Shown: positions 1 through 64,000 of the stretch, piece after piece
How the letters are laid out: every line of letters begins with the position of its first letter
Position numbering within the stretch: position 1 is the stretch's first letter
From: Singulisphaera sp. GP187
GTDB taxonomy: Bacteria > Planctomycetota > GCA-002687715
Direction: 5' to 3'
DNA length: 64,000 nt
NCBI GenBank assembly: GCA_945907755.1
Contig: CAMDTN010000002.1
Location: 64,055 to 128,054 of the forward strand
The notes under the pieces: generated by a model
Told to the model about the DNA's origin: nothing
Seen by the model: the letters and a program-made list of their open reading frames with translations, nothing else
Databases searched by the model: none
Program-made: the position numbers and the translations under genes

Positions 1-370
1 CCGCCCATTCGCCGCCCATGCCCAGCGACGCCAGGGAACGCATGCTCAACAAATGCCACGGTTCGGTGGCGAAGGCCGACAGTCCACTGCACAGCGCATA
101 CACGAGGATGCTCCAACTGAGCGCGCGCACGCGCCCGATGCGGTCGGCCAACCAGCCGAAGAAGAGCCCGCCCAGCGCTGCGCCGAGCAGGAAGCCTGCG
201 TAGATGGCGCCCTTCCACGCATCCTGCGCAGCGCGATCAGGCCCCACCAATTCTTGCAGCGCAGGCCCGGCCACCAGTGGGAACAGGCCCATTTCGAGAC
301 CGTCGAACAGCCAGCCCAACACTGCAGCGGTCAACGCTGCGCCCCGACCCTTTTGAACTATTGGAGTCAT
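1..370 (-). CDS. MFS transporter, N-terminal part (runs off window start)
   Basis: Reverse-strand reading from ATG at 370: MTPIVQKGRGAALTAAVLGWLFDGLEMGLFPLVAG...GAALGGLFFGWLADRIGRVRAL (MFS GxLaDRxGRr loop). Start overlaps the upstream stop as ATGA. Confidence 0.8.
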   Translation of the reverse strand, partial: MTPIVQKGRGAALTAAVLGWLFDGLEMGLFPLVAGPALQELVGPDRAAQDAWKGAIYAGFLLGAALGGLFFGWLADRIGRVRALSWSILVYALCSGLSAFATEPWHLLSMRSLASLGMGGEWA

Positions 371-2853
371 CGCGGCGGCATCTTCTGGTCCAACTCAGCC
401 GCTGTCCATGGCAGGCCACGCGCCGCTTCTTGTGCGCGCACCGTGGCCACTTGTTGCGGCAGGACGGCGCTCTCTTCGTGCCCGAACGAGTGGCGCGCGA
501 AAGTGAGGATGGCAGCAAGTTCGTCATCGGTGAGGCGCGCGAAGGCGGGCATCTCTGTGCCAAAATTCGTTCGTTCTGGCTTGGCGCTGCTGAATCCGTG
601 CAGCAGGATGCGCATGGAAATCTCTGGCGCCGCAGGCAAGCGTGTCGAATTGCGCAACGAAGCGGCGACGCCTTCCATGCCGCGTCCATCGACTTGGTGG
701 CATGGTGCGCAGTGTTGCGTGAACAGCGCGGTGCCCTGATCGCGCAGGGCAGCACCGCGCACATCCAAGCCTGGTGGCAGTTGCGGCCCGCCCGCTCGTC
801 CGGGCCATTGCACTGCGGCCAACAGCGCGCAGCCTGGTTTCAGCTTGGCAAGCAGCGCTGCGGAAGGTGCTGTCGCAAGCAGGATGGGCCGACGCGGTTG
901 CACATCAGCGCAAGCACGCTCCAGTGCAGTCAGTAGCACAGCACAGAGCGCGGCGCTTTCGCCGCTTGCGTCCAAGAGCAGGCTGATGCCACCTCCTGAG
1001 CGCGCAGCCACCACGCAGCGCAGCAATTCCTTCAGTCCGTCGGCGTTGGCCCCGCAGCGCGCATACTCGTTGGCCAAGTACGCTTCGCGCCCAGCGAGTC
1101 CAGTGAGTGCCAGCGCGCGGAGTTGCGCAGGGTGCGGCTCGCAGAAAAGTTTGCGCAAGGCCACAGCGGCGTACGGCAGATCGCCTAGCACCAGTGCGGT
1201 GTGTTGGCGCACGCGCGCATCGGGGTCTGCGAGCAGTTGTTGCAACAGCGTGCTCAGTGCGGATTCTGGCAGCGCAACGACGCTCTGCGGCAGCAAGAGC
1301 ACGGCTTCAGCGCGCACGCTGGAATTCGTGTCTTGGCAGAGTTCGTGGGCCATGCCCGCTGGTAAACGATCGATGCTCTCTAACACGCGCAATGCGTGCA
1401 GGCGCGGCGCGGCGTCTTTGCCCGTGCGTGCGAGGGCCGCGAGGGCCGGCGCGCATTCCACCGCGTTGCGCTGCACCAACAGTCGTTGCGCTGTGTCGCG
1501 CACCGCACCACCGCTGTGGGAAAGCAAAGCGACCAGTTCAGCATTGGTGCTGGTGCCTAAACGAAGTGCTGCAATCGGCGTTGCTGCCTGCGGGACGATG
1601 CGCCAGATGCGACCGAGGTCGGTGGGCTGTTCCAGCTTGCGCGCTTCCACTTGTTGGCGCAGAAAGCTGGTGACAAACATGCGGTGCTGAATGACGCCGC
1701 GCGCCATATCGGCCACATAAAGTGCGCCATCGAAGCCTTCGGCCAATGCCACGGGGCGGAAGCGTTCGTCAGTGCTGGTCAGGAACTCAACGCCCGGAGT
1801 GGCGTTGGTAGCGCGGATGCGGCCGTCAGTTTCTGCAAGCACATTGCGGTGCAGTAGATGGGCGCAAGGCTCGCACACGAAGGCGTTGCCGCGATGCGAA
1901 GTGGGAAAGGTCGCTCCGCGATAGATGAAGGGGCTGCAAGCGCCGGTGAAGCGGTCGAGGCGCCCGTCGCGCAACATGCCGGGTTGGTATCCCCGATTGA
2001 TGCCCGGCGTGATCCGCGCCGGAAACACATGTTGATCTTCGGCCACACGCTGATCAGCGCCTTCAGGAATGTGCGCTGCGGCGTTGCGCACCGCGAGATG
2101 CGCTGGAATGGTGCTCGCGCGCAACTGATCGCTGTTGCTGTTGAAGAAGAAACGCCCGAGGTCGTCTTGGGCCGCGCCCCACTGGCCTGTGGCGAGGCTC
2201 GGCTCTAATTGCAAGCGCCCTGCGCGCCAGCGCATCCGGAAAGGGTGGTTGGCCCAATGCAGCCAGTTGTCCAAACCGGGAACCATCGCGTTGGGTGCGT
2301 GTTCAGGGTTGTGACGCCCGCCCAAGCCCGAGAGGACGATGCTGTCTTTTTCGTAATCGAGGTCACCATCGGCATCGGCATAAAAACGCAACCACGGAGG
2401 TTCCAGCACCAGGACTCCGCCGGCCACCAGTGCGAGTGCTCGCGGCAGAACCAAGTTGTCGGCAAACACGGTGCGCTTGTCGGCGCGTCCATCGCCATCA
2501 GTGTCTTCGAGCACCGCCACGCATCCACTGGCGTCGCTTTCGCCATGCCCGTCGATGTCAGGCATGTAGCCGCGCATTTCCACGACCCAAAGACGCCCGT
2601 GTTCATCGAAACGCAGCGCCACCGGTGCCACGACCAGTGGCTCGCTTGCGAAAAGTTCGACGCGGAATCCAGCTTCGACTCGCAAGCACGCGAGGGCTTC
2701 GTTCGGCGACAGCACTGCAGGGGCGGGAAGTCGCAGTGCCTCGGGCAATGGGGATTGGTGCTCACCCGCTTGGTCGCCACGCTGGGCGCGTAGCCCGCAG
2801 GCGAGAAGCAGCAGCAGCAGTGCTAGGCGCAACAAGCGGCGCGAGATTACCAT
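367..2853 (-). CDS. PVC-type putative membrane-bound dehydrogenase-domain protein with HEAT-like repeats and C-terminal c-type cytochrome
   Basis: Signal peptide/lipobox-like MVISRRLLRLALLLLLLACG; propeller-like region; LFTQHCAPCHQVDGRGMEGVAASL haem site. Start refined to 2853. Confidence 0.85.
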   Translation of the reverse strand: MVISRRLLRLALLLLLLACGLRAQRGDQAGEHQSPLPEALRLPAPAVLSPNEALACLRVEAGFRVELFASEPLVVAPVALRFDEHGRLWVVEMRGYMPDIDGHGESDASGCVAVLEDTDGDGRADKRTVFADNLVLPRALALVAGGVLVLEPPWLRFYADADGDLDYEKDSIVLSGLGGRHNPEHAPNAMVPGLDNWLHWANHPFRMRWRAGRLQLEPSLATGQWGAAQDDLGRFFFNSNSDQLRASTIPAHLAVRNAAAHIPEGADQRVAEDQHVFPARITPGINRGYQPGMLRDGRLDRFTGACSPFIYRGATFPTSHRGNAFVCEPCAHLLHRNVLAETDGRIRATNATPGVEFLTSTDERFRPVALAEGFDGALYVADMARGVIQHRMFVTSFLRQQVEARKLEQPTDLGRIWRIVPQAATPIAALRLGTSTNAELVALLSHSGGAVRDTAQRLLVQRNAVECAPALAALARTGKDAAPRLHALRVLESIDRLPAGMAHELCQDTNSSVRAEAVLLLPQSVVALPESALSTLLQQLLADPDARVRQHTALVLGDLPYAAVALRKLFCEPHPAQLRALALTGLAGREAYLANEYARCGANADGLKELLRCVVAARSGGGISLLLDASGESAALCAVLLTALERACADVQPRRPILLATAPSAALLAKLKPGCALLAAVQWPGRAGGPQLPPGLDVRGAALRDQGTALFTQHCAPCHQVDGRGMEGVAASLRNSTRLPAAPEISMRILLHGFSSAKPERTNFGTEMPAFARLTDDELAAILTFARHSFGHEESAVLPQQVATVRAQEAARGLPWTAAELDQKMPPR

Positions 2854-4018
2854 GCAGCCCATGCGCATCGTTTGCTTGTTGCGAGTGCTGGTTCTTGGAT
2901 TGATGTCAGCGCTGTGTCACTCACAGAGTCTCGTGTTATTGGCGAAGGCGGCCCTGCCTGCGGCGACATTGCTGCGAGTGGCTGCGAACGCAGCGGCTGC
3001 AACAAGCTGGTGCCCCGCAGGCGCTGCAGCGTGGCCAGGGTTGCTGCTTCCTGCTGGGGCCCCGGGAGAATCGGGGGCGGTGTTCGCGCTGCTCGCTGGG
3101 CCGTTGGCCGCAAGCGAGCGTGAGTGCGTGTTGCAGCCTGCGGCAGCCGCGGCAGGCACCGAGTGGCGTTGCGCCAGCGTTGGCACCGAACGCGAACTGC
3201 GTTTTGGCGACAAGTTGTTCTTGCGCACGGCCACAGGCTTCGACCCCGCGCAACTCGAAGCAAGTTTCAAGTCGTTCCAACATTTGTTCGCGGCGGACAC
3301 TGCGACGCAGTTGACCAAAGGCGCGGGCGGCAAGCATTCGCACCATCGCGGGCTGTTCCTTGGTTGGAATCAGGCCACCATCGGCGGGCGCACTTTCGAT
3401 TTTTGGCATGGCAAGGAAGGCGTTTCCATTCGGCACAAGCGTTTTCGTGACGACCTCGCAGCAGCAGGCGCGGCCTGTGTGCGCTTGGGAGTCGAGAACG
3501 AGTGGTGCTTGGCTGATGGAACTCCCGTGGTGCAAGAGCTGCGGGTGCTGACCGCATTCCGCTGCGGCGCAGCGCGGGCGCTGGATGTGCAGATTGGCTT
3601 GCGGGCGCTGGGCCAACCCGTCAGCATGCGCGGCGATGCGCATCACGCTGGCTTGCATGTGCGCGCAGCAGATGAAGTGGCAGAGCGTGAAGCCGACACG
3701 CAGTTGTTGTTGGATGCGGCGCACAAGCCACTGGGCAATGATCTTCATTCCGGTGCTGCGTGGTGTGCGGCCAGTTTCAAAGTGGGCCAACAGCCTTGCA
3801 CATTCTTGTTGATCGATCACCCGAGCAATGGATCCACGGTGATGTCCGTGCGCACCTATGGGCGCATCGGCTTCATGCCCGAAGTGGATTTGGTGCCCGA
3901 TCAAACGCGGGTGCTGCGCTGGCGCTTGTTGGTGTTTGATGGCGCTGCGCCGGACGCGGCCACCTGCGCGCAACTGGCCGAGCTCTACCGCAATCCACCG
4001 GTGCTCACTTGGCGTTGA
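2852..4018 (+). CDS. PmoA/DUF6807 family protein, secreted
   Basis: Signal peptide; FKSFQHLFAADTATQLTKGAGGKHSHHRGLFLGWNQ...FDFWHGKEG typical of DUF6807. Confidence 0.75.
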   Translation: MQPMRIVCLLRVLVLGLMSALCHSQSLVLLAKAALPAATLLRVAANAAAATSWCPAGAAAWPGLLLPAGAPGESGAVFALLAGPLAASERECVLQPAAAAAGTEWRCASVGTERELRFGDKLFLRTATGFDPAQLEASFKSFQHLFAADTATQLTKGAGGKHSHHRGLFLGWNQATIGGRTFDFWHGKEGVSIRHKRFRDDLAAAGAACVRLGVENEWCLADGTPVVQELRVLTAFRCGAARALDVQIGLRALGQPVSMRGDAHHAGLHVRAADEVAEREADTQLLLDAAHKPLGNDLHSGAAWCAASFKVGQQPCTFLLIDHPSNGSTVMSVRTYGRIGFMPEVDLVPDQTRVLRWRLLVFDGAAPDAATCAQLAELYRNPPVLTWR

Positions 4019-5852
4019 GCGCAGCGAATTCAGCGGGCGTCGGCACACGACTGTGCAGCACTATGGCGTAGCGCAGCAGCATCAGCGGTTTCTGTATTTC
4101 GTTGCGTGGCATGTGCGGGAAATGGATGGCGCCATCGCGCAACACCGGGGCTGGCAACGAGCGCGCGCCATCCAGCGCCACCACGCTGATGCCAACGCGT
4201 CTGCCACGCACTTCGCCGCACACAGTCAGTGTGGCTGCTGACGGCAAACGCACAGGTGTTTGAAGAGCCAACATCAGGGGTGGCATGACTGCTGCCGGCT
4301 CCGCGAGCGTTGTCGTCGTACGGAAGCTGTCGTTGGGCGCGGCCACTGCTGTGCTTTGGCTGACAACGACCACTGTCCATGGGCCAGCGGTTGCGACGGG
4401 CAGGCTTGTGCTGGCATGTTCAACAGGCCAAGGCTGCGCCAGCAGATTGCGTTGGCCGGGCGCCTGAAGTTGCGTGATGGTGCACGGGCCGTGAGTGTCC
4501 AAGCACACTTGCAAGTCCCCGCCGCGCACTACGCGGAAGCGTCCATCGACCAGCGCGCTGCGCAGCGCTTCGCTGCCGCCGCGCACCAGTGCGTCGGTTG
4601 TCAGCGTGTCTTCCCGCAGCGTCGCGCCGTTGGCATCAATGGAGCGCAGCACCAATTCATGCGGCCGCACGGCACTCACACTGGCAATGAGCGACGCGGC
4701 GCTCACGCCAGCATCGAACAGCAAGTCGGGGTGAGGCTGATTCGCCGAAGCATGTGGATCTTGCGCCGCCGGCGAAGTGACGAATTCATAGAGCCGATAG
4801 CCGCACAACGCTTCGCTGGAATGGGCGAAGACGCGCGTGCGATGCACGTCGCCTGAGAGCAGCACCACACCTTCGATGCCTTCGGTGCCAATGAATGACC
4901 ACAGCCGGTCGCGTTCGTGCTGCCAATGCGTCCACATGTCGGTTTTCAGCGGGCGCACCGCGCCGTTCCACACCATGCTGCTGGCAATGATTTTGAAGGG
5001 CGCTTCGGAACGCAGCAGCCCGGTGCGCAACCAACGCCATTGCGCCTCGCCGAGAAGCGTTTGCAAGCCGTCGCTGCCTTGGGCGGTGTTCGCGAAGGTG
5101 CGCGTGTCCAGCAAGAACACTTCGATCGGGCCGCGTCGGAACGAGGTGTAGATGCCATTGGTGCCATCGCCGTACGAAGCCAGAGCGCTCCATTCGAGCA
5201 GTGCTTGCCGTGAGCGTTCCTTGCCGGGGAGATTTCCGTCCACATCGTTCTTGCCGAAATCGTGGTCGTCCCAAGTGGTCCACACAGGCACGCGAGCCAA
5301 GAGCGCGGCCAGTTCGGGAACGCGATGGAATGCGCGGCGCCGCTGGCGCTGCACCTGCAAGTCAGTGGTGTCGATGTAGGGCGTGTCGCCCAATAACACG
5401 AGCGCGTCGATGCCAGATTCTTGCAGCCGCTGCCAAATTGGTTGGTTAGGAAAGCGCAAATCGTTGGCGCACGAAGCGAAAGCGATGCGTTGGGAAGTGG
5501 TCGTGCTCGCAGGCGTGCGAATGCTGCGAGAGGAGGCGCTGCCACCCGCGTCGTCGCTGAGCGTGAGGGTGTAATCGCAATCTTCGGCGAGGTTTTCGAA
5601 GCGATAGTGCAACATCGAATCGTTGGCTTCGGAGGCAGTGGCCGCTTGGGTGCGCGCATCGCTTGCACTGCGCAGGGTTGCTTGCACCACACCAGGGTTT
5701 ACAGCGCGGGCGTAGGCGTAGATGGATGTCGCATCGGTGTGACCGATGAAGGGGCCGTCGGAGAGGATGGGCGCATCGCCGCACCCACTGAGGAGGAGCA
5801 GCCCCACGCTCAGCACCAAACCTGCCGATGAAAGCAAACGGAGTCGGTTCAT
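4005..5852 (-). CDS. Alkaline phosphatase D (PhoD-like) family lipoprotein
   Basis: LLLLSGCGD lipobox; ASCANDLRFPNQ, LLGDTPYID, TTWDDHDFGKNDVDG, LLSGDVHRTRV metallophosphatase motifs. Confidence 0.85.
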   Translation of the reverse strand: MNRLRLLSSAGLVLSVGLLLLSGCGDAPILSDGPFIGHTDATSIYAYARAVNPGVVQATLRSASDARTQAATASEANDSMLHYRFENLAEDCDYTLTLSDDAGGSASSRSIRTPASTTTSQRIAFASCANDLRFPNQPIWQRLQESGIDALVLLGDTPYIDTTDLQVQRQRRRAFHRVPELAALLARVPVWTTWDDHDFGKNDVDGNLPGKERSRQALLEWSALASYGDGTNGIYTSFRRGPIEVFLLDTRTFANTAQGSDGLQTLLGEAQWRWLRTGLLRSEAPFKIIASSMVWNGAVRPLKTDMWTHWQHERDRLWSFIGTEGIEGVVLLSGDVHRTRVFAHSSEALCGYRLYEFVTSPAAQDPHASANQPHPDLLFDAGVSAASLIASVSAVRPHELVLRSIDANGATLREDTLTTDALVRGGSEALRSALVDGRFRVVRGGDLQVCLDTHGPCTITQLQAPGQRNLLAQPWPVEHASTSLPVATAGPWTVVVVSQSTAVAAPNDSFRTTTTLAEPAAVMPPLMLALQTPVRLPSAATLTVCGEVRGRRVGISVVALDGARSLPAPVLRDGAIHFPHMPRNEIQKPLMLLRYAIVLHSRVPTPAEFAALNAK

Positions 5853-7761
5853 GGCCAAGGTTCTAACTCACGCGGCGGAGCGGCTTATTGCGGCGCTTCC
5901 GCAAGATCCCGACGAGGCTTTGGCCCTCGCATTGGACGCCACCACCCCTGCGGTGTTGGTGGACGCGGTGCTGACTCGCTTCATCGCTCAAGGGCATGAG
6001 GACGCTTGGCACGCATTTGAAACGGCGTGCCCTCAGGTGGCCACTCAAGTTGCGCTGGGACTGCTGGAACCACGGCAGGACTGGAATGGTGAGACGCGAA
6101 GCCGCGTGCTTGCTGCGTTGTTAGCCCATCGCGAAGCCGTGGTGCGTTCAGCAGTTGTGAGGGCGATCACCAGCAGCCATCAAGGACGCACCTTGCCTCT
6201 GCTCTTGCGCGCCTCGCGCGACCCCATTCCGGCGATCGCGCGACGGGGCAAAACCGCGTTACTCCAACTGGTCACCGCCGACGCGACGTTGTTGGTGCAA
6301 CTGCCGCGCGCTACGGCATTGGGCGTGCTCTCGTGCATGGAGCCCGCTGCGTTGTTGCCCTTGCTGGCACCTCGCGGTGGCGAAGTGCTGCGAGAATTGG
6401 CGGCCACCGCTTTGGGCGCGCATGCGCAGGCGCAAGTGCGCGCGGAGCTGCTGGCCGCGGGGATCGCGGGGGGTGAAGGTGTGGCGCGCGCCGCGTTGCA
6501 ATCTTTGCGCGCTCACGGTGGCACCGACGAAGCGCCCTTCGTGCAACTGTGGGACATGGGGCCTCGCGGCATTCGCACCGAATGCCTCGAAGCACTCGGC
6601 ATGACTTGCGGCGAGCGCGGCACTGCCGTGCTGCTGGATGCTTGCGTGGCAGCCATCCCAGAACAGCGGATCGCAGCCTTGGCGGCCTTGTCCAAGCGAG
6701 GTTGCGTCGAAGCCATCGCGAGGCTTGAAGAAGCGCTGCGCGACGAAGAGTCGACCGTGAGGGACCACGCGCTGGAAGCACTGCTGCTCCATTCTGGCTC
6801 TGACGCGATTTTGCTGCGTTTGGCGCTGGAAGGGCCCGAAACGCAGCGCTTGCCTGCGTTGACCGAAGCGGCCCGTCGCGGCCTCGGTTCCACGCTGCTT
6901 GAAGGCGCCGCGTCAGACTTGCTGCGCTTCGGCGCAACGCTGACGGATGTCACGCGCACGCGCGAGCTTGACGGAGTGGTGGCGGTGGCGCGGCACTTGG
7001 CGCGCCTGCAACATCCGGAGGCACTCGCTGGGCTGAGAGCGCTAGGAACTTCGGTGATTCGGCGGCTGCGGCGCGAAGCGGGCGATGGATTGATGCAATA
7101 TTCGATTGCTGCGCGACGCGATTCGTTGGCCGCGTTGGTGGGCACCCACGATCGCGATTTATTGCAGGTGGTTGCCCGTGGTCTGGTCGAGGCCAAGGAC
7201 AGCGCCGCCTTGGTGCCCCTTTTACGCTTGACACTCGAATGCCGCGGGCGCGTGGTGGTGTGGGCGCACGAGGCCTTGCAGAGCGACCCACGCCATAACG
7301 AACTCGACGCACTGCTGGGCGCGCTGCACTCGGAGTTTGCTGCGGCCAAACGCGCTGCAGCGCATCGGCTGGCTGCGCTGGGCGATGAAGGCGCAGTGGC
7401 TGGCCTCTTGGCGGTTAGCAACGAGACGGAAGTGGAAGTGCAATTGGCTGCGCTTGAAGCACTGACGGCTTTCACGCCGACTCACGATGAGGTGCGTGCG
7501 CGCATGTTGGATGCGCTGTCATTCGGTGATTTGTCGGTGCGGCAAACCGCGTGTGAGGCGCTGGGGTTGGCGCGCTGCGTCGAAGCTGTGCCCGCACTGA
7601 TTGTGGTCTTGGGCAGTAATTTCTTGCGGCCAAGGGCGGTGGAAGCGCTGCGTCGCATCGGCGATCGTCGGGGGTTCATCGCAATGCGTCGGCTTGAGCG
7701 CCGCACGGCGCTGCGTGCGGAGCAGAAGGCACTGGCGCGCAAGTTGGTGCGCAAGCGCTAA
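5851..7761 (+). CDS. HEAT-repeat protein
   Basis: Long alpha-helical HEAT-type repeats (e.g. DEESTVRDHALEALLLH, FGDLSVRQTACEALGLARCVEAVPALI). Start refined to 5851 ATG. Confidence 0.8.
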   Translation: MAKVLTHAAERLIAALPQDPDEALALALDATTPAVLVDAVLTRFIAQGHEDAWHAFETACPQVATQVALGLLEPRQDWNGETRSRVLAALLAHREAVVRSAVVRAITSSHQGRTLPLLLRASRDPIPAIARRGKTALLQLVTADATLLVQLPRATALGVLSCMEPAALLPLLAPRGGEVLRELAATALGAHAQAQVRAELLAAGIAGGEGVARAALQSLRAHGGTDEAPFVQLWDMGPRGIRTECLEALGMTCGERGTAVLLDACVAAIPEQRIAALAALSKRGCVEAIARLEEALRDEESTVRDHALEALLLHSGSDAILLRLALEGPETQRLPALTEAARRGLGSTLLEGAASDLLRFGATLTDVTRTRELDGVVAVARHLARLQHPEALAGLRALGTSVIRRLRREAGDGLMQYSIAARRDSLAALVGTHDRDLLQVVARGLVEAKDSAALVPLLRLTLECRGRVVVWAHEALQSDPRHNELDALLGALHSEFAAAKRAAAHRLAALGDEGAVAGLLAVSNETEVEVQLAALEALTAFTPTHDEVRARMLDALSFGDLSVRQTACEALGLARCVEAVPALIVVLGSNFLRPRAVEALRRIGDRRGFIAMRRLERRTALRAEQKALARKLVRKR

Positions 7762-7853
7762 ACACTGCTGCGAACACGCGTATGGGCACGGGCGCGGGCT
7801 GTCGATAGAGACCGCGGACAGTGCAGTTTTGCACCGCCTAGGGACGGGTCAGC

Positions 7854-9581
7854 TTGGACATTGGTGAACATCTCATCGCGGCCGGCGTGATTCGCGCCGA
7901 GCAGCTTGCGGAAGCGCGTGCTGCAGGCGGTGAGTCTCTCTGCGCAGTGTTGATAGATAAACGCATGGTGGGCGAGAAAGACCTCGTTCAAGCCATTGCT
8001 AAGCGTTTCAATTTGGAAGCCGCCGTACTGGATGGTTTGCAGGTCGACGCGGAGGTTTTGAAGTCCTTTCCCGAAGCGCTCAGTCGCGCCACTGGCACTG
8101 TGCCGCTGCGGCGTGAGGGTGCCATGCTGGTGGTGGCCACCAGCGACCCGTCCAACGAACCCACTCAGGACCGCATCGCACGCGCCAGCGGATTCTCGGT
8201 GCGCTTCGCTATTGCGGGGCCGAAGGCCATTGCTGCTGCGCGTGCTGCGCTGTATTCGCGCGCTGGTACCAAGCCCACAACCGGCACGGTGCCCGGGCCA
8301 GCATTGAAGGAACTGGATCAGATCCTCAAGCGCGCGGCTGAAGAAGCCGCGCCAACACCCGATGTGGCCGATGGCGACCCGCGCAACTTGCCCAAGCTGG
8401 AGGTGCGCGAATTGGACGCGCCGGTCATGCGCCTAGTCAACGGATTGTTACTGAAAGCGTTGCGCATGCGCGCCAGCGACATTCACATCGAGCCCATGGA
8501 AGACGCGCTCCGCGTGCGCTTCCGCGTCGACGGCGAGATGCAAGAAGTGCTACGGCTGGCAAAAGACATGCGCGCCACTTTGTCGTCGTGCATCAAAATC
8601 ATGTCGGGCATGGACATCGCAGAACGCCGCGTGCCGCAAGACGGCGGCATTAAGTTGGCGCTGGATGAGAAGAGTGCGGTGGACTTCCGTGTGTCGTCAC
8701 TGCCAGGCATTCACGGCGAGAAGATTGTGATGCGTGTCTTAGGCACAGGGGACTTGAAAAGCTCGATTGATGATCTGGGCTTTGAAGGTCGCCCGTTGGA
8801 GCTTGTGCGCGAAGCCATCGCCAACCCTTGTGGAATGATCTTGGTCACTGGGCCAACTGGAAGCGGCAAGACCACCACGCTCTATACCATCCTCGGGCAG
8901 CTAAACACAGTGGATGTGAACATCGTCACAGCCGAAGACCCAGTGGAGTACACACTCGCTGGCCTCACGCAGGTGCATGTGCGCCATCAAACGGGACTGA
9001 CCTTCGAAGCGGCGCTGCGTTCCTTCTTGCGTCAAGACCCGGACATCATTCTCGTGGGCGAAATGCGCGATTACGAGACCGCCAGTATTGCGATCAAAGC
9101 AGCTCTGACCGGACACCTTGTATTGAGCACATTGCACACCAATGATGCGCCCAGCACCGTGGTGCGCTTGGTGGACATGGGCATCGAGCCCTACCTCGTG
9201 GCCTCGGCCGTGAAGTTAGTAGTGGCCCAACGGTTGGTGCGGCGCATCTGCACCAATTGCCGCGAGGATGTTGACCTTGCGGCGCTGCAGCGCAGCGATC
9301 TGGACCAGGGCATTCTTGCTTCGGTCGAGCGCATGTGTCGTGGGCGTGGCTGTGAGCAGTGCAACAACACTGGCTATCGCGGGCGCAACCCTGTATTCGA
9401 AGTAATGGCAGTGAAGTCTAAAGAGATGAAACGCGCCATTACGGAAGGTGGAACTGAAGTCCAGGTGGGCCAGATCGGCAAGCGTGAGGGGATGCACACG
9501 CTGGCCGACGGCGCAATCGAGCTAGTCAATCGAGGCATTACAACGCTGGAGGAAGCGCGTGCGATTATTCTGGCCGAGTGA
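7854..9581 (+). CDS. GspE/PilB family type II secretion / type IV pilus assembly ATPase
   Basis: MshEN-like N-term, Walker A GPTGSGKTTTLYTIL, EDPVEY, RSFLRQDPDIILVGEMRD, CxxC zinc motifs. TTG start. Confidence 0.93.
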   Translation: MDIGEHLIAAGVIRAEQLAEARAAGGESLCAVLIDKRMVGEKDLVQAIAKRFNLEAAVLDGLQVDAEVLKSFPEALSRATGTVPLRREGAMLVVATSDPSNEPTQDRIARASGFSVRFAIAGPKAIAAARAALYSRAGTKPTTGTVPGPALKELDQILKRAAEEAAPTPDVADGDPRNLPKLEVRELDAPVMRLVNGLLLKALRMRASDIHIEPMEDALRVRFRVDGEMQEVLRLAKDMRATLSSCIKIMSGMDIAERRVPQDGGIKLALDEKSAVDFRVSSLPGIHGEKIVMRVLGTGDLKSSIDDLGFEGRPLELVREAIANPCGMILVTGPTGSGKTTTLYTILGQLNTVDVNIVTAEDPVEYTLAGLTQVHVRHQTGLTFEAALRSFLRQDPDIILVGEMRDYETASIAIKAALTGHLVLSTLHTNDAPSTVVRLVDMGIEPYLVASAVKLVVAQRLVRRICTNCREDVDLAALQRSDLDQGILASVERMCRGRGCEQCNNTGYRGRNPVFEVMAVKSKEMKRAITEGGTEVQVGQIGKREGMHTLADGAIELVNRGITTLEEARAIILAE

Positions 9582-10602
9582 TCGCGCACCAGCGTCAGCA
9601 TCCAAGTTAGGAAATGCTTTGTCAGTTCAGACAAGTGTGGACGGGATTGCAGCACGAGCAGGCGGTGCCGTAGGCATCGAGCCTCAGTGGTACTTGGCGC
9701 CGCAATACCAGGAAGGTTCACTGACGTTGGCCGGCCCTAGCCGGTTGACGCCGGTAGAACGCGCGTTGCTGGAAGAGCTGGCTACGACCGTCACGCGTGG
9801 CCGATTGGAATTGCCCACCACGCCGCAGACTGCGCTGGAAGCCGTGGAAGCTTTGCGCGTTGCGGAAGTGGATTTCGCCGCAGTCTCAGGATGCATCGGC
9901 CGCGACATGGTGCTTTCCGCGCTCGTATTGCGGCAGGCCAACTCGCCTTTGTTTGCTGGACGCGCGGCCCGCAGCGTCAGCATTCAAGATGCGTTGGGTC
10001 GCATTGGCATCCGCCGCATGCGCGAAGTGATCTTGAGTGCGGTGCTGCGTCGCAGCGCCGATGCCTTGCGCTCGCGCGCATGGGCCGACATGGAGTGGCG
10101 CTACGCACTCACCTGTGCTGTGTTAGCCCAACGCTTGGGCAAGCGTTTGAAGCTGGACGAAGAGCAGTGCTACACAGCCGGCCTATTGCACGATATTGGT
10201 CGGCTGCCGTTGCTGAGCGCTTTGGAACAACGCGGCGCTTTGCCGGATGTGCCGCAGCCCGACTGCGCCGCCGACATCATTATCGAATGCTTGCATCGCG
10301 CGGTGGGCTGCAAGGTCGCCAAGGCGTGGGGGCTGCCGGCGGCGGTAGAAGATGCCACAAGCCATCACCTCAATGGGCGTCTAGCTGATGAGCCGCGCAC
10401 TGGCGAGTTCCTGTCCACATGCGTTGCGGAGGCAGCGTCGGATTTGTGCCACGCGTTGGGGATCGGACGCTTTCCGCGCCCCTTCGCCATCCTCAGCGCC
10501 CCGTCGTTCGCGCACCTCGGCCAAGAACGCAGCACCTTGCTTGCTTGGCTGGATGAAGATGTGCCCGCCGTGTTGAATGCGGGCGACCCCTTCGCTGCGT
10601 GA
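9559..10602 (+). CDS. HDOD domain protein
   Basis: ELPTTPQTALEAVEAL...FAGRAARSVSIQDALGRIGIRRMREVILSAV...GLLHDIGRL. Exact start uncertain. Confidence 0.85.
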   Translation: MRLFWPSDRAPASASKLGNALSVQTSVDGIAARAGGAVGIEPQWYLAPQYQEGSLTLAGPSRLTPVERALLEELATTVTRGRLELPTTPQTALEAVEALRVAEVDFAAVSGCIGRDMVLSALVLRQANSPLFAGRAARSVSIQDALGRIGIRRMREVILSAVLRRSADALRSRAWADMEWRYALTCAVLAQRLGKRLKLDEEQCYTAGLLHDIGRLPLLSALEQRGALPDVPQPDCAADIIIECLHRAVGCKVAKAWGLPAAVEDATSHHLNGRLADEPRTGEFLSTCVAEAASDLCHALGIGRFPRPFAILSAPSFAHLGQERSTLLAWLDEDVPAVLNAGDPFAA

Positions 10603-10605
10603 GGA

Positions 10606-11181
10606 CTACTTCTTGCGCGTGTAGCTGATACCCATGTTCTGGTACTCGCCTTCGGGAGTCACCACGAACATGGCGAAATCGTGATGGTCATGGTCTTTCA
10701 CCGTAGTGACCATGCGGAACTTGGAGGGCTTATTGGTCATGGGGTCGATGAAATCCCAGACGAGGCTCCAAGATTTGGTTTTTGCATCCCAGTCACCTTC
10801 GGAGTGCATGATGATCGGCGCCATGCTGTCGACCCATGAGTTCACCCACTTCTTCTTGATCATGTCATAGCCCATGATGGAGTGACCACTGAAGGGTTCG
10901 CCCATCATCGAAGAATTGAAGTCGCTGATGAGCCAGAAGTTGCCTGGGGTTTGCAGGCGGGTGCTGCAAGTGCCCGTGGTCTTCATGGGTTCGGAAGCCG
11001 CGTCCATTTTCATCCACATGTCGGCGGTGAAGTCGCCTGCGAGTGGTTTCATCAATGCTGATTCGGTACTCACTGGGGCGGCGACTTGGGGCGCCGCGTC
11101 TTGCGGTGTGCCCATAGAACTTGCACTAACCCAGAGAATTGCTGCTGCACATGCGGCTACCAGAGAGATGATGAGATTCAT
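10606..11181 (-). CDS. DUF1579 family protein, secreted
   Basis: Signal peptide; LAGDFTADMWMKMDAAS...FSGHSIMGYDMIKKKWVNSWVDSM pattern; SD-like aaaggagcagc. Confidence 0.75.
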   Translation of the reverse strand: MNLIISLVAACAAAILWVSASSMGTPQDAAPQVAAPVSTESALMKPLAGDFTADMWMKMDAASEPMKTTGTCSTRLQTPGNFWLISDFNSSMMGEPFSGHSIMGYDMIKKKWVNSWVDSMAPIIMHSEGDWDAKTKSWSLVWDFIDPMTNKPSKFRMVTTVKDHDHHDFAMFVVTPEGEYQNMGISYTRKK

Positions 11182-11287
11182 GCTTGCTGCTCCTTTGAAG
11201 CAGCGACAGACTGTGCAGCAGTGGCAGCAATGTCAAGGGGACGCGGCATGTTTGTGTCTGCGGTGCAAAGCGCATACCGCGCAAAGT

Positions 11288-12211
11288 CTAGCCAGCCAAC
11301 TGGGTGCGCACGCGCTCCAGCAACGCCTTGGTGGCGCGGATGCCTTCCGCTTCAGAAAGCTGATTGCCTTCGTATTCGATGCCGACATAGCCGTGATAGG
11401 AAGCTGTGGTGACGATGCGCAGCATGCGCAAGTAGTCCGTGTGCGTCTCGTTACCGTTCGTGTCGAAATCATGCGATTTCGCACTCACCGCCTTGGCGAA
11501 CGGCATCAGCTCTGCGACACCTTGGTAGCGGTCGTATTCCACGCCACGCTCGATGGTGAAGTTGCCGAAGTCCGGCAGGCTGCCGAAGCGCGGGTGGCCC
11601 ACGCGGCGCATCACGCCGACAAGGAAGGCGCCATCGGACGAAAGCCCGCCATGGTTTTCCACGATGACATTCACTCCAACGCGATCGGCTTGAATCAGCA
11701 GTTGTGCGAACCCATCGGCCAGCAACCGCTCTTGCTCTGCGCGCGGTCCGGCAGAGTTGGCATTGACGCGAATGCTGTGGCAGCCGAGGGCGCTGGCGGC
11801 TTCTAACCAGCGCGTGTGCTGCTCGACGGCCTTCAAGCGCGCATTCTTGTCTGCGGCACCAAGCTCGCCTTCGCCATCAATCATGATCAACAGCGAGCGC
11901 ACGCCTTCGCCCGCGGCACGCTGGCGCAGCTCGGCGAGGTAGGCACTGTCGCGCGGCTTGTCCTTGAAGAACGCGTTCACATATTCCACCGCGTCGATGC
12001 CATAGTCGCGCCGCGCTACCAGCGGAAAATCGAGATTGTTCAGATCTTTCTTGAACAGCGTGCGGTGCAGCGACCACTCTGCCAAGGAGATGCGGAAGAG
12101 GGGTACGGCGTCTGGTTGCGTGCTCGCGCTTGGAACACTCTGCGGGCCCGTGCTGCAGGCGGCGAGCGCTGCGGCGACTGCTGTGGTTCCAAGAAAGGTG
12201 CGACGGTTCAT
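11288..12211 (-). CDS. Sugar phosphate isomerase/epimerase (TIM barrel), lipoprotein
   Basis: [22 protein letters not shown] lipobox; [29 protein letters not shown] motifs. Confidence 0.85.
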
Positions 12212-13128
12212 TGGTGGGCGTCTCGCGGTGGTAATGAGCGGAATGGCCCGGGCGGAAGTGCGCCGTCTTGGCGCACCAACCGAGCCAGTGCGGAAACATC
12301 TTCGTCGCCGTGGCCTGCTGCAAGCAAGCGATCTTCAGCGGCGGCTACAAGTTGCGTCAGTGGTAGTTGCAGGTGTGCAGCGGATGCTTCGGCCAATGCG
12401 ATGCGGAGGTCTTTGCGATGCAAGGCCACGCGAAATCCGGGCGGGTATTCATCGCGCAGCATGTTGCCCGCGCGGTTTTCCAAAACCCACGAACGCGCTG
12501 CGCCGGCGCTGATGGCTTGCAGCACTTGTTCGGGGTCTGCTCCTGCGCCCACCGCCAATGCGAGCCCTTCGGCCAGTGCCTGATAAGTGCCCGCAATGAC
12601 CACTTGATTCACGGCCTTGGCCACTTGGCCGCAGCCCACGGGGCCCACGCGCACCACGCGAGCGCCCAACAATTGCAGCACCGGCAGGGCGCGCGCGAAA
12701 TCTGCTTCGCTGCCGCCACACATGATGGCCAAAGTGGCTTTGGCGGCGCCTTCCGGCCCGCCGCTGACGGGAGCATCGACAAAGCCGATGCCCCGTGCTG
12801 CCAACTTTGCTGCCATCGTGCGCGTGGCTGCAGGGGCGATGGTGGAGCAGTCGATCACCAGCGAGCCTGCGCTCAGGCCTGCTGCGGCTCCGGTTTCAGG
12901 ATGCATGAGAACCGTTTCGACATCGGTGGTGTCGCTGACATTCACAAGAAGTATTGCGGCGCCCACTGCAGCCGCGCGCGGTGTGGCGGCGACCCGCGCA
13001 CCGAGGGCTTCGAGTGCCTGCGCCTTTGCAGCGGTGCGATTGAACACGGCAAGGCTGTGCCCTGCCTTCAGCAAGTTGTGCGCCATGGGCGCGCCCATGG
13101 CACCAAGTCCGATCACTGCCATTTGCAT
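12208..13128 (-). CDS. NAD(P)-dependent beta-hydroxyacid dehydrogenase (3-hydroxyisobutyrate dehydrogenase / tartronate semialdehyde reductase family)
   Basis: [55 protein letters not shown]. Start refined to 13128. Confidence 0.9.
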
Positions 13129-13151
13129 GGCCGCATCGTACAGCGCGAGCT

Positions 13152-14780
13152 TCAGTTCAAGGTCAGGCGCAACGCATTGCTGAGCGCGAAGCCGTTGGCG
13201 ACGCCGCTGTCCAACATGCACGCTTGCACGCCCAGCACGAGCCCTGCAAGCATCGGATCTTGCGGCAGCGGCAAGGTGAAAGCCGTGCTGCCCGCAGTGC
13301 TGGTCAGCATGGGCCCTAGCGGCGCCACGCCGGCTTGCACCAGCATCAACATGCTGTTGATGTCCAACCACACTTCGCACCCACTCGCGATGGTGAGCGG
13401 CTGCGCGGCGGTGCCGATGGAGGCGAACACCCAAGCATTGGTGCCTGCGGGTGCTTGATCGAGCACTAATGCAAACCCGGTGTTGCCAAGGGCTGGCAGA
13501 ATCGGAGCGCTGAGCAGCGCGGTAGAGCCTGCAGAGTTCAGCGAACCAGTCCCGAGCGCTTGCACTGCGGGCAACTGCCCCAGCAGTGCTTCATCCGCGC
13601 CCATGTCGGGCGCTGCGTCGCGCACTTCGCCGTCGATGTCTGTGCCCGCGCTGGTGGGGCTTGCTGCACCAATGGCTGGCGAACCGTTGGCCACATGCAG
13701 ATTGCCTTGGGTGGGGTCGATGAGTTGCGGGTCGATGCTCAGGCTGTGCAGTTCTTGCGCCGACACGCTGCGCCACGCGCTCAAGTTCAAGGAACTGACC
13801 ATGCCCGAAGGGCCCGAGTGGGCCAGTGGTGCGCCGGTGGCGTCGAACCAGCAATTGTAATCCAGCACTTGCGGGATGCCCGACAGCGTGCCGATGTCTG
13901 CGAGCAGCAAGATCGGGCGGTTTGCTGCCACAAATTTCACAACAACGTTGTTGCTGATGTTGGCGGGGGCCGTTTCGCTGGAGCTGCCGGGGTTTACACC
14001 GAGCACTGCGAATTGCGGGCCAACCGCGCTCGTGACCGCGAAAGTGTTGCTGCGCAGCACCAAACCGTTTTGGCGGCGCCAACTGACATAACCGAAGCGC
14101 GCCAGGGTGTTGAAGCCACCAGCGTTGGTCTGTTGCAAGTTCCAGAAGAAGTTGCTTTCGATGAGCACATTTTGTGGATGGGGCAGGTTGCCGTAGATCA
14201 CGACGCCGGAACCACCGCAATCGTGAATGCGGCAGCGCCGCACAGCGGCATTCAGAATCTGGCCGTGTTGTGCTTCGGAGTACAAGCTCACAGCGTCGAA
14301 CGTCGCACCGTGGATCTCGAGGCCTTCCACAGTGGTGTAATCGGCGCCATTCCAGAAGATGCCCATGCTGAGCCCGGTGGCATCCAGCACTGGGTGCTCG
14401 CCAGGCGCGGCACGGAAAGTGACGGTGTTGCTAACGGAAGCCCCGGCCCAGTCGGCCAGCACCAGTACCGCGGTGCCATTGCTGCCGTTGATGCCTGAAG
14501 TTGTGGTGGTGGCCCAACTGACATTCACAGTGTTGAATGTCATCGGCGCGCTGAATGGGCCAGCGTCGTCATAGATTTCGAAAACCACTGGGCCATTCAC
14601 GCCAGCGAGTTGCAGCGCGGCCACCGCGCTCGCGAAGTCCGCGTAATTGCTGCCACCAGCGGGCAGCGCAGGGTTGATGGTCTTCAACCCGCTGACTTGG
14701 GCACAGAGTGGTGACACTGCGAGCAACAGGACGCCGAGGAGTGCATGTGGTGAGTTCACGCAGGAGAGTACTCCGCCCAC
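13152..14780 (-). CDS. Secreted right-handed beta-helix repeat protein
   Basis: Signal peptide SPHALLGVLLLAVSPLCAQ; parallel beta-helix-like region (VRRCRIHDCGGSGVVIYG); C-terminal beta-rich domain ending ANGFALSNALRLTLN. Confidence 0.75.
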   Translation of the reverse strand: MGGVLSCVNSPHALLGVLLLAVSPLCAQVSGLKTINPALPAGGSNYADFASAVAALQLAGVNGPVVFEIYDDAGPFSAPMTFNTVNVSWATTTTSGINGSNGTAVLVLADWAGASVSNTVTFRAAPGEHPVLDATGLSMGIFWNGADYTTVEGLEIHGATFDAVSLYSEAQHGQILNAAVRRCRIHDCGGSGVVIYGNLPHPQNVLIESNFFWNLQQTNAGGFNTLARFGYVSWRRQNGLVLRSNTFAVTSAVGPQFAVLGVNPGSSSETAPANISNNVVVKFVAANRPILLLADIGTLSGIPQVLDYNCWFDATGAPLAHSGPSGMVSSLNLSAWRSVSAQELHSLSIDPQLIDPTQGNLHVANGSPAIGAASPTSAGTDIDGEVRDAAPDMGADEALLGQLPAVQALGTGSLNSAGSTALLSAPILPALGNTGFALVLDQAPAGTNAWVFASIGTAAQPLTIASGCEVWLDINSMLMLVQAGVAPLGPMLTSTAGSTAFTLPLPQDPMLAGLVLGVQACMLDSGVANGFALSNALRLTLN

Positions 14781-14815
14781 TAGCAGCTTGAGAGAAATAA
14801 ACTTGAATAATAGTC

Positions 14816-15619
14816 TTATTGGCGCGTGCTGGCAGCTTTCGACACGCCCAGAGTTCCGTTGCGCCGCAGCTTCTGCGCGATGCGTCTAGCGCAGAAATCG
14901 AACACACAGTCGGGCAAGCGCCGCACAATCCATACCAGCGCAGCCACGGGGCGCGGGAACGCCACATGCGAACGCCGCGCTATCACCGCGTTGGCCATGA
15001 CCCGCGCGGCGGCGTCGGTTTCCATTAGGAACGGCATCTTGAAGGCATTGCGGTCGGTCATGGCCGAGCGCACGAAACCAGGCGCGATGTCCAACACGGC
15101 GATGCCTTCGTGGGCCAATTCGGCGCGGAGGGAATCAAGGAATGCCGCAAGAGCCGCCTTGCTGGCGCAGTAGGGCGCGGCGCCAGGCCCGGCGCGCCAA
15201 CCGGCGAGGCTGGTCACCGCAGCCAGCAACGGGGCTGGTGACCGGCGCACATGAGGCAGTGCCAAGAGCAGTGTGTGGATGGCGGCCTCAACATTTACGG
15301 CGAGCACGCGGCGCACATCTTCCATGCGCATGCTGTCGGCAGTGGAGGGGATGCCCATGCCGGCATTGGCCACCACCGCATCCAGCCCTCCGATGTGCTG
15401 CACCGCTGCGGTCATGGCGGCACGCAACGCCGCGCCATCCGCGACATCTACCGCGTAGCTGCTGAATTGCTGCGGAAACTGTGTGCTTAATTCAGCGCAC
15501 AGTTCGGTGCGGCGAGCGAGGCCAGCCACAAGGCAGCCGCGCTGCAACAACTCGCGGCAAAGGGCCAGCCCCAAACCGCTGCTGCAACCAGTAACGAGGA
15601 TGCGTTGGGGTGCTTTCAT
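14816..15619 (-). CDS. SDR family NAD(P)-dependent oxidoreductase
   Basis: ILVTGCSSGLGLALCRELL, VVANAGMG, YCASKAALAAFLDSLRAEL. Confidence 0.92.
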   Translation of the reverse strand: MKAPQRILVTGCSSGLGLALCRELLQRGCLVAGLARRTELCAELSTQFPQQFSSYAVDVADGAALRAAMTAAVQHIGGLDAVVANAGMGIPSTADSMRMEDVRRVLAVNVEAAIHTLLLALPHVRRSPAPLLAAVTSLAGWRAGPGAAPYCASKAALAAFLDSLRAELAHEGIAVLDIAPGFVRSAMTDRNAFKMPFLMETDAAARVMANAVIARRSHVAFPRPVAALVWIVRRLPDCVFDFCARRIAQKLRRNGTLGVSKAASTRQ

Positions 15620-15763
15620 GGCGTGTGCAGATCCGCAGGACATTCCGGTCAAGGCCTAAGTTGGCGCCGCAGCGTGCGCGCTGCCCTGGGCGTCGAAGTC
15701 GCGCAATCGTAGCGGCGGCGCGGGCGGCTGATGAACTTTGCAGGGTTCGCTATCCTGCGCGCC

Positions 15764-18013
15764 ATGGCGGTGGATCGATCTCGTCTCCTGGATGCGGCAT
15801 TCCTCGCGGCGCTTGACAGCGCGCCTACCGCCGCATCTGCGGCCTCTTTGGATGCAGCGGTGCATGGCAGCGCCTGCAACGGGCGCACTTTGTTGGAGCT
15901 GTACGAGTCGCAGGTGATGGCGCGGCACTTAGACCTTGAAGCGCGCGAGTTGAAGCGTCGCAACGAGGGCTTTTACACCATCGGCAGCAGTGGGCACGAA
16001 GGCAACGCGGTGCTTGGGCGTCTGCTGCGTGCGACAGACCCAGCCTTTTTGCACTACCGCAGTGGTGCACTAATGTTGGAACGCGCCCGCCAGCAGCCCG
16101 GCGCGACGCCGCTTTTCGATGTGCTGCTTTCGTTGGTTGCCTCCAGCGACGACCCCGCATCAGGCGGGCGGCATAAAGTGTTCGGCTCGCCAACGCAATG
16201 GGTACCACCGCAAACCAGCACCATCGCTTCGCACTTGCCCAAAGCCCTAGGCTGCGCCTTCGGGATCGAACGCGCACGCGCGCTTGGCGTCGCGCTGCCT
16301 ATTCCGCAAGACTCTATTGTGCTGTGCAGTTTCGGCGACGCTAGTTGCAACCACAATGTGGCCCAAGGCGCGTTCAACACCGCAGCTTGGTGTGCGCATC
16401 AACACTTGCCCCTGCCGTTGCTGTTCTTGTGCGAAGACAACGGCATCGGCATCAGCGTGCGCACGCCGCAAGGCTGGGTGGAGAAGCGCATGCGCGCGCA
16501 TCCGGGGCTTCACTACGTGGCAGGCGACGGGTTGGATTTGTTGTCTGCCTTTGCTGCCGCCAGCGAAGCTGTGGCCTATTGCCGCGAACGCCGTCGCCCT
16601 GTGTTCTTGCATCTGCGCACGGTGCGCTTGTTGGGTCACGCGGGTAGCGATGTGGAAAGCGAGTACCGCGAGCGCAGCGAAATCGAGGCTGCTGAAGCAC
16701 TGGACCCACTGGTGGCGAGCGCTCGACTGCTCTTGCAGCACGGGCTGGATACAGCCGCAGGCTTGCGCGAGCAGTACGAGTCCATCCGCCGGCGCGTGGC
16801 AGCAGCGTCGCGTGAAGCTGCGCGGCGTCCGAAATTGACCAGCGCGGCGCGAGTGGTGGCGCCACTAGCTCCGCTCGATGTTGTCGCGATCGCTGCAGAG
16901 GCCGGGCGTGTGGCCGCGCCTGCCGCGCGCAAGGAATGCCTGCATGCAGGAGAGGAACTGCCAGAACTCAGCCTGCGTCCGCGCCATTTGGCTGTGCAGA
17001 TCAACCGAGTGCTGCAAGAGACTCTCGCCAAAGACCCGGCCACGTTTCTCTGTGGTGAAGATGTGGCGCGCAAAGGCGGCGTCTATCACGTCACGACTGG
17101 GCTTGCAGAAACTTTCGGTGATGGGCGAGTGTTCAACACGCTGCTGGATGAAACGAGCATCCTTGGCCTTGCCATTGGTGCCGCGCATCTTGGTTTCGTG
17201 CCGCTGCCCGAGATTCAGTACCTCGCGTATTTGCACAACGCGGAAGACCAATTGCGCTCTGAGGCCTGCTCGTTGCAATTCTTTAGCAATGGTGCCTACC
17301 GCAACCCCATGGTGGTGCGCATCGCTGCGCTGGGCTACCAAAAAGGCTTCGGCGGGCACTTCCACAACGACAGCAGCACCGCAGTGCTACGCGACATTCC
17401 GGGGTTGGTGGTGGCGCTGCCGTGCCGTGGTGACGACGCGGTGCGCATGTTCCGCACAGCGCATGCCGCGGCCCGCGTGAGCGGCGCCGTCGTGGCATTC
17501 TTAGAGCCCATCGCGTTGTACATGACCAAAGATTTGCATGCCGATGGCGACGGCTTGTGGTTGACAACCTATCCCGCCCCCGGTGAATCCGTGCCCATCG
17601 GAGCAGCCCGCGTGCACGCTGAAGGCGAGGGCGCAGATTTGTGCATCATCACCTATGGCAACGGTGTGTGGATGTCGCTGCGCGCGGCGCACAAGTTGCT
17701 TGGCAGCAGCGTGCGCGTGGTGGATTTGCGTTGGCTGCGCCCGTTGGACCGCGCATGCATCGTTGCTGAAGCGCAGCGCGCTGGCCGAGTGCTGATCGTG
17801 GACGAAGGGCGTCGCAGTGGCGGTGTGCACGAAGCGGTGGCCGCCGTGATTTTGGAAGAACTGCAAGAGTGCATGCCGCGCGTTGCCACCGTGTGTGGCG
17901 AAGACACCTACATTCCCTTGGGCCCTGCCGCCGGAACGGTGCTGCCCAGCGAAGACAGCATTCTGGCTGCTGCGCAACGGTTGCTGGCCGTGCCCCGTGG
18001 GGGCAAAGCATGA
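15764..18013 (+). CDS. Fused alpha+beta 2-oxoacid (branched-chain type) dehydrogenase E1 component
   Basis: E1-alpha half: GDASCNHNVAQGAFNTAAW...CEDNGIGISVRTPQGWV; E1-beta half: FLCGEDVARKGGVYHVTTGL...FNTLLDETSILGLAIGAA...VVDLRWLRPLD. Confidence 0.9.
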   Translation: MAVDRSRLLDAAFLAALDSAPTAASAASLDAAVHGSACNGRTLLELYESQVMARHLDLEARELKRRNEGFYTIGSSGHEGNAVLGRLLRATDPAFLHYRSGALMLERARQQPGATPLFDVLLSLVASSDDPASGGRHKVFGSPTQWVPPQTSTIASHLPKALGCAFGIERARALGVALPIPQDSIVLCSFGDASCNHNVAQGAFNTAAWCAHQHLPLPLLFLCEDNGIGISVRTPQGWVEKRMRAHPGLHYVAGDGLDLLSAFAAASEAVAYCRERRRPVFLHLRTVRLLGHAGSDVESEYRERSEIEAAEALDPLVASARLLLQHGLDTAAGLREQYESIRRRVAAASREAARRPKLTSAARVVAPLAPLDVVAIAAEAGRVAAPAARKECLHAGEELPELSLRPRHLAVQINRVLQETLAKDPATFLCGEDVARKGGVYHVTTGLAETFGDGRVFNTLLDETSILGLAIGAAHLGFVPLPEIQYLAYLHNAEDQLRSEACSLQFFSNGAYRNPMVVRIAALGYQKGFGGHFHNDSSTAVLRDIPGLVVALPCRGDDAVRMFRTAHAAARVSGAVVAFLEPIALYMTKDLHADGDGLWLTTYPAPGESVPIGAARVHAEGEGADLCIITYGNGVWMSLRAAHKLLGSSVRVVDLRWLRPLDRACIVAEAQRAGRVLIVDEGRRSGGVHEAVAAVILEELQECMPRVATVCGEDTYIPLGPAAGTVLPSEDSILAAAQRLLAVPRGGKA

Positions 18014-19047
18014 AGCGCGTAGCACTGCTGTGCCCCGGACGCGGGGCTTATGCGCGGACAGAATTGGGTTCGTTGACGCGCAAGGCCGCGAGCGATGCAC
18101 GCGCGCAGAGCGTGTTGCAGCGGCTGGACAGCGCACGTAAGGGCGCTGCAAGCGTTGGCGCACTGGATTCTTCCGAGCGCTTCTCGTCGCAGCACCTCGC
18201 GGGCGAAAATGCCGCGGCGCTCATCTTCAGCGGAACACTGATGGATGCCGTCACGCTGCGCAGCGACTTGGAACTGGTGGCCGTTGGCGGGAACTCCATG
18301 GGTTTCTATAGCGCGTTGGCAGTGTCCGGCGCGCTGGGTTTGGAACAGGGGTTTCTCTTGGCGGACGCCATGGGCACCTACCAGCGCGATGGCGTGGTGG
18401 GTGGGCAAGTCATCGTGCCGGTGTGCGATGACGAATGGCGCGCCGACGCTGCGGCGGTTGCTGCCGTCGACGCGGCGTTGCTGCAAGTGCAGCGCGAAGG
18501 CCTGCAGGTGGCGCACAGCATTCATCTCGGCGGGCACGCGGTGTTGGCGGGCGACGACGCAGCAGTGAAGCGCTTGTTGCAATTACTGCCCAAGCGCCGC
18601 ATTGGTGAGCGCGAGTATCCCTTCCAGTTGCTGGGTCACAGCGCGTTCCACACTCCGTTGATGATGCCTACCAGCACTAAGGCGCAGGCGCGCTTCGAAG
18701 GGCTCAGTTGGTCTGCGCCGCGCTTGCCGTTGGTGGATGGGCGCGGTTGCGTGTTTATGCCGCGCACGGCGTGCCCGCAAGAACTGTGGCGCTACACCCT
18801 TGGCACGCAGGTCACAGACACCTTCGATTTCACTTTGGCGGTGCGCGTCATCCTGCGCGAATTCGCTCCCGACGCGCTGGTGCTGCTGGGCCCGGGCGAT
18901 TCGTTGGGCAGCCCCGTGGCACAAGTGCTCATTCAAGAGGGCTGGCAGGGTTTGCACTGCCGCAGCGACTTCATCAAGCGGCAGCAGAGCGCAGAACCGA
19001 TTGTGCTTTCGTTTGCTCGGGACGAACAGCGCGCCTTCGTGGTTTAG
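18010..19047 (+). CDS. ACP S-malonyltransferase-like (FabD-fold) protein
   Basis: CPGRGAY (vs FPGQGSQ), GNSMGFYSALAVSGAL (vs GHSLGEYSAL), SAFHTPLM. ATGA overlap with E1 gene. Confidence 0.7.
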   Translation: MKRVALLCPGRGAYARTELGSLTRKAASDARAQSVLQRLDSARKGAASVGALDSSERFSSQHLAGENAAALIFSGTLMDAVTLRSDLELVAVGGNSMGFYSALAVSGALGLEQGFLLADAMGTYQRDGVVGGQVIVPVCDDEWRADAAAVAAVDAALLQVQREGLQVAHSIHLGGHAVLAGDDAAVKRLLQLLPKRRIGEREYPFQLLGHSAFHTPLMMPTSTKAQARFEGLSWSAPRLPLVDGRGCVFMPRTACPQELWRYTLGTQVTDTFDFTLAVRVILREFAPDALVLLGPGDSLGSPVAQVLIQEGWQGLHCRSDFIKRQQSAEPIVLSFARDEQRAFVV

Positions 19048-19054
19048 TGCGCGT

Positions 19055-21115
19055 TCAGAGCAGTGCTTGCTGGATGCTGTGCGTCGCTTGCATTTCCGCC
19101 GTCGTTAGACGCTGCAACGCTTCCACCAGCACGCCCACCGCTCGCACGCGCAGCGGCCCAGCTTTTAAGTCCTTGGCTTGACGCAAACTGGGCAAGGGGA
19201 ACGCGCTGTAGCCATCGGCAGGGTCGATGCCCACCAGCACATTGCGGAAGCCTGGGCGACCTGCCTCCATGTCCGCGTGCAGCAAATGTCGCGGCAAGTT
19301 GGCCAGCAAGCGGTTGGCACCGATCAATCTCGTCGGGTCGGGGTCGCTGCTTGCAGCGCGCGCGATTTGCACTGCCAGTGCAAGCGCAGCGGTTTGCAGC
19401 GATCGCAGCGCCGTGTCGATGGCGGAGAGTTCGGCGGAACTGAGTCCAGCGCGCACTTTCTCGAATTCGCTTGCAGCCCAGCGCGCTTGGGCCACGACAT
19501 CGAACGCGAGCAAAGTGCTGTCCGCTGCAGCCCACGCGATGGATGCCGTTGTGCAGGCCACATCGCTCGTGCGCCGCCCTTCGGGGTCTGCGAAGCGCTG
19601 CATGTATTGGAAAGTGTCGTAGGCCGAGTGATAAACGCCGTAAGGGCCTTCCGATCCGACGCTCACGCTGGGTGTCGCGAAGCGCTGCAAGAAGGGCGCG
19701 TGGTCCGATCCACCACCAGCCACCCGTGGCGTCCATTCGGTAGGTTCGGTGCGCGCAGCCAGCGCGGTGCGCACGAAGTGGCCAGCCTCAGGCGCCGCGC
19801 TCACAGTGAACTCGGGGCCAGTGATGCTGGCGTCGAGGTTCAAACACAGCGCTTGTCCTGCGTACAGTGCGCGCTCGTGCGTTTCGGCGTATTCCGCGCT
19901 GCCGATAATCCCGAATTCTTCTGCATCAAAGGAACAGAAGGTGATGGTGCGTGCTGGACGCAGTCCTTGGGCTGCAAGTCGCCCGATGAGCTCGGCACAT
20001 TCCAGCAACGCAGCTGTGCCCCCGGCGTTATCGACGCAGCCAGGGCCCCAAGAGTCGCGATGCGCGGACAGCATCACGCTGACGTGCGGGTCTATCGTTC
20101 CGCGCACTTCGGCGATGACATTCTGGATGGTGCGCGTGCGCCATTCCGAGCGCGCGCTCAAACGCAGCATCACTTTCGCGTCGCCACCAAGGTGATAGGT
20201 GAATGGCAGCGCGCCTTGAAAACCGGTAGGTACAACCGGGCCTCCCAGTGCGCTCAACAGCGTGCTCGCATCGGCGGCCGTGATGGCGATGCCACCGATC
20301 GCTGGGATGCCCACGGCGTCTTGCAGCGCCAAACGCGTCGCGCCGGGCAGTGCGCCAACTCCGGGCGTCAGTGGATCGCCCATGATTTGACCGATGTCGA
20401 GTGCCGAACCCCGCTGCAATGAATCCATCGGACGCCACGGGCCCTTGGGCCACACATCGCCGCGCACAAAACCGTCATCTTGCGGGTCGCAGTAAAGCAC
20501 CAGCGCCGCCAAGCCATGCTCTGCAGCGATGCGCAGCTTGGTGCCGCGATAACTGCCGCCATAGCGCGCAATGCCGATAGCGCCTTGCACTGCGACTCCT
20601 GCGCTGGCCACCGCAGCGTAGTCCGCCGCCAACCCGCGGTTCAGATAGACCACACGCCCCGTGGCTTCGGTGTCTGGCGAAAACGCGAGCACTGGCAGCA
20701 TTGGCGTGCTCTCTGCAGCTTGCGCCAAGGGTGCTTCGGTCAGCGTGGCCTTCCACGCGAAGGGCGCCAGCATTTCTACACTCGCTTCGAGTGGCCACGG
20801 AAGCAGCACTTCGTGTTCTTCGATGCGCGCGTTCAAACCGTGCAAGAGGAACTGTTGTTGCACATGCAATGCCGCCAGCCGCGATTCCGCGCTGCCCGCG
20901 AGGCGCGAATTGTTGCTGAGCGTTTTGAGATGCGCGCTGCACCGTGCGGGGCTGGTGTGGGCGCGCATGCGCGCCAATGCCAACTGCATTTGCGGCGCGG
21001 CGACAGAAGGAGCCAGCCCGCGAGTGGCGGGAAGTTTGGAATCAGGCTCTGCGGGCCCCAGCTCGGCACAGGCCGTGGCCAGCAGCAGCAGCAGGACAAG
21101 GCGATGCAATTTCAT
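19055..21115 (-). CDS. M28 family metallopeptidase, glutamate carboxypeptidase II-like
   Basis: Zn ligands readable: SAHRDSW, GCVDNAGG, DAEEFG, NLDAS, YHSAYDTFQYMQRFADPEG. Start refined to 21115. Confidence 0.88.
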   Translation of the reverse strand: MKLHRLVLLLLLATACAELGPAEPDSKLPATRGLAPSVAAPQMQLALARMRAHTSPARCSAHLKTLSNNSRLAGSAESRLAALHVQQQFLLHGLNARIEEHEVLLPWPLEASVEMLAPFAWKATLTEAPLAQAAESTPMLPVLAFSPDTEATGRVVYLNRGLAADYAAVASAGVAVQGAIGIARYGGSYRGTKLRIAAEHGLAALVLYCDPQDDGFVRGDVWPKGPWRPMDSLQRGSALDIGQIMGDPLTPGVGALPGATRLALQDAVGIPAIGGIAITAADASTLLSALGGPVVPTGFQGALPFTYHLGGDAKVMLRLSARSEWRTRTIQNVIAEVRGTIDPHVSVMLSAHRDSWGPGCVDNAGGTAALLECAELIGRLAAQGLRPARTITFCSFDAEEFGIIGSAEYAETHERALYAGQALCLNLDASITGPEFTVSAAPEAGHFVRTALAARTEPTEWTPRVAGGGSDHAPFLQRFATPSVSVGSEGPYGVYHSAYDTFQYMQRFADPEGRRTSDVACTTASIAWAAADSTLLAFDVVAQARWAASEFEKVRAGLSSAELSAIDTALRSLQTAALALAVQIARAASSDPDPTRLIGANRLLANLPRHLLHADMEAGRPGFRNVLVGIDPADGYSAFPLPSLRQAKDLKAGPLRVRAVGVLVEALQRLTTAEMQATHSIQQALL

Positions 21116-21146
21116 GGGCAGATTCTGATGTCGCGATGCGGACGGC

Positions 21147-22064
21147 TCAAGCCAGCACGGCGCGCAGCACGTTGCCGCGCGCACCTTGCAGCTTGAGGCC
21201 CAACGCGTGGGCCACGGTGGGGGCTACATCCAAAGATGATCCGCCGTTGCGCACGAGGCCTAAGGATTTGAACGCCGGCCCGCAGAAAAGCAGGGCCATG
21301 CGCGGCGGTTCTTTCGCATCGGCCACAGGGCGCGGCAGAGCTGCCAGCACCAGCGATGCCGTTGTTGCAGCTATCTCTGCCAGCCCGCGATCCAACCCTG
21401 CAAACCATGCGGAGCGATTGTCCTCGGGTGCATCCAACAACAGCGTTGTTAGAGGCGCATTCATGCGCGTCGAGATTCTGTTCGCTGCTTGCACCGCAGT
21501 GAAAAGCACCTTGTCGGCGCCGCTGCCTGGGTCCAGCAACCCGGCCGCGATGGTCTCGCGCAAGGCCAACGCTGTTGCGCTGCTGCGTGCTGATTGCCCC
21601 AACACTTGCAGTGCCATTTCCAGCGCAGGGCTAAGCGCCGCTGGTGGCGGCAGCGTGCAGCGACTCATTCCCTGAGCACTGAAGCGCAGCGTCGAGAGAC
21701 TTTCCGGCACAACGGTGTGCAGCGCTTCCACAGGGCCGGAAGCGATGAGTGGGCAACAGAGGTCCGCGCGCAAGGCCAGTTCAGCGACGCTTGGCTGCAG
21801 TTCTGCGTTCAGCGCAGCGACATCATTGCTGCGCAGCAGCGCGTTCCACTGCGAGGTGGCGTCGTTGCCGACGGCTTTGGCCGCGGCGTATACGCTGCCA
21901 GCTGCTGCCAACGTCTTCCATGCCGTGAGCGCGGTCATTTCTTCGGGTGCCGCGTGCCGCACCACCGCGAAAATGATGCGGGGCGCTGCGGCTAGGTTGC
22001 GCCGCCACAGTGCCGCAGCCAGCAACGCCGCACCGATGCCAAGAGCTTCACGCCGCGTATTCAT
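21147..22064 (-). CDS. Tat-like secreted protein with alkaline-phosphatase/DUF1501-like C-terminus
   Basis: MNTRREALGIGAALLAAALWRR twin-Arg signal; C-term LDVAPTVAHALGLKLQGARGNVL resembles sulfatase-fold/DUF1501 ends; ATGA overlap with upstream gene. Confidence 0.5.
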   Translation of the reverse strand: MNTRREALGIGAALLAAALWRRNLAAAPRIIFAVVRHAAPEEMTALTAWKTLAAAGSVYAAAKAVGNDATSQWNALLRSNDVAALNAELQPSVAELALRADLCCPLIASGPVEALHTVVPESLSTLRFSAQGMSRCTLPPPAALSPALEMALQVLGQSARSSATALALRETIAAGLLDPGSGADKVLFTAVQAANRISTRMNAPLTTLLLDAPEDNRSAWFAGLDRGLAEIAATTASLVLAALPRPVADAKEPPRMALLFCGPAFKSLGLVRNGGSSLDVAPTVAHALGLKLQGARGNVLRAVLA

Positions 22065-24082
22065 GGCCCGTACCTTCTGGACTCTGCACTGAAGAGAACC
22101 GCCGCCACCAGTTCGTTGCGTTGCGCGGCGGGCGTCGAGCGGAACAGTTCCAACTCGGCCGTGCTGGGAGAGCGTTGCAAACAGCGCTTGATGCAGTCGC
22201 TCCACGCGGCTTCGTCGGCGGGCGCGGTCAGCGTCAGTAACAGCGGCAGCGTGGCCACTGCATCAGCACCACCGATGGCGCGCAGTTCTTGCGTGCGCCG
22301 TTCGACTTCGCCCGGCCGGGGCAGGCGCGCTAACCCGTGCACGATGGCGGCCGCCACCAGTTGGTCAGGTGCCATGTTGCGCGCTGCAGCTTTGCTCCGC
22401 TGCTCAGGACTCAGCCATTCCAATTGCAGCGCGGCGAGTGCACGCGGGTCTTGCGCTACACGGAAAATGGCACGGCGTGTGCCATCCGCATCCAAGGCTG
22501 CGCCCAAGCACCTGCGTGCTTCGCCTTCAACGAGCCTGCGGAAAAACCCCGGCTGCCGCGCGAGGATGTTCAGCAGATCTTCCGCTGATGCTCCGCGTTC
22601 CCCGAACAAGGCCACGCGCTCGCCGCGCAACATGTGCTCCGCGGCGGTGCGTAGGTCTGCATCGTCACACTGCGGGGCAGGCAAGTACATGCGCAGCAAG
22701 GCAGCCGCCAACATCGTGCGATCGGTCTCGCTGATTAATGCAGCCTCTGCCAATTGGCGCATGGCTTCGGGCAGGCTCATCGACCCGCTCGCCAATGCAC
22801 TCACCATGCCTTCTGGTGGCTCGCCCGTGCGCAGCGGTGCCGCCATTTCTGCGAGGCGCGCGCGTGCACATTCTGCGTTGGCGAGCAGTGCTGTGATGCT
22901 GTCTGCTGCGCTGCTGTGGAGCGCTTCGCTCAACTCGTCGGGCAGGGGCGGGCGGCGCAAGAGGTCGAGGTACAGCGCGGTCACTGCACGGCAGTCCGGC
23001 GCAGGGCCAGTAAGACGGCCTTGACCATCCAGGAGCCCCGCGGCCTGCACTTCCGCGAGCTCTCTGAACTCGCCGCGCACACGACAGCGGCCAAGGACAG
23101 CCCATGCGTCGTCGGCAGCAGGTTGCAACTTGGTCAGGCGTCCTGCAGCCGCACGCTGTTCGGTCAGCAGTTCGTGTTCTGCGCACCACTGCATGAGTGC
23201 GCGCAGTGCGACAGGGTTGCGCGCGCGGCTGGCACGGGCGTTGTGGATGGCGTTGTAGTCAGGCTTGAACGCAACGGCATTGATGCTGGCGATGGTTTCT
23301 GTGCTGACGCGCAGCGGCGGGCCACCGGCGCTAGGCTGCAACAGCAGCGTTTCGCAGTCGCCGCCATCGAGGAGTTCGCCTTCGTGCACCGTGCCGTCCC
23401 GCAGCTGCACGCGCCGCACTGGTGCCGACGGCGCGGCGGGCGCTGCAGTAGGTTCTGTTGTCTCGGGCTCAGTGGCATCTGGCGCTGCTGCGTCCTCTGC
23501 ATTGTGGCTTGGAGGCAATGTGCCGCTTGCGGGGCCTGGCACTGTCACTGGCATGTTGTCCGCGTGCAAAGGCGTTGCTGCATCCGGCACCGGGGCGGCA
23601 TCATGATGCGACGCGGCAGCGGAGTCCGGTGCTTCAGCGGCAGAGAACTCGAGAAACAGAAAGAAACCTGCAACGGCTACAGCCACGAGACTCAGCATCA
23701 GCGCCAGCGCCTTCGAAGCACTTCGCGAAGGTGGCGTGGTGAGTGCCGCAGCGTCGACTGCTGCGGATGCGATGGTGATAGTCAACTGCTGCAGTTCGCA
23801 GCGCACGGCGCCGAAGCGCAACTGCTGCCCACCGCGCGCCGCAGTGGGGGCACTAATGCGGATGTCATCAACGAAGGTGCCGTTGCTGCTGTCCAAGTCG
23901 GTCACCAGCACATGGTCTTGCGCAGGTTCTAGGCGCGCATGGAAGCGCGAGATGGTGCTGTCCTCGAGGCGAATGGTGGCGTTGTCGCCGCGGCCGACTA
24001 GGGCCCCAGCATGAGGCAGTGGCACGGTGCGATCATCGAGGATCGCGTTGCGGATGCGCAGTTGGAAGGGCGGGGCGGGCAT
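22061..24082 (-). CDS. FHA domain + TM + DUF1549/DUF1553-like C-terminal region
   Basis: N-term FHA: ALVGRGDNATIRLEDSTISRFHARLE...VTDLDSSNGTFVDDIRI; TM ALALMLSLVAVAVAGFFLFLEF; C-term ALYLDLLRRPPLPDELSEAL and LVAAVLFSAESRRY. Confidence 0.7.
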   Translation of the reverse strand: MPAPPFQLRIRNAILDDRTVPLPHAGALVGRGDNATIRLEDSTISRFHARLEPAQDHVLVTDLDSSNGTFVDDIRISAPTAARGGQQLRFGAVRCELQQLTITIASAAVDAAALTTPPSRSASKALALMLSLVAVAVAGFFLFLEFSAAEAPDSAAASHHDAAPVPDAATPLHADNMPVTVPGPASGTLPPSHNAEDAAAPDATEPETTEPTAAPAAPSAPVRRVQLRDGTVHEGELLDGGDCETLLLQPSAGGPPLRVSTETIASINAVAFKPDYNAIHNARASRARNPVALRALMQWCAEHELLTEQRAAAGRLTKLQPAADDAWAVLGRCRVRGEFRELAEVQAAGLLDGQGRLTGPAPDCRAVTALYLDLLRRPPLPDELSEALHSSAADSITALLANAECARARLAEMAAPLRTGEPPEGMVSALASGSMSLPEAMRQLAEAALISETDRTMLAAALLRMYLPAPQCDDADLRTAAEHMLRGERVALFGERGASAEDLLNILARQPGFFRRLVEGEARRCLGAALDADGTRRAIFRVAQDPRALAALQLEWLSPEQRSKAAARNMAPDQLVAAAIVHGLARLPRPGEVERRTQELRAIGGADAVATLPLLLTLTAPADEAAWSDCIKRCLQRSPSTAELELFRSTPAAQRNELVAAVLFSAESRRYGP

Positions 24083-24140
24083 GGCGACCGCTGCGATGGT
24101 ATGCGCTGCGCCGCACCTGCGTGCGCGGCGTGGCGCGGAG

Positions 24141-24182
24141 AAAAAGGGAGACCCCGGGGGGAATCACTCGGCCCGGGGTCTC
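24141..24182 (-). terminator. Intrinsic terminator on minus strand
   Basis: Minus strand: GAGACCCCGG GCCGAGTGATTCCCC CCGGGGTCTC CCTTTTTCTCC; perfect 10-bp stem followed by T5. Confidence 0.75.
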
Positions 24183-24210
24183 AGTTGTTCGACGCGCGCA
24201 CGCGTGCGGG

Positions 24211-24255
24211 TTACGGGTCCGCACACGAACAGCAGCGCCGAAATTCGTGCCTCAT
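24211..24255 (-). CDS. Candidate micro-ORF MRHEFRRCCSCADP (14 aa)
   Basis: ATG...TAA between promoter and terminator; CC-S-C codons; overlaps previous micro-ORF as ATGA. No clear SD. Confidence 0.25.
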   Translation of the reverse strand: MRHEFRRCCSCADP

Positions 24256-24305
24256 GGAGCACAGGCACAGCCGGGGAAAACGGTCGCGCCTCCCAAAGGC
24301 TTCAT
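24252..24305 (-). CDS. Candidate micro-ORF MKPLGGATVFPGCACAP (17 aa)
   Basis: ATG...TGA near the predicted transcript 5' end; no clear SD. Confidence 0.2.
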   Translation of the reverse strand: MKPLGGATVFPGCACAP

Positions 24306-24324
24306 GGAAGCCAGTGGGAGGGTC

Positions 24325-24353
24325 AATATAGGCAGGTGGTTCCAAGGGGTCAA
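24325..24353 (-). promoter_or_regulatory. Sigma70-type promoter, minus strand
   Basis: TTGACC-N17-TATATT (5/6 and 5/6 to consensus). Confidence 0.6.
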
Positions 24354-24390
24354 CGCATCCTGCCAAGGAATCTTGAGCAACGGACTTCGG

Positions 24391-24418
24391 TTGGCATTAA
24401 TAGCCATAGTAGTATGCT
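24391..24418 (+). promoter_or_regulatory. Candidate promoter for the downstream carboxypeptidase-regulatory-like gene
   Basis: TTGGCA-N16-TATGCT in an unusually AT-rich intergenic stretch. Confidence 0.4.
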
Positions 24419-24583
24419 AAACAACAACTTACGTCAAAGCTGTCTTTCAGGACGCCAGCTGCCTTCTTAGCAAGGAGTAGGGTTGAGGCGGAATGGAGCC
24501 GTTCGGCGGTAGCGGAGCTCCGTTTGGGGAATATCGCCCCAAAATCATCGTCAAAGGCCGATCGGATCGCGTCCGGATTTCTC

Positions 24584-26383
24584 ATGCAATCTCGCCTGAT
24601 GCTGCTCTTGCTCGCTTCGGTCTGCTGCCTCGCAGGACTGTGGCTGCTGCTTTGGACACCGGCGCCGTTGGTTGATCGTGTTGGCGGCACGCGGACGGAT
24701 ACTGCCCACGACGGACCTGCTGCGTCGAATCGTCCCATTCTTGCGCGACCCCTGCCGACGGAGGCAGCCCACGGCAGCCTCGCGCTGCGCGAGTTAGCTG
24801 CTGACGACGCGTCCTTGGTATTGCATGGTGGGTGCCGCAGCCATGAGGGCATGTCGCTTCAGGGCGTGACGCTGCAACTTGCGTTGGCCGAGCGCACAGC
24901 GGGAGTGCTAGTGCTTGGGGCTGCAGTGGCCAATGGGCGCAGCGACGCGAAAGGCGCCTTCAGTCTTGCTGGCGTGTTGCGTCGCGGCGATCGCTATGTG
25001 TTGCAGGCCGAACACGAGCAGTGGGGACGCTGGTTATCCGACATCATCGATCCTCTCCGCGGCGCGACGCTGTGGCAGGATGTCATTCTCGGATGCCCCG
25101 GCGTGGTGGATGGTCGCGTGGAAGATCGCTCAGGCACACCAATCGTCGGCGCCACGGTGCGCCGCGAGGATGCACCGCAGACGCGCATCGCTTGTGCCAA
25201 CGACGGAACATTTCACATCGAGAGCGTGCCCGCGACAGGGGTGCAGCTGCGAGTCAATGCGCCCGGCTTTCGTTCGCAGGTGCGCAGCGTGAAGCCCGGC
25301 GAGACGTGCGTGTGGCAATTGGCGCCTGGCCTTGCAGTGGCTGGCACAGTGGTTGATGTTGTTGCGCACAAGCCTGTGCGCGGTTTGCGCGTCACACTGC
25401 GGCCCACCGATGGTGGCGCGAGCGAGTATGCAGAGTTCAGCGATGCGCTGGGCACGTTCCGCTTCGAAGGCGTTGACGATGGCATCTTGCTGCTCTCGGT
25501 GGATGGAGCACTGGCGGCGCCGCGCAATGTCAGTGCAGGTTGCGACCCGGTGCAGATCGAAGTCACGTTGGGTCCGCGGATCGAAGGTGTGCTGCTGGCG
25601 GCGGATGGCAGCGCTGCACGCAGCGGTCGTGTGGCGTTGGTGCTTTTCGCAGAATCCGGCGCAGGTGCGTTGCCGTTGCAGGCTTGGAGTGCCGTTGACG
25701 GGCAAGGCCGCTTCAGCGTGGCGGCGCGCAGCGCAGGAACTTGGTTTGTAGTGGCGGAAGGCCCCGGCAGTGCGCGCGTGATGTCTGGGCCCGTTACGGC
25801 GCCAGGCACAGCGCGCTTGCAGCTTGCGGCTGGTTGCGTCGCTCATGGACAAGTGATCGATGAACGCGGCGTCGCGGTGGTGGGTGCAGCGATAGTGTTT
25901 CGGCGCGTGGTTCCAGCGCGCGTGGCGGCCAGTGGCAGCAGCGCGAGCGGTGTCGGCACCAGCACCCAAGTGCACTCCGCAGCGGATGGCAGTTTTGCCT
26001 GCAACAACCTCGCGCCTGGTGAGTACGACCCTGAAGTGACGCATCCATCGTTTGTGGCGCGGCGCTTGGCGCGCGTGGCATTTGCAGCATCCAATGTCTC
26101 GATGGCGCCCATCGCGCTCAGCCGCGCGGGCGAATTGGAAGGCCTTGTCCTCGACAAGAAGGGCAACGCCGATGCCACGGCAGTAGTGCAATTGGTTCAT
26201 GAAGGTGGTGCTCGGCATGTGGTCAGCACCGATGCCTCGGGGAAGTTCAGCCTGATGGCGCTTGAGCCTGGCCTGTGGCAGGTTGGTTTGGTGCAAAGCG
26301 AAGGGGTGCTGCTGCAAGGGGCATCAGTGAACACACAACTCAAGGCAGGCCAGCGCACATTTGTGCGCATCGACGGCCGCTGA
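24584..26383 (+). CDS. Membrane-anchored carboxypeptidase regulatory-like (CarboxypepD_reg-like) repeat protein
   Basis: N-terminal anchor MQSRLMLLLLASVCCLAGLWLLL; repeated beta-sandwich units (GVVDGRVEDRSGTPIVGATVRREDAPQTRIACANDGTFHIESVPATG). Confidence 0.75.
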   Translation: MQSRLMLLLLASVCCLAGLWLLLWTPAPLVDRVGGTRTDTAHDGPAASNRPILARPLPTEAAHGSLALRELAADDASLVLHGGCRSHEGMSLQGVTLQLALAERTAGVLVLGAAVANGRSDAKGAFSLAGVLRRGDRYVLQAEHEQWGRWLSDIIDPLRGATLWQDVILGCPGVVDGRVEDRSGTPIVGATVRREDAPQTRIACANDGTFHIESVPATGVQLRVNAPGFRSQVRSVKPGETCVWQLAPGLAVAGTVVDVVAHKPVRGLRVTLRPTDGGASEYAEFSDALGTFRFEGVDDGILLLSVDGALAAPRNVSAGCDPVQIEVTLGPRIEGVLLAADGSAARSGRVALVLFAESGAGALPLQAWSAVDGQGRFSVAARSAGTWFVVAEGPGSARVMSGPVTAPGTARLQLAAGCVAHGQVIDERGVAVVGAAIVFRRVVPARVAASGSSASGVGTSTQVHSAADGSFACNNLAPGEYDPEVTHPSFVARRLARVAFAASNVSMAPIALSRAGELEGLVLDKKGNADATAVVQLVHEGGARHVVSTDASGKFSLMALEPGLWQVGLVQSEGVLLQGASVNTQLKAGQRTFVRIDGR

Positions 26384-26403
26384 ATCGATACTGGGAGCGC
26401 GCG

Positions 26404-28509
26404 ATGAAGAATTCACAGTGGGGAACAGTGCTTTGGATATTGCTGGTGCTGGCCGTCTTAGGCGGTGGCGCATGGATGTTGTTGGGCGACGAAGGTGAGC
26501 AGTTGCCAACACAGGGGCCCGAGCGAGCACTGATTCCGGAAGACGCTGCGACCAAGCCGACGCTGCCAACAGGGCCTGCGATTGCTCCCGTGCCCTTCGA
26601 TCCCAAGGCCGACCGCGATGCTTCTACCGCCGTGCTCGACGGCGATTCGACGGGCATCTATGCCAGTGGCCTCGTGACGGACCCAGCAGGGCACGGCATC
26701 GCCAATGCGCTGGTGGAATTGGTGCAGGATTTGTCGGCGCTGAAGAGCCGCTTCCAAGAGGGCGAGACTCTGATCAAGTTGCGCACTGGACGCGACGGTG
26801 AGTTTCGTTTCGAGAATCTGATTTCCGGTGACATTTATGTGATTCGCGCGAGCCATGCGGATTGGACCACCGCGCGCAAGCACCCCATCGATGCGGCTGA
26901 TGCGACGACGTTGCAACCAGTGTTGGTTTTGGAGCGGGGCTTCAGCATTTCTGGGCGCGTCACTGGCAGCAGTGGCGAACCGCTGGAAGGCGCGATTGTT
27001 GAAGTGCACGACCTTGGCGTGCAAACATATGAGCCGGTGGTGCCGCCAGAGCGTCAGGGCACTTCCGGAGCAGATGGGCGTTATGTGGTGGCGCACTCCA
27101 GCGCGGGCTTGAAAAAAATGATCGTGCGCTGCAAAGGCCGCGCGATCGATGGGCGCAATGCCATCGACCTGCGGGCCGATGTGGGCGATGTGGATTTCGT
27201 GTTGGACACTGGGCTCAGCATCAAGGGCGTGGTCCTCGATGCGTTGACGCGGCGCCCGGTGCCCGGCGCCATCATCACGGCACGCCCGCTGAATTTCTTG
27301 GTTACGACCGCGCCACAAAGTGGTGGCGAGTCCGGGCGCGGCGAAGACGACGACAACAACACAGAGATGAAGGCCCGCGAAAGCGCGCGCCGTGTTGCTG
27401 CAGGGTTGCGGCCTACCGAAGCCATCGCAGAACTGAACCCGGGCAGGCAGATCCAACCACACCAGATTCAGCAGAAGGCGTTCTTGCTGGGCGATGCGCG
27501 CAGCGACGAGCAGGGCAATTTCGTTCTCGAAGGCTTGCTGAGTGCGCGTTACCTGTTGGTAGTGCGTTGCCGCGGCTTCCAACCCAACAATGGGTTTGCC
27601 GCCGATGCTGGCGCTGATGCAGTGGAAGTGTCGTTGCAGCCGAGCGCATCCATCTGTGGTCGCGTGGTGGACGGAGTCACAGGCGAGCCCGTGCAACGCT
27701 TTAGCGTGGCGCTGGGTGCCGGGCCGGATCCCGCGTTCATCACCGCGCAGATGCGACAACGCTTCAACAACGCAAATGGCGAGTTCACTTATCTGGATGC
27801 GCGACCGGGCACCGTGGTGCTGATTGCTGAATCCGACGGGTTCGCCGGCGGCCGCAGCGATCCGATGAACATCACTTCGGACCAACGCATTGATGGCGTG
27901 ATCTTGCGGCTTGAGAAAGGTGCGACAGTGCGCGGCACAGTGAGCGGTTCCGATGGCAAGCCTGTTGCAGGGGCACGCGTGACGCTCGGCAATGCGACGA
28001 GCGCCATGCCCGACAACCCGTTCACCAGAGTGTTGTCGGAGCAATTGCGTTCGGCATCGCGCAAACGCGCCGTGAGCACCGCGGATGGCACTTGGCAGAT
28101 CCAAGGGGTGTTGGCGGGCAGCTACAAGGTGTCGGCCGAACACAACGACTACAGCGCGGCGGAGTCTTCAGAAATCAGCAGTGACGGGAAGAGTGAAGTG
28201 GTGGTGCCCGTGCTGACCATGTCGCGCGGCGGCACCATCAAGGGCATCGTGAAACGCAAGGATGGTGCGCCCGATCCACAAGCCACCGTCATGATTTCAT
28301 CATCGGAACCAGGCGTGATGTGGAGCCGATCCGTCACCACGAGTTCTGATGGCAGCTACGAAGTGCGCGGCCTGAAAGCCGGCGGTTACCGCTTGGTGGC
28401 CACGCAGCGTCAAGGCGAAGTGGACTTGCTGGCCATCTTGAAGCGCGCGCAAGACCCGGGCGCCGCCGTGTATGTCGTGGACGGCCAAGTGCACCAGCAC
28501 GATCTATAG
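26404..28509 (+). CDS. Membrane-anchored carboxypeptidase regulatory-like repeat protein (paralogue of preceding gene)
   Basis: MKNSQWGTVLWILLVLAVLGGGAWMLL anchor; repeats such as FSISGRVTGSSGEPLEGAIVEVHD, ATVRGTVSGSDGKPVAGARVTLGN. Confidence 0.8.
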   Translation: MKNSQWGTVLWILLVLAVLGGGAWMLLGDEGEQLPTQGPERALIPEDAATKPTLPTGPAIAPVPFDPKADRDASTAVLDGDSTGIYASGLVTDPAGHGIANALVELVQDLSALKSRFQEGETLIKLRTGRDGEFRFENLISGDIYVIRASHADWTTARKHPIDAADATTLQPVLVLERGFSISGRVTGSSGEPLEGAIVEVHDLGVQTYEPVVPPERQGTSGADGRYVVAHSSAGLKKMIVRCKGRAIDGRNAIDLRADVGDVDFVLDTGLSIKGVVLDALTRRPVPGAIITARPLNFLVTTAPQSGGESGRGEDDDNNTEMKARESARRVAAGLRPTEAIAELNPGRQIQPHQIQQKAFLLGDARSDEQGNFVLEGLLSARYLLVVRCRGFQPNNGFAADAGADAVEVSLQPSASICGRVVDGVTGEPVQRFSVALGAGPDPAFITAQMRQRFNNANGEFTYLDARPGTVVLIAESDGFAGGRSDPMNITSDQRIDGVILRLEKGATVRGTVSGSDGKPVAGARVTLGNATSAMPDNPFTRVLSEQLRSASRKRAVSTADGTWQIQGVLAGSYKVSAEHNDYSAAESSEISSDGKSEVVVPVLTMSRGGTIKGIVKRKDGAPDPQATVMISSSEPGVMWSRSVTTSSDGSYEVRGLKAGGYRLVATQRQGEVDLLAILKRAQDPGAAVYVVDGQVHQHDL

Positions 28510-28518
28510 TTGGAGCGC

Positions 28519-28543
28519 CTGCGCGCGCACTTCGCGCGCGCAG
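28519..28543. terminator. Perfect hairpin between convergent genes (terminator-like, no T tract)
   Basis: CTGCGCGCGC ACTTC GCGCGCGCAG; 10-bp perfect stem, 5-nt loop. Confidence 0.5.
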
Positions 28544-28548
28544 CAAGT

Positions 28549-28830
28549 TCAGTTCTTCGAGGAGCAGTCAGGCTTGTCGCACTTGGCAGGGTTACCGCCA
28601 CAGGGTGGTGCAGGCACATCTTTCGCGGCGTCCTGCTTCCAAGATTCGCTGCGATAGTCCGTGCCGTAGAAGCCGCTGCCCTTGAACAGCACCGCTGCGC
28701 CGCCGCCGATCAAGCGCTCGTAGCGTGACTTGCGGCACTTGGGACAGCGCCGCAACGGGTCGTCGCTCATCTTCTGCGTCACTTCCGCTTGGTGCCCGCA
28801 CGCGCGGCAAACATAGTCGTAAGTAGGCAT
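28549..28830 (-). CDS. FmdB family zinc ribbon protein
   Basis: MPTYDYVCRACGHQAEVTQKMSDDPLRRCPKCRKSRYERLIGGGAAVLFKGSGFYGTDY; starts by ATGA overlap with grpE stop. Confidence 0.9.
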   Translation of the reverse strand: MPTYDYVCRACGHQAEVTQKMSDDPLRRCPKCRKSRYERLIGGGAAVLFKGSGFYGTDYRSESWKQDAAKDVPAPPCGGNPAKCDKPDCSSKN

Positions 28831-29381
28831 CAGACGGCCCCGGGCGGCAATTGCGTGGAAACCACAACGCGCGCTGGGCGAATGACCAAATCCGCAAGCA
28901 GGTAGCCCTTCTCTTGCACCAGCAGCACTGTGCCTGGAGGCACATCGGCACGCGGCTCTTGGCCGATGGATTCGTGGAAGCGTGGGTCGAACGCGCCGCC
29001 CTCCGGCGAGACAGCAGTGACACCACACTCTTGCAGCGCACGCGGCAGCGCAGCGCACACCATCTGCACACCAGCGATCACAGCTTCTTGGCTTTCCGCG
29101 CCCGCGCTGCGCATGGCGCGTTCAAGATTGTCGAAGCAGGGGAGCAGCGCTCGCACTGCGTCGCGCACAGCAAAACGCCGTGCTTGCTCGCGGTCTTTCG
29201 CGGCGCGCCGTTGTAGGTTTGCGAGGTCTGCGCTGACGCGCAGCCAGCGGTCATTGGCTTCTGCCAGTGCGCGCGTCAGGTCGTCGCCCGCGGAGGCGGC
29301 CTCAGGATTGGGCGCCGCTGCTGCTGGGGTTTCCTGCGATGCAGCGGTGTCTTCACTTTGTGGGTTTTCTTCAGGAGTCAT
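28830..29381 (-). CDS. grpE: Nucleotide exchange factor GrpE
   Basis: NLQRRAAKDREQARRFAVRDAVRALLPCFDNLERAM...FDPRFHESIGQ...VLLVQEKGYLLADLVIRPARVVV. Confidence 0.93.
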   Translation of the reverse strand: MTPEENPQSEDTAASQETPAAAAPNPEAASAGDDLTRALAEANDRWLRVSADLANLQRRAAKDREQARRFAVRDAVRALLPCFDNLERAMRSAGAESQEAVIAGVQMVCAALPRALQECGVTAVSPEGGAFDPRFHESIGQEPRADVPPGTVLLVQEKGYLLADLVIRPARVVVSTQLPPGAV

Positions 29382-29385
29382 GGCA

Positions 29386-30513
29386 TCACTCGAAAATCTG
29401 CTTCACCTTGCGGAAGAAGCCGGTTTGTTCTTTCTTCCCCTTGTCTTCCTCGAGCGCGCGCAGTTGTTCCCACAAGGGGCGCGACTTGGCGTCGAGGCGC
29501 GAGGGAATGTCGATGCTCACCAGCACGATGATGTCGCCGGTGCCGTGTGCGCGCACATCAGGCAAGCCTTGGCCGCGCATGCGGAAGCGCGCGTTGGGTT
29601 GCGTGCCCGCAGGGATTTTCAGGCGCGCGTTGCCTTCCAAGGTGGGCACCTCGACCTCTGTGCCCAAGGCCCCTTGCGCTGCGCTGAGCGACAGTTCCAC
29701 CAGCAGATCGCGCCCGTTGCGCGTGAACTGTGGGTGCTCCGTCACTTCGATCGCGCACAACAAATCGCCGCGACTGCCGCCTTCGGTGCTGGGCTCGCCT
29801 TCGCCCCGCATGCGCACTTCCATGCCCGTTTCGACGCCTGCAGGGACATTGACGGTGATGCTGATCTTCTTGGGGCGAAGGCCCTCACCTTTGCAGGTCG
29901 GGCAAGGATCTTTGATGATGGTGCCACGGGCTTCGCAGCGCGGGCATTCGCGCTGCATCAAGAATCCGCCGTGGTTGATGGTGACTACGCCGCGGCCCTT
30001 GCATTGTGTACAGGATTCGGGCTTGGTGCCCTTCTTTGCGCCGTTGCCGTTGCAGTCGCCGCACAATTCATTGCGCGTGACTTCCAGCTTGCGTTGCACG
30101 CCGGTGCGCACTTCGGCAAGCGACAGGCTCAGGCGCACTCGCAGGCTGCGGCCATGAGCTGGCCCGCGGCGCCCGCCGCCGAACATTTCGCCAAACGAGC
30201 CTCCGAAACCGCCTTGACCACCAAAGATGTCGCCAAAGTGACGGAAGATGTCTTCCGCGTTGTTGAAGCCTTGCCCGCCGCCATGATCGGCACCCGCATG
30301 CCCGTATTGGTCGTAACGCTGGCGCTTTTCTTTGTCGGAAAGCACTTCGTAGGCGGACGCAGCTTCTTTGAAGCTCGCTTCGGCCTGCTTGTCCCCGGGG
30401 TTTTTATCGGGGTGGTATTTGAAGGCGAGGCGCCGATAGGCCTTCTTGATGTCTTCTTCCGCCGCGTCGCGCGCAACGCCCAGAACATCGTAATAGTCGC
30501 GCCGTTCGCTCAT
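29386..30513 (-). CDS. dnaJ: Chaperone DnaJ
   Basis: J domain [39 protein letters not shown] region; four zinc-finger repeats. Confidence 0.97.
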
Positions 30514-30568
30514 CGTGATAGGGAAGCGCGGGCAGAGCGCCGTGGCGCCCTGCCCTCCGAGGCCATGT

Positions 30569-32182
<1,614 letters not shown>

Positions 32183-32193
32183 GTGTTTTGACC

Positions 32194-32487
32194 TCAGGCG
32201 AACTTCGCCAGGATTTCACTCTCGCGCAGGATCTTGAATTCCTTGCCGTCGACTTTCACATCGGTGCCGGAATACTTGCCGTACACCACAGTGTCGCCCT
32301 TCTTCACGCCCAGTTGCCCGCGGCTGCCATCTTTGAGCATGCGGCCGGGGCCGACGGCCACAACCTTGCCCTGCTGCGGCTTTTCCTTGGCGGATTCTGG
32401 AAGGATCACACCTCCAGCGGTGCGTTCCTCGGCTTCGAGGGGCGTCACAACAACACGGTCATCGAGGGGATTGATCTTGACAGCCAT
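32194..32487 (-). CDS. groES: Co-chaperonin GroES
   Basis: [44 protein letters not shown]...[27 protein letters not shown] upstream. Confidence 0.96.
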
Positions 32488-32527
32488 TGGATTCTCTTCT
32501 CCGTGAATTTGGTGCGCGTTCAGCGCA

Positions 32528-34159
32528 TCAGTCCATGTGTTCGTGAGCTTCGTCGCCACCTGCATCGTCTTCTTGCTTGGGCACATCGGTGATCAAGCAT
32601 TCGCACGAGATGAGGACAGTGGCGACACTGGCCGCATTAGTGAGTGCCGCTGTGGTGACCTTGCAGGGGTCGATCACACCGTCTTCCACCAAGTCGGTGC
32701 AGTTATCCGTTTCCGCGTTGTAGCCATACGCAAACTTGCGTTCGCGCAGCACTCGCGCTGCGATGACGGGCCCGTGGCCGCCAGCGTTTTCGACGATCTG
32801 GTGGAACGGCGTCTTGAGCGCATCGCGCAGGATGGTGGCGCCGATGAGCGCATCACCCTTTAGGCCGTCGAGGCTGAGCAGCGCCGATGCGCGCAACAGC
32901 GCCGTGCCGCCACCTGGCAACACGCCTTCTTCCAGCGCAGCCTTCACTGAAGCCAACGCGTCCTTGATGCGCGCCTTGCGCTCTTTCAATTCGGTTTCAG
33001 TGGATGCACCCACATCAATCTGGGCCACGCCGCCGGCCAGCTTGGCGAGGCGCTCTTCAAGCTTCTCGCGGTCGTAGCTGCTGTCGGTTTCGGTGATCTC
33101 GTGGCGAATCTGCTTCACGCGCGCAGAAAGATCTGCCGCAGAGCCGCCGCCTTCGATGATGGTGGTGTTGTCAGCGGTGATGGTCACCTTGCGCGCCACG
33201 CCGAGGTCGGAGAGTTCCAACTGCTCTGGGTCGACACCCGTTTCTTTGAACACGGGCTTCTTAGCGCCGGTCAGAATGGCGATGTCTTGCAGCATGGCCT
33301 TGCGCCGGTCGCCGTAGCCAGGCGCCTTCACGGCAACGCAATCCACTACGCTGCGCAGCTTGTTCACCACCAAAGTGGCCAGCGCTTCACCATCAACATC
33401 CTCGGCGATGATGAGCAGCGTCTTCTTGGCTTTGCTGGCCTTCTCGAGCAACGGGATCAACTTCTTAACGCTGCTGATCTTGTCTTCGTGAATTAGCACC
33501 AAGCAGTTGCGGTACTCGCATTCCAGCGTGCGCTGATCGGTGGCGAAATGGGGCGAGAGGTAGCCGCGGTCGAACTGCATGCCCTCAACCACCTTCACAC
33601 TGGTTTCCGTGCCCTTGCCTTCTTCGATGTTGATCACGCCATCTTTGCCCACCTTCTTCAGCGCGTCGATGAGGATGGTGCCAAGAGCCTTGTCGTTGTT
33701 GGCCGCGATGCTCGCGATTTGCACTAAGCGTTCTGGCGTGTCGAGGCTGACCTTTACGGCCTTGTCGCGCAGCAGCGTCTTCACGCGCTCTGCCGCTTCG
33801 AGGATGCCGCGATTGATCGCAGCGGTGTTGGCGCCCACGCTCAGATGGCGCAGGGCGTTCAAGAAGATTGCCTCGGCGAGCACCGTGGCGGTTGTGGTTC
33901 CGTCACCCGCAACATCGTGGGTCTTGGAGGCCGCTTCCTTGAGCATCTGGGCGCCCAAGTTCTCGTACTTGTCTTGCAAGTCCACTTCATCAGCGACGGT
34001 GTAGCCGTCCTTGGTGATGGTGGGCCCGCCCCAACCACGATCAATAACCGCCGTGCGACCGCGTGGGCCCAAGGTGGTCTTGACTGCGCGAGCCAATTTC
34101 GTGACTCCCTGCTTCAGGGACTCGCGGGCTTCCGCATCAAAGCGCAGTTGCTTCGCCAT
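32528..34159 (-). CDS. groEL: Chaperonin GroEL (copy 2, divergent)
   Basis: [71 protein letters not shown]; tail [27 protein letters not shown]; start refined to 34159. Confidence 0.95.
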
Positions 34160-34465
34160 ACTGACACTCTCCTCGTGAATGCTGGTGGGGGCCGATGGCC
34201 CGATGGGCCGCGCAGGAGCCACCGATCCCTCATGGGAACGGGCATCCTCGCGTTGGTGGTTTAGCAAACTCGGGACCAGAGAACACCCGTGCGGCTTCGC
34301 AAGTTCCAGAAGTGTGCAAGTCTCTACCACCACAACAGCTGCGATAGCTATGCGCCGGCGCTGTCAGCGTGTCAGCCGGGCCCTGCTCGGTGCGCTGTGC
34401 TGACAACTTGGCAGCCAGCCACAGCCGCACGCCGTGCCTGTTACAACAACGGCCCACTTCCTCCC

Positions 34466-35644
34466 ATGCGCACAGGGCTCATGCTTCTTGTCGGTTTCAT
34501 CGGGGCGGCCTTCGCGCAGGCCCCCGTAGGCGTGCAGGCACTGGGGGCGGCGGCTTGCCGCGCCGAATTGATCGGGTTTGACGCAGCCAACGGCTTTCTG
34601 CTGCGCCGTGACGGCAAGGATTTGTTTGTGCCTTTCGAAACCACCGTCGCCCTGACGGCCGACCCCATCGCGGCTCTCATCAAGCCCAGCGGCATCCGCG
34701 TGACGCTCTTAGATGGAACCACTTTGCATGGCGTGCCTGGGGCCGCTGACCGCGATGGTTTTCCATTGGAAACGCAGGGCGCCGGTGTGCTGCCGCTGCT
34801 GTTGGATTGCATTGAACGCATCGACTTCGCAGAAGCTGAATTGCCCGCAGCGAGCGCCGACGACGATGTGCTTTGCTTCAGGCGCAGTTCCAGTGTCGAT
34901 GCATTGTCCGGAGAAGTGCTGGCCTTCGGTCGTGATGGGGTGCGTTTCCGCAGCGCCGCAGGCGAACGCACTTGGAATGCGCAGCGCGATGGCGTTGTTG
35001 GTTTGAAGCTCCGCACGCAGGCCGCAGTGCAAACCGCTGCTGCGCCCAGCGCCGTGGTGACGCTCAAGGATGGCAGCCGTTTGAGCGGCACACTCACGGG
35101 GCCGGGATTGCGCTTGCGCTTGTGTGGTGGCGCAACGGCCATGCTGGACTTGGCGCGCGTTGCAGTGATCGAACCGCGTTCCGCTCAGTTCATGCGTTTG
35201 TCGGACGCAGCCCCCAGCGCTGTGCTGCACCGTCCCTTGCTGGATGGAACGCAGCTTCCAGCATTTGCTTGCGACCGCGGACTCGCGCCCGGCAGCCCGC
35301 TGCAGACGGGATCGACGCAGTGGCGCCGCGGCATCGTGTTGCGCGCGTACAGCGAAGCGTCATGGGATATTCAAGACCGCGGCTGGCGCCGGTTTTCAGC
35401 GCATGTGGGCGCGGATGCTGCGCAACTGCGTGCGGGTGTGCGCGCGACGGTGCGAGTGCAAGTCTGCGCCGACTCGATCGTGCTGTGGCGCAGCGACGAG
35501 CTCGTCGCTGGTGAGAACGCAGTGGCGCTGGATGTTGCCATCCCGCGCGGGGCGAAGGCTCTTCGCGTCATCGTGGAACACGCGACATCGCGCGCCACCG
35601 GTGCGTGTGCGGTCATCGCCGACGCGCTGCTGCACTCACCGTGA
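34466..35644 (+). CDS. Secreted NPCBM/NEW2 domain protein
   Basis: Signal peptide MRTGLMLLVGFIGAAFAQ; C-term YSEASWDIQDRGWRRFSAHVGADAAQLRAGVRATVRVQVCADSIVLWRSDEL...IPRGAKALRVIVEHA. Confidence 0.7.
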   Translation: MRTGLMLLVGFIGAAFAQAPVGVQALGAAACRAELIGFDAANGFLLRRDGKDLFVPFETTVALTADPIAALIKPSGIRVTLLDGTTLHGVPGAADRDGFPLETQGAGVLPLLLDCIERIDFAEAELPAASADDDVLCFRRSSSVDALSGEVLAFGRDGVRFRSAAGERTWNAQRDGVVGLKLRTQAAVQTAAAPSAVVTLKDGSRLSGTLTGPGLRLRLCGGATAMLDLARVAVIEPRSAQFMRLSDAAPSAVLHRPLLDGTQLPAFACDRGLAPGSPLQTGSTQWRRGIVLRAYSEASWDIQDRGWRRFSAHVGADAAQLRAGVRATVRVQVCADSIVLWRSDELVAGENAVALDVAIPRGAKALRVIVEHATSRATGACAVIADALLHSP

Positions 35645-35646
35645 CC

Positions 35647-38271
35647 ATGCTGACCAACGCGTTGCATGCTGGTGTGCAGTGGCAACGCCCTGCGTGGGTG
35701 TTGGTCGCGCTGTTGGCCACCGTGGGATTGAGTGTGTGGTCATGGCGCCGCGGGCGGCGCGGTGCGGGTGCGCTCAGCGGATTGCTGCTGCGCAGCAGCG
35801 CAATGCTCGGGTTGGCGCTGCTGGCTGCGGGCCCAGAGAGTGCGCAGTTCACAGATGAAACCACTGCAACGCTGGTAGTGGGTGGACGCGCTGTCCCGCC
35901 CGGAGCCGTGCGCGCTGCGCGTTGGGAGCAAGTGCAAAGCGAAGCTGCGGCGACGCTGTGGTTGCCGCCCGTTGCAACACCGTTGTCACTGAGCGACAGC
36001 TTGCATGTAGCGCTTTTGCTGCCGCAGTTGTCAGCACTGCAAGTGTTGGCGGCGGTGGACGGCACCGAACCGTTGCGCTTTGGCGCCGCTTTGCGTCCCA
36101 TGAAGGCACAAGTGTTACCGGCGTTTGAACGAGTGGCAGCGCCCTTCAGTGCGCTGCGTTTGTTAGTGCAGAGCCAAACCACAATGGCGAGCAGCACGCC
36201 GTTGCGCCTGCAGGTGCATTCGCTGGTGGCGGGCCCAGCACAGATCCAAGTGTTGGTGGATGGCCACAGCGTGGAGCAACGCGAAGTGTTCGTTGCTGCT
36301 GGCGCGACAGAGCTTGCGCTGGCAGATCTGCATTTGCCGACGGGGCGGCACAGCGTTGTGGCGCTGTTAGGCGCGGGCGCGCAACGCCGCGCAGCGGTTG
36401 CCTCGGTGGACACTGCTGCCCGCAGCGAAGTGTTGGTGGTTTGTTCCGAAGCCAATCCACTGAGCGCGCAATTGTTGCGGGCCCAAGGGCGGGATGTGGT
36501 GCAAATCTCGCCAGCAGAATTGGCAGCAAGCCAACTCGCGCGCCAAACGCGCACCATGGTGCTCGATCGCATAGGCGCCGCTGAACTTTCGCAGCCAGAG
36601 GTCGTCGCAGTGTTGCAGCAGCGCGCGGTGCGCGGGCTCGGTTGGGTGCATTTACCCGTCGAGCAGCATGGCGATCTTGCCGCGCCTGCAGCCGCTCCGT
36701 TCGCGGCCTTGCTGCCCGCGCGCGAGCTTCCGCCTGCTCCCGCGCCGCCACCGCCCCCCGAAGTGCCGCCAGAACCCAAGCCCGATGAAAACTTGCCTCC
36801 GGACCCAGCACAGCGCACGCGTGAAAATCTGAGTGTTCCAACGCTTGGCATCGTTGTGGCCATTGATGCCAGCGGTTCCATGCAGGGCGAGCCGCTGCGT
36901 CTCGCCAAGGAAGCCGCGTGGGCGGCAGTGCAGGTGCTGCACCCGGAAGATTACATCGGAGTCATCGCCTTCAACAAAGAGGCCAAGGAGCTGCTTGCGC
37001 TCACCAAAGCGGGCGACAGAGACATTGTGAAGGACCGCATCGCGCGCATCCAAAGCGGCGGCGGCACAGACTTCACTGCAGCGCTGGAGTTAGCAGAGGA
37101 GATGTTTGCGGAAGAAGTCCTATCGGTGCGGCACTTGATCTTGCTGTCGGATGGCGAATCGGAGCCCGGGCGTTTCGAAGCCTGCGCACAGCGCCTCGCG
37201 CGGGCGGGCATCACCATTTCCACGGTGGGTTGCGGCGCCAGTTTGAATGTGCGCGACTTGTCCAACATTGCAGCTCACGGGGGCGGGAAGTTCTATCCGG
37301 CTTACTCGCTGAACGAAGTGCCGGAGATATTCACCATCGAAGCCGAACGTGTCATCGCACGCAGTGGGGCACGGCACGCGCCGGCGCCGATCGTGCCCGC
37401 TGCGACGAGTCCGGAGTCAGAGCTGCAATCGAAGCCCGCGGAACTGAAGCCCCAAGCCAAGGCGCAAGCGCCGCAAGACGACAAACTAACGCTGCGCAAA
37501 GTGCGGCGTGCAGCGGAGGCAGCGCTGCTGCAAGGTGTTGATACAGCGGCTCTGCCCGGAGTGGCCGACACTCTGCACTTGCAAGCCACGACCGCTGGCA
37601 CAGTGGCTTTGGCTGCTGACGAAAGCCCGTTGCTAATTCACGGCCAGTACGGCGCCGCGAGGGTGGTGCAATTCGCTGTTCCGTTGCAGGGCGTGTGGGC
37701 GCCGGCGTGGAGTAGCAACGCGGCGGTGCAAGTGTTGCTGGCGCAGGCCAGCGCGTGGAGCGAAGGGCGCGATGCGACGGAAGGTGCGCGCCTCGTGGCC
37801 GAGGTGTGCGCGCGCACGGTGCTGTGGCGTGGTGAAGATCTTTTCACGCGCCACCCGAAGCCCGAGGACGCGGTGCTGCACGTGAGTGCAGGGGAGCCTG
37901 CGGCCGCCAACGACGCTTGCGCGCTGGGGGACTTGCAGTGGACTAGCAATCCAGAGCCCACGGCACCTGCGTTGCTGGCGACTTTAGAGTTGCGCGGCAG
38001 CGGTGCGCAGGCTCACGCGGCGGCGGCAGTGCCAATGGGTTGGCAACGGGCCTGCGCTTTGCCCCACACAGCGGGTGTGGACGCATGGGCCAAGCTGCTG
38101 GATGCGGGCGTTGTCTTGAGCGCGCCGCCGCGCATCACGCGCCAAGTGCTGCGCGCTGGCACTCACGCGGCTATGGAATGGCTCGCCCCGCTGACGGCGC
38201 TGTTGCTGCTGATGGGCATAGCGATCGAGCGCATTTCGCGCCAAACTCTGCTGCGAGAAACGGCCGCGTGA
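35647..38271 (+). CDS. VWA-domain membrane protein with glutamine-amidotransferase-like region
   Basis: VVAIDASGSMQGEPLRLAKEAAWAAVQVL (MIDAS), SGGGTDFTAAL, HLILLSDGESEPG; Pro-rich linker; N- and C-terminal TM segments. Confidence 0.82.
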   Translation: MLTNALHAGVQWQRPAWVLVALLATVGLSVWSWRRGRRGAGALSGLLLRSSAMLGLALLAAGPESAQFTDETTATLVVGGRAVPPGAVRAARWEQVQSEAAATLWLPPVATPLSLSDSLHVALLLPQLSALQVLAAVDGTEPLRFGAALRPMKAQVLPAFERVAAPFSALRLLVQSQTTMASSTPLRLQVHSLVAGPAQIQVLVDGHSVEQREVFVAAGATELALADLHLPTGRHSVVALLGAGAQRRAAVASVDTAARSEVLVVCSEANPLSAQLLRAQGRDVVQISPAELAASQLARQTRTMVLDRIGAAELSQPEVVAVLQQRAVRGLGWVHLPVEQHGDLAAPAAAPFAALLPARELPPAPAPPPPPEVPPEPKPDENLPPDPAQRTRENLSVPTLGIVVAIDASGSMQGEPLRLAKEAAWAAVQVLHPEDYIGVIAFNKEAKELLALTKAGDRDIVKDRIARIQSGGGTDFTAALELAEEMFAEEVLSVRHLILLSDGESEPGRFEACAQRLARAGITISTVGCGASLNVRDLSNIAAHGGGKFYPAYSLNEVPEIFTIEAERVIARSGARHAPAPIVPAATSPESELQSKPAELKPQAKAQAPQDDKLTLRKVRRAAEAALLQGVDTAALPGVADTLHLQATTAGTVALAADESPLLIHGQYGAARVVQFAVPLQGVWAPAWSSNAAVQVLLAQASAWSEGRDATEGARLVAEVCARTVLWRGEDLFTRHPKPEDAVLHVSAGEPAAANDACALGDLQWTSNPEPTAPALLATLELRGSGAQAHAAAAVPMGWQRACALPHTAGVDAWAKLLDAGVVLSAPPRITRQVLRAGTHAAMEWLAPLTALLLLMGIAIERISRQTLLRETAA

Positions 38272-39263
38272 AATTTTGCACCGAACTGGTTGTGTCATGT
38301 GGCGACCCTCAAGGCATTGGCCCTGAAGTGGCTGCCGCTGCTGCGCTGCGCTTGGTGCAGCAACAGCCAGACTGCACCGTGGTCTTGGTTGGGCTCGCCA
38401 GCCAAATGCGCGCATTGGTGCCCGAAGCGCGCCTGCTCAGCGAGCAAGGGAGTGGCAGTGCAACAGAGCTGCGTTGTTCCAGCAGTGCAGGCATCTGGTT
38501 GCTGCCGGTGGCAGAAGAGGCGCTGCCGCAGCCGCCGCCGAGCGCTGCCGCTGGGCGTGTGGCGTTGTGTGGGCTGCAGGCAGCACTTGCCCGCGTGCGC
38601 ACGCATGGTGGCGCGTTGGTGACCGCGCCGCTGTCGAAGCAAGCAGTAGCTTTCATCGAACCGAGTTTCCGAGGCCACACCGATTGGTTGGGCGAGCAGT
38701 TTGGTTGCGCACCATTGATGCTGTTCAGCGCACCCGGCCTCAAGTTGGCGTTGGCGACAGTTCATCTACCACTGGCGCACGTGCCCGCGGCCATCCGTGC
38801 TGGCTCGGTGGAGCAATCGCTGCGACTGCTCCACGCGGGCCTGCGCAGTAGCTACGGTGTTGCTGCGCCTCGTATCGCGGTGCTGGCTCTGAATCCTCAC
38901 GCGGGCGAAGGCGGTTTGCTGGGCAGTGAAGAGGCGCAAGTCATCGCCCCAGCCATCGAAGCGCTGCGGCATGAAGGACTGAACTTGGAAGGCCCCTTCA
39001 GTGCCGATGGCTTCTTCGGCGCGCAAGAGTGGCGGCGCTTCGACGCAGTACTGGCCATGTATCACGATCAAGGCTTGGTAGCGGTGAAGTCTCTCGGCTT
39101 CGGCCACGCGGTGAATGTCACCTTGGGACTGCCCATCGTGCGCACTTCGGTAGACCACGGCTGTGCGTTCAGCCTTGTTGGCAGGGGTCTCGCCCAGTGC
39201 GACAGCATGTTGGCGGCTCTCCAAGAAGGCCTGTTGCTGCTGCGTTTGCGGAATTCCATTTGA
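38268..39263 (+). CDS. pdxA: 4-hydroxythreonine-4-phosphate dehydrogenase PdxA
   Basis: GDPQGIGPEVAAAA, TAPLSKQAV...FRGHTDWLGEQFG, ALNPHAGEGGLLGSEE, AMYHDQGLVAVKSLGF...TLGLPIVRTSVDHG. GTGA overlap with VWA gene. Confidence 0.92.
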   Translation: MKFCTELVVSCGDPQGIGPEVAAAAALRLVQQQPDCTVVLVGLASQMRALVPEARLLSEQGSGSATELRCSSSAGIWLLPVAEEALPQPPPSAAAGRVALCGLQAALARVRTHGGALVTAPLSKQAVAFIEPSFRGHTDWLGEQFGCAPLMLFSAPGLKLALATVHLPLAHVPAAIRAGSVEQSLRLLHAGLRSSYGVAAPRIAVLALNPHAGEGGLLGSEEAQVIAPAIEALRHEGLNLEGPFSADGFFGAQEWRRFDAVLAMYHDQGLVAVKSLGFGHAVNVTLGLPIVRTSVDHGCAFSLVGRGLAQCDSMLAALQEGLLLLRLRNSI

Positions 39264-39287
39264 CGCGTTGCAAGCGTCGCCCATAAT
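39260..39287 (+). promoter_or_regulatory. Sigma70-type promoter overlapping the pdxA stop codon
   Basis: TTGACG-N16-CATAAT (5/6 and 5/6). Confidence 0.55.
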
Positions 39288-39390
39288 CGCGGCGTCGCGC
39301 GAGCAAGGCTTGGTTGGGTCGGCGCGCGAGAGCTTTGGGTCGAATTTTGTGGCCCGTCGGGGGCTGCGCATCGCCTGGGAGGGTGGCGCC

Positions 39391-39948
39391 ATGAAGTCGA
39401 AGCGGGATCTGCTGTTTTCTTCGTTCAATGCGGGCAAATTGCAGCCGGTGTCGCCAGCGCGCCCGCCACTACCGTTGGCGCACGCTGCCATCGTCGTGGG
39501 TTTCATCTGCGTTGTGATCGCAGTGCTCAGCTATTACCTTTGGAGCGAGCCCGATAGTCCCAACTCTGAAGGAGTCAGGCTGTCGGTGGTTGGTTCGGTA
39601 AGAGAGACTGCGGTTTCGCGGACACCTCAGACCGGAACCAGCGAGCCTGAAGTTTTCTGGTCTGTTCGGGTCTTGACCGTTGGCCGCGTGGCCGAAGGGG
39701 CAGACCCCGCACCGTTGGTGCAGCGGGCCTTGAAGGCGAAACGGCAACTCGAAGACCTTGGGTTCACACCGGTGTTTGCGCTCTCGGACTTGGTGTCTGG
39801 CAAGCGTGAGTACTGGGTGAGCGTGGGCCGCAATCGCAACCCTGAAGAGCTAAAGGATTTGGAACGGCGCTTGGAGCGCGCGTCCATCGGATCCGACAAG
39901 CCCTTTCAGGATGCTTATGTATGTCGGGTGGCTGTGCCGCCTCGTTGA
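39391..39948 (+). CDS. Single-TM membrane protein with SPOR-like C-terminus
   Basis: TM HAAIVVGFICVVIAVLSYYLW; C-term VRVLTVGRVAEGADPAPLVQRALKAKRQLEDLGFTPVFALSD...YWVSVGRNRNPEELKDLERRL. Confidence 0.6.
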   Translation: MKSKRDLLFSSFNAGKLQPVSPARPPLPLAHAAIVVGFICVVIAVLSYYLWSEPDSPNSEGVRLSVVGSVRETAVSRTPQTGTSEPEVFWSVRVLTVGRVAEGADPAPLVQRALKAKRQLEDLGFTPVFALSDLVSGKREYWVSVGRNRNPEELKDLERRLERASIGSDKPFQDAYVCRVAVPPR

Positions 39949-39969
39949 TCGGAACCGGAAGGAAACGCT

Positions 39970-40251
39970 ATGGCTGTCCACAAGAGCCTCAGACCGAGCA
40001 AGGGTGCTGCGAGTAACCGCAGCGTGCTGTCACGTGCCGAACGCCTCGAACAACTTGCGAAAGAGGGGCGTTGGAAGAAGGGCGACAAGGTTTTGGGTGT
40101 GCCCAAGACGCGCGTCTTGAAGGCGAAGGCGAAAGCCAAGCCTGCGAAGAAGAAGGATGACGCAGCGGCTCCGGCAGCAGCGGCAACCAAGGCAGCAGGC
40201 GCTAAAGCGGCGCCAGCCAAAGCGCCAGTCAAAGCGCCAGCCAAGAAATAG
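39970..40251 (+). CDS. Small basic protein (TIGR04137-like) with Ala/Lys/Pro-rich histone-H1-like tail
   Basis: MAVHKSLRPSKGAASNRSVLSRAERLEQLAKEGRWKKGDKVLGVPKTRVLK followed by KAKAKAKPAKKK...AKAPVKAPAKK; SD aaggaaacgct. Confidence 0.8.
   Translation: MAVHKSLRPSKGAASNRSVLSRAERLEQLAKEGRWKKGDKVLGVPKTRVLKAKAKAKPAKKKDDAAAPAAAATKAAGAKAAPAKAPVKAPAKK
40210..40245 (+). repeat. 12-bp tandem repeat encoding APAK/APVK/APAK
   Basis: GCGCCAGCCAAA-GCGCCAGTCAAA-GCGCCAGCCAAG inside the small basic protein tail. Confidence 0.85.
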
Positions 40252-40263
40252 TGAGCCCAACCG

Positions 40264-40286
40264 GCGAGGGGCCTTGAGCTCCTCGC
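40264..40286 (+). terminator. Hairpin after small basic protein gene
   Basis: GCGAGGGGC CTTGA GCTCCTCGC; 9-bp stem with one G.T wobble; no T tract. Confidence 0.4.
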
Positions 40287-40313
40287 GCGCGTGGCCACAT
40301 CAAGGTATGCCCC

Positions 40314-41096
40314 GTGGTGATGGACACAGACAGGCTTGGTGCGCTGGAACAGCGCTGTGCCGTAGACCTGATCGAGATCTTCTCATCGGTGCAGGGGGAA
40401 GGTCCGCGCGCGGGCGAGCGCCATCTGTTCGTGCGCACCGCCCACTGCGATTTGCACTGTGTTTGGTGCGACACGCCGCTGTGTCACGTGGTGCCAGCGG
40501 AAGCGCGGGTGACGCCGGTTGCAGGCGGTGCGACGCAGAGCGTGCCCAATCCCGTGCCCGTGGCAACGGTGCTGGGCTGGATCGCAACTGCGCTGCAAGC
40601 GGTGCGCCACACCGCGGTGTCTTTCACTGGTGGCGAACCGCTCCTGCATCCGTGGTTGCTGCGTGAAGCGGCGCCCGTGGTGCGCGCGCATGGGGCCAAA
40701 GTGCTGTTGGAAACTGACGGCACCATGCCAACGGTGTTCGAGAGTATTCTGGACAGTGTTGACATCGTCAGCATGGACTGGAAACTCCCGTCCTCGTGTG
40801 GTGAACGCGACTTTGCGACCGAACACAGCGCTTTCCTGCGTCTTGCGCGAGGCCGTGAAACCGCTGTGAAATTAGTGATCACTGCCAGCACCACGTTGGA
40901 AGAAGTGCAAGCCGTGGCCACCGCGGTTGCGCTCGCGTGCCCCGAAGCCGTGCTGGTGTTACAGCCCGTGACACCGATCGGTGGCGCCGTTCCTCCCAAT
41001 CCGCGTGCGTTGCCTGCGTTGCAGGCGGCGGCGCTTCAGTGCCACGCGCTGGTGCGCGTGCTACCGCAAATCCACCGTTTGATGGGGCAGCCATGA
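40314..41096 (+). CDS. queE: 7-carboxy-7-deazaguanine synthase QueE-like radical SAM protein
   Basis: EIFSSVQGEGPRAGERHLFVRTAHCDLHCVWCDT, VSFTGGEPLLHPWLL, SMDWKLPSS. Confidence 0.88.
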   Translation: MVMDTDRLGALEQRCAVDLIEIFSSVQGEGPRAGERHLFVRTAHCDLHCVWCDTPLCHVVPAEARVTPVAGGATQSVPNPVPVATVLGWIATALQAVRHTAVSFTGGEPLLHPWLLREAAPVVRAHGAKVLLETDGTMPTVFESILDSVDIVSMDWKLPSSCGERDFATEHSAFLRLARGRETAVKLVITASTTLEEVQAVATAVALACPEAVLVLQPVTPIGGAVPPNPRALPALQAAALQCHALVRVLPQIHRLMGQP

Positions 41097-42418
41097 AATT
41101 GCCATCTGTGGCCATTGTTGGGCGTCCCAATGTGGGCAAGTCCTCGTTCTTGAACGCCGCCGCAGGGCAGCGCATTTCCATCGTGCATGACCGCCCCGGC
41201 GTCACCCGCGACCGCATCGCTACGGAACTCACCTACGGCGAGCGCACATTCGATCTGATCGACATGGGCGGCATCGGCATCGTCGATGACCAAGCCCTAG
41301 ACGAAGACGTCGAAGTGCAGATTGACGCGGCTATTACTGGTGCCGATGTGATTCTGTTTGTGGTGGATTCTCGCGACGGCGTCACGCCGTTGGACCAAGA
41401 AGTGGCAGCCACCATCCGCCGCACAACCAAGCCGCACTTGCTGGTGGCGAACAAGGTGGACGGCGAGAAGCACCGCTTGCAAGCGCAGGAGTTCTACCGT
41501 CTTGGCTTAGGCGAACCGCTCATGATCTCGGCGTTGGCTCCGCTCGGCATCACCGATGTGCTGGACGCATTGCTGCTGTTGCTGCCGCCGAAGGAAGCGG
41601 ACGAAGCGCCCCGCAGAGAGGGTGAAACTCTCATCGCGCTGGTGGGGCAGCGCAACGCCGGCAAGAGCACCCTGTTGAACGCCGTTGCGGGGGAAGAGCG
41701 CGTCATCGTCAGCGAGATCCCTGGTACCACGCGCGACGCGGTGGACGTGCAGGTGCGCTTCGGCGAACGCTCGTTCACGCTGATCGACACCGCCGGGTTG
41801 CAACGCAACGCGCGCCTCGATGATTCGGTGGAGTACTACTCGCAATTGCGCACCCATGAATCCATCCGCCGCGCGGATGTGGTGCTGCACTTGATCGACG
41901 CCACCAAGGAGATTTCTCAGGTAGACAAGAAGGCCGCCGAGAGTGTGCTGGACGCCTTCAAGCCCACTGTGGTGGTGATCAACAAGTGGGACCTCACCGG
42001 CGACATCGACACTCAGAAATATCTGGACTACATCGGCGAGAAGCTGCCCTCGCTGCACTTCGTTCCGGTGATCTTCATTTCGGCCAAGGAAAGGTTGCGT
42101 CTGCGGCAGTTGGTGGACCTCGCATTCGAACTGCACGACCAAGCACAGCACCGCGTGCCCACCAATGTCGTGAACAAGCTGGTCGAAGATTCCGCCAGCG
42201 TGCGCGGCCCTCGGGTTTCTCGTGGCAAGTACCCCAAGATTTATTACGCCACTCAAGTGGGGGTGTCGCCGCCTTGGATTGTGTTGTTCGTGAACAACCC
42301 AGAGCTTTTCAAGGACGATTTCAGGCGTTTTCTTGAGAATCGCTTCCGTGAAGCTCTGCCCTTCCGGGAGATCCCCATTCGTATTTCGTTCCGCCAGCGT
42401 CTGCGAGAAAAGAAGTAG
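41093..42418 (+). CDS. der: Ribosome biogenesis GTPase Der (EngA)
   Basis: Two GTPase domains: GRPNVGKSSFLN...GVTRDR...DMGGIG; GQRNAGKSTLLN...PGTTRDAVDV...DTAGLQ...NKWDL. Confidence 0.95.
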   Translation: MKLPSVAIVGRPNVGKSSFLNAAAGQRISIVHDRPGVTRDRIATELTYGERTFDLIDMGGIGIVDDQALDEDVEVQIDAAITGADVILFVVDSRDGVTPLDQEVAATIRRTTKPHLLVANKVDGEKHRLQAQEFYRLGLGEPLMISALAPLGITDVLDALLLLLPPKEADEAPRREGETLIALVGQRNAGKSTLLNAVAGEERVIVSEIPGTTRDAVDVQVRFGERSFTLIDTAGLQRNARLDDSVEYYSQLRTHESIRRADVVLHLIDATKEISQVDKKAAESVLDAFKPTVVVINKWDLTGDIDTQKYLDYIGEKLPSLHFVPVIFISAKERLRLRQLVDLAFELHDQAQHRVPTNVVNKLVEDSASVRGPRVSRGKYPKIYYATQVGVSPPWIVLFVNNPELFKDDFRRFLENRFREALPFREIPIRISFRQRLREKK

Positions 42419-42447
42419 TCTGCCTCGCGATATGGAGGGTTTGCAGC

Positions 42448-42909
42448 ATGCGCAGTTTATTCATCGTGGCAGTGATGATGGCTTGCCTTAGCGCTTGCGC
42501 CGGCACCGATGTGGGCAGTGCCGTCGCCGAGACGAGCTTCGTGTATCAGCACTCGCGCGCGTTCCTCGATCACGAGATTCGCACGCAACTTGCGCGTGAG
42601 TGGTCTAAGCCCACCACCGAAGTAGAAACTGGCGCTTGGCTGACTGACTGGAAAGAGCAATTGGCGGTGATGTCGCAATTCGGACGCCGTCATCGGCTGC
42701 GCGTGCGGGTGGAAGCGGCTGACGGTGGGTTCAAAGTGAATTGCGAGCAGGAAAGTCAGCGCAATATGGAACAAGAAGACCCGCTGAGTGCATCCAAAGC
42801 AGAGTGGGATGCAGCGCAGACTGATGGCGCATTAGCAAAGAAGTTTTTGTTCGACCTGCATCGCCGCTTGAATCCCAAACAGGCATGGCGCGAAGCATCG
42901 ATCCGGTGA
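42448..42909 (+). CDS. Hypothetical lipoprotein
   Basis: MRSLFIVAVMMACLSACAG lipobox; codon usage consistent with neighbours. Confidence 0.6.
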   Translation: MRSLFIVAVMMACLSACAGTDVGSAVAETSFVYQHSRAFLDHEIRTQLAREWSKPTTEVETGAWLTDWKEQLAVMSQFGRRHRLRVRVEAADGGFKVNCEQESQRNMEQEDPLSASKAEWDAAQTDGALAKKFLFDLHRRLNPKQAWREASIR

Positions 42910-42959
42910 CTATCAGGTGCTGCGCGAGCATCGCGCGAACATGCTGTCAAGAAAAATAG

Positions 42960-42988
42960 TTGCACACTCTTGCACATGGCCTTATGCT
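42960..42988 (+). promoter_or_regulatory. Weak candidate promoter for the Lys-rich micro-ORF
   Basis: TTGCAC-N17-TATGCT; 3/6 and 4/6 matches only. Confidence 0.25.
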
Positions 42989-43067
42989 CCCGCCCGTGTC
43001 CTCAGGGACATGAAGAGGTTACGGGACCTTTTCAACCGTTGGTACTCCAAAATGGGGGTAGGGAATC

Positions 43068-43133
43068 ATGGCTAAGAAAACTGCGAAGAAGAAGGCTGCA
43101 AAGAAGGCAAAGCGCGCGACTAAGCGCAAGTAG
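43068..43133 (+). CDS. 21-aa Lys/Arg/Ala-rich micro-protein MAKKTAKKKAAKKAKRATKRK
   Basis: ATG...TAG, purine-rich GGGGGTAGGGA upstream, strong hairpin immediately downstream; below the ORF-track length cutoff. Confidence 0.6.
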   Translation: MAKKTAKKKAAKKAKRATKRK

Positions 43134-43150
43134 GCCAGCAGTTCGATTCG

Positions 43151-43187
43151 AACCGGGCCGTTGCTCTTCACGAGCAGCGGCCCGGTT
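43151..43187 (+). terminator. Strong intrinsic terminator
   Basis: AACCGGGCCGTTGCTC TTCAC GAGCAGCGGCCCGGTT then GCATTTT; 16-bp stem with a single G.T wobble. Confidence 0.85.
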
Positions 43188-43219
43188 GCATTTTACCCTG
43201 CAATTTCCGGTTATTATTG

Positions 43220-44521
43220 ATGCCTACCATGGCGCCGCGTTATTTGTTTCTCTTGGTGTTGTCGTGCGCGCAACTGTTCGCGCAGATTCCCACCGACGAT
43301 CCGCGCGAAGCGAACAAGCGTTGGTTCGTGCGTGAACAAGAGCGCCCCGATCTGGTCGTGGGCACTTTCGAAGTGGTGCGCTTTCCCGTGCCACGCCAAG
43401 CACCAGCGCTGCTGCGCCACGACCCCAAGGAATCGAAGCGCATCCTGAATCCAGATTATTGGTGCAATCGCTGCGCTCGCGAGAAGCGCATCCCGGACCG
43501 CGCGCGTGACTCCAACGACCGGCTGATGGACTTGGATGCGCCACAGGTGTTGGGGTGGTTGCAGGCCCAGCAGAAAGGGCGGCTGTGGACCTATATCGAG
43601 GATTCGCAATTCAAATTGTGGACCGATGTGCCGGGGATCAACATCAAACTCGAACCCTCGCGATTCATGAAGGAAGAGCTTGCCGAACTGGGTGACATCT
43701 TCCCGGAAGTGACTGAAAAGACGGTGCAAATCGACGACCACAAGCGGGCGCACCTCGTGCTGTTGCGCATGCGGCGCCTGATGCGCGACATGTGCTGGAT
43801 GGTGGGCAAAGACCCAGCAGGTGTGCAGCGCGCGCACCCAGAATTGGGACCCTATTTGGGCATGAACGGCAAGCAAGAGGTGTATGTCTTCGACCGCGGC
43901 ATGGTCTATGACAATTTTGCTGGGCGCTTCATCGGCCGCACAGCCCCGGGCGGCCAATGCTGGCACTTGTTCAAGTCGCGGGCCATGGTGGCGCTGATCG
44001 ATGCTGCGAACCACGGGGATTCACGCCTGACCAACGCGGTGCACCATCGGGTGGCGCACAATTTGCTTGATGCCTACCGCATGTATTCATTCAAGCTGCC
44101 CGCCTGGTTTCAGATGGGTTTGGCCGCGTTCATCGAACGGCGTGAAGAACCCGCTTGGAACTGCTTCTGTTACTCGGAGGGCACTGTTCCGAAGTTGCTG
44201 TACGAATCGAAGTGGATGCCCAAGGTGAAGCGCCTGCTGAGTGCTGGGGAAGTGCAGCCTTTCGTGGCGATTGCTCCAGTGCAGGAGTACGGCGACCTGA
44301 AGCCCGAATACCACATGATTTCGTGGTCGTGGTTCTGCTACATGCTGCGCATGGGCCCCGAGAAGTTGCCGCTGTTCATTGAAGCGCTGAAGTCGAAGAC
44401 CGAAGACGAGACTTTGCACCAAGCGCAGGTGCGCGCACTGAAGACTGCCTACGGGGTGAACATGCTGGAATTTGACGAAGGTTGGCGCGCTTGGGTGAAG
44501 GCGCTGTACCCGGATGTGTGA
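43220..44521 (+). CDS. Secreted protein resembling a degenerate gluzincin (peptidase MA-like / DUF1570-like)
   Basis: Signal peptide MAPRYLFLLVLSCAQLFAQ; HHRVAHNLLDAYRMYSFKLPAWFQMGLAAFIE aligns by eye with HExxH...LPxWxxEGLAEY. Confidence 0.5.
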   Translation: MPTMAPRYLFLLVLSCAQLFAQIPTDDPREANKRWFVREQERPDLVVGTFEVVRFPVPRQAPALLRHDPKESKRILNPDYWCNRCAREKRIPDRARDSNDRLMDLDAPQVLGWLQAQQKGRLWTYIEDSQFKLWTDVPGINIKLEPSRFMKEELAELGDIFPEVTEKTVQIDDHKRAHLVLLRMRRLMRDMCWMVGKDPAGVQRAHPELGPYLGMNGKQEVYVFDRGMVYDNFAGRFIGRTAPGGQCWHLFKSRAMVALIDAANHGDSRLTNAVHHRVAHNLLDAYRMYSFKLPAWFQMGLAAFIERREEPAWNCFCYSEGTVPKLLYESKWMPKVKRLLSAGEVQPFVAIAPVQEYGDLKPEYHMISWSWFCYMLRMGPEKLPLFIEALKSKTEDETLHQAQVRALKTAYGVNMLEFDEGWRAWVKALYPDV

Positions 44522-44580
44522 GCGCCGGTCACAGGCGCCGCGCGCGGATTCGTTAGGCACAGGGCGCCGGCGTAACCACT

Positions 44581-46137
44581 ATGATGGGCTGCATGAGTTT
44601 GCCACGCGTTCTGTTCATGCTTGCAGTGTTGCTGGTTGCGGCAGCGTGGGGCCAAGAAGCCACTAAGCCCCAGGCCGAGGCGGCGTTGAAGACCTTCGCC
44701 AGCTACGCCGCGAACCAGAATGTGCATGTGCGCTGCGCCGCGCTGGATGAGCTGGGCGCCACCGACCACGAACTGGTGTGCATGGAACTGCTGCGCCACT
44801 TGAAGGACGCCTTGCCGCCGATCCGCACCATCGCTGTGCAAGGCTTGGCACGCCAGCGGAACATCCCAGGGGTCGATGAAGTCCTGCGACGCGTGTGGCG
44901 TGGGCGCGACGAAGCCGAGCGCTTGGAATTGCTGAAAGTGTTGCGCATGGCCAAGCCCGCGAAGGGGCGTTCTGTGTTGGAAGAACTGGCACGGTCGACC
45001 CACTTCAATCTGCGTTTGGGCGCTGTGGAAGCGCTGGGTGGCTACCCCGACGAAGACGGCCGCACCACGGGGTTGCTGTTGTCCATGCTGGCCGACAAAG
45101 AACCGTTGGTGCGCTTGGCGGCGCTCGATGCCTTGCCGCGCACCCAGCACAAAGACTGCGTGGACGCCTTGGTGCGCATGCTCAAAGACGCGGATTGGCG
45201 CGTGCGTGCATCCGCCGTCTGGGGCGTGCGCGCGCTGCGTCCGACGGCGGCGGTTGCGCCACTCATCGCGCTGCTGGATGCCGAGCAAGGCCGTTTGGTG
45301 GATGACACCATCGCGGCCTTGGAAGACCTCACGGCAGCGGGCTACGGCGCGGACATCGCGGGGTGGAAAGCCTGGTGGAAGCAAGTGGCCGAGCGCTTTG
45401 TGGTGCCCAGCAAAGCCGAACTCGAAACGCTGCGCAAGAAGGAAGCCGCCAATTCCGCCACTTACGCCAAGCGCGACAAAGGCTACGAAAGCCGCCCTTA
45501 TCACGGCATCCGCACGCGCTCACGCAACATGCTGTTCGTCATCGATTGCTCCACCAGTATGGCGGAAGCAGTGGTCTTGGATGAACGCGACATCGCGCGG
45601 CTGGATGACTTCCGCAAACGCTATGGCGAATTGCGCACCAAAATCGACATCGCGCGCGAAGAACTGATTCAGTTGGTGGCCGCGCTTCCTGCGCACGCGA
45701 AGTTCAACATCATCACCTTTAATGCTTCTGTGGACACTTGGAAGCGTGGATTAGTGCCCGCTGATGAGGGCAGTCGCAACGCTGCCATCCGTTGGCTGGC
45801 CAAACTCACTCCGGCCTCGGTGGTGCCTGTGGGCAACAGCGGCGCAGGGCGCACAAACACCTTCGAGGCAATGAACGCCGCCTTCGGGCTGATGACTGGC
45901 GGCACGGCAGAGAAAGCAACATTCAAGACCGACGCTGACACCATGTTCTTGCTGACCGACGGCAACCCCACCGTTGGGGCTGTCACCGAGCCTAAGCTGC
46001 TCATCGAGCATGTGGCCGAGATCAATCGCAAGGCGAAGATGGTCATTCACACCATCGGCTTCGGTGCATCGAATCAAGCCTTGATGCAAGCGTTGGCGCG
46101 GGATTCTGGCGGCCAGTATGTCAGCGTCGGCGGCTAG
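44581..46137 (+). CDS. Secreted HEAT-repeat + VWA domain protein
   Basis: HEAT-like repeats (DWRVRASAVWGVRALRPTAAVAPLIALL); VWA: MLFVIDCSTSMAEAV...FNIITFNASVDTW...FLLTDGNPTVG. Confidence 0.82.
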   Translation: MMGCMSLPRVLFMLAVLLVAAAWGQEATKPQAEAALKTFASYAANQNVHVRCAALDELGATDHELVCMELLRHLKDALPPIRTIAVQGLARQRNIPGVDEVLRRVWRGRDEAERLELLKVLRMAKPAKGRSVLEELARSTHFNLRLGAVEALGGYPDEDGRTTGLLLSMLADKEPLVRLAALDALPRTQHKDCVDALVRMLKDADWRVRASAVWGVRALRPTAAVAPLIALLDAEQGRLVDDTIAALEDLTAAGYGADIAGWKAWWKQVAERFVVPSKAELETLRKKEAANSATYAKRDKGYESRPYHGIRTRSRNMLFVIDCSTSMAEAVVLDERDIARLDDFRKRYGELRTKIDIAREELIQLVAALPAHAKFNIITFNASVDTWKRGLVPADEGSRNAAIRWLAKLTPASVVPVGNSGAGRTNTFEAMNAAFGLMTGGTAEKATFKTDADTMFLLTDGNPTVGAVTEPKLLIEHVAEINRKAKMVIHTIGFGASNQALMQALARDSGGQYVSVGG

Positions 46138-46166
46138 TTCTTGCACCGGCACTACGCGAACGGCAG

Positions 46167-48461
46167 CTAGCGCAATGCAGGGTCGATTGTTCCGGCCGCA
46201 AGCGCAGGTGCCAGCACAGCATCGGCGGCGCAGGCAGCGCGAATGGCTCCAGCGCTGATTTGCAGTGAGCGCAAAGTTGTCACTGCAGCGTTGGCAGCCG
46301 CGGAATCTGAACGCAGCAGCGCGATCTTCGCGGTCAGCAAATGCGCCGGAGCCAGATTGGGGTCGCGGCTGAGCGCCAGTTGCAGGTTGCGCGTGGCTGC
46401 GGCAGCGTCGCCAGCGTCCAACGCTTGAATCGCGATGGCCAACTTTGCCCGCGCGGTGGCGCGGTTGGCGAGGGCCAATTCGGTTTCTGTGCGTGCGGCG
46501 TATCCGTGGCGAATCACAAGATTCAGCGCATCAGGGTGGCACGCATCGTTCGCAAGCACACACAGCGCCAGTTCCAAGGCTTCGGTGCCACGCGCAGCCA
46601 GATCCGCCTCCCGCGCCGCGTCCAGCAGTGCGCTCTCGGAGTGCTGGCTTGGCAACAGCCACTGCAGTGCGGTGGCCTCAGCCCCTGCATGCAGCAAATC
46701 CTGCGTTCCGATGCGGCGTAACACGGCGGCCAACATCGCGCTGGTGCCTGGGGCAGCGGGCAATGTTTGCAGCGTCGCGCGCAGCAGTGCCTCCGCAGCG
46801 CGTTCGGCTTCGGGCCGAAGTTGATCTTTTCGAAGGAGCAGCAATTCCTCGGCCTCCAGCAAGCGTGCAGCGAGGTGCATTGGTTCGTGCAGACGCACAT
46901 GCGCGATCAGCTTGCGCGTCGATTCCTGCGCATGGTCTAACCACTCCGGGCGTGTGCCTAAGTCTTCCAGCGCATGCCCGAGGGCGGCCAGTTCTCGCGC
47001 CACCAATGCGGTCCTGTAGGCGTGGTTGTTGCTGAATGGCGCTTGGGCCAATTGGGCAACCGTTGCCGCGCAGTCTTGCACGGCATCCATGGCGTCAGCT
47101 TGCGCTTGATGGCGCACATGATGATCGAAGGCCACCAACTGGCGGCGTGCGCGGCCAGTCATGTAATTCTCGTGAGCAAGAGCGGCAGCACCGAGCAGAG
47201 CGACAAGCAGCAGCACAGCGCTGGCCGCAGTGCTCCAACGCGCAGGCCGCGGCGAAGCTGTGGCGGCGAAAACCCAGCCGGCACACAGGCCTAGCGCCAA
47301 GGTGCCCGCCGCGTGGTGCAAGGGCGAACGCACCAACACGAACACGCTGCAGGCTACGAACACGCCTGCCAACGCCGCACGCGCTTCAGCTGCGCTGCCG
47401 CTGAGGCGCCGCCAGCGCAGCCAGCACAGCAGCACTAAGCCAAGGCACACAGCAAGCCCAACGACGCCAGCCTCCGCAGCCGCGAAAAGAACTTCGTTGT
47501 GCGGCGATTCCAGCGCCGTGTTGACACCGGAGGCACGCCACTCTTCAGCGGAGCGGAATTGCGGAATCGTTTCCTCGAAGCGGCCAGGCCCAACTCCGAA
47601 GGGCAGGTTGGCGCCGATGAGCTGCGTGGTGGCTTCATACAAGTGCAGGCGCACTGTGTTGGTGGGGTGCGTGCTGTCGAAGCTGGACAGAATGCGTTGG
47701 CGCAACGGTGCCAAGTGCGGCAACAACGCCAGCAGTGTCAACAGCAGCACTGCCGCGTACAGCAGCAGCAATCCTTTGCGCCGCACTGCACCAGCGGTGC
47801 GCAGTAAAACCACCGCTCCGACCACGAGCCCGAGAGCCACCGCGAGGAAACCTGCGCGGGATTCGGACAAGCCAGTGAGCGCCAGTGCTGCGACGAAAAG
47901 CAAGTAATCCGCGATGCCGGCACGCGGCAAGAGCAGCAACAAGACCGCGATGGGCGCCGCGAACTCGGCGACTTCATTGCTGTTGCCAAGAGTGGCGGAG
48001 AAGGCCACATCGGCGCGGTCGGGGATCCACGCGAGAAGCTCGGTGTGGCGGCGGACTAATCCGACGGCCAACACCAGCAGCGCTGCCGTACCGAGGGCGC
48101 GGGCTAAGGCGCGCAGCGCTGGCAGTGTCCCGCCGCTGCTGGCTCCGATGTGCAGCGCCACCAACGGTGCCGCCAACAGCGCCAACGCTTGGGCCCACTG
48201 CGCGGCATCAGAGGCGTCGCGCAACGCGGCGATGGCAAATGTTGGCAGCAGCAACAGCAAGAGTCTGTGGATTGGTGCCAGCGGGGCCGTGTGTCTACCG
48301 CGCCACAGCAGCGCGAGGGTCAAAGGGATGCCGAGCGCCGCCAGTAAGAGCAATTTCGGTGCGGCGAATTCGCTGTGAAACCATGGGGCCACCGCGAGCG
48401 GGAGCGCGAGGATCCACAGTGCGGCCAGCGCACCGCACCAGCCGCCTGCGGAACCGAGCAT
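46167..48461 (-). CDS. O-antigen ligase (Wzy_C-like) family membrane protein with C-terminal TPR-like region
   Basis: Many TM segments; FGVGPGRFEETIPQFRS...ESPHNEVLFAAAEAGVVGLAVCLGLVLL; NLQLALSRDPNLAPAHLLTAKIALLR. Confidence 0.8.
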   Translation of the reverse strand: MLGSAGGWCGALAALWILALPLAVAPWFHSEFAAPKLLLLAALGIPLTLALLWRGRHTAPLAPIHRLLLLLLPTFAIAALRDASDAAQWAQALALLAAPLVALHIGASSGGTLPALRALARALGTAALLVLAVGLVRRHTELLAWIPDRADVAFSATLGNSNEVAEFAAPIAVLLLLLPRAGIADYLLFVAALALTGLSESRAGFLAVALGLVVGAVVLLRTAGAVRRKGLLLLYAAVLLLTLLALLPHLAPLRQRILSSFDSTHPTNTVRLHLYEATTQLIGANLPFGVGPGRFEETIPQFRSAEEWRASGVNTALESPHNEVLFAAAEAGVVGLAVCLGLVLLCWLRWRRLSGSAAEARAALAGVFVACSVFVLVRSPLHHAAGTLALGLCAGWVFAATASPRPARWSTAASAVLLLVALLGAAALAHENYMTGRARRQLVAFDHHVRHQAQADAMDAVQDCAATVAQLAQAPFSNNHAYRTALVARELAALGHALEDLGTRPEWLDHAQESTRKLIAHVRLHEPMHLAARLLEAEELLLLRKDQLRPEAERAAEALLRATLQTLPAAPGTSAMLAAVLRRIGTQDLLHAGAEATALQWLLPSQHSESALLDAAREADLAARGTEALELALCVLANDACHPDALNLVIRHGYAARTETELALANRATARAKLAIAIQALDAGDAAAATRNLQLALSRDPNLAPAHLLTAKIALLRSDSAAANAAVTTLRSLQISAGAIRAACAADAVLAPALAAGTIDPALR

Positions 48462-48479
48462 GCAGGCCGCTACCAGCGC

Positions 48480-49421
48480 TCATGGCGCGGGCGCGGCGCC
48501 CTCCTCGGCGAAAATGGCTTCCACGAAGGCGTCAGCATCGAAATCTTCGATGTCTTCATGCGTCTCTCCGACGCCGATGAATTTGACCGGAACGCGCACT
48601 TGGTCGCGGATGCCGATAACAGCGCCGCCCTTCGCGGTGCCGTCCAACTTGGTCAGGAACAAACCTGTGATGTCGAGGATGCGGCCGAATTCGATGGCTT
48701 GCTGAATTGCGTTTTGGCCCGTGGTTGCGTCCAGCACCAAAATCGTCTCGTGCGGCGCGCCCGGGATGCGCTTGGCCACTACGCGTTTAATCTTGTCCAA
48801 TTCGGCCATGAGGTTTTTTTGCGTGTGCAACCGACCAGCGGTGTCGATGACCAGATAATCCGCGTTGCGCGCGACGGCTGCTTCGGCGGCATCGTAGGCC
48901 ACAGCGGCGGGGTCCGCCCCGGTGGGTTGGCGCACAATCTTGCAACCGATGCGTTCGCTCCACACGGCGAGTTGATCCACTGCCGCGGCGCGGAAGGTGT
49001 CGGAGGCGGCCAGCACGACCGTGCGCCCGCCACGAGTCAGGCGCCACGCCAGTTTGGCGATGGAAGTGGTCTTGCCGGTGCCATTCACGCCGGCCACCAA
49101 AATCACCGTGGGCCCCGAAGCGGCTTTCGCCAAAGTGGCCCCGTCGTCTTTCAGGATGGCCTTCAATTGTGCCTTCAAGAACAGGCGGCAGTCGTCGGTG
49201 GTGCGGATGCGGCGGGCCTTCCATTCGGCGCGCACGCTGTCGACCAATTTGGTGGTGGTGCGCGGGCCGATGTCCGCCGTGAGCAGCGTGTCTTCGAGTT
49301 CGTCGATGAGCGCAGCGTCCAGTTCGCGCCCGATGGGAAGGATCGCCGCGAGCCCGCTGGTCAGTTTCTCACGCGTGAGCGCAAGGCCGCGCTTCAGCGC
49401 ATTCGTGAGCTTGCCGAACAT
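48480..49421 (-). CDS. ftsY: Signal recognition particle receptor FtsY
   Basis: VNGTGKTTSIAKLAWRL, ASDTFRAAAVDQLAVW, VIDTAGRLHTQKNLMAEL, TKLDGTAKGGAVIGI, IGVGETHEDIEDFD. Confidence 0.95.
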   Translation of the reverse strand: MFGKLTNALKRGLALTREKLTSGLAAILPIGRELDAALIDELEDTLLTADIGPRTTTKLVDSVRAEWKARRIRTTDDCRLFLKAQLKAILKDDGATLAKAASGPTVILVAGVNGTGKTTSIAKLAWRLTRGGRTVVLAASDTFRAAAVDQLAVWSERIGCKIVRQPTGADPAAVAYDAAEAAVARNADYLVIDTAGRLHTQKNLMAELDKIKRVVAKRIPGAPHETILVLDATTGQNAIQQAIEFGRILDITGLFLTKLDGTAKGGAVIGIRDQVRVPVKFIGVGETHEDIEDFDADAFVEAIFAEEGAAPAP

Positions 49422-49861
49422 CAGCTCTTCTCGGGGCGCAGCTTGCGGCGCAGCTTGTCGAGCACGCCGTTGACAAACGAACCTGACTGCGCCGAACCGT
49501 AACGCTTGGCGACTTCAACGGCTTCGTCGATGATGACATTCACCGGTGTTTCCGGCGTGGATTTCAGTTCATGGCAGCCGATGCGCAACACATTGCGGTC
49601 GACTACCGCCATGCGCGCCACAGTCCAGTTGGTGGCCACGGCTGCGAGCAACGCGTCAATAGCCGCGCGATCTGTTTGCACCCCTTGCACCAGTTCTTCA
49701 GCAAACGAACGCACCGGAAGAGCTGAGCCTTGGTGGGCTGCGAACTCCGCGAAGGTCTCGGGTTCCTGCTGGCGCAGATCCGCCGAGTACAGGTACTTCA
49801 ACGCCAGCTCGCGCCCTTGCGAGCGGCTGCTGCGTGGGTTTTCTTCTGAAGGTGTGTTCAT
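49421..49861 (-). CDS. nusB: Transcription antitermination factor NusB
   Basis: RSQGRELALKYLYSADL...NWTVARMAVVDRNVLRIGCHEL...VNVIIDEAVEVAKRYGSAQSGSFVNGVLDKL. Confidence 0.95.
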   Translation of the reverse strand: MNTPSEENPRSSRSQGRELALKYLYSADLRQQEPETFAEFAAHQGSALPVRSFAEELVQGVQTDRAAIDALLAAVATNWTVARMAVVDRNVLRIGCHELKSTPETPVNVIIDEAVEVAKRYGSAQSGSFVNGVLDKLRRKLRPEKS

Positions 49862-50331
49862 GGCAGCGGGTGCGGTGCGCGCGCGAGGTTGGCCAGCTCC
49901 AAAGCAGCAAGGGCCGCTTCGCGCCCTTTGTTGTGGTTGTCGTCGCGCGAGCGCTCTAACGCTAGCGCATCGGTGGCGCAGGTCAGCACGCCAAAAGCAA
50001 CAGGGATGCGTGTGCGCAGCATGACTTGCATCAGGCCCTCAGCGGCCAAGCGCGCCACATGCTCGTAGTGGTCGGTGGCTCCGCGAATGACCGCGCCTAA
50101 AGCGATCACGGCGTTGGGCTTTTCGCGTGCGATCAGCAAATCGCAGCTAAGAGGCAATTCCACCGCGCCTGCGGTTGCGTGCACCGCGATGTCTTTGCGC
50201 GCCACGCCTGCAGCCAGCAAGGTCGCCACGGCGCCATCCAAGAGACCGCCGGTGACTTCCGAGTTGAAACGGGCCACGACGATGCTGATGCGTAGGCCTT
50301 GGCCGGAGTGGTTTGCTGCGGGGATGTTCAT
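49858..50331 (-). CDS. ribH: 6,7-dimethyl-8-ribityllumazine synthase
   Basis: ISIVVARFNSEVTGGLLDGAV...GAVELPLSCDLLI...AVIALGAVIRGATDHYEHVA...PVAFGVLTCATDALALERS. Start refined to 50331. Confidence 0.95.
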   Translation of the reverse strand: MNIPAANHSGQGLRISIVVARFNSEVTGGLLDGAVATLLAAGVARKDIAVHATAGAVELPLSCDLLIAREKPNAVIALGAVIRGATDHYEHVARLAAEGLMQVMLRTRIPVAFGVLTCATDALALERSRDDNHNKGREAALAALELANLARAPHPLP

Positions 50332-50422
50332 GCTGGAATCTGGGGTGGGAACCATAGCAGGCACCCTTCGGCGGGGAAGCAGCGTGTTGCCGAACTGGCT
50401 GCGGCGCAGCAGAATCCCGCCA

Positions 50423-51753
50423 TGGATGCGCTTGCCATAGATCCGCTTGATGCGCTGCGCGCGATCGATCGCGTGAGTGCCGAATTCGCCGACTTGCCTC
50501 CGGAAGTGGTGGTGAAAGAGGACTTGCTGCGCCGTGGCGTGTGGTTCACCCCAGCGGCGCTGCAACAGGGCCAAGCATTCGCACGCAAGGCGTACTTCAT
50601 CTTCTCGTTCGATCATGTGCCCTTGGCGCAGATGGATGAATTGGTGCGCACTCATGCCCCGGAAGAAATCGCACTCGCTGGCGGCGCGCGCGGTTTTCGC
50701 CGCGTTGTCGTCAGCGTGCGCTTGAACCCGGCCAGTCCCTGGGTTGTGGACGCGGAAGCCGATGGCTCGGTGGTGTTGCGCTGCGGCAGCGAACCGGTCA
50801 CTGGGGTGAGCTTCGCGCCACTACCGCCCTACTACGGTGACGAATTGCCGGACGGCACACCCATCACGGAAGTCGCGCCCAGCATCGAGTGGGGCTACCT
50901 GCTGTACCTCACGGTCTTTCGCATGTGCCAGTACTTTGGCCGCGATGAGGAATGCCAGTTCTGCGACATCAACCGCAACTTCAAGCAGCAGCGCGAAGCG
51001 GGACGCCCGTACTTCGCCATCAAACCGATTGAGCGTTTGCTGGCAGCGCTGGATCGCGTGGCCGCGAGCGGCGCGGTGGCGGGTGCGTACACATTGACCG
51101 GCGGTTCCGTGACCACGCAACTCGAGGGCATGGACGAAGCCTCGTTCTACATTCGCTACGCCGAAGCCATTGAGGATCGCTTCCCCGGGCGCTGGCTTGG
51201 CAAGATGGTGGTACAGGCCTTGCCGCGCGCCGATATTGCGCGCATTCGCGCTTCGGGCATCCGCATCTACCACCCCAACTACGAGGTGTGGGACCCCGCT
51301 TTGTTTGCGGAACTTTGCCCGGGCAAGGAACGCTATGTGGGCCGCAGCACTTGGATGGCGCGCATCTTGGATGCCGCCGAAGTGTTCACTCCCGCTGGCG
51401 TCATTCCCAACTTCGTGGCAGGCATCGAAATGGCCCGACCGCACGGGTTTCGCACGGAAGAAGAGGCGTGGCGCAGCACGGCTGAAGGCTTGGAGTATTT
51501 CATGAGCCGCGGCATTGCACCGCGCTTCACCACTTGGTGCCCAGAACCGCTCTCTGTCCTCGGTAAGAACAATGGGCCGGCGTCGTTGCGTTATCACGCG
51601 GGGCTGGTGCGCACATGGCGCGACATCCATGCGGCGCATGGGTTGCCCGCGCCGCCGGGTTACGGCACCCCAGGCATCGGCAACGCGGTGTTCAGCGTGT
51701 CGTCATTCATGGATGCGATCGACCCGAAGACTCCAGTGGCCACACTCGCATGA
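50423..51753 (+). CDS. Radical SAM family protein with atypical cysteine spacing
   Basis: LTVFRMCQYFGRDEECQFCDINRNFKQQ (CX7CX2C), AYTLTGGSV, IYHPNYEVWD, VIPNFVAGIEM. Start refined to 50423. Confidence 0.75.
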
Positions 51754-53018
51754 TCACCCGGGACGAAGCTCTGCAAATTCTGCGCGCTGTGGTGCCGCCG
51801 CCGCCGCCGGTGCGTCAGGTGCCCTTGGCGCAATCGTTGCACCGTGTGCTCGGCGCGACGGTGCATGCCGAATGCGACTTACCGCCCTTTGAAAAGAGCA
51901 GCATGGACGGTTGGGCGGTGCGCGCCGAAGACACCGCGTCCGGCAATGCTCTGCTGCGCGTGCAAGGACGCATCTTGGCGGGGGATGCTCCGGGTGCGGT
52001 GCTGCATCCCGGTTGCACGTGGAAAATCATGACGGGTGCGCCCATGCCGCAGGGCGCCGACGCCGTGGTCATGGTGGAACGCAGCAGCATGCAAGGCGTC
52101 GAACAGGTGCTGCTGCAAGAAGCCGCCGCCGCGGGTCAGAATGTCTGCCATCAAGGTGAGGACTTACGCAGTGGTGAAGCGGTGCTGCAGCCGGGCACAT
52201 GGATTGATGCTTGCAGCTTGGGCGTGCTGGCCAGCGTCGGTGCAGATCCCGTGCCGGTTTATCGGCTGCCAAGCGTGGCAGTGATCCCAACGGGTGATGA
52301 ATTGGTGAGCACTCATGGCCCCACGCCGATGCCGGGGCAGATCCGTGAAAGCAACGGCGCGTTGCTGGAAGCACAGTTGCGCAGTTGTTGCAGCGCGCTG
52401 ACGGTGGTGCGGCCGGGCATTGCACGGGACGACGAAGCAGCGCTGCTGCGCCACTTGGATGTCGGGCTTGGGCACGACATCTTGCTGTTATCAGGCGGCG
52501 TCAGCATGGGCGATGCAGACTTGGTGCCGCTCTTGCTGCGCCAACGCGGCATGGAAGTGCTCATCGAAAAAGTCGCCATCAAACCTGGCAAGCCGTTGCT
52601 GTTCGGGCGCGTGCGCCGCGACGACGGTGGTTGGTGCCACGTGTTTGGGCTGCCAGGTAACCCGGTGTCGACCTTCGTCACTTTCGAAATCTTCGTGCGC
52701 CCGTTCCTGTTGGCGTGGATGGGCGCCGCCTTCGCTCCGGGCCGCGTGCTGCAGGCGCGCCTTGGTGGCACGCGCGCGTTGAAGCGCATTCCGCGCTTGC
52801 AACATGTGCCCTGCAGTTTGCAGGATTCCGATTTGGGATTGACAGCGACGCCCCTGCCTTGGCATGGCAGCGCGGACCTGCGAGGCATTCTGGGGGCCGC
52901 CGGGTTCTTGCTCATCGATAGCGGCACAGGTGCGCTTGATCCCGGTGCCATGTTGCCGGTTCATCTGCTGGATGCGGCGTCGTTTGCCGGCCGCGGTCGA
53001 GCGAGTCGCGAAGCATGA
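51750..53018 (+). CDS. moeA: Molybdopterin molybdotransferase MoeA
   Basis: LPPFEKSSMDGWAVRAED, IMTGAPMPQGADAVVMVE, IPTGDELV...QIRESNGALLEA, LLSGGVSMGDAD, KPGKPLLFG, FGLPGNPVSTFVTFEIFV. ATGA overlap with radical SAM gene. Confidence 0.95.
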   Translation: MITRDEALQILRAVVPPPPPVRQVPLAQSLHRVLGATVHAECDLPPFEKSSMDGWAVRAEDTASGNALLRVQGRILAGDAPGAVLHPGCTWKIMTGAPMPQGADAVVMVERSSMQGVEQVLLQEAAAAGQNVCHQGEDLRSGEAVLQPGTWIDACSLGVLASVGADPVPVYRLPSVAVIPTGDELVSTHGPTPMPGQIRESNGALLEAQLRSCCSALTVVRPGIARDDEAALLRHLDVGLGHDILLLSGGVSMGDADLVPLLLRQRGMEVLIEKVAIKPGKPLLFGRVRRDDGGWCHVFGLPGNPVSTFVTFEIFVRPFLLAWMGAAFAPGRVLQARLGGTRALKRIPRLQHVPCSLQDSDLGLTATPLPWHGSADLRGILGAAGFLLIDSGTGALDPGAMLPVHLLDAASFAGRGRASREA

Positions 53019-54646
53019 GTTTGGGTGAACGCTGGCCCCGATTGAGCACCGTGCTCATGGCCGTTGTTACTGCGCTGCTGTTCCATGCGGCGCAGCCGCC
53101 GCTGGACTTGCCGTGGTTGGCGTGGGTTGCGTGGATTCCGTGGATGGTGTGGCACGCGGCGGGCCCGCGACGCCACGCGGTCTTGGGCTTCAGCCTCACG
53201 CTCTATTTGCAAGTGGTGCTGTCTCTAGGTTGGGTCGCCTCGTTGGAGCCATGGGGGCCGTGGTTCATCGCGCTGCTCACCGTGCCCTTCAGCGTAGGCG
53301 GGGCTTGGGCTCTGGAAATCCTGACCCGTGCGAAGGGTCGCGCGCCGTGGTGGGCATGCCCGTTGGTCTTAGTCAGCGTGGATGTCGTGCGTGAAGCCGT
53401 GCTGGGTGTGGCTTGGGGTTCAGCAGGGCACACGCAATGGCGCTGGCTGGAAGCCTTGCAGAGCGCGGCGGTGTTGCGTGCCCATGGCATTTCGTTTGTG
53501 GTGCTCTTGGCGAACAGCGCGCTGGCGCTGTTGTGGATCGCTGCGCGGCGTGGCGCTTGGCGTCGGTCGCTGCCCGCGCTGGGTTGCGCAGTCGCTGGCG
53601 CGTTGCTGCTGCACGTTGCTGGCATGCCGGCCTTGCGCGACGATTTCGAACATGGCCCGCTGGTGGTTGGAGTCCAGCCGTCGATTCCCCAGGTGGTCAA
53701 ACTGCGGCACACTTCGGCGCAAATTTGGGAACGCCATCGCGCAGTGCTTGGTCCCGGCGCTACGCGCGCAGCCGCCGCCGACATTCTGGTGTTCCCGGAG
53801 ACAACTTTCCCGCCGGTCCGCGATCCTGACCGCACTTTGGCGGCACTGTTAGAGCAGCCCTACCACTTTGAAGGCGCCGTGGCCGAGAACTTCGGTTCGT
53901 TGTTGCCGCGGGGGCGTGGGCAGTTGAGCGTGGTGGGCTATTCGCGTCATGTGCGCAGCAGCGACGATCCGCGCCTTGGCGACGCCGAGGGCAACGGCTG
54001 GGGCGAATGGAATATGGCGGCGGTGCTGCGCGATGGACACGAACTGCTTGGCGAAAACCCCAAGCGCATGTTGGTGCCCTTCGGCGAGTACATCCCGTGG
54101 CCGAAGAACTGGCCACTGCACAGCGCGATTCTCTCAGGAGTGAAATCCAGCGCAGGCTATGTCCCCGACATGACACCGGGGAAGGACGCGCCGCTGTTCC
54201 CGGTGCGCGTCGATGGCAAGGAAGTGCGCTTCGGTTGCACTATCTGCTTTGAGGTGGTGTTCCCGGAGGAGTTCCGCCGCAGCGCCGCGCAGGGCGCCGC
54301 GTTCAACATCAACATCTCTAACGATGCGTGGTTCACGCTGGGGGCAGAGCAAGAAATGATGGACATCGGAGTGCGCTTCCGCGCTGCGGAATGCCGCCGT
54401 TCGGTGTTTCGAGTCAGCAACGCCGGGATCAGTACTTTGATCGACCCATGTGGGCGCGAGTTAGCGCGAGTCCGTGTAGAGGGGCGTTCTAAGGATGTTG
54501 CCGGGCTCATCGAAGGCCGCGTGCCGCTTTGTGACACCCTCACCCCGGCGGTTCGTTGGGGCATCCTCCCTGCGTGCATGTTCCCGGCCCTGTTGCTGGC
54601 AGCCCTGGCACTGCGGTGGCGGCGGGGTAGCGGCTGCCCAAGTTAG
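53015..54646 (+). CDS. lnt: Apolipoprotein N-acyltransferase
   Basis: N-terminal TM domain; VFPETTFP, KRMLVPFGEYIPWP, FGCTICFEVVFPEEFR, NISNDAWF, FRVSNAGIS. Confidence 0.93.
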   Translation: MSLGERWPRLSTVLMAVVTALLFHAAQPPLDLPWLAWVAWIPWMVWHAAGPRRHAVLGFSLTLYLQVVLSLGWVASLEPWGPWFIALLTVPFSVGGAWALEILTRAKGRAPWWACPLVLVSVDVVREAVLGVAWGSAGHTQWRWLEALQSAAVLRAHGISFVVLLANSALALLWIAARRGAWRRSLPALGCAVAGALLLHVAGMPALRDDFEHGPLVVGVQPSIPQVVKLRHTSAQIWERHRAVLGPGATRAAAADILVFPETTFPPVRDPDRTLAALLEQPYHFEGAVAENFGSLLPRGRGQLSVVGYSRHVRSSDDPRLGDAEGNGWGEWNMAAVLRDGHELLGENPKRMLVPFGEYIPWPKNWPLHSAILSGVKSSAGYVPDMTPGKDAPLFPVRVDGKEVRFGCTICFEVVFPEEFRRSAAQGAAFNINISNDAWFTLGAEQEMMDIGVRFRAAECRRSVFRVSNAGISTLIDPCGRELARVRVEGRSKDVAGLIEGRVPLCDTLTPAVRWGILPACMFPALLLAALALRWRRGSGCPS

Positions 54647-54695
54647 TTCGATCAGGCCTCGAGAAACCCCGCGTATCCACGGGCTTTTCCGTCGC

Positions 54696-54723
54696 TTGAC
54701 TTCGATTTGCCCATCCCTACAAT
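54696..54723 (+). promoter_or_regulatory. Sigma70-type promoter
   Basis: TTGACT-N16-TACAAT (5/6 and 5/6). Confidence 0.65.
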
Positions 54724-54807
54724 GCCCGCCACTGGAAAAAGATGAATCCCGCCCGGACGGCGCCTGTTGCTGTTGCGAGTGTGGATATCGCTGGAAAGGG
54801 AGACTTC

Positions 54808-55659
54808 ATGAGTTCCGTAGCCCGGATCTTTGTGGTTTTGAATCTCGTGCTCGCCGTGGCTTTCCTCGTCGCGGCCTCGACATTCCTTGGGTTGAACAAC
54901 GATTACAAAGGCAAGTTCGAAGGCGAGAAGGCCGGTCGTGCTGCCGATGGAGAGCGTCACGCACTGCAAGTTTCTGAAAAAGACGCGAGCCTTGCAAAAG
55001 TCTCCGGCGACCTGAATACGGCGCGCCAGCAGTCCGCAGATCTTGAGTCGCGCTCCACCAACCTGCAGTCGCAGGTGGTCTCGTTGGAGGCGTCAGGCAA
55101 GACTAAGGACACTCAGATTGCCGACCTCACCCGCGCGAACACCGAGCATGCCGGTGCCATCGAGCGTCTGCGTTCGGACAACAACCGCCTTGCGACCGCC
55201 AACACCGACCTCGACGCCAAGCAGCGCGATGCCGTGGCCCGCATGGATAAGGCTGTTGGCGACTTGGACGCCGAGCAGAAGAAGAACCTCGACGCCAACA
55301 ACAACATTGCCGGCCTTGAGAAGGATGTGGTCAAGCTGAAGGACGACGTCTCCAGCCGCGACCTCCTCATCGATTTCGCCAAGTCCAAGGGCATCGACTT
55401 TGAGAACATCATGGTCATGGCTCCGGTAAAGGGCCAAGTCGTGAATGCCGACAACGCGCTCAAGTTGGTTCAGGCCAACGTGGGTTCGAACAGCGGCGTC
55501 AAGCGCGGCTACGTGCTGGACATCGTTCGCGGTGGCACCTACATCGGTCGCTTCCGTGTTGACACCGTGGGGCCCACCTACTGCGCCGGCTTGATCACTT
55601 TGCTCGATCAAGGCCAGCAGGTTCAGGCTGCCGACACCGTCACCAACACCCTGAACTGA
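54808..55659 (+). CDS. Membrane-anchored coiled-coil protein of unknown function
   Basis: SD GGAAAGGGAG; TM IFVVLNLVLAVAFLVAASTFL; ~150-aa coiled coil; conserved-looking globular C-term MVMAPVKGQVVNADNALKLVQANVGSNSGVKRGYVLDIVRGGTYIGRFRVDTVG. Confidence 0.8.
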   Translation: MSSVARIFVVLNLVLAVAFLVAASTFLGLNNDYKGKFEGEKAGRAADGERHALQVSEKDASLAKVSGDLNTARQQSADLESRSTNLQSQVVSLEASGKTKDTQIADLTRANTEHAGAIERLRSDNNRLATANTDLDAKQRDAVARMDKAVGDLDAEQKKNLDANNNIAGLEKDVVKLKDDVSSRDLLIDFAKSKGIDFENIMVMAPVKGQVVNADNALKLVQANVGSNSGVKRGYVLDIVRGGTYIGRFRVDTVGPTYCAGLITLLDQGQQVQAADTVTNTLN

Positions 55660-55677
55660 CGGAAGGACAACAGCACC

Positions 55678-55839
55678 ATGGCTGACGACATTCAAAACGA
55701 CGCTGAAGTGGCCCCGGTCGACAACGCACGCGGCCTCACGGACGCTCTCATCTATTGCACCTCCGCCCTCCTGCTCATCGCCTTCGTGGTGATGGAGAAG
55801 GCGCTGGCTCACTGGTTTGGCATGGGCATGTTCGCCTAA
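55678..55839 (+). CDS. 53-aa single-TM small membrane protein
   Basis: SD-like ACGGAAGGACAA upstream; MADDIQNDAEVAPVDNARGLTDALIYCTSALLLIAFVVMEKALAHWFGMGMFA; below ORF-track cutoff; terminator follows. Confidence 0.75.
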   Translation: MADDIQNDAEVAPVDNARGLTDALIYCTSALLLIAFVVMEKALAHWFGMGMFA

Positions 55840-55864
55840 GGCGAAGCCGATCCTTTCCAGCTTG

Positions 55865-55901
55865 CGGGGTCTCCTGAAAAGGGAGGCCCCGTTCGCGTTT
55901 T
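55865..55901 (+). terminator. Intrinsic terminator
   Basis: CGGGGTCTCC TGAAAAG GGAGGCCCCG then TTCGCGTTTTA; 10-bp stem with one wobble. A second palindrome GCGCTGCGTGCAGCGC follows at 55908. Confidence 0.75.
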
Positions 55902-56027
55902 ACGCAGGCGCTGCGTGCAGCGCTGCTACACTCGCCGCGCGCTGTGGGTTGGTCGGTGAGCGCGCTGGGCGCCTCCCGAATTTGATGTGTTGACGAAGCC
56001 GAAATTCGCGCGGGCACGGAGGGATGC

Positions 56028-57092
56028 ATGTTCACTGTCATCGACCGGATAGCGGGCATGTTCTCGATCGATGTGGGGATCGATCTCGGTACCGCGAACA
56101 CACTCGTGTGCGTGCCAGGCCGCGGCGTGATCTTGTCAGAGCCATCCGTCGTTGCAGTGCGCAAGGGCACCAACGAAGTGCTCCAAGATGGCGACGGGTT
56201 GGCCGTTGGGGACAGGGCCAAAGAAATGCTCGGCAAGACGCCGGGAAACATCCAAGCCATTCGCCCGATGAAGGATGGAGTCATCGCAGATTTTGAAATC
56301 TGCGAAGCGATGCTGCGCTACTTCATTCGCAAAGTGCATGGCAATCGGCGCATGCTGGTGAACCCGCGCGTAGTGATCGCTGTCCCGCCGGGGATTCGCC
56401 AAGTGGACAAGCAAGCCGTGATCCACGCGGCAGAGCGTGCCGGCGCGCGGCGAGTGTTCTTGATCGACGAACCCATGGCGGCAGGCCTCGGCCTTGGCCT
56501 GCCCATCCGCGATCCCACTGCGAGCATGTTGGTGGACATCGGCGGCGGCACTTCGGATGTGGCCGTGCTCGCCTTGGCCGGCATCGTGCACATGAACAGC
56601 ATCAATGTTGCTGGCGATGAATTCGATGAGGCCATCACCGAATACATGAAGACCGAGCACCAGTTGCTGATCGGGCCACTGGTTGCGGAAAAGATCAAAC
56701 TGGCCGTGGGCTCCGCTTGGCGCTTGCCGCAAGAATTGCAAATGACCGTGAAGGGGCGCCACCTGAAAACGGGTTTGCCCAGCAACATGCTGGTGGATTC
56801 CATCGCCATTCGTTCTTGCCTCGAACGGCCATTGGAACAGATCACCCAAGCGGTGAAGCGCACGCTGGAAGAAACTCAGCCGGAATTGAGCGCCGATTTG
56901 GTGGATCGCGGAATCGTCTTGTGCGGCGGTGGCGCGCTCTTGCGGGGCCTTGCGGAACGCTTGAATGAAGCCGTGGATATTCCAGTGATCGTGGGCGAAG
57001 ACCCGCTGACCGCAGTGGCGCGCGGCACCGGGATGATCTTGGATAACTTGGAAGCGCTGAAAAGCGTGCTGGATTCGGCTGACAGCATCTGA
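56028..57092 (+). CDS. mreB: Rod shape-determining protein MreB
   Basis: DVGIDLGTANTLVCVPGRGVILSEPSVVAV, RPMKDGVIADFEICEAMLRYFI, SMLVDIGGGTSDVAVLALAGIV, LCGGGALLRGLAERL. Confidence 0.96.
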   Translation: MFTVIDRIAGMFSIDVGIDLGTANTLVCVPGRGVILSEPSVVAVRKGTNEVLQDGDGLAVGDRAKEMLGKTPGNIQAIRPMKDGVIADFEICEAMLRYFIRKVHGNRRMLVNPRVVIAVPPGIRQVDKQAVIHAAERAGARRVFLIDEPMAAGLGLGLPIRDPTASMLVDIGGGTSDVAVLALAGIVHMNSINVAGDEFDEAITEYMKTEHQLLIGPLVAEKIKLAVGSAWRLPQELQMTVKGRHLKTGLPSNMLVDSIAIRSCLERPLEQITQAVKRTLEETQPELSADLVDRGIVLCGGGALLRGLAERLNEAVDIPVIVGEDPLTAVARGTGMILDNLEALKSVLDSADSI

Positions 57093-57104
57093 ACAGTTCG
57101 GCCT

Positions 57105-58226
57105 GTGAACTTCCGCATCAAGGTCATGCTCTGCTGCGCCGCGATCTTCGTGGCTGAAGGGGCTTTTCCTGAGCAATGCCGACGCTCGCGCCTCCAAGTG
57201 ACAGGGCTGTTGCTACCGATGCGGGAACTGCCGCGCGCTGGCGCACGGCGCACAGCAGCAGAGCCGGTGGAGGCCCACATCACGGTGCTGCGACAAGACG
57301 CAAGGCGCGCGTGCATCGTTGCAGCTGCCGGTAGCCTGCAAGGCGTGCGTGTGGGTGCGCAAGCCAGCATCGACGGGCGTCTCGTCGGCGTGGTGGATGT
57401 GGTCGCACCAGCACTCTGCCGTGTGCGGCTGTTGGGTTCGCGTGCGCTGCGGCTCCCAGTTGTGGCGCTGCGGCGCGAAGCTGGCGGTGAGCGGCGCATC
57501 GCTTGCGGGCTTTTGGCAGCGGAAGGTGGGCGCTTGAGCTTCACTGCTGCGGTGCGTCCAGACTTGGTACGCCGCGGCGATTTGGTGCGCGTTCAGACAG
57601 AGCAGAACGAGGCCGGCACCTTGGTTGGCACAGTCAGCGTAGAAGGCGTACGCCCAGAAGTGGCGCGCGAGAATGTGGACATCACGCGGGGGCTGGACAT
57701 TACCGGCGCAGCGCGCGCAGCGGATCTTGCGGCGCTGTATTCTTCAGTGCCTGTGCTGAGCATTCTGGCACCCTTAGGCCCAGACCAGCAGTGGTTGCTG
57801 CAGACTGCGTCAACGGAAGTGCACGCAGGTTCACCTATCGTGGATGCAACTGGCGCATGCGTCGGCTTTATCGACGAGGCCGGGCCCTCGGTGCACCGGG
57901 CTCGGAGTGTTGCGCTGATCGCCGCACCGCTGGCCGTGCGCGTGGTGGCAGGCACATGGGAAACCAGCGGCATGTTGCAGCCAACAGCGGATGGCTCCGC
58001 TGGTTTGCGTTTGGAAATCGCCGCGCCCCTGCCACCGGGCGAGGGCCGCGCAACATTGTTCAGCGCCGCAGGGTTAGGCCTCGTGCCGCGCGGCCTACGC
58101 TTAGGCAGCGTTGCGTTCCGTGACGGTGTGCTCGCGGCTCCAGAATTCGTGCGCCCTGAAGGGCCACTCATGGTGCTGGAGTTTGGAGATCGGCTGGCGT
58201 TGGAACGCTTGTTAGCGGCCCCATGA
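57105..58226 (+). CDS. mreC: MreC-like cell shape protein
   Basis: Position between mreB and a MreD-like gene; beta-rich periplasmic domain (AGSLQGVRVGAQASIDGRLVGVVDVVAPALCRVRLL). Confidence 0.7.
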   Translation: MNFRIKVMLCCAAIFVAEGAFPEQCRRSRLQVTGLLLPMRELPRAGARRTAAEPVEAHITVLRQDARRACIVAAAGSLQGVRVGAQASIDGRLVGVVDVVAPALCRVRLLGSRALRLPVVALRREAGGERRIACGLLAAEGGRLSFTAAVRPDLVRRGDLVRVQTEQNEAGTLVGTVSVEGVRPEVARENVDITRGLDITGAARAADLAALYSSVPVLSILAPLGPDQQWLLQTASTEVHAGSPIVDATGACVGFIDEAGPSVHRARSVALIAAPLAVRVVAGTWETSGMLQPTADGSAGLRLEIAAPLPPGEGRATLFSAAGLGLVPRGLRLGSVAFRDGVLAAPEFVRPEGPLMVLEFGDRLALERLLAAP

Positions 58227-58717
58227 CCAACCTGCTAGCACTGCTGCTGAGTTTGGCCTGGGGCTGGGGTTGCACCGTCGGCTGCGCGCTTGCAGGGGTT
58301 CGCGGATTCGTCTTTCTTGCCATGGCTGCGTTGCCCCTGCTGCTTTGGGCCCGCTACTCGCCAGGGAAGCGTGCGGTGCTGGCTGCAGTTGGCGCAGCCT
58401 GCGTACCGGGTTTCGTGCTGCCGTCTGGTCTCGCGGCCTGCGTGGGCACAGCGGTGCTGCTGGCGGCCGTGGTACAAACCATCTTCAAGGCAGTGCCCGC
58501 ACGTGGCTTCTTCGCGTGCACCTTATTGGGCGCATTTCAAACCATGCTGTTGCTGCTGCCAGCGCTCTTCCTGTGCGCGTGGAGCGGGCCTACACTCTCA
58601 CAAGAGAGCCTTGGTTGGGCGGTGACCGGCTCTTTCGCATGCGGAGCATCTTTCGCGCTGCTGGAGCGGCGCGTTCGAGCCTCAAGTTCGCTGCGCCACG
58701 CACTGCAACGCCCCTGA
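58223..58717 (+). CDS. mreD: MreD-like membrane protein
   Basis: Multi-TM 164-aa protein in canonical mreD position; ATGA overlap with mreC. Confidence 0.6.
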   Translation: MTNLLALLLSLAWGWGCTVGCALAGVRGFVFLAMAALPLLLWARYSPGKRAVLAAVGAACVPGFVLPSGLAACVGTAVLLAAVVQTIFKAVPARGFFACTLLGAFQTMLLLLPALFLCAWSGPTLSQESLGWAVTGSFACGASFALLERRVRASSSLRHALQRP

Positions 58718-58738
58718 TCTGTAGGGCGCGGTGTCTCT

Positions 58739-61342
58739 GTGACAGCCCGTTTCACCTTTCTCGGAACATGCTGCGCGCTCGCGGCGCTTGCCATTGTGTT
58801 GCGCCTGCACCAACTGCAGGTCACAGAAGGCGAGCGCTGGCAAGATCGCGCCGAAGATTCGCGCGGCGGAGCGACGGTGCTGCCAGGCGAGCGCGGCAGC
58901 ATCACTACTGCTGACGGCGTGGTGTTGGCGCAGGATCACGCGGCGGTTGATGTCAGTGTGGTGCCGTCTGCTTTTCGTGAACAGGGGTTGCTGCACGCTT
59001 TGGCTGATGCGCTAGTGCTCACAGGTGCGCTGGGAGCGCAAGCAACGCCGGATCGCAGCACCGCTTTGCGCTGGGAGTGTCACACCGACCCACGCGGCGC
59101 CTTGCTGCGTTTGGCGCAAATGCCGGCGCGGGCCTTGGCAGTGGGGGCGAGCGCGGGCGCTTGTATGGATGTGTTGCTGGCACCCCATGGGTCGTTGCCA
59201 CGGCGGCGCGACGAAGGCGCTGCGCGGCTGAGTGAAGCGTTGCGCGTGCTGCAAGGCTCTGGGCTGCGTGCACCGTTGGCCAGTTTGAGCACCAACAGCG
59301 GCAGCATTGCCGAGGCTGCGGGCTGGGATGTCGAAGGAATGGCGGCACGCTGTCTGGAAGAGTTGCGACAACTGACAGCGCTTGCTCGCGCTGGCGGCGG
59401 CGACTTGCCCGCGCTGCTGCAACAACTCGACGCTCTCGCCCTACGCGAAGAAGCGTGGAAGCAACGCCAAGTGCGCAACGAACTGCGCGATGCTGCGGCC
59501 TTGGATCATTTTGGGATGGTCGAGCCTTCAATCGCGGAAATGGGGGCTGGCTCTTGGCGTGCTTTGGTGCTGGATGCCCAAGCGAGTTTCGGGGACGAAG
59601 AGGCGGCGGCCCGTGCGTTGTCTCATGCGAGTGCTTGGCTGAGTGGCAGCATCCCGGTGCCTGCGTTGATCGCTGCAGTGGACGGCACCGACGACGCGCT
59701 GCAGACCGCAGCAGCGTTTGGTTTGGCCTCGCAGGAACCGGAGCGCGTGTTGGATGGCTGGTACGCCAAAAGCCCGAGTGCTGGCGAGGCTACGCCGCTG
59801 CGCACGCGTCGCGAGCGTGAGTTGCGGGCTCTTTGGCGTCGGGGCAGACCCTTCGTGCTGCAACGCGCCATGCCCGCCGCGTTAGCGGTGCTCGTGACAG
59901 GGCCAGGACGCCTTGGGCGCATCGGCTTTTCCGTCAGCCCGCGACTGGTGCGGCAACCCTTGCCTGTTGCGCGCGAATTCCGCGGGCTAGGGTTGCTGTT
60001 AGGCGGCGTTGCCGCCGAAACCAGCGAACCCACTTTGGCTCGCAGTGTCGAAGCGGCGCTGAATGAACGGTTGCGCGCGACCGATGGCGAAAGCGCTGCG
60101 GGGGCGCTTCCGGGCGGGGTCGTCGTGGTCGCACCGCATCACGGCACTGGCGTGCGCCTGACACTGGACTGGAAAGTGCAGCGCGCAGTGGAAGACGCGC
60201 TTGGGGCGACAGAAGCTGCGGAGCCTGGAGCCGTGGTGCTCTTGGACATTGCCACCGGTGGTGTCATTGCCATGGTCAGCACGCCATTGCCGCGCGATCT
60301 GAATGCAGCGTTAGACGAACGCCGCAGGTTGGAGCACGAGCGCACCCTGCTACGCCGTGTGTTGGGGCGTGGCGAAGGCTGGGCACGGCAGCGTTTGTTG
60401 TCGTTGAGCGAAGGGCCAGAATCGGCTGCTGCTGCGACGGAGCGCGTGCTGTTGCAATCGGCCTGCGATTCCAGCGCCGCTCAAATGCGCTCTCGCCTGG
60501 ACATGTTGGGTGAACGATTGGCTGTGAGTGCGGCGTACCACCGCGCTGTGGACAGCCCGGAACATCTGCCACCTGGCTCGGTGTTCAAAGCGGTGACGGT
60601 GCTGGCGGCTCTCGAAGAAGGCGTGTGCAGTGCGACGCACGCGTTCGACTGCCAGCGCATCGAAACGCGCGACTTCTTGCGCTGCAAAGGGCACGGTTTG
60701 ATGAATGCGCACGACGCGCTGAAGTTTTCGTGTAACGCGTGGTGCTACGACGCCGGCGCGCGCTTGGGCACGGCGCGGCTGATCAACTGGTATCGCAAAC
60801 TTGGCCTATTCGACCCCGTGCCGGGTCTGATGGAACACGATGAGCGCCTTGCGCGTGAGTTGCGCACTGATGACGCGCGCGCGTTGGCCATCGGCGGCGG
60901 CAGCTTGCGCGTGGCACCGGTGCGCGCGGCGGCGATGGCGGCGAGCATCGCCACGGGCAAGGTCGTGCGTCCCCGCTTGGTGGCCGATAGTGCGACTCCG
61001 CCGCACGGAGCCGTATTGGCAGCGGAAGCGCACTTGGCGACGGTGCGCGCAGGGATGCGCGCTGTGGTGCAGCCGGGCGGCACGGCCGGTGCGGTCGCTG
61101 GCTTGCGGCACCTGCGCATGGCGGCAAAGACCGGCACCGCCGACTACGAAGCGAGTTCGGGCGAACGCTTGCAGCAAGCGTGGTTTGTCGGCTGGGCGCC
61201 AGCGGGCCCCGGCGAGACGCCGCGCATTGCGTTCGCCGCGATGCGTGCCCACACCCACGACAAAGGCGTCGACGCAGCTCCCATGGCGGCCCAAGCCCTC
61301 GAGGCCTACGGCGTCGCGCGCCCGGAAAGGAAGTGGTGGTGA
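58739..61342 (+). CDS. mrdA: Penicillin-binding protein 2 (class B transpeptidase)
   Basis: SxxK PPGSVFKAV, SxN KFSCNAW, KTG AAKTGTADY; N-terminal TM and ERGSI motif. Confidence 0.9.
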   Translation: MTARFTFLGTCCALAALAIVLRLHQLQVTEGERWQDRAEDSRGGATVLPGERGSITTADGVVLAQDHAAVDVSVVPSAFREQGLLHALADALVLTGALGAQATPDRSTALRWECHTDPRGALLRLAQMPARALAVGASAGACMDVLLAPHGSLPRRRDEGAARLSEALRVLQGSGLRAPLASLSTNSGSIAEAAGWDVEGMAARCLEELRQLTALARAGGGDLPALLQQLDALALREEAWKQRQVRNELRDAAALDHFGMVEPSIAEMGAGSWRALVLDAQASFGDEEAAARALSHASAWLSGSIPVPALIAAVDGTDDALQTAAAFGLASQEPERVLDGWYAKSPSAGEATPLRTRRERELRALWRRGRPFVLQRAMPAALAVLVTGPGRLGRIGFSVSPRLVRQPLPVAREFRGLGLLLGGVAAETSEPTLARSVEAALNERLRATDGESAAGALPGGVVVVAPHHGTGVRLTLDWKVQRAVEDALGATEAAEPGAVVLLDIATGGVIAMVSTPLPRDLNAALDERRRLEHERTLLRRVLGRGEGWARQRLLSLSEGPESAAAATERVLLQSACDSSAAQMRSRLDMLGERLAVSAAYHRAVDSPEHLPPGSVFKAVTVLAALEEGVCSATHAFDCQRIETRDFLRCKGHGLMNAHDALKFSCNAWCYDAGARLGTARLINWYRKLGLFDPVPGLMEHDERLARELRTDDARALAIGGGSLRVAPVRAAAMAASIATGKVVRPRLVADSATPPHGAVLAAEAHLATVRAGMRAVVQPGGTAGAVAGLRHLRMAAKTGTADYEASSGERLQQAWFVGWAPAGPGETPRIAFAAMRAHTHDKGVDAAPMAAQALEAYGVARPERKWW

Positions 61343-62472
61343 GCGGCGGCGTTCGTTGGTTTTCCAAATTGCGCGGCATGGACGCGTTCGTGCTGCTGTT
61401 CAGCATGGCGCTGGTCTTGTGTGGCCTGTGGTTTCTCGATTCCGCTGGGCGCGGTTCCGACACGCTGCTGACCACGCAGTTGCGCTGGTTGGCACTGAGT
61501 CTGGCCGTGGTGTTGCCTGCAATGCTCATTCCGTGGAATCGGCTGCTGAGTTTGGCGCCTGCGTTGTATGCGTTTGGGTTGGTGCTGCTGCTGGTGGTGA
61601 AAACCGCCGGGCCGGTGATCAACGGCTCGCAGCGCTGGTTGCCGCTGCTGGGGCGCGGTTTGCAGCCATCAGAGTTTATGAAGGTGTTCACGCTGCTGCT
61701 GCTGGCGCGACTGATGCGCCAGCAACGCTCGTTACAGAAGTTTGTGGACTGGTTGCCGTTGATCGGCGTTGGTTTGCTGCCCACCACGCTCATCATTATT
61801 CAGCCAGACCTTGGGACGAGTTTGCTGTTCTTGCCGTTGATCGTGGCGGTGCTCATCGTCGGCGGCGCGCCTTGGAAGAAGTTGCTGCTGGCTGGCGTTC
61901 TCGGTGCTGGGATCTTGGCCGCGGGCGCAGGCTTGTTGCTGGAGGATTATCAGAAGGAGAGGATCTGGAGCACGCTGCACATCGACAAGATGACAGCGTC
62001 GCAACGCAGTGGGCCAGGGTTTCAGTTAGAGCAATCACTGATCGCTGTGGGCAACGGAGGCTGGACCGGCCACGGGCACGGTGAGGGCCCACGCGTGCAA
62101 GCGGGGCATCTGCCTTATCACCAGAACGATTTCATTTTTGCGTTGATCGCTGAAGAACAAGGCTTCACCGGAACGGCCTTGTTTGTGCTGCTCGAAGTGC
62201 TGTTCGTGTTGGCCATCTGCCGCGTGGGCGCGCTGCAGCGCGAACCACCCGCTCAAGTCCTTTGCGCGGGGGCCGCTGCGTTGCTTGGCACTCAAGCGCT
62301 GGTGCACATGGCGGTCACCGTGGCGTTGGCGCCCACAAAAGGACTCCCTTTGCCGCTGGTTTCGGCGGGAGGATCGTCGATGATGGTCAGTCTGCTGTTA
62401 GTGGCGTTGGTGCAAAACGTCTCCATGCACCGCGGGCGCTGGCAGTCATTGGGTGGCCTCTCGGCCCACTGA
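61339..62472 (+). CDS. rodA: Rod shape-determining protein RodA (SEDS family)
   Basis: GSQRWLPLLGRGLQPSEFMKVFTLLLLA, QPDLGTSLLFLPL, HLPYHQNDFIFALIAEEQGF, GLPLPLVSAGGSSMM. GTGA overlap with PBP2. Confidence 0.94.
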   Translation: MSGGVRWFSKLRGMDAFVLLFSMALVLCGLWFLDSAGRGSDTLLTTQLRWLALSLAVVLPAMLIPWNRLLSLAPALYAFGLVLLLVVKTAGPVINGSQRWLPLLGRGLQPSEFMKVFTLLLLARLMRQQRSLQKFVDWLPLIGVGLLPTTLIIIQPDLGTSLLFLPLIVAVLIVGGAPWKKLLLAGVLGAGILAAGAGLLLEDYQKERIWSTLHIDKMTASQRSGPGFQLEQSLIAVGNGGWTGHGHGEGPRVQAGHLPYHQNDFIFALIAEEQGFTGTALFVLLEVLFVLAICRVGALQREPPAQVLCAGAAALLGTQALVHMAVTVALAPTKGLPLPLVSAGGSSMMVSLLLVALVQNVSMHRGRWQSLGGLSAH

Positions 62473-62489
62473 TCCAAGCACCATGACGC

Positions 62490-62515
62490 GCAGCGTTCAG
62501 CATTCTGAGCGCTGC
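62490..62515. terminator. Hairpin between convergent rodA and M16 genes (terminator-like, no T tract)
   Basis: GCAGCGTTCAG CATT CTGAGCGCTGC; 11-bp stem with one wobble. Confidence 0.45.
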
Positions 62516-62527
62516 ACATAGGAATCC

Positions 62528-64000
62528 TTAGCGTTTGATCATCGCGCCGTCGCTGTCCATGAACACAGGATCGGGTAGCCCCAGCCCTTGCAGCTGCGGC
62601 AGGATTTTTTCGGCGTCGCCCACCAGCACCAGCAGTGCGTTAGTGCCCGCAAGTTCCGCTGCCGCCACCGCGTTCACTGCGTCGTTGCTTGCAGCGGCGG
62701 TCGCCGCCGCAGTCTTGCGCAGGTAGTCAGTGCCGAAGCCCGCTAGCAGGGGTGTGGCCATCAGGGCCGCTGCGCTGCCCACATCTTCGAACGACTTCAC
62801 GAGGTCGAAGCGTTCCGTAGCCTTGGCTTTGTCGAGTTCGTCAGCGCTGATGTCTTTGGCAGCGAGACGCGCGAATTCGGCGAGGAATTCGCGGATGGCC
62901 GCTCCGGTGACATCGGTGCGCACATTGGAACTGGCAATGAAGGTGCCTTCATTCAGATCTTGCATCACGCGCGAACCGGCCCCGTAGGTGTAGCCATTCT
63001 TTTCGCGCAGGTTTTGTGAAAGTCTGCTGGTGAAGCTGCCACCGAGGATGGTGTCAGCGAGGCTGAGTGCTGCGTCATCGCCTGCACCCAACGCATGTGC
63101 ATCGCGTTGGAAGCGCACCACCGTCTGCGGCGCGCCCGGGCGATCGACAATCACCAGCTTCATGGCAGGGTAAGCCGTGGGTGCTGCTTCGCGCTGCACA
63201 GCTGTTGCTGGCGCGACCAACTGACCGAAGGCGCGAGTGAGCGCGGCCTCCAGCGTCTTACGGTCGATGTCACCAGCCACGCTCAAGCGCGCGTTGCCCA
63301 AGCGTTGCAGTAGGGCCGCATGATTCTCGCGAACCATGGCGTGGGTCATGCCTTGCACCGTCACGGTGTAGCCACCTGCGGGGTCGTTACGCCGCCCACG
63401 GTCCTCCGCCATGGTGCGTGCGGCCACGAGCGCCGCCACGGAGCCTGGGTCTTGTGCGCGCTGCTCGATGCCGGCCAGTTGGCGCGCCTTCAAGCGCTCG
63501 AACTCGGATTCTTCGAGGCGTGGGCGCAGCAACATGTCGGCGAAGAGGTCGAGCGTTGCGTCGAAGTTGCGTGACAGTGCACTGAGCTTCGCGCTCGTGC
63601 GCAAGCGCCCGGTGCCCATACCAACGCTGCCACCCAGCATGTCGACTGCGCCGGCGAAGGCCGCGGCGTCAAGGGCCCCCGCACCTTCTTGCATTAAAGC
63701 GCTGGTCAGTGCAGTGCAGCCCGCGCGGGTAGGGCCGTCATCAACGGCGCCGTGGTCGCAACTCAGCAACAGCGAAACCAGTGGCGCTTGGTGTTTCTCC
63801 AGCAGCCACACTTCGAGAGCGCCGACTTTGAACACTTGCGGTTCCGGCGGCAGCCAAGCTCGTGTTTCTTCAGAGTTTGGGCGTGTGTCTCTTGGAGCGC
63901 GCTCGGCAGCCTTCAATCCGCCTTTGGGCAGCACAGCCAAGATGCCGCGGCGACCAAGATGCAAGCAGTTATGCGCAGCTTCCATGACGGAAGCGGGCGT
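62528..64000 (-). CDS. M16 family metallopeptidase (C-terminal part; runs off window end)
   Basis: ALEVWLLEKHQAPLVSLLLSCDHGAVDDG...GCTALTSALMQEGAGALDAAAF; SGSFTSRLSQNLREKNGYTYGAGS. Frame is open to 64000 (TPASVMEAAHNCL...). Confidence 0.85.
   Translation of the reverse strand, partial: TPASVMEAAHNCLHLGRRGILAVLPKGGLKAAERAPRDTRPNSEETRAWLPPEPQVFKVGALEVWLLEKHQAPLVSLLLSCDHGAVDDGPTRAGCTALTSALMQEGAGALDAAAFAGAVDMLGGSVGMGTGRLRTSAKLSALSRNFDATLDLFADMLLRPRLEESEFERLKARQLAGIEQRAQDPGSVAALVAARTMAEDRGRRNDPAGGYTVTVQGMTHAMVRENHAALLQRLGNARLSVAGDIDRKTLEAALTRAFGQLVAPATAVQREAAPTAYPAMKLVIVDRPGAPQTVVRFQRDAHALGAGDDAALSLADTILGGSFTSRLSQNLREKNGYTYGAGSRVMQDLNEGTFIASSNVRTDVTGAAIREFLAEFARLAAKDISADELDKAKATERFDLVKSFEDVGSAAALMATPLLAGFGTDYLRKTAAATAAASNDAVNAVAAAELAGTNALLVLVGDAEKILPQLQGLGLPDPVFMDSDGAMIKR

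Follow-up and report, generated by a model that had tools for sequence, protein, structure and literature searches.

A gene for a 21-residue, lysine- and arginine-rich H1-like micro-protein is likely to be controlled by a trans-encoded small RNA (sRNA), which would bind a hairpin of the mRNA leader through a kissing-loop contact and repress the message. Both genes lie in the 64,000-nucleotide stretch of DNA analysed here (the window), on contig 2 of the 2.68-Mb genome G000 from an uncultured order of the phylum Planctomycetota. Comparison across a sample of 12 genomes of the order, covering three families (f1, f2 and f3) and genera g1-g7, with 380 other genomes of the phylum as outgroup, shows a conserved open reading frame (ORF), a conserved leader structure, an sRNA gene and order-wide complementarity between the loops of the two RNAs. 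What stands out most is not the dedicated terminator, part of the compact arrangement in which a sequence-only reading of the DNA saw a sign of high expression, but a conserved leader, predicted to be regulatory, whose Shine-Dalgarno (SD) sequence is sequestered, together with the gene of its putative partner sRNA elsewhere in the window.

The sequence-only reading had proposed a 21-amino-acid (aa) ORF at 43068, and the frame was confirmed: it runs on the plus strand from an ATG at 43068 to a stop codon at 43131-43133 (43068-43133) and encodes MAKKTAKKKAAKKAKRATKRK, in which 12 of the 21 residues are Lys or Arg (10 K and 2 R), one fewer than the 13 first counted. Copies in the order were collected by DNA search of genus and family members, which found the micro-gene in all members examined, and by covariance models of the leader, which detected it strongly in 9 of the 12 genomes and weakly in two more where gene and synteny are present. 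Syntenic orthologues occur in 11 of the 12 genomes, and the order Der GTPase, 153-aa protein, micro-gene and, mostly, a 430-aa protein is kept in members of the three families. One leader match in G010 (L019) was discarded as spurious, and the true leader is probably in the absent part of this 77% complete genome.

The orthologues range from 20 to 141 aa, and their length changes in-frame. Short forms have 21, 20 and 21 aa in g1, 30 in g4 and 24, 24 and 24 in g5; long forms, built of KRKAT/KKKVA repeats, have 141 aa in g3, 124 in g6 and 139 in g7, and in g2 the contig ends after 88 residues. The proteins consist almost wholly of Lys, Arg, Ala and Thr (with Val in f3) and have no acidic residues. 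The g1 copies start with ATG and those of the other genera with TTG. Between G006 and G008, which belong to a family other than that of the window, all 10 codon differences are synonymous and none is non-synonymous (P ~ 2e-6 under a simple model), which indicates that the ORF is translated; G000 and G002 differ by five synonymous codons and two Ala/Thr exchanges. Synteny and the balance of synonymous and non-synonymous change were the checks suggested by the sequence-only reading, and it had named a frame broken while the hairpin persists as the result that would count against a gene. The opposite was found: synonymous changes have left the frame intact, and the micro-protein is a genuine conserved gene of this order.

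The locus is predicted to be a one-gene transcription unit. Upstream, a candidate promoter, TTGCAC-17-TATGCT (42960-42988, plus strand), was read from the sequence, and TTGCA occupies the same position in other f1 genomes; a consensus promoter scanner made no call at 42960-42988. Transcription would start at about 42995. Downstream, the 16-bp terminator stem described earlier is present at 43151-43187 (plus strand), with arms AACCGGGCCGTTGCTC (43151-43166) and GAGCAGCGGCCCGGTT (43172-43187) around a TTCAC loop. It starts 17 nucleotides (nt) past the stop codon and is followed by a short T-tail, GCATTTT, and in the orthologues with an available 3′ end the stop codon is likewise followed by GC-rich hairpin-forming sequence. 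The fold of 42995-43200 reaches -84.1 kcal/mol against -63.3 ± 4.7 kcal/mol for dinucleotide shuffles (z = -4.4). The idea of an easily missed monocistronic micro-protein with predicted promoter and terminator is supported. In G001 and G002, an inverted repeat 5′ of the micro-gene (GTTGCAGC...TTTTGCAAC; L002/L003) overlaps the -35 region and is possibly an operator.

The leader extends for about 75 nt from the promoter to the start codon and forms three hairpins on the plus strand. In helix 1 (TGTCC-TCAG-GGACA, 42997-43010), all four scored pairs change on both sides. Helix 2 (GAAGAGGT-TACGGG-ACCTTTTC, 43012-43033) combines a constant loop with a stem that is rewritten in f3 with pairing kept, the lower stem there being GUGG/CCAC (L017) or GGAU/AUCC (L018); its tip, GGUU(U)(U)ACGGGACC, is found in 10 of 11 leaders, making the loop nearly invariant. 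Helix 3 (43043-43060) pairs an anti-SD segment, TACTCC (43043-43048), with the SD sequence GGGGTA (43055-43060), and is conserved with compensatory change. The G-rich stretch that had been seen before the ORF, GGGGGTAGGG, proved to be the SD region of this conserved leader. Overall, both bases differ in 9 of 20 pairs, and the covariation score was equalled by no shuffle out of 500. The unpaired probability of the SD was 0.01-0.20 in 8 of the 10 folded leaders, the remaining two having 0.48 and 0.60. No match to the leader was found in Rfam, nor a convincing one by the leader models in the 380 other genomes of the phylum. An origin of the leader as a phage element was rejected, the phage search giving no match.

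An order-wide search with the leader loop gave 31 matches, roughly the number expected by chance for a 12-base pattern. A wider regulon was therefore rejected: the genomic total is close to chance, and those inspected matches that belong to neither leader nor sRNA are in sequence with no relation to them. A subset of the 31, however, is mutually orthologous, intergenic, followed by a strong terminator and on the strand antisense to the leader. In the window this locus was found by BLASTN from G002, at 24360-24118 on the minus strand (243 nt at 81% identity, a span that takes in promoter and terminator); its identification is therefore independent of the loop. The predicted promoter consists of TTGACC (24353-24348), a 17-nt spacer and TATATT (24330-24325), that is 24325-24353 on the minus strand. 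Near-consensus sigma-70-type promoters (TTGACC/TTGACA/TTGCCA, 16-17 nt, TANNNT) stand before the sRNA in each of the nine genomes of f1 and f2, and none was recognised in f3. An intrinsic terminator, GAGACCCCGGG...CCCGGGGTCTCCCTTTTT, lies at 24141-24182 (minus strand) and has its stem in all 12 order genomes. Promoter and terminator would delimit an intergenic transcript of about 178 nt (24141-24318, minus strand), which contains the hairpin GTGCGG-ACCCGTAAC-CCGCAC (24204-24224, minus strand). Its own terminator, its intergenic position and, in f1 and f2, its own promoter are the marks of a trans-encoded sRNA.

The covariance model of the sRNA (R3) matches all 12 order genomes (E 1e-9 to 1e-23), and its helices covary with a score that 0 of 500 shuffles matched. 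Outside the order, R3 scored at most 33.7 bits in the 380 phylum genomes, whereas even the weakest order member reached 44.6; the weak matches in G201, G372 and G251 (32-34 bits) are probably terminators only. Five sRNA loci gave no Rfam match up to E 0.5, and the window gave none at gathering scores. The leader/sRNA pair has no Rfam match and is apparently undescribed, as far as a limited literature search shows. The sRNA locus is 19 kb from the micro-gene in the window and, where both share a contig, 19-26 kb upstream on the opposite strand. A gene for an FHA-domain protein (22061-24082, minus strand) lies directly downstream of the sRNA, an arrangement kept in f1 and f2 and unseen in f3.

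The sRNA hairpin carries an anti-loop, CCCGUA(A)(A), complementary to the leader loop U(U)(U)ACGGG. In the window, the sRNA segment CCCGTAACC (24217-24209) is complementary to GGTTACGGG (43017-43025) in leader helix 2. Pairing was measured as the longest contiguous Watson-Crick run between leader and sRNA, with random segments of the same genomes as background, because whole-length duplex energies were uninformative, duplexfold joining long gapped duplexes. The longest runs in 11 genomes were 9 (G000), 9 (G001), 12, 14, 15, 14, 13, 13, 15, 13 and 16, and they always involve leader hairpin 2, some 35-55 nt ahead of the start codon. Background runs averaged 6.3-6.9 with maxima of 9-11, so that conserved complementarity of 9-16 bp against a mean below 7 goes beyond chance, with the 9-bp run of the window's genome at the background maximum, six of the sRNAs found through the loop search and hence ascertained for complementarity, and the orthologous copies not independent events. 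When the sRNAs of the different genomes were exchanged by permutation and compared over 16 flanking positions, support for the cognate pairs was borderline (p = 0.054 for Watson-Crick pairs and 0.11 with GU pairs), because the leader scarcely varies.

Loop and anti-loop also change together. Their lengths match by lineage, with UU/AA in most of f1, UUU/AAA in f2 and g6 and UUUU/AAAA in g7; in G003 and G004 the stem also takes part in the complementarity (ACCUUUUC/GAAAAGGU). In G011 the leader stem has changed to ACCAU and the sRNA opposite it to AUGGU. The sole altered loop (GGTTGTGCGACC, in G001) coincides with the sole lost anti-loop, the sRNA of this genome having no CCCGUA. Taken jointly, the conserved RNA gene, the loop-to-loop position, the matched lengths and the co-loss make chance very unlikely, and this judgement rests on no single test. 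Elsewhere in the G001 sRNA there is a 9-nt complement, GCACAACCT, possibly a re-wired pairing site; it could be chance, since 0.6% of random segments have such a site.

The likely mechanism is as follows. Hairpin 2 of the mRNA leader would expose U(U)(U)ACGGG while hairpin 3 hides the SD sequence, and the sRNA hairpin would expose CCCGUA(A)(A), so that the two hairpins could meet loop-to-loop and extend to a duplex of 9-16 bp. A structured ribosome-binding site needs a standby site on which the 30S subunit can land; the duplex would most likely repress translation by blocking this site, by opening the mRNA to RNase III, or both. The amount of the putative DNA-compacting peptide would then follow sRNA output.

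The same RNA pair might instead serve activation, pairing at hairpin 2 helping to open the SD hairpin or protecting the mRNA. Since most leaders hide their SD in the default state, the mRNA would be off until an activator acts, and in f1 and f2 the anti-SD sequence ACCUC could find a second partner in GAGGU, the 5′ arm of hairpin 2; this arm is, however, not kept in f3, and when hairpin 2 was masked in the fold, which mimics bound sRNA, SD accessibility was not raised, its change being inconsistent and no built-in switch being seen. Owing to this inconsistency the direction of control is not readable from the structure. Activation appears unlikely, and we infer repression by analogy with the chlamydial pair IhtA/HctA and with base-pairing sRNAs whose target sites precede a structured ribosome-binding site.

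Other readings separate the two RNAs. The putative sRNA could be a cis-acting attenuator leader of the FHA-domain gene (24082, minus strand), its loop match being chance or secondary, and the f1 and f2 terminator does stand just upstream of that gene. We disfavour this as improbable, because all three f3 genomes keep the RNA before a protein that has no BLAST match to the FHA gene; chance also fails to account for runs of 12-16 bp and matched loop lengths. A protein, for example the micro-protein itself, might bind hairpin 2 and autoregulate the gene, the sRNA being unrelated. Such a site would fit the near-invariant apical sequence on a changeable stem, but would leave unexplained why another conserved RNA carries its antisense copy and why the loop lengths change together, and we give this reading a similarly small probability. 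CsrA in particular was rejected as the loop-binder: csrA (PF02599) was undetected in all 12 order genomes while control genomes were positive, which makes its binding unlikely. That the ORF is incidental low-complexity sequence in a locus producing only a regulatory RNA agrees with its very short, repetitive composition, but is extremely improbable in view of the ten-to-zero synonymous bias between G006 and G008, the in-frame length changes and the long orthologues.

The favoured reading, repression through a kissing-loop sRNA, has parallels in known systems. CopA/CopT and RNAI/RNAII are loop-loop antisense systems in which complementary hairpin loops kiss and extend, as is proposed here; they are encoded in cis on plasmids, whereas the planctomycete antisense RNA gene is 19-26 kb distant. 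IstR-1 represses the tisB toxin mRNA at a standby site and, as the present sRNA would do, binds far upstream of a sequestered SD, but it differs in its toxin mRNA target and is without the conserved loop-to-loop design at an H1-like leader. Closest, and the best reading of the leader/sRNA pair, is that it would work like chlamydial IhtA/hctA; homology is not claimed. IhtA represses the H1-like protein HctA in Chlamydia (PMC4355289; PMC3469542), and the planctomycete pair, within the same PVC superphylum, would likewise join a stem-loop sRNA with a terminator to the mRNA of a lysine-rich H1-like protein through a hairpin loop. The IhtA contact, made by loop 1, is 7 nt long and surrounds the start codon of hctA (PMC4355289; PMC3469542), whereas the conserved planctomycete complementarity covers 9-16 nt and does not reach the start codon, the hairpin loop of the structured leader being about 35-55 nt further upstream. 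IhtA is in Rfam according to a review (PMC9029176), unlike the planctomycete sRNA loci searched, and its neighbours, sctC and Thr-tRNA (PMC3469542), differ from those of the planctomycete gene.

Few sRNAs are known in Planctomycetota, and a 2022 review lists eight for the whole PVC group (PMC9029176). The present find adds an order-wide sRNA with a named candidate target, both halves being defined to the base. Control of H1-like nucleoid proteins by sRNAs may be a recurrent or ancestral PVC strategy, with the planctomycete sRNA either an independent second instance beside IhtA/hctA or its strongly diverged relative, using a kissing-loop mechanism on a target that may be as small as 20 residues; we consider this a serious possibility that falls somewhat short of likely. 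Repeated sRNA control of bacterial histone-like proteins in the PVC group becomes directly testable alongside Chlamydia IhtA.

The H1-like composition noted by the sequence-only reading was borne out in part. The long orthologues consist of Lys/Arg/Ala-rich repeats of variable number, as in HC2-type proteins, and HC2 (PF07382) matches were found in four genomes, in three of them at the micro-gene orthologue (long forms). All, however, are below the 40-bit Pfam cut-off, the best having 36.7 bits (the G009 orthologue), so that "H1-like" is a label of composition and does not place the protein in that family. No Pfam family matches the 21-aa peptide, and G000 has no match to PF07382. The long orthologues resemble the lysine-rich short-repeat protein HC2/hctB in their variable length, but Hc2 has 165-237 aa (PMC2848022) against 20-30 aa for the short forms. 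To judge from composition, the micro-protein is probably a DNA-packing peptide that would bind nucleic acid. An H1-like protein may be only 20 residues long, and such genes tend to escape gene callers. In the same window, 3 kb upstream of the micro-protein, 39970-40248 (plus strand) encodes a 93-aa "small basic protein" with a long Lys/Ala-rich tail, which matches NCBIfam TIGR04137 (Chlam_Ver_rRNA) with 73.7 bits.
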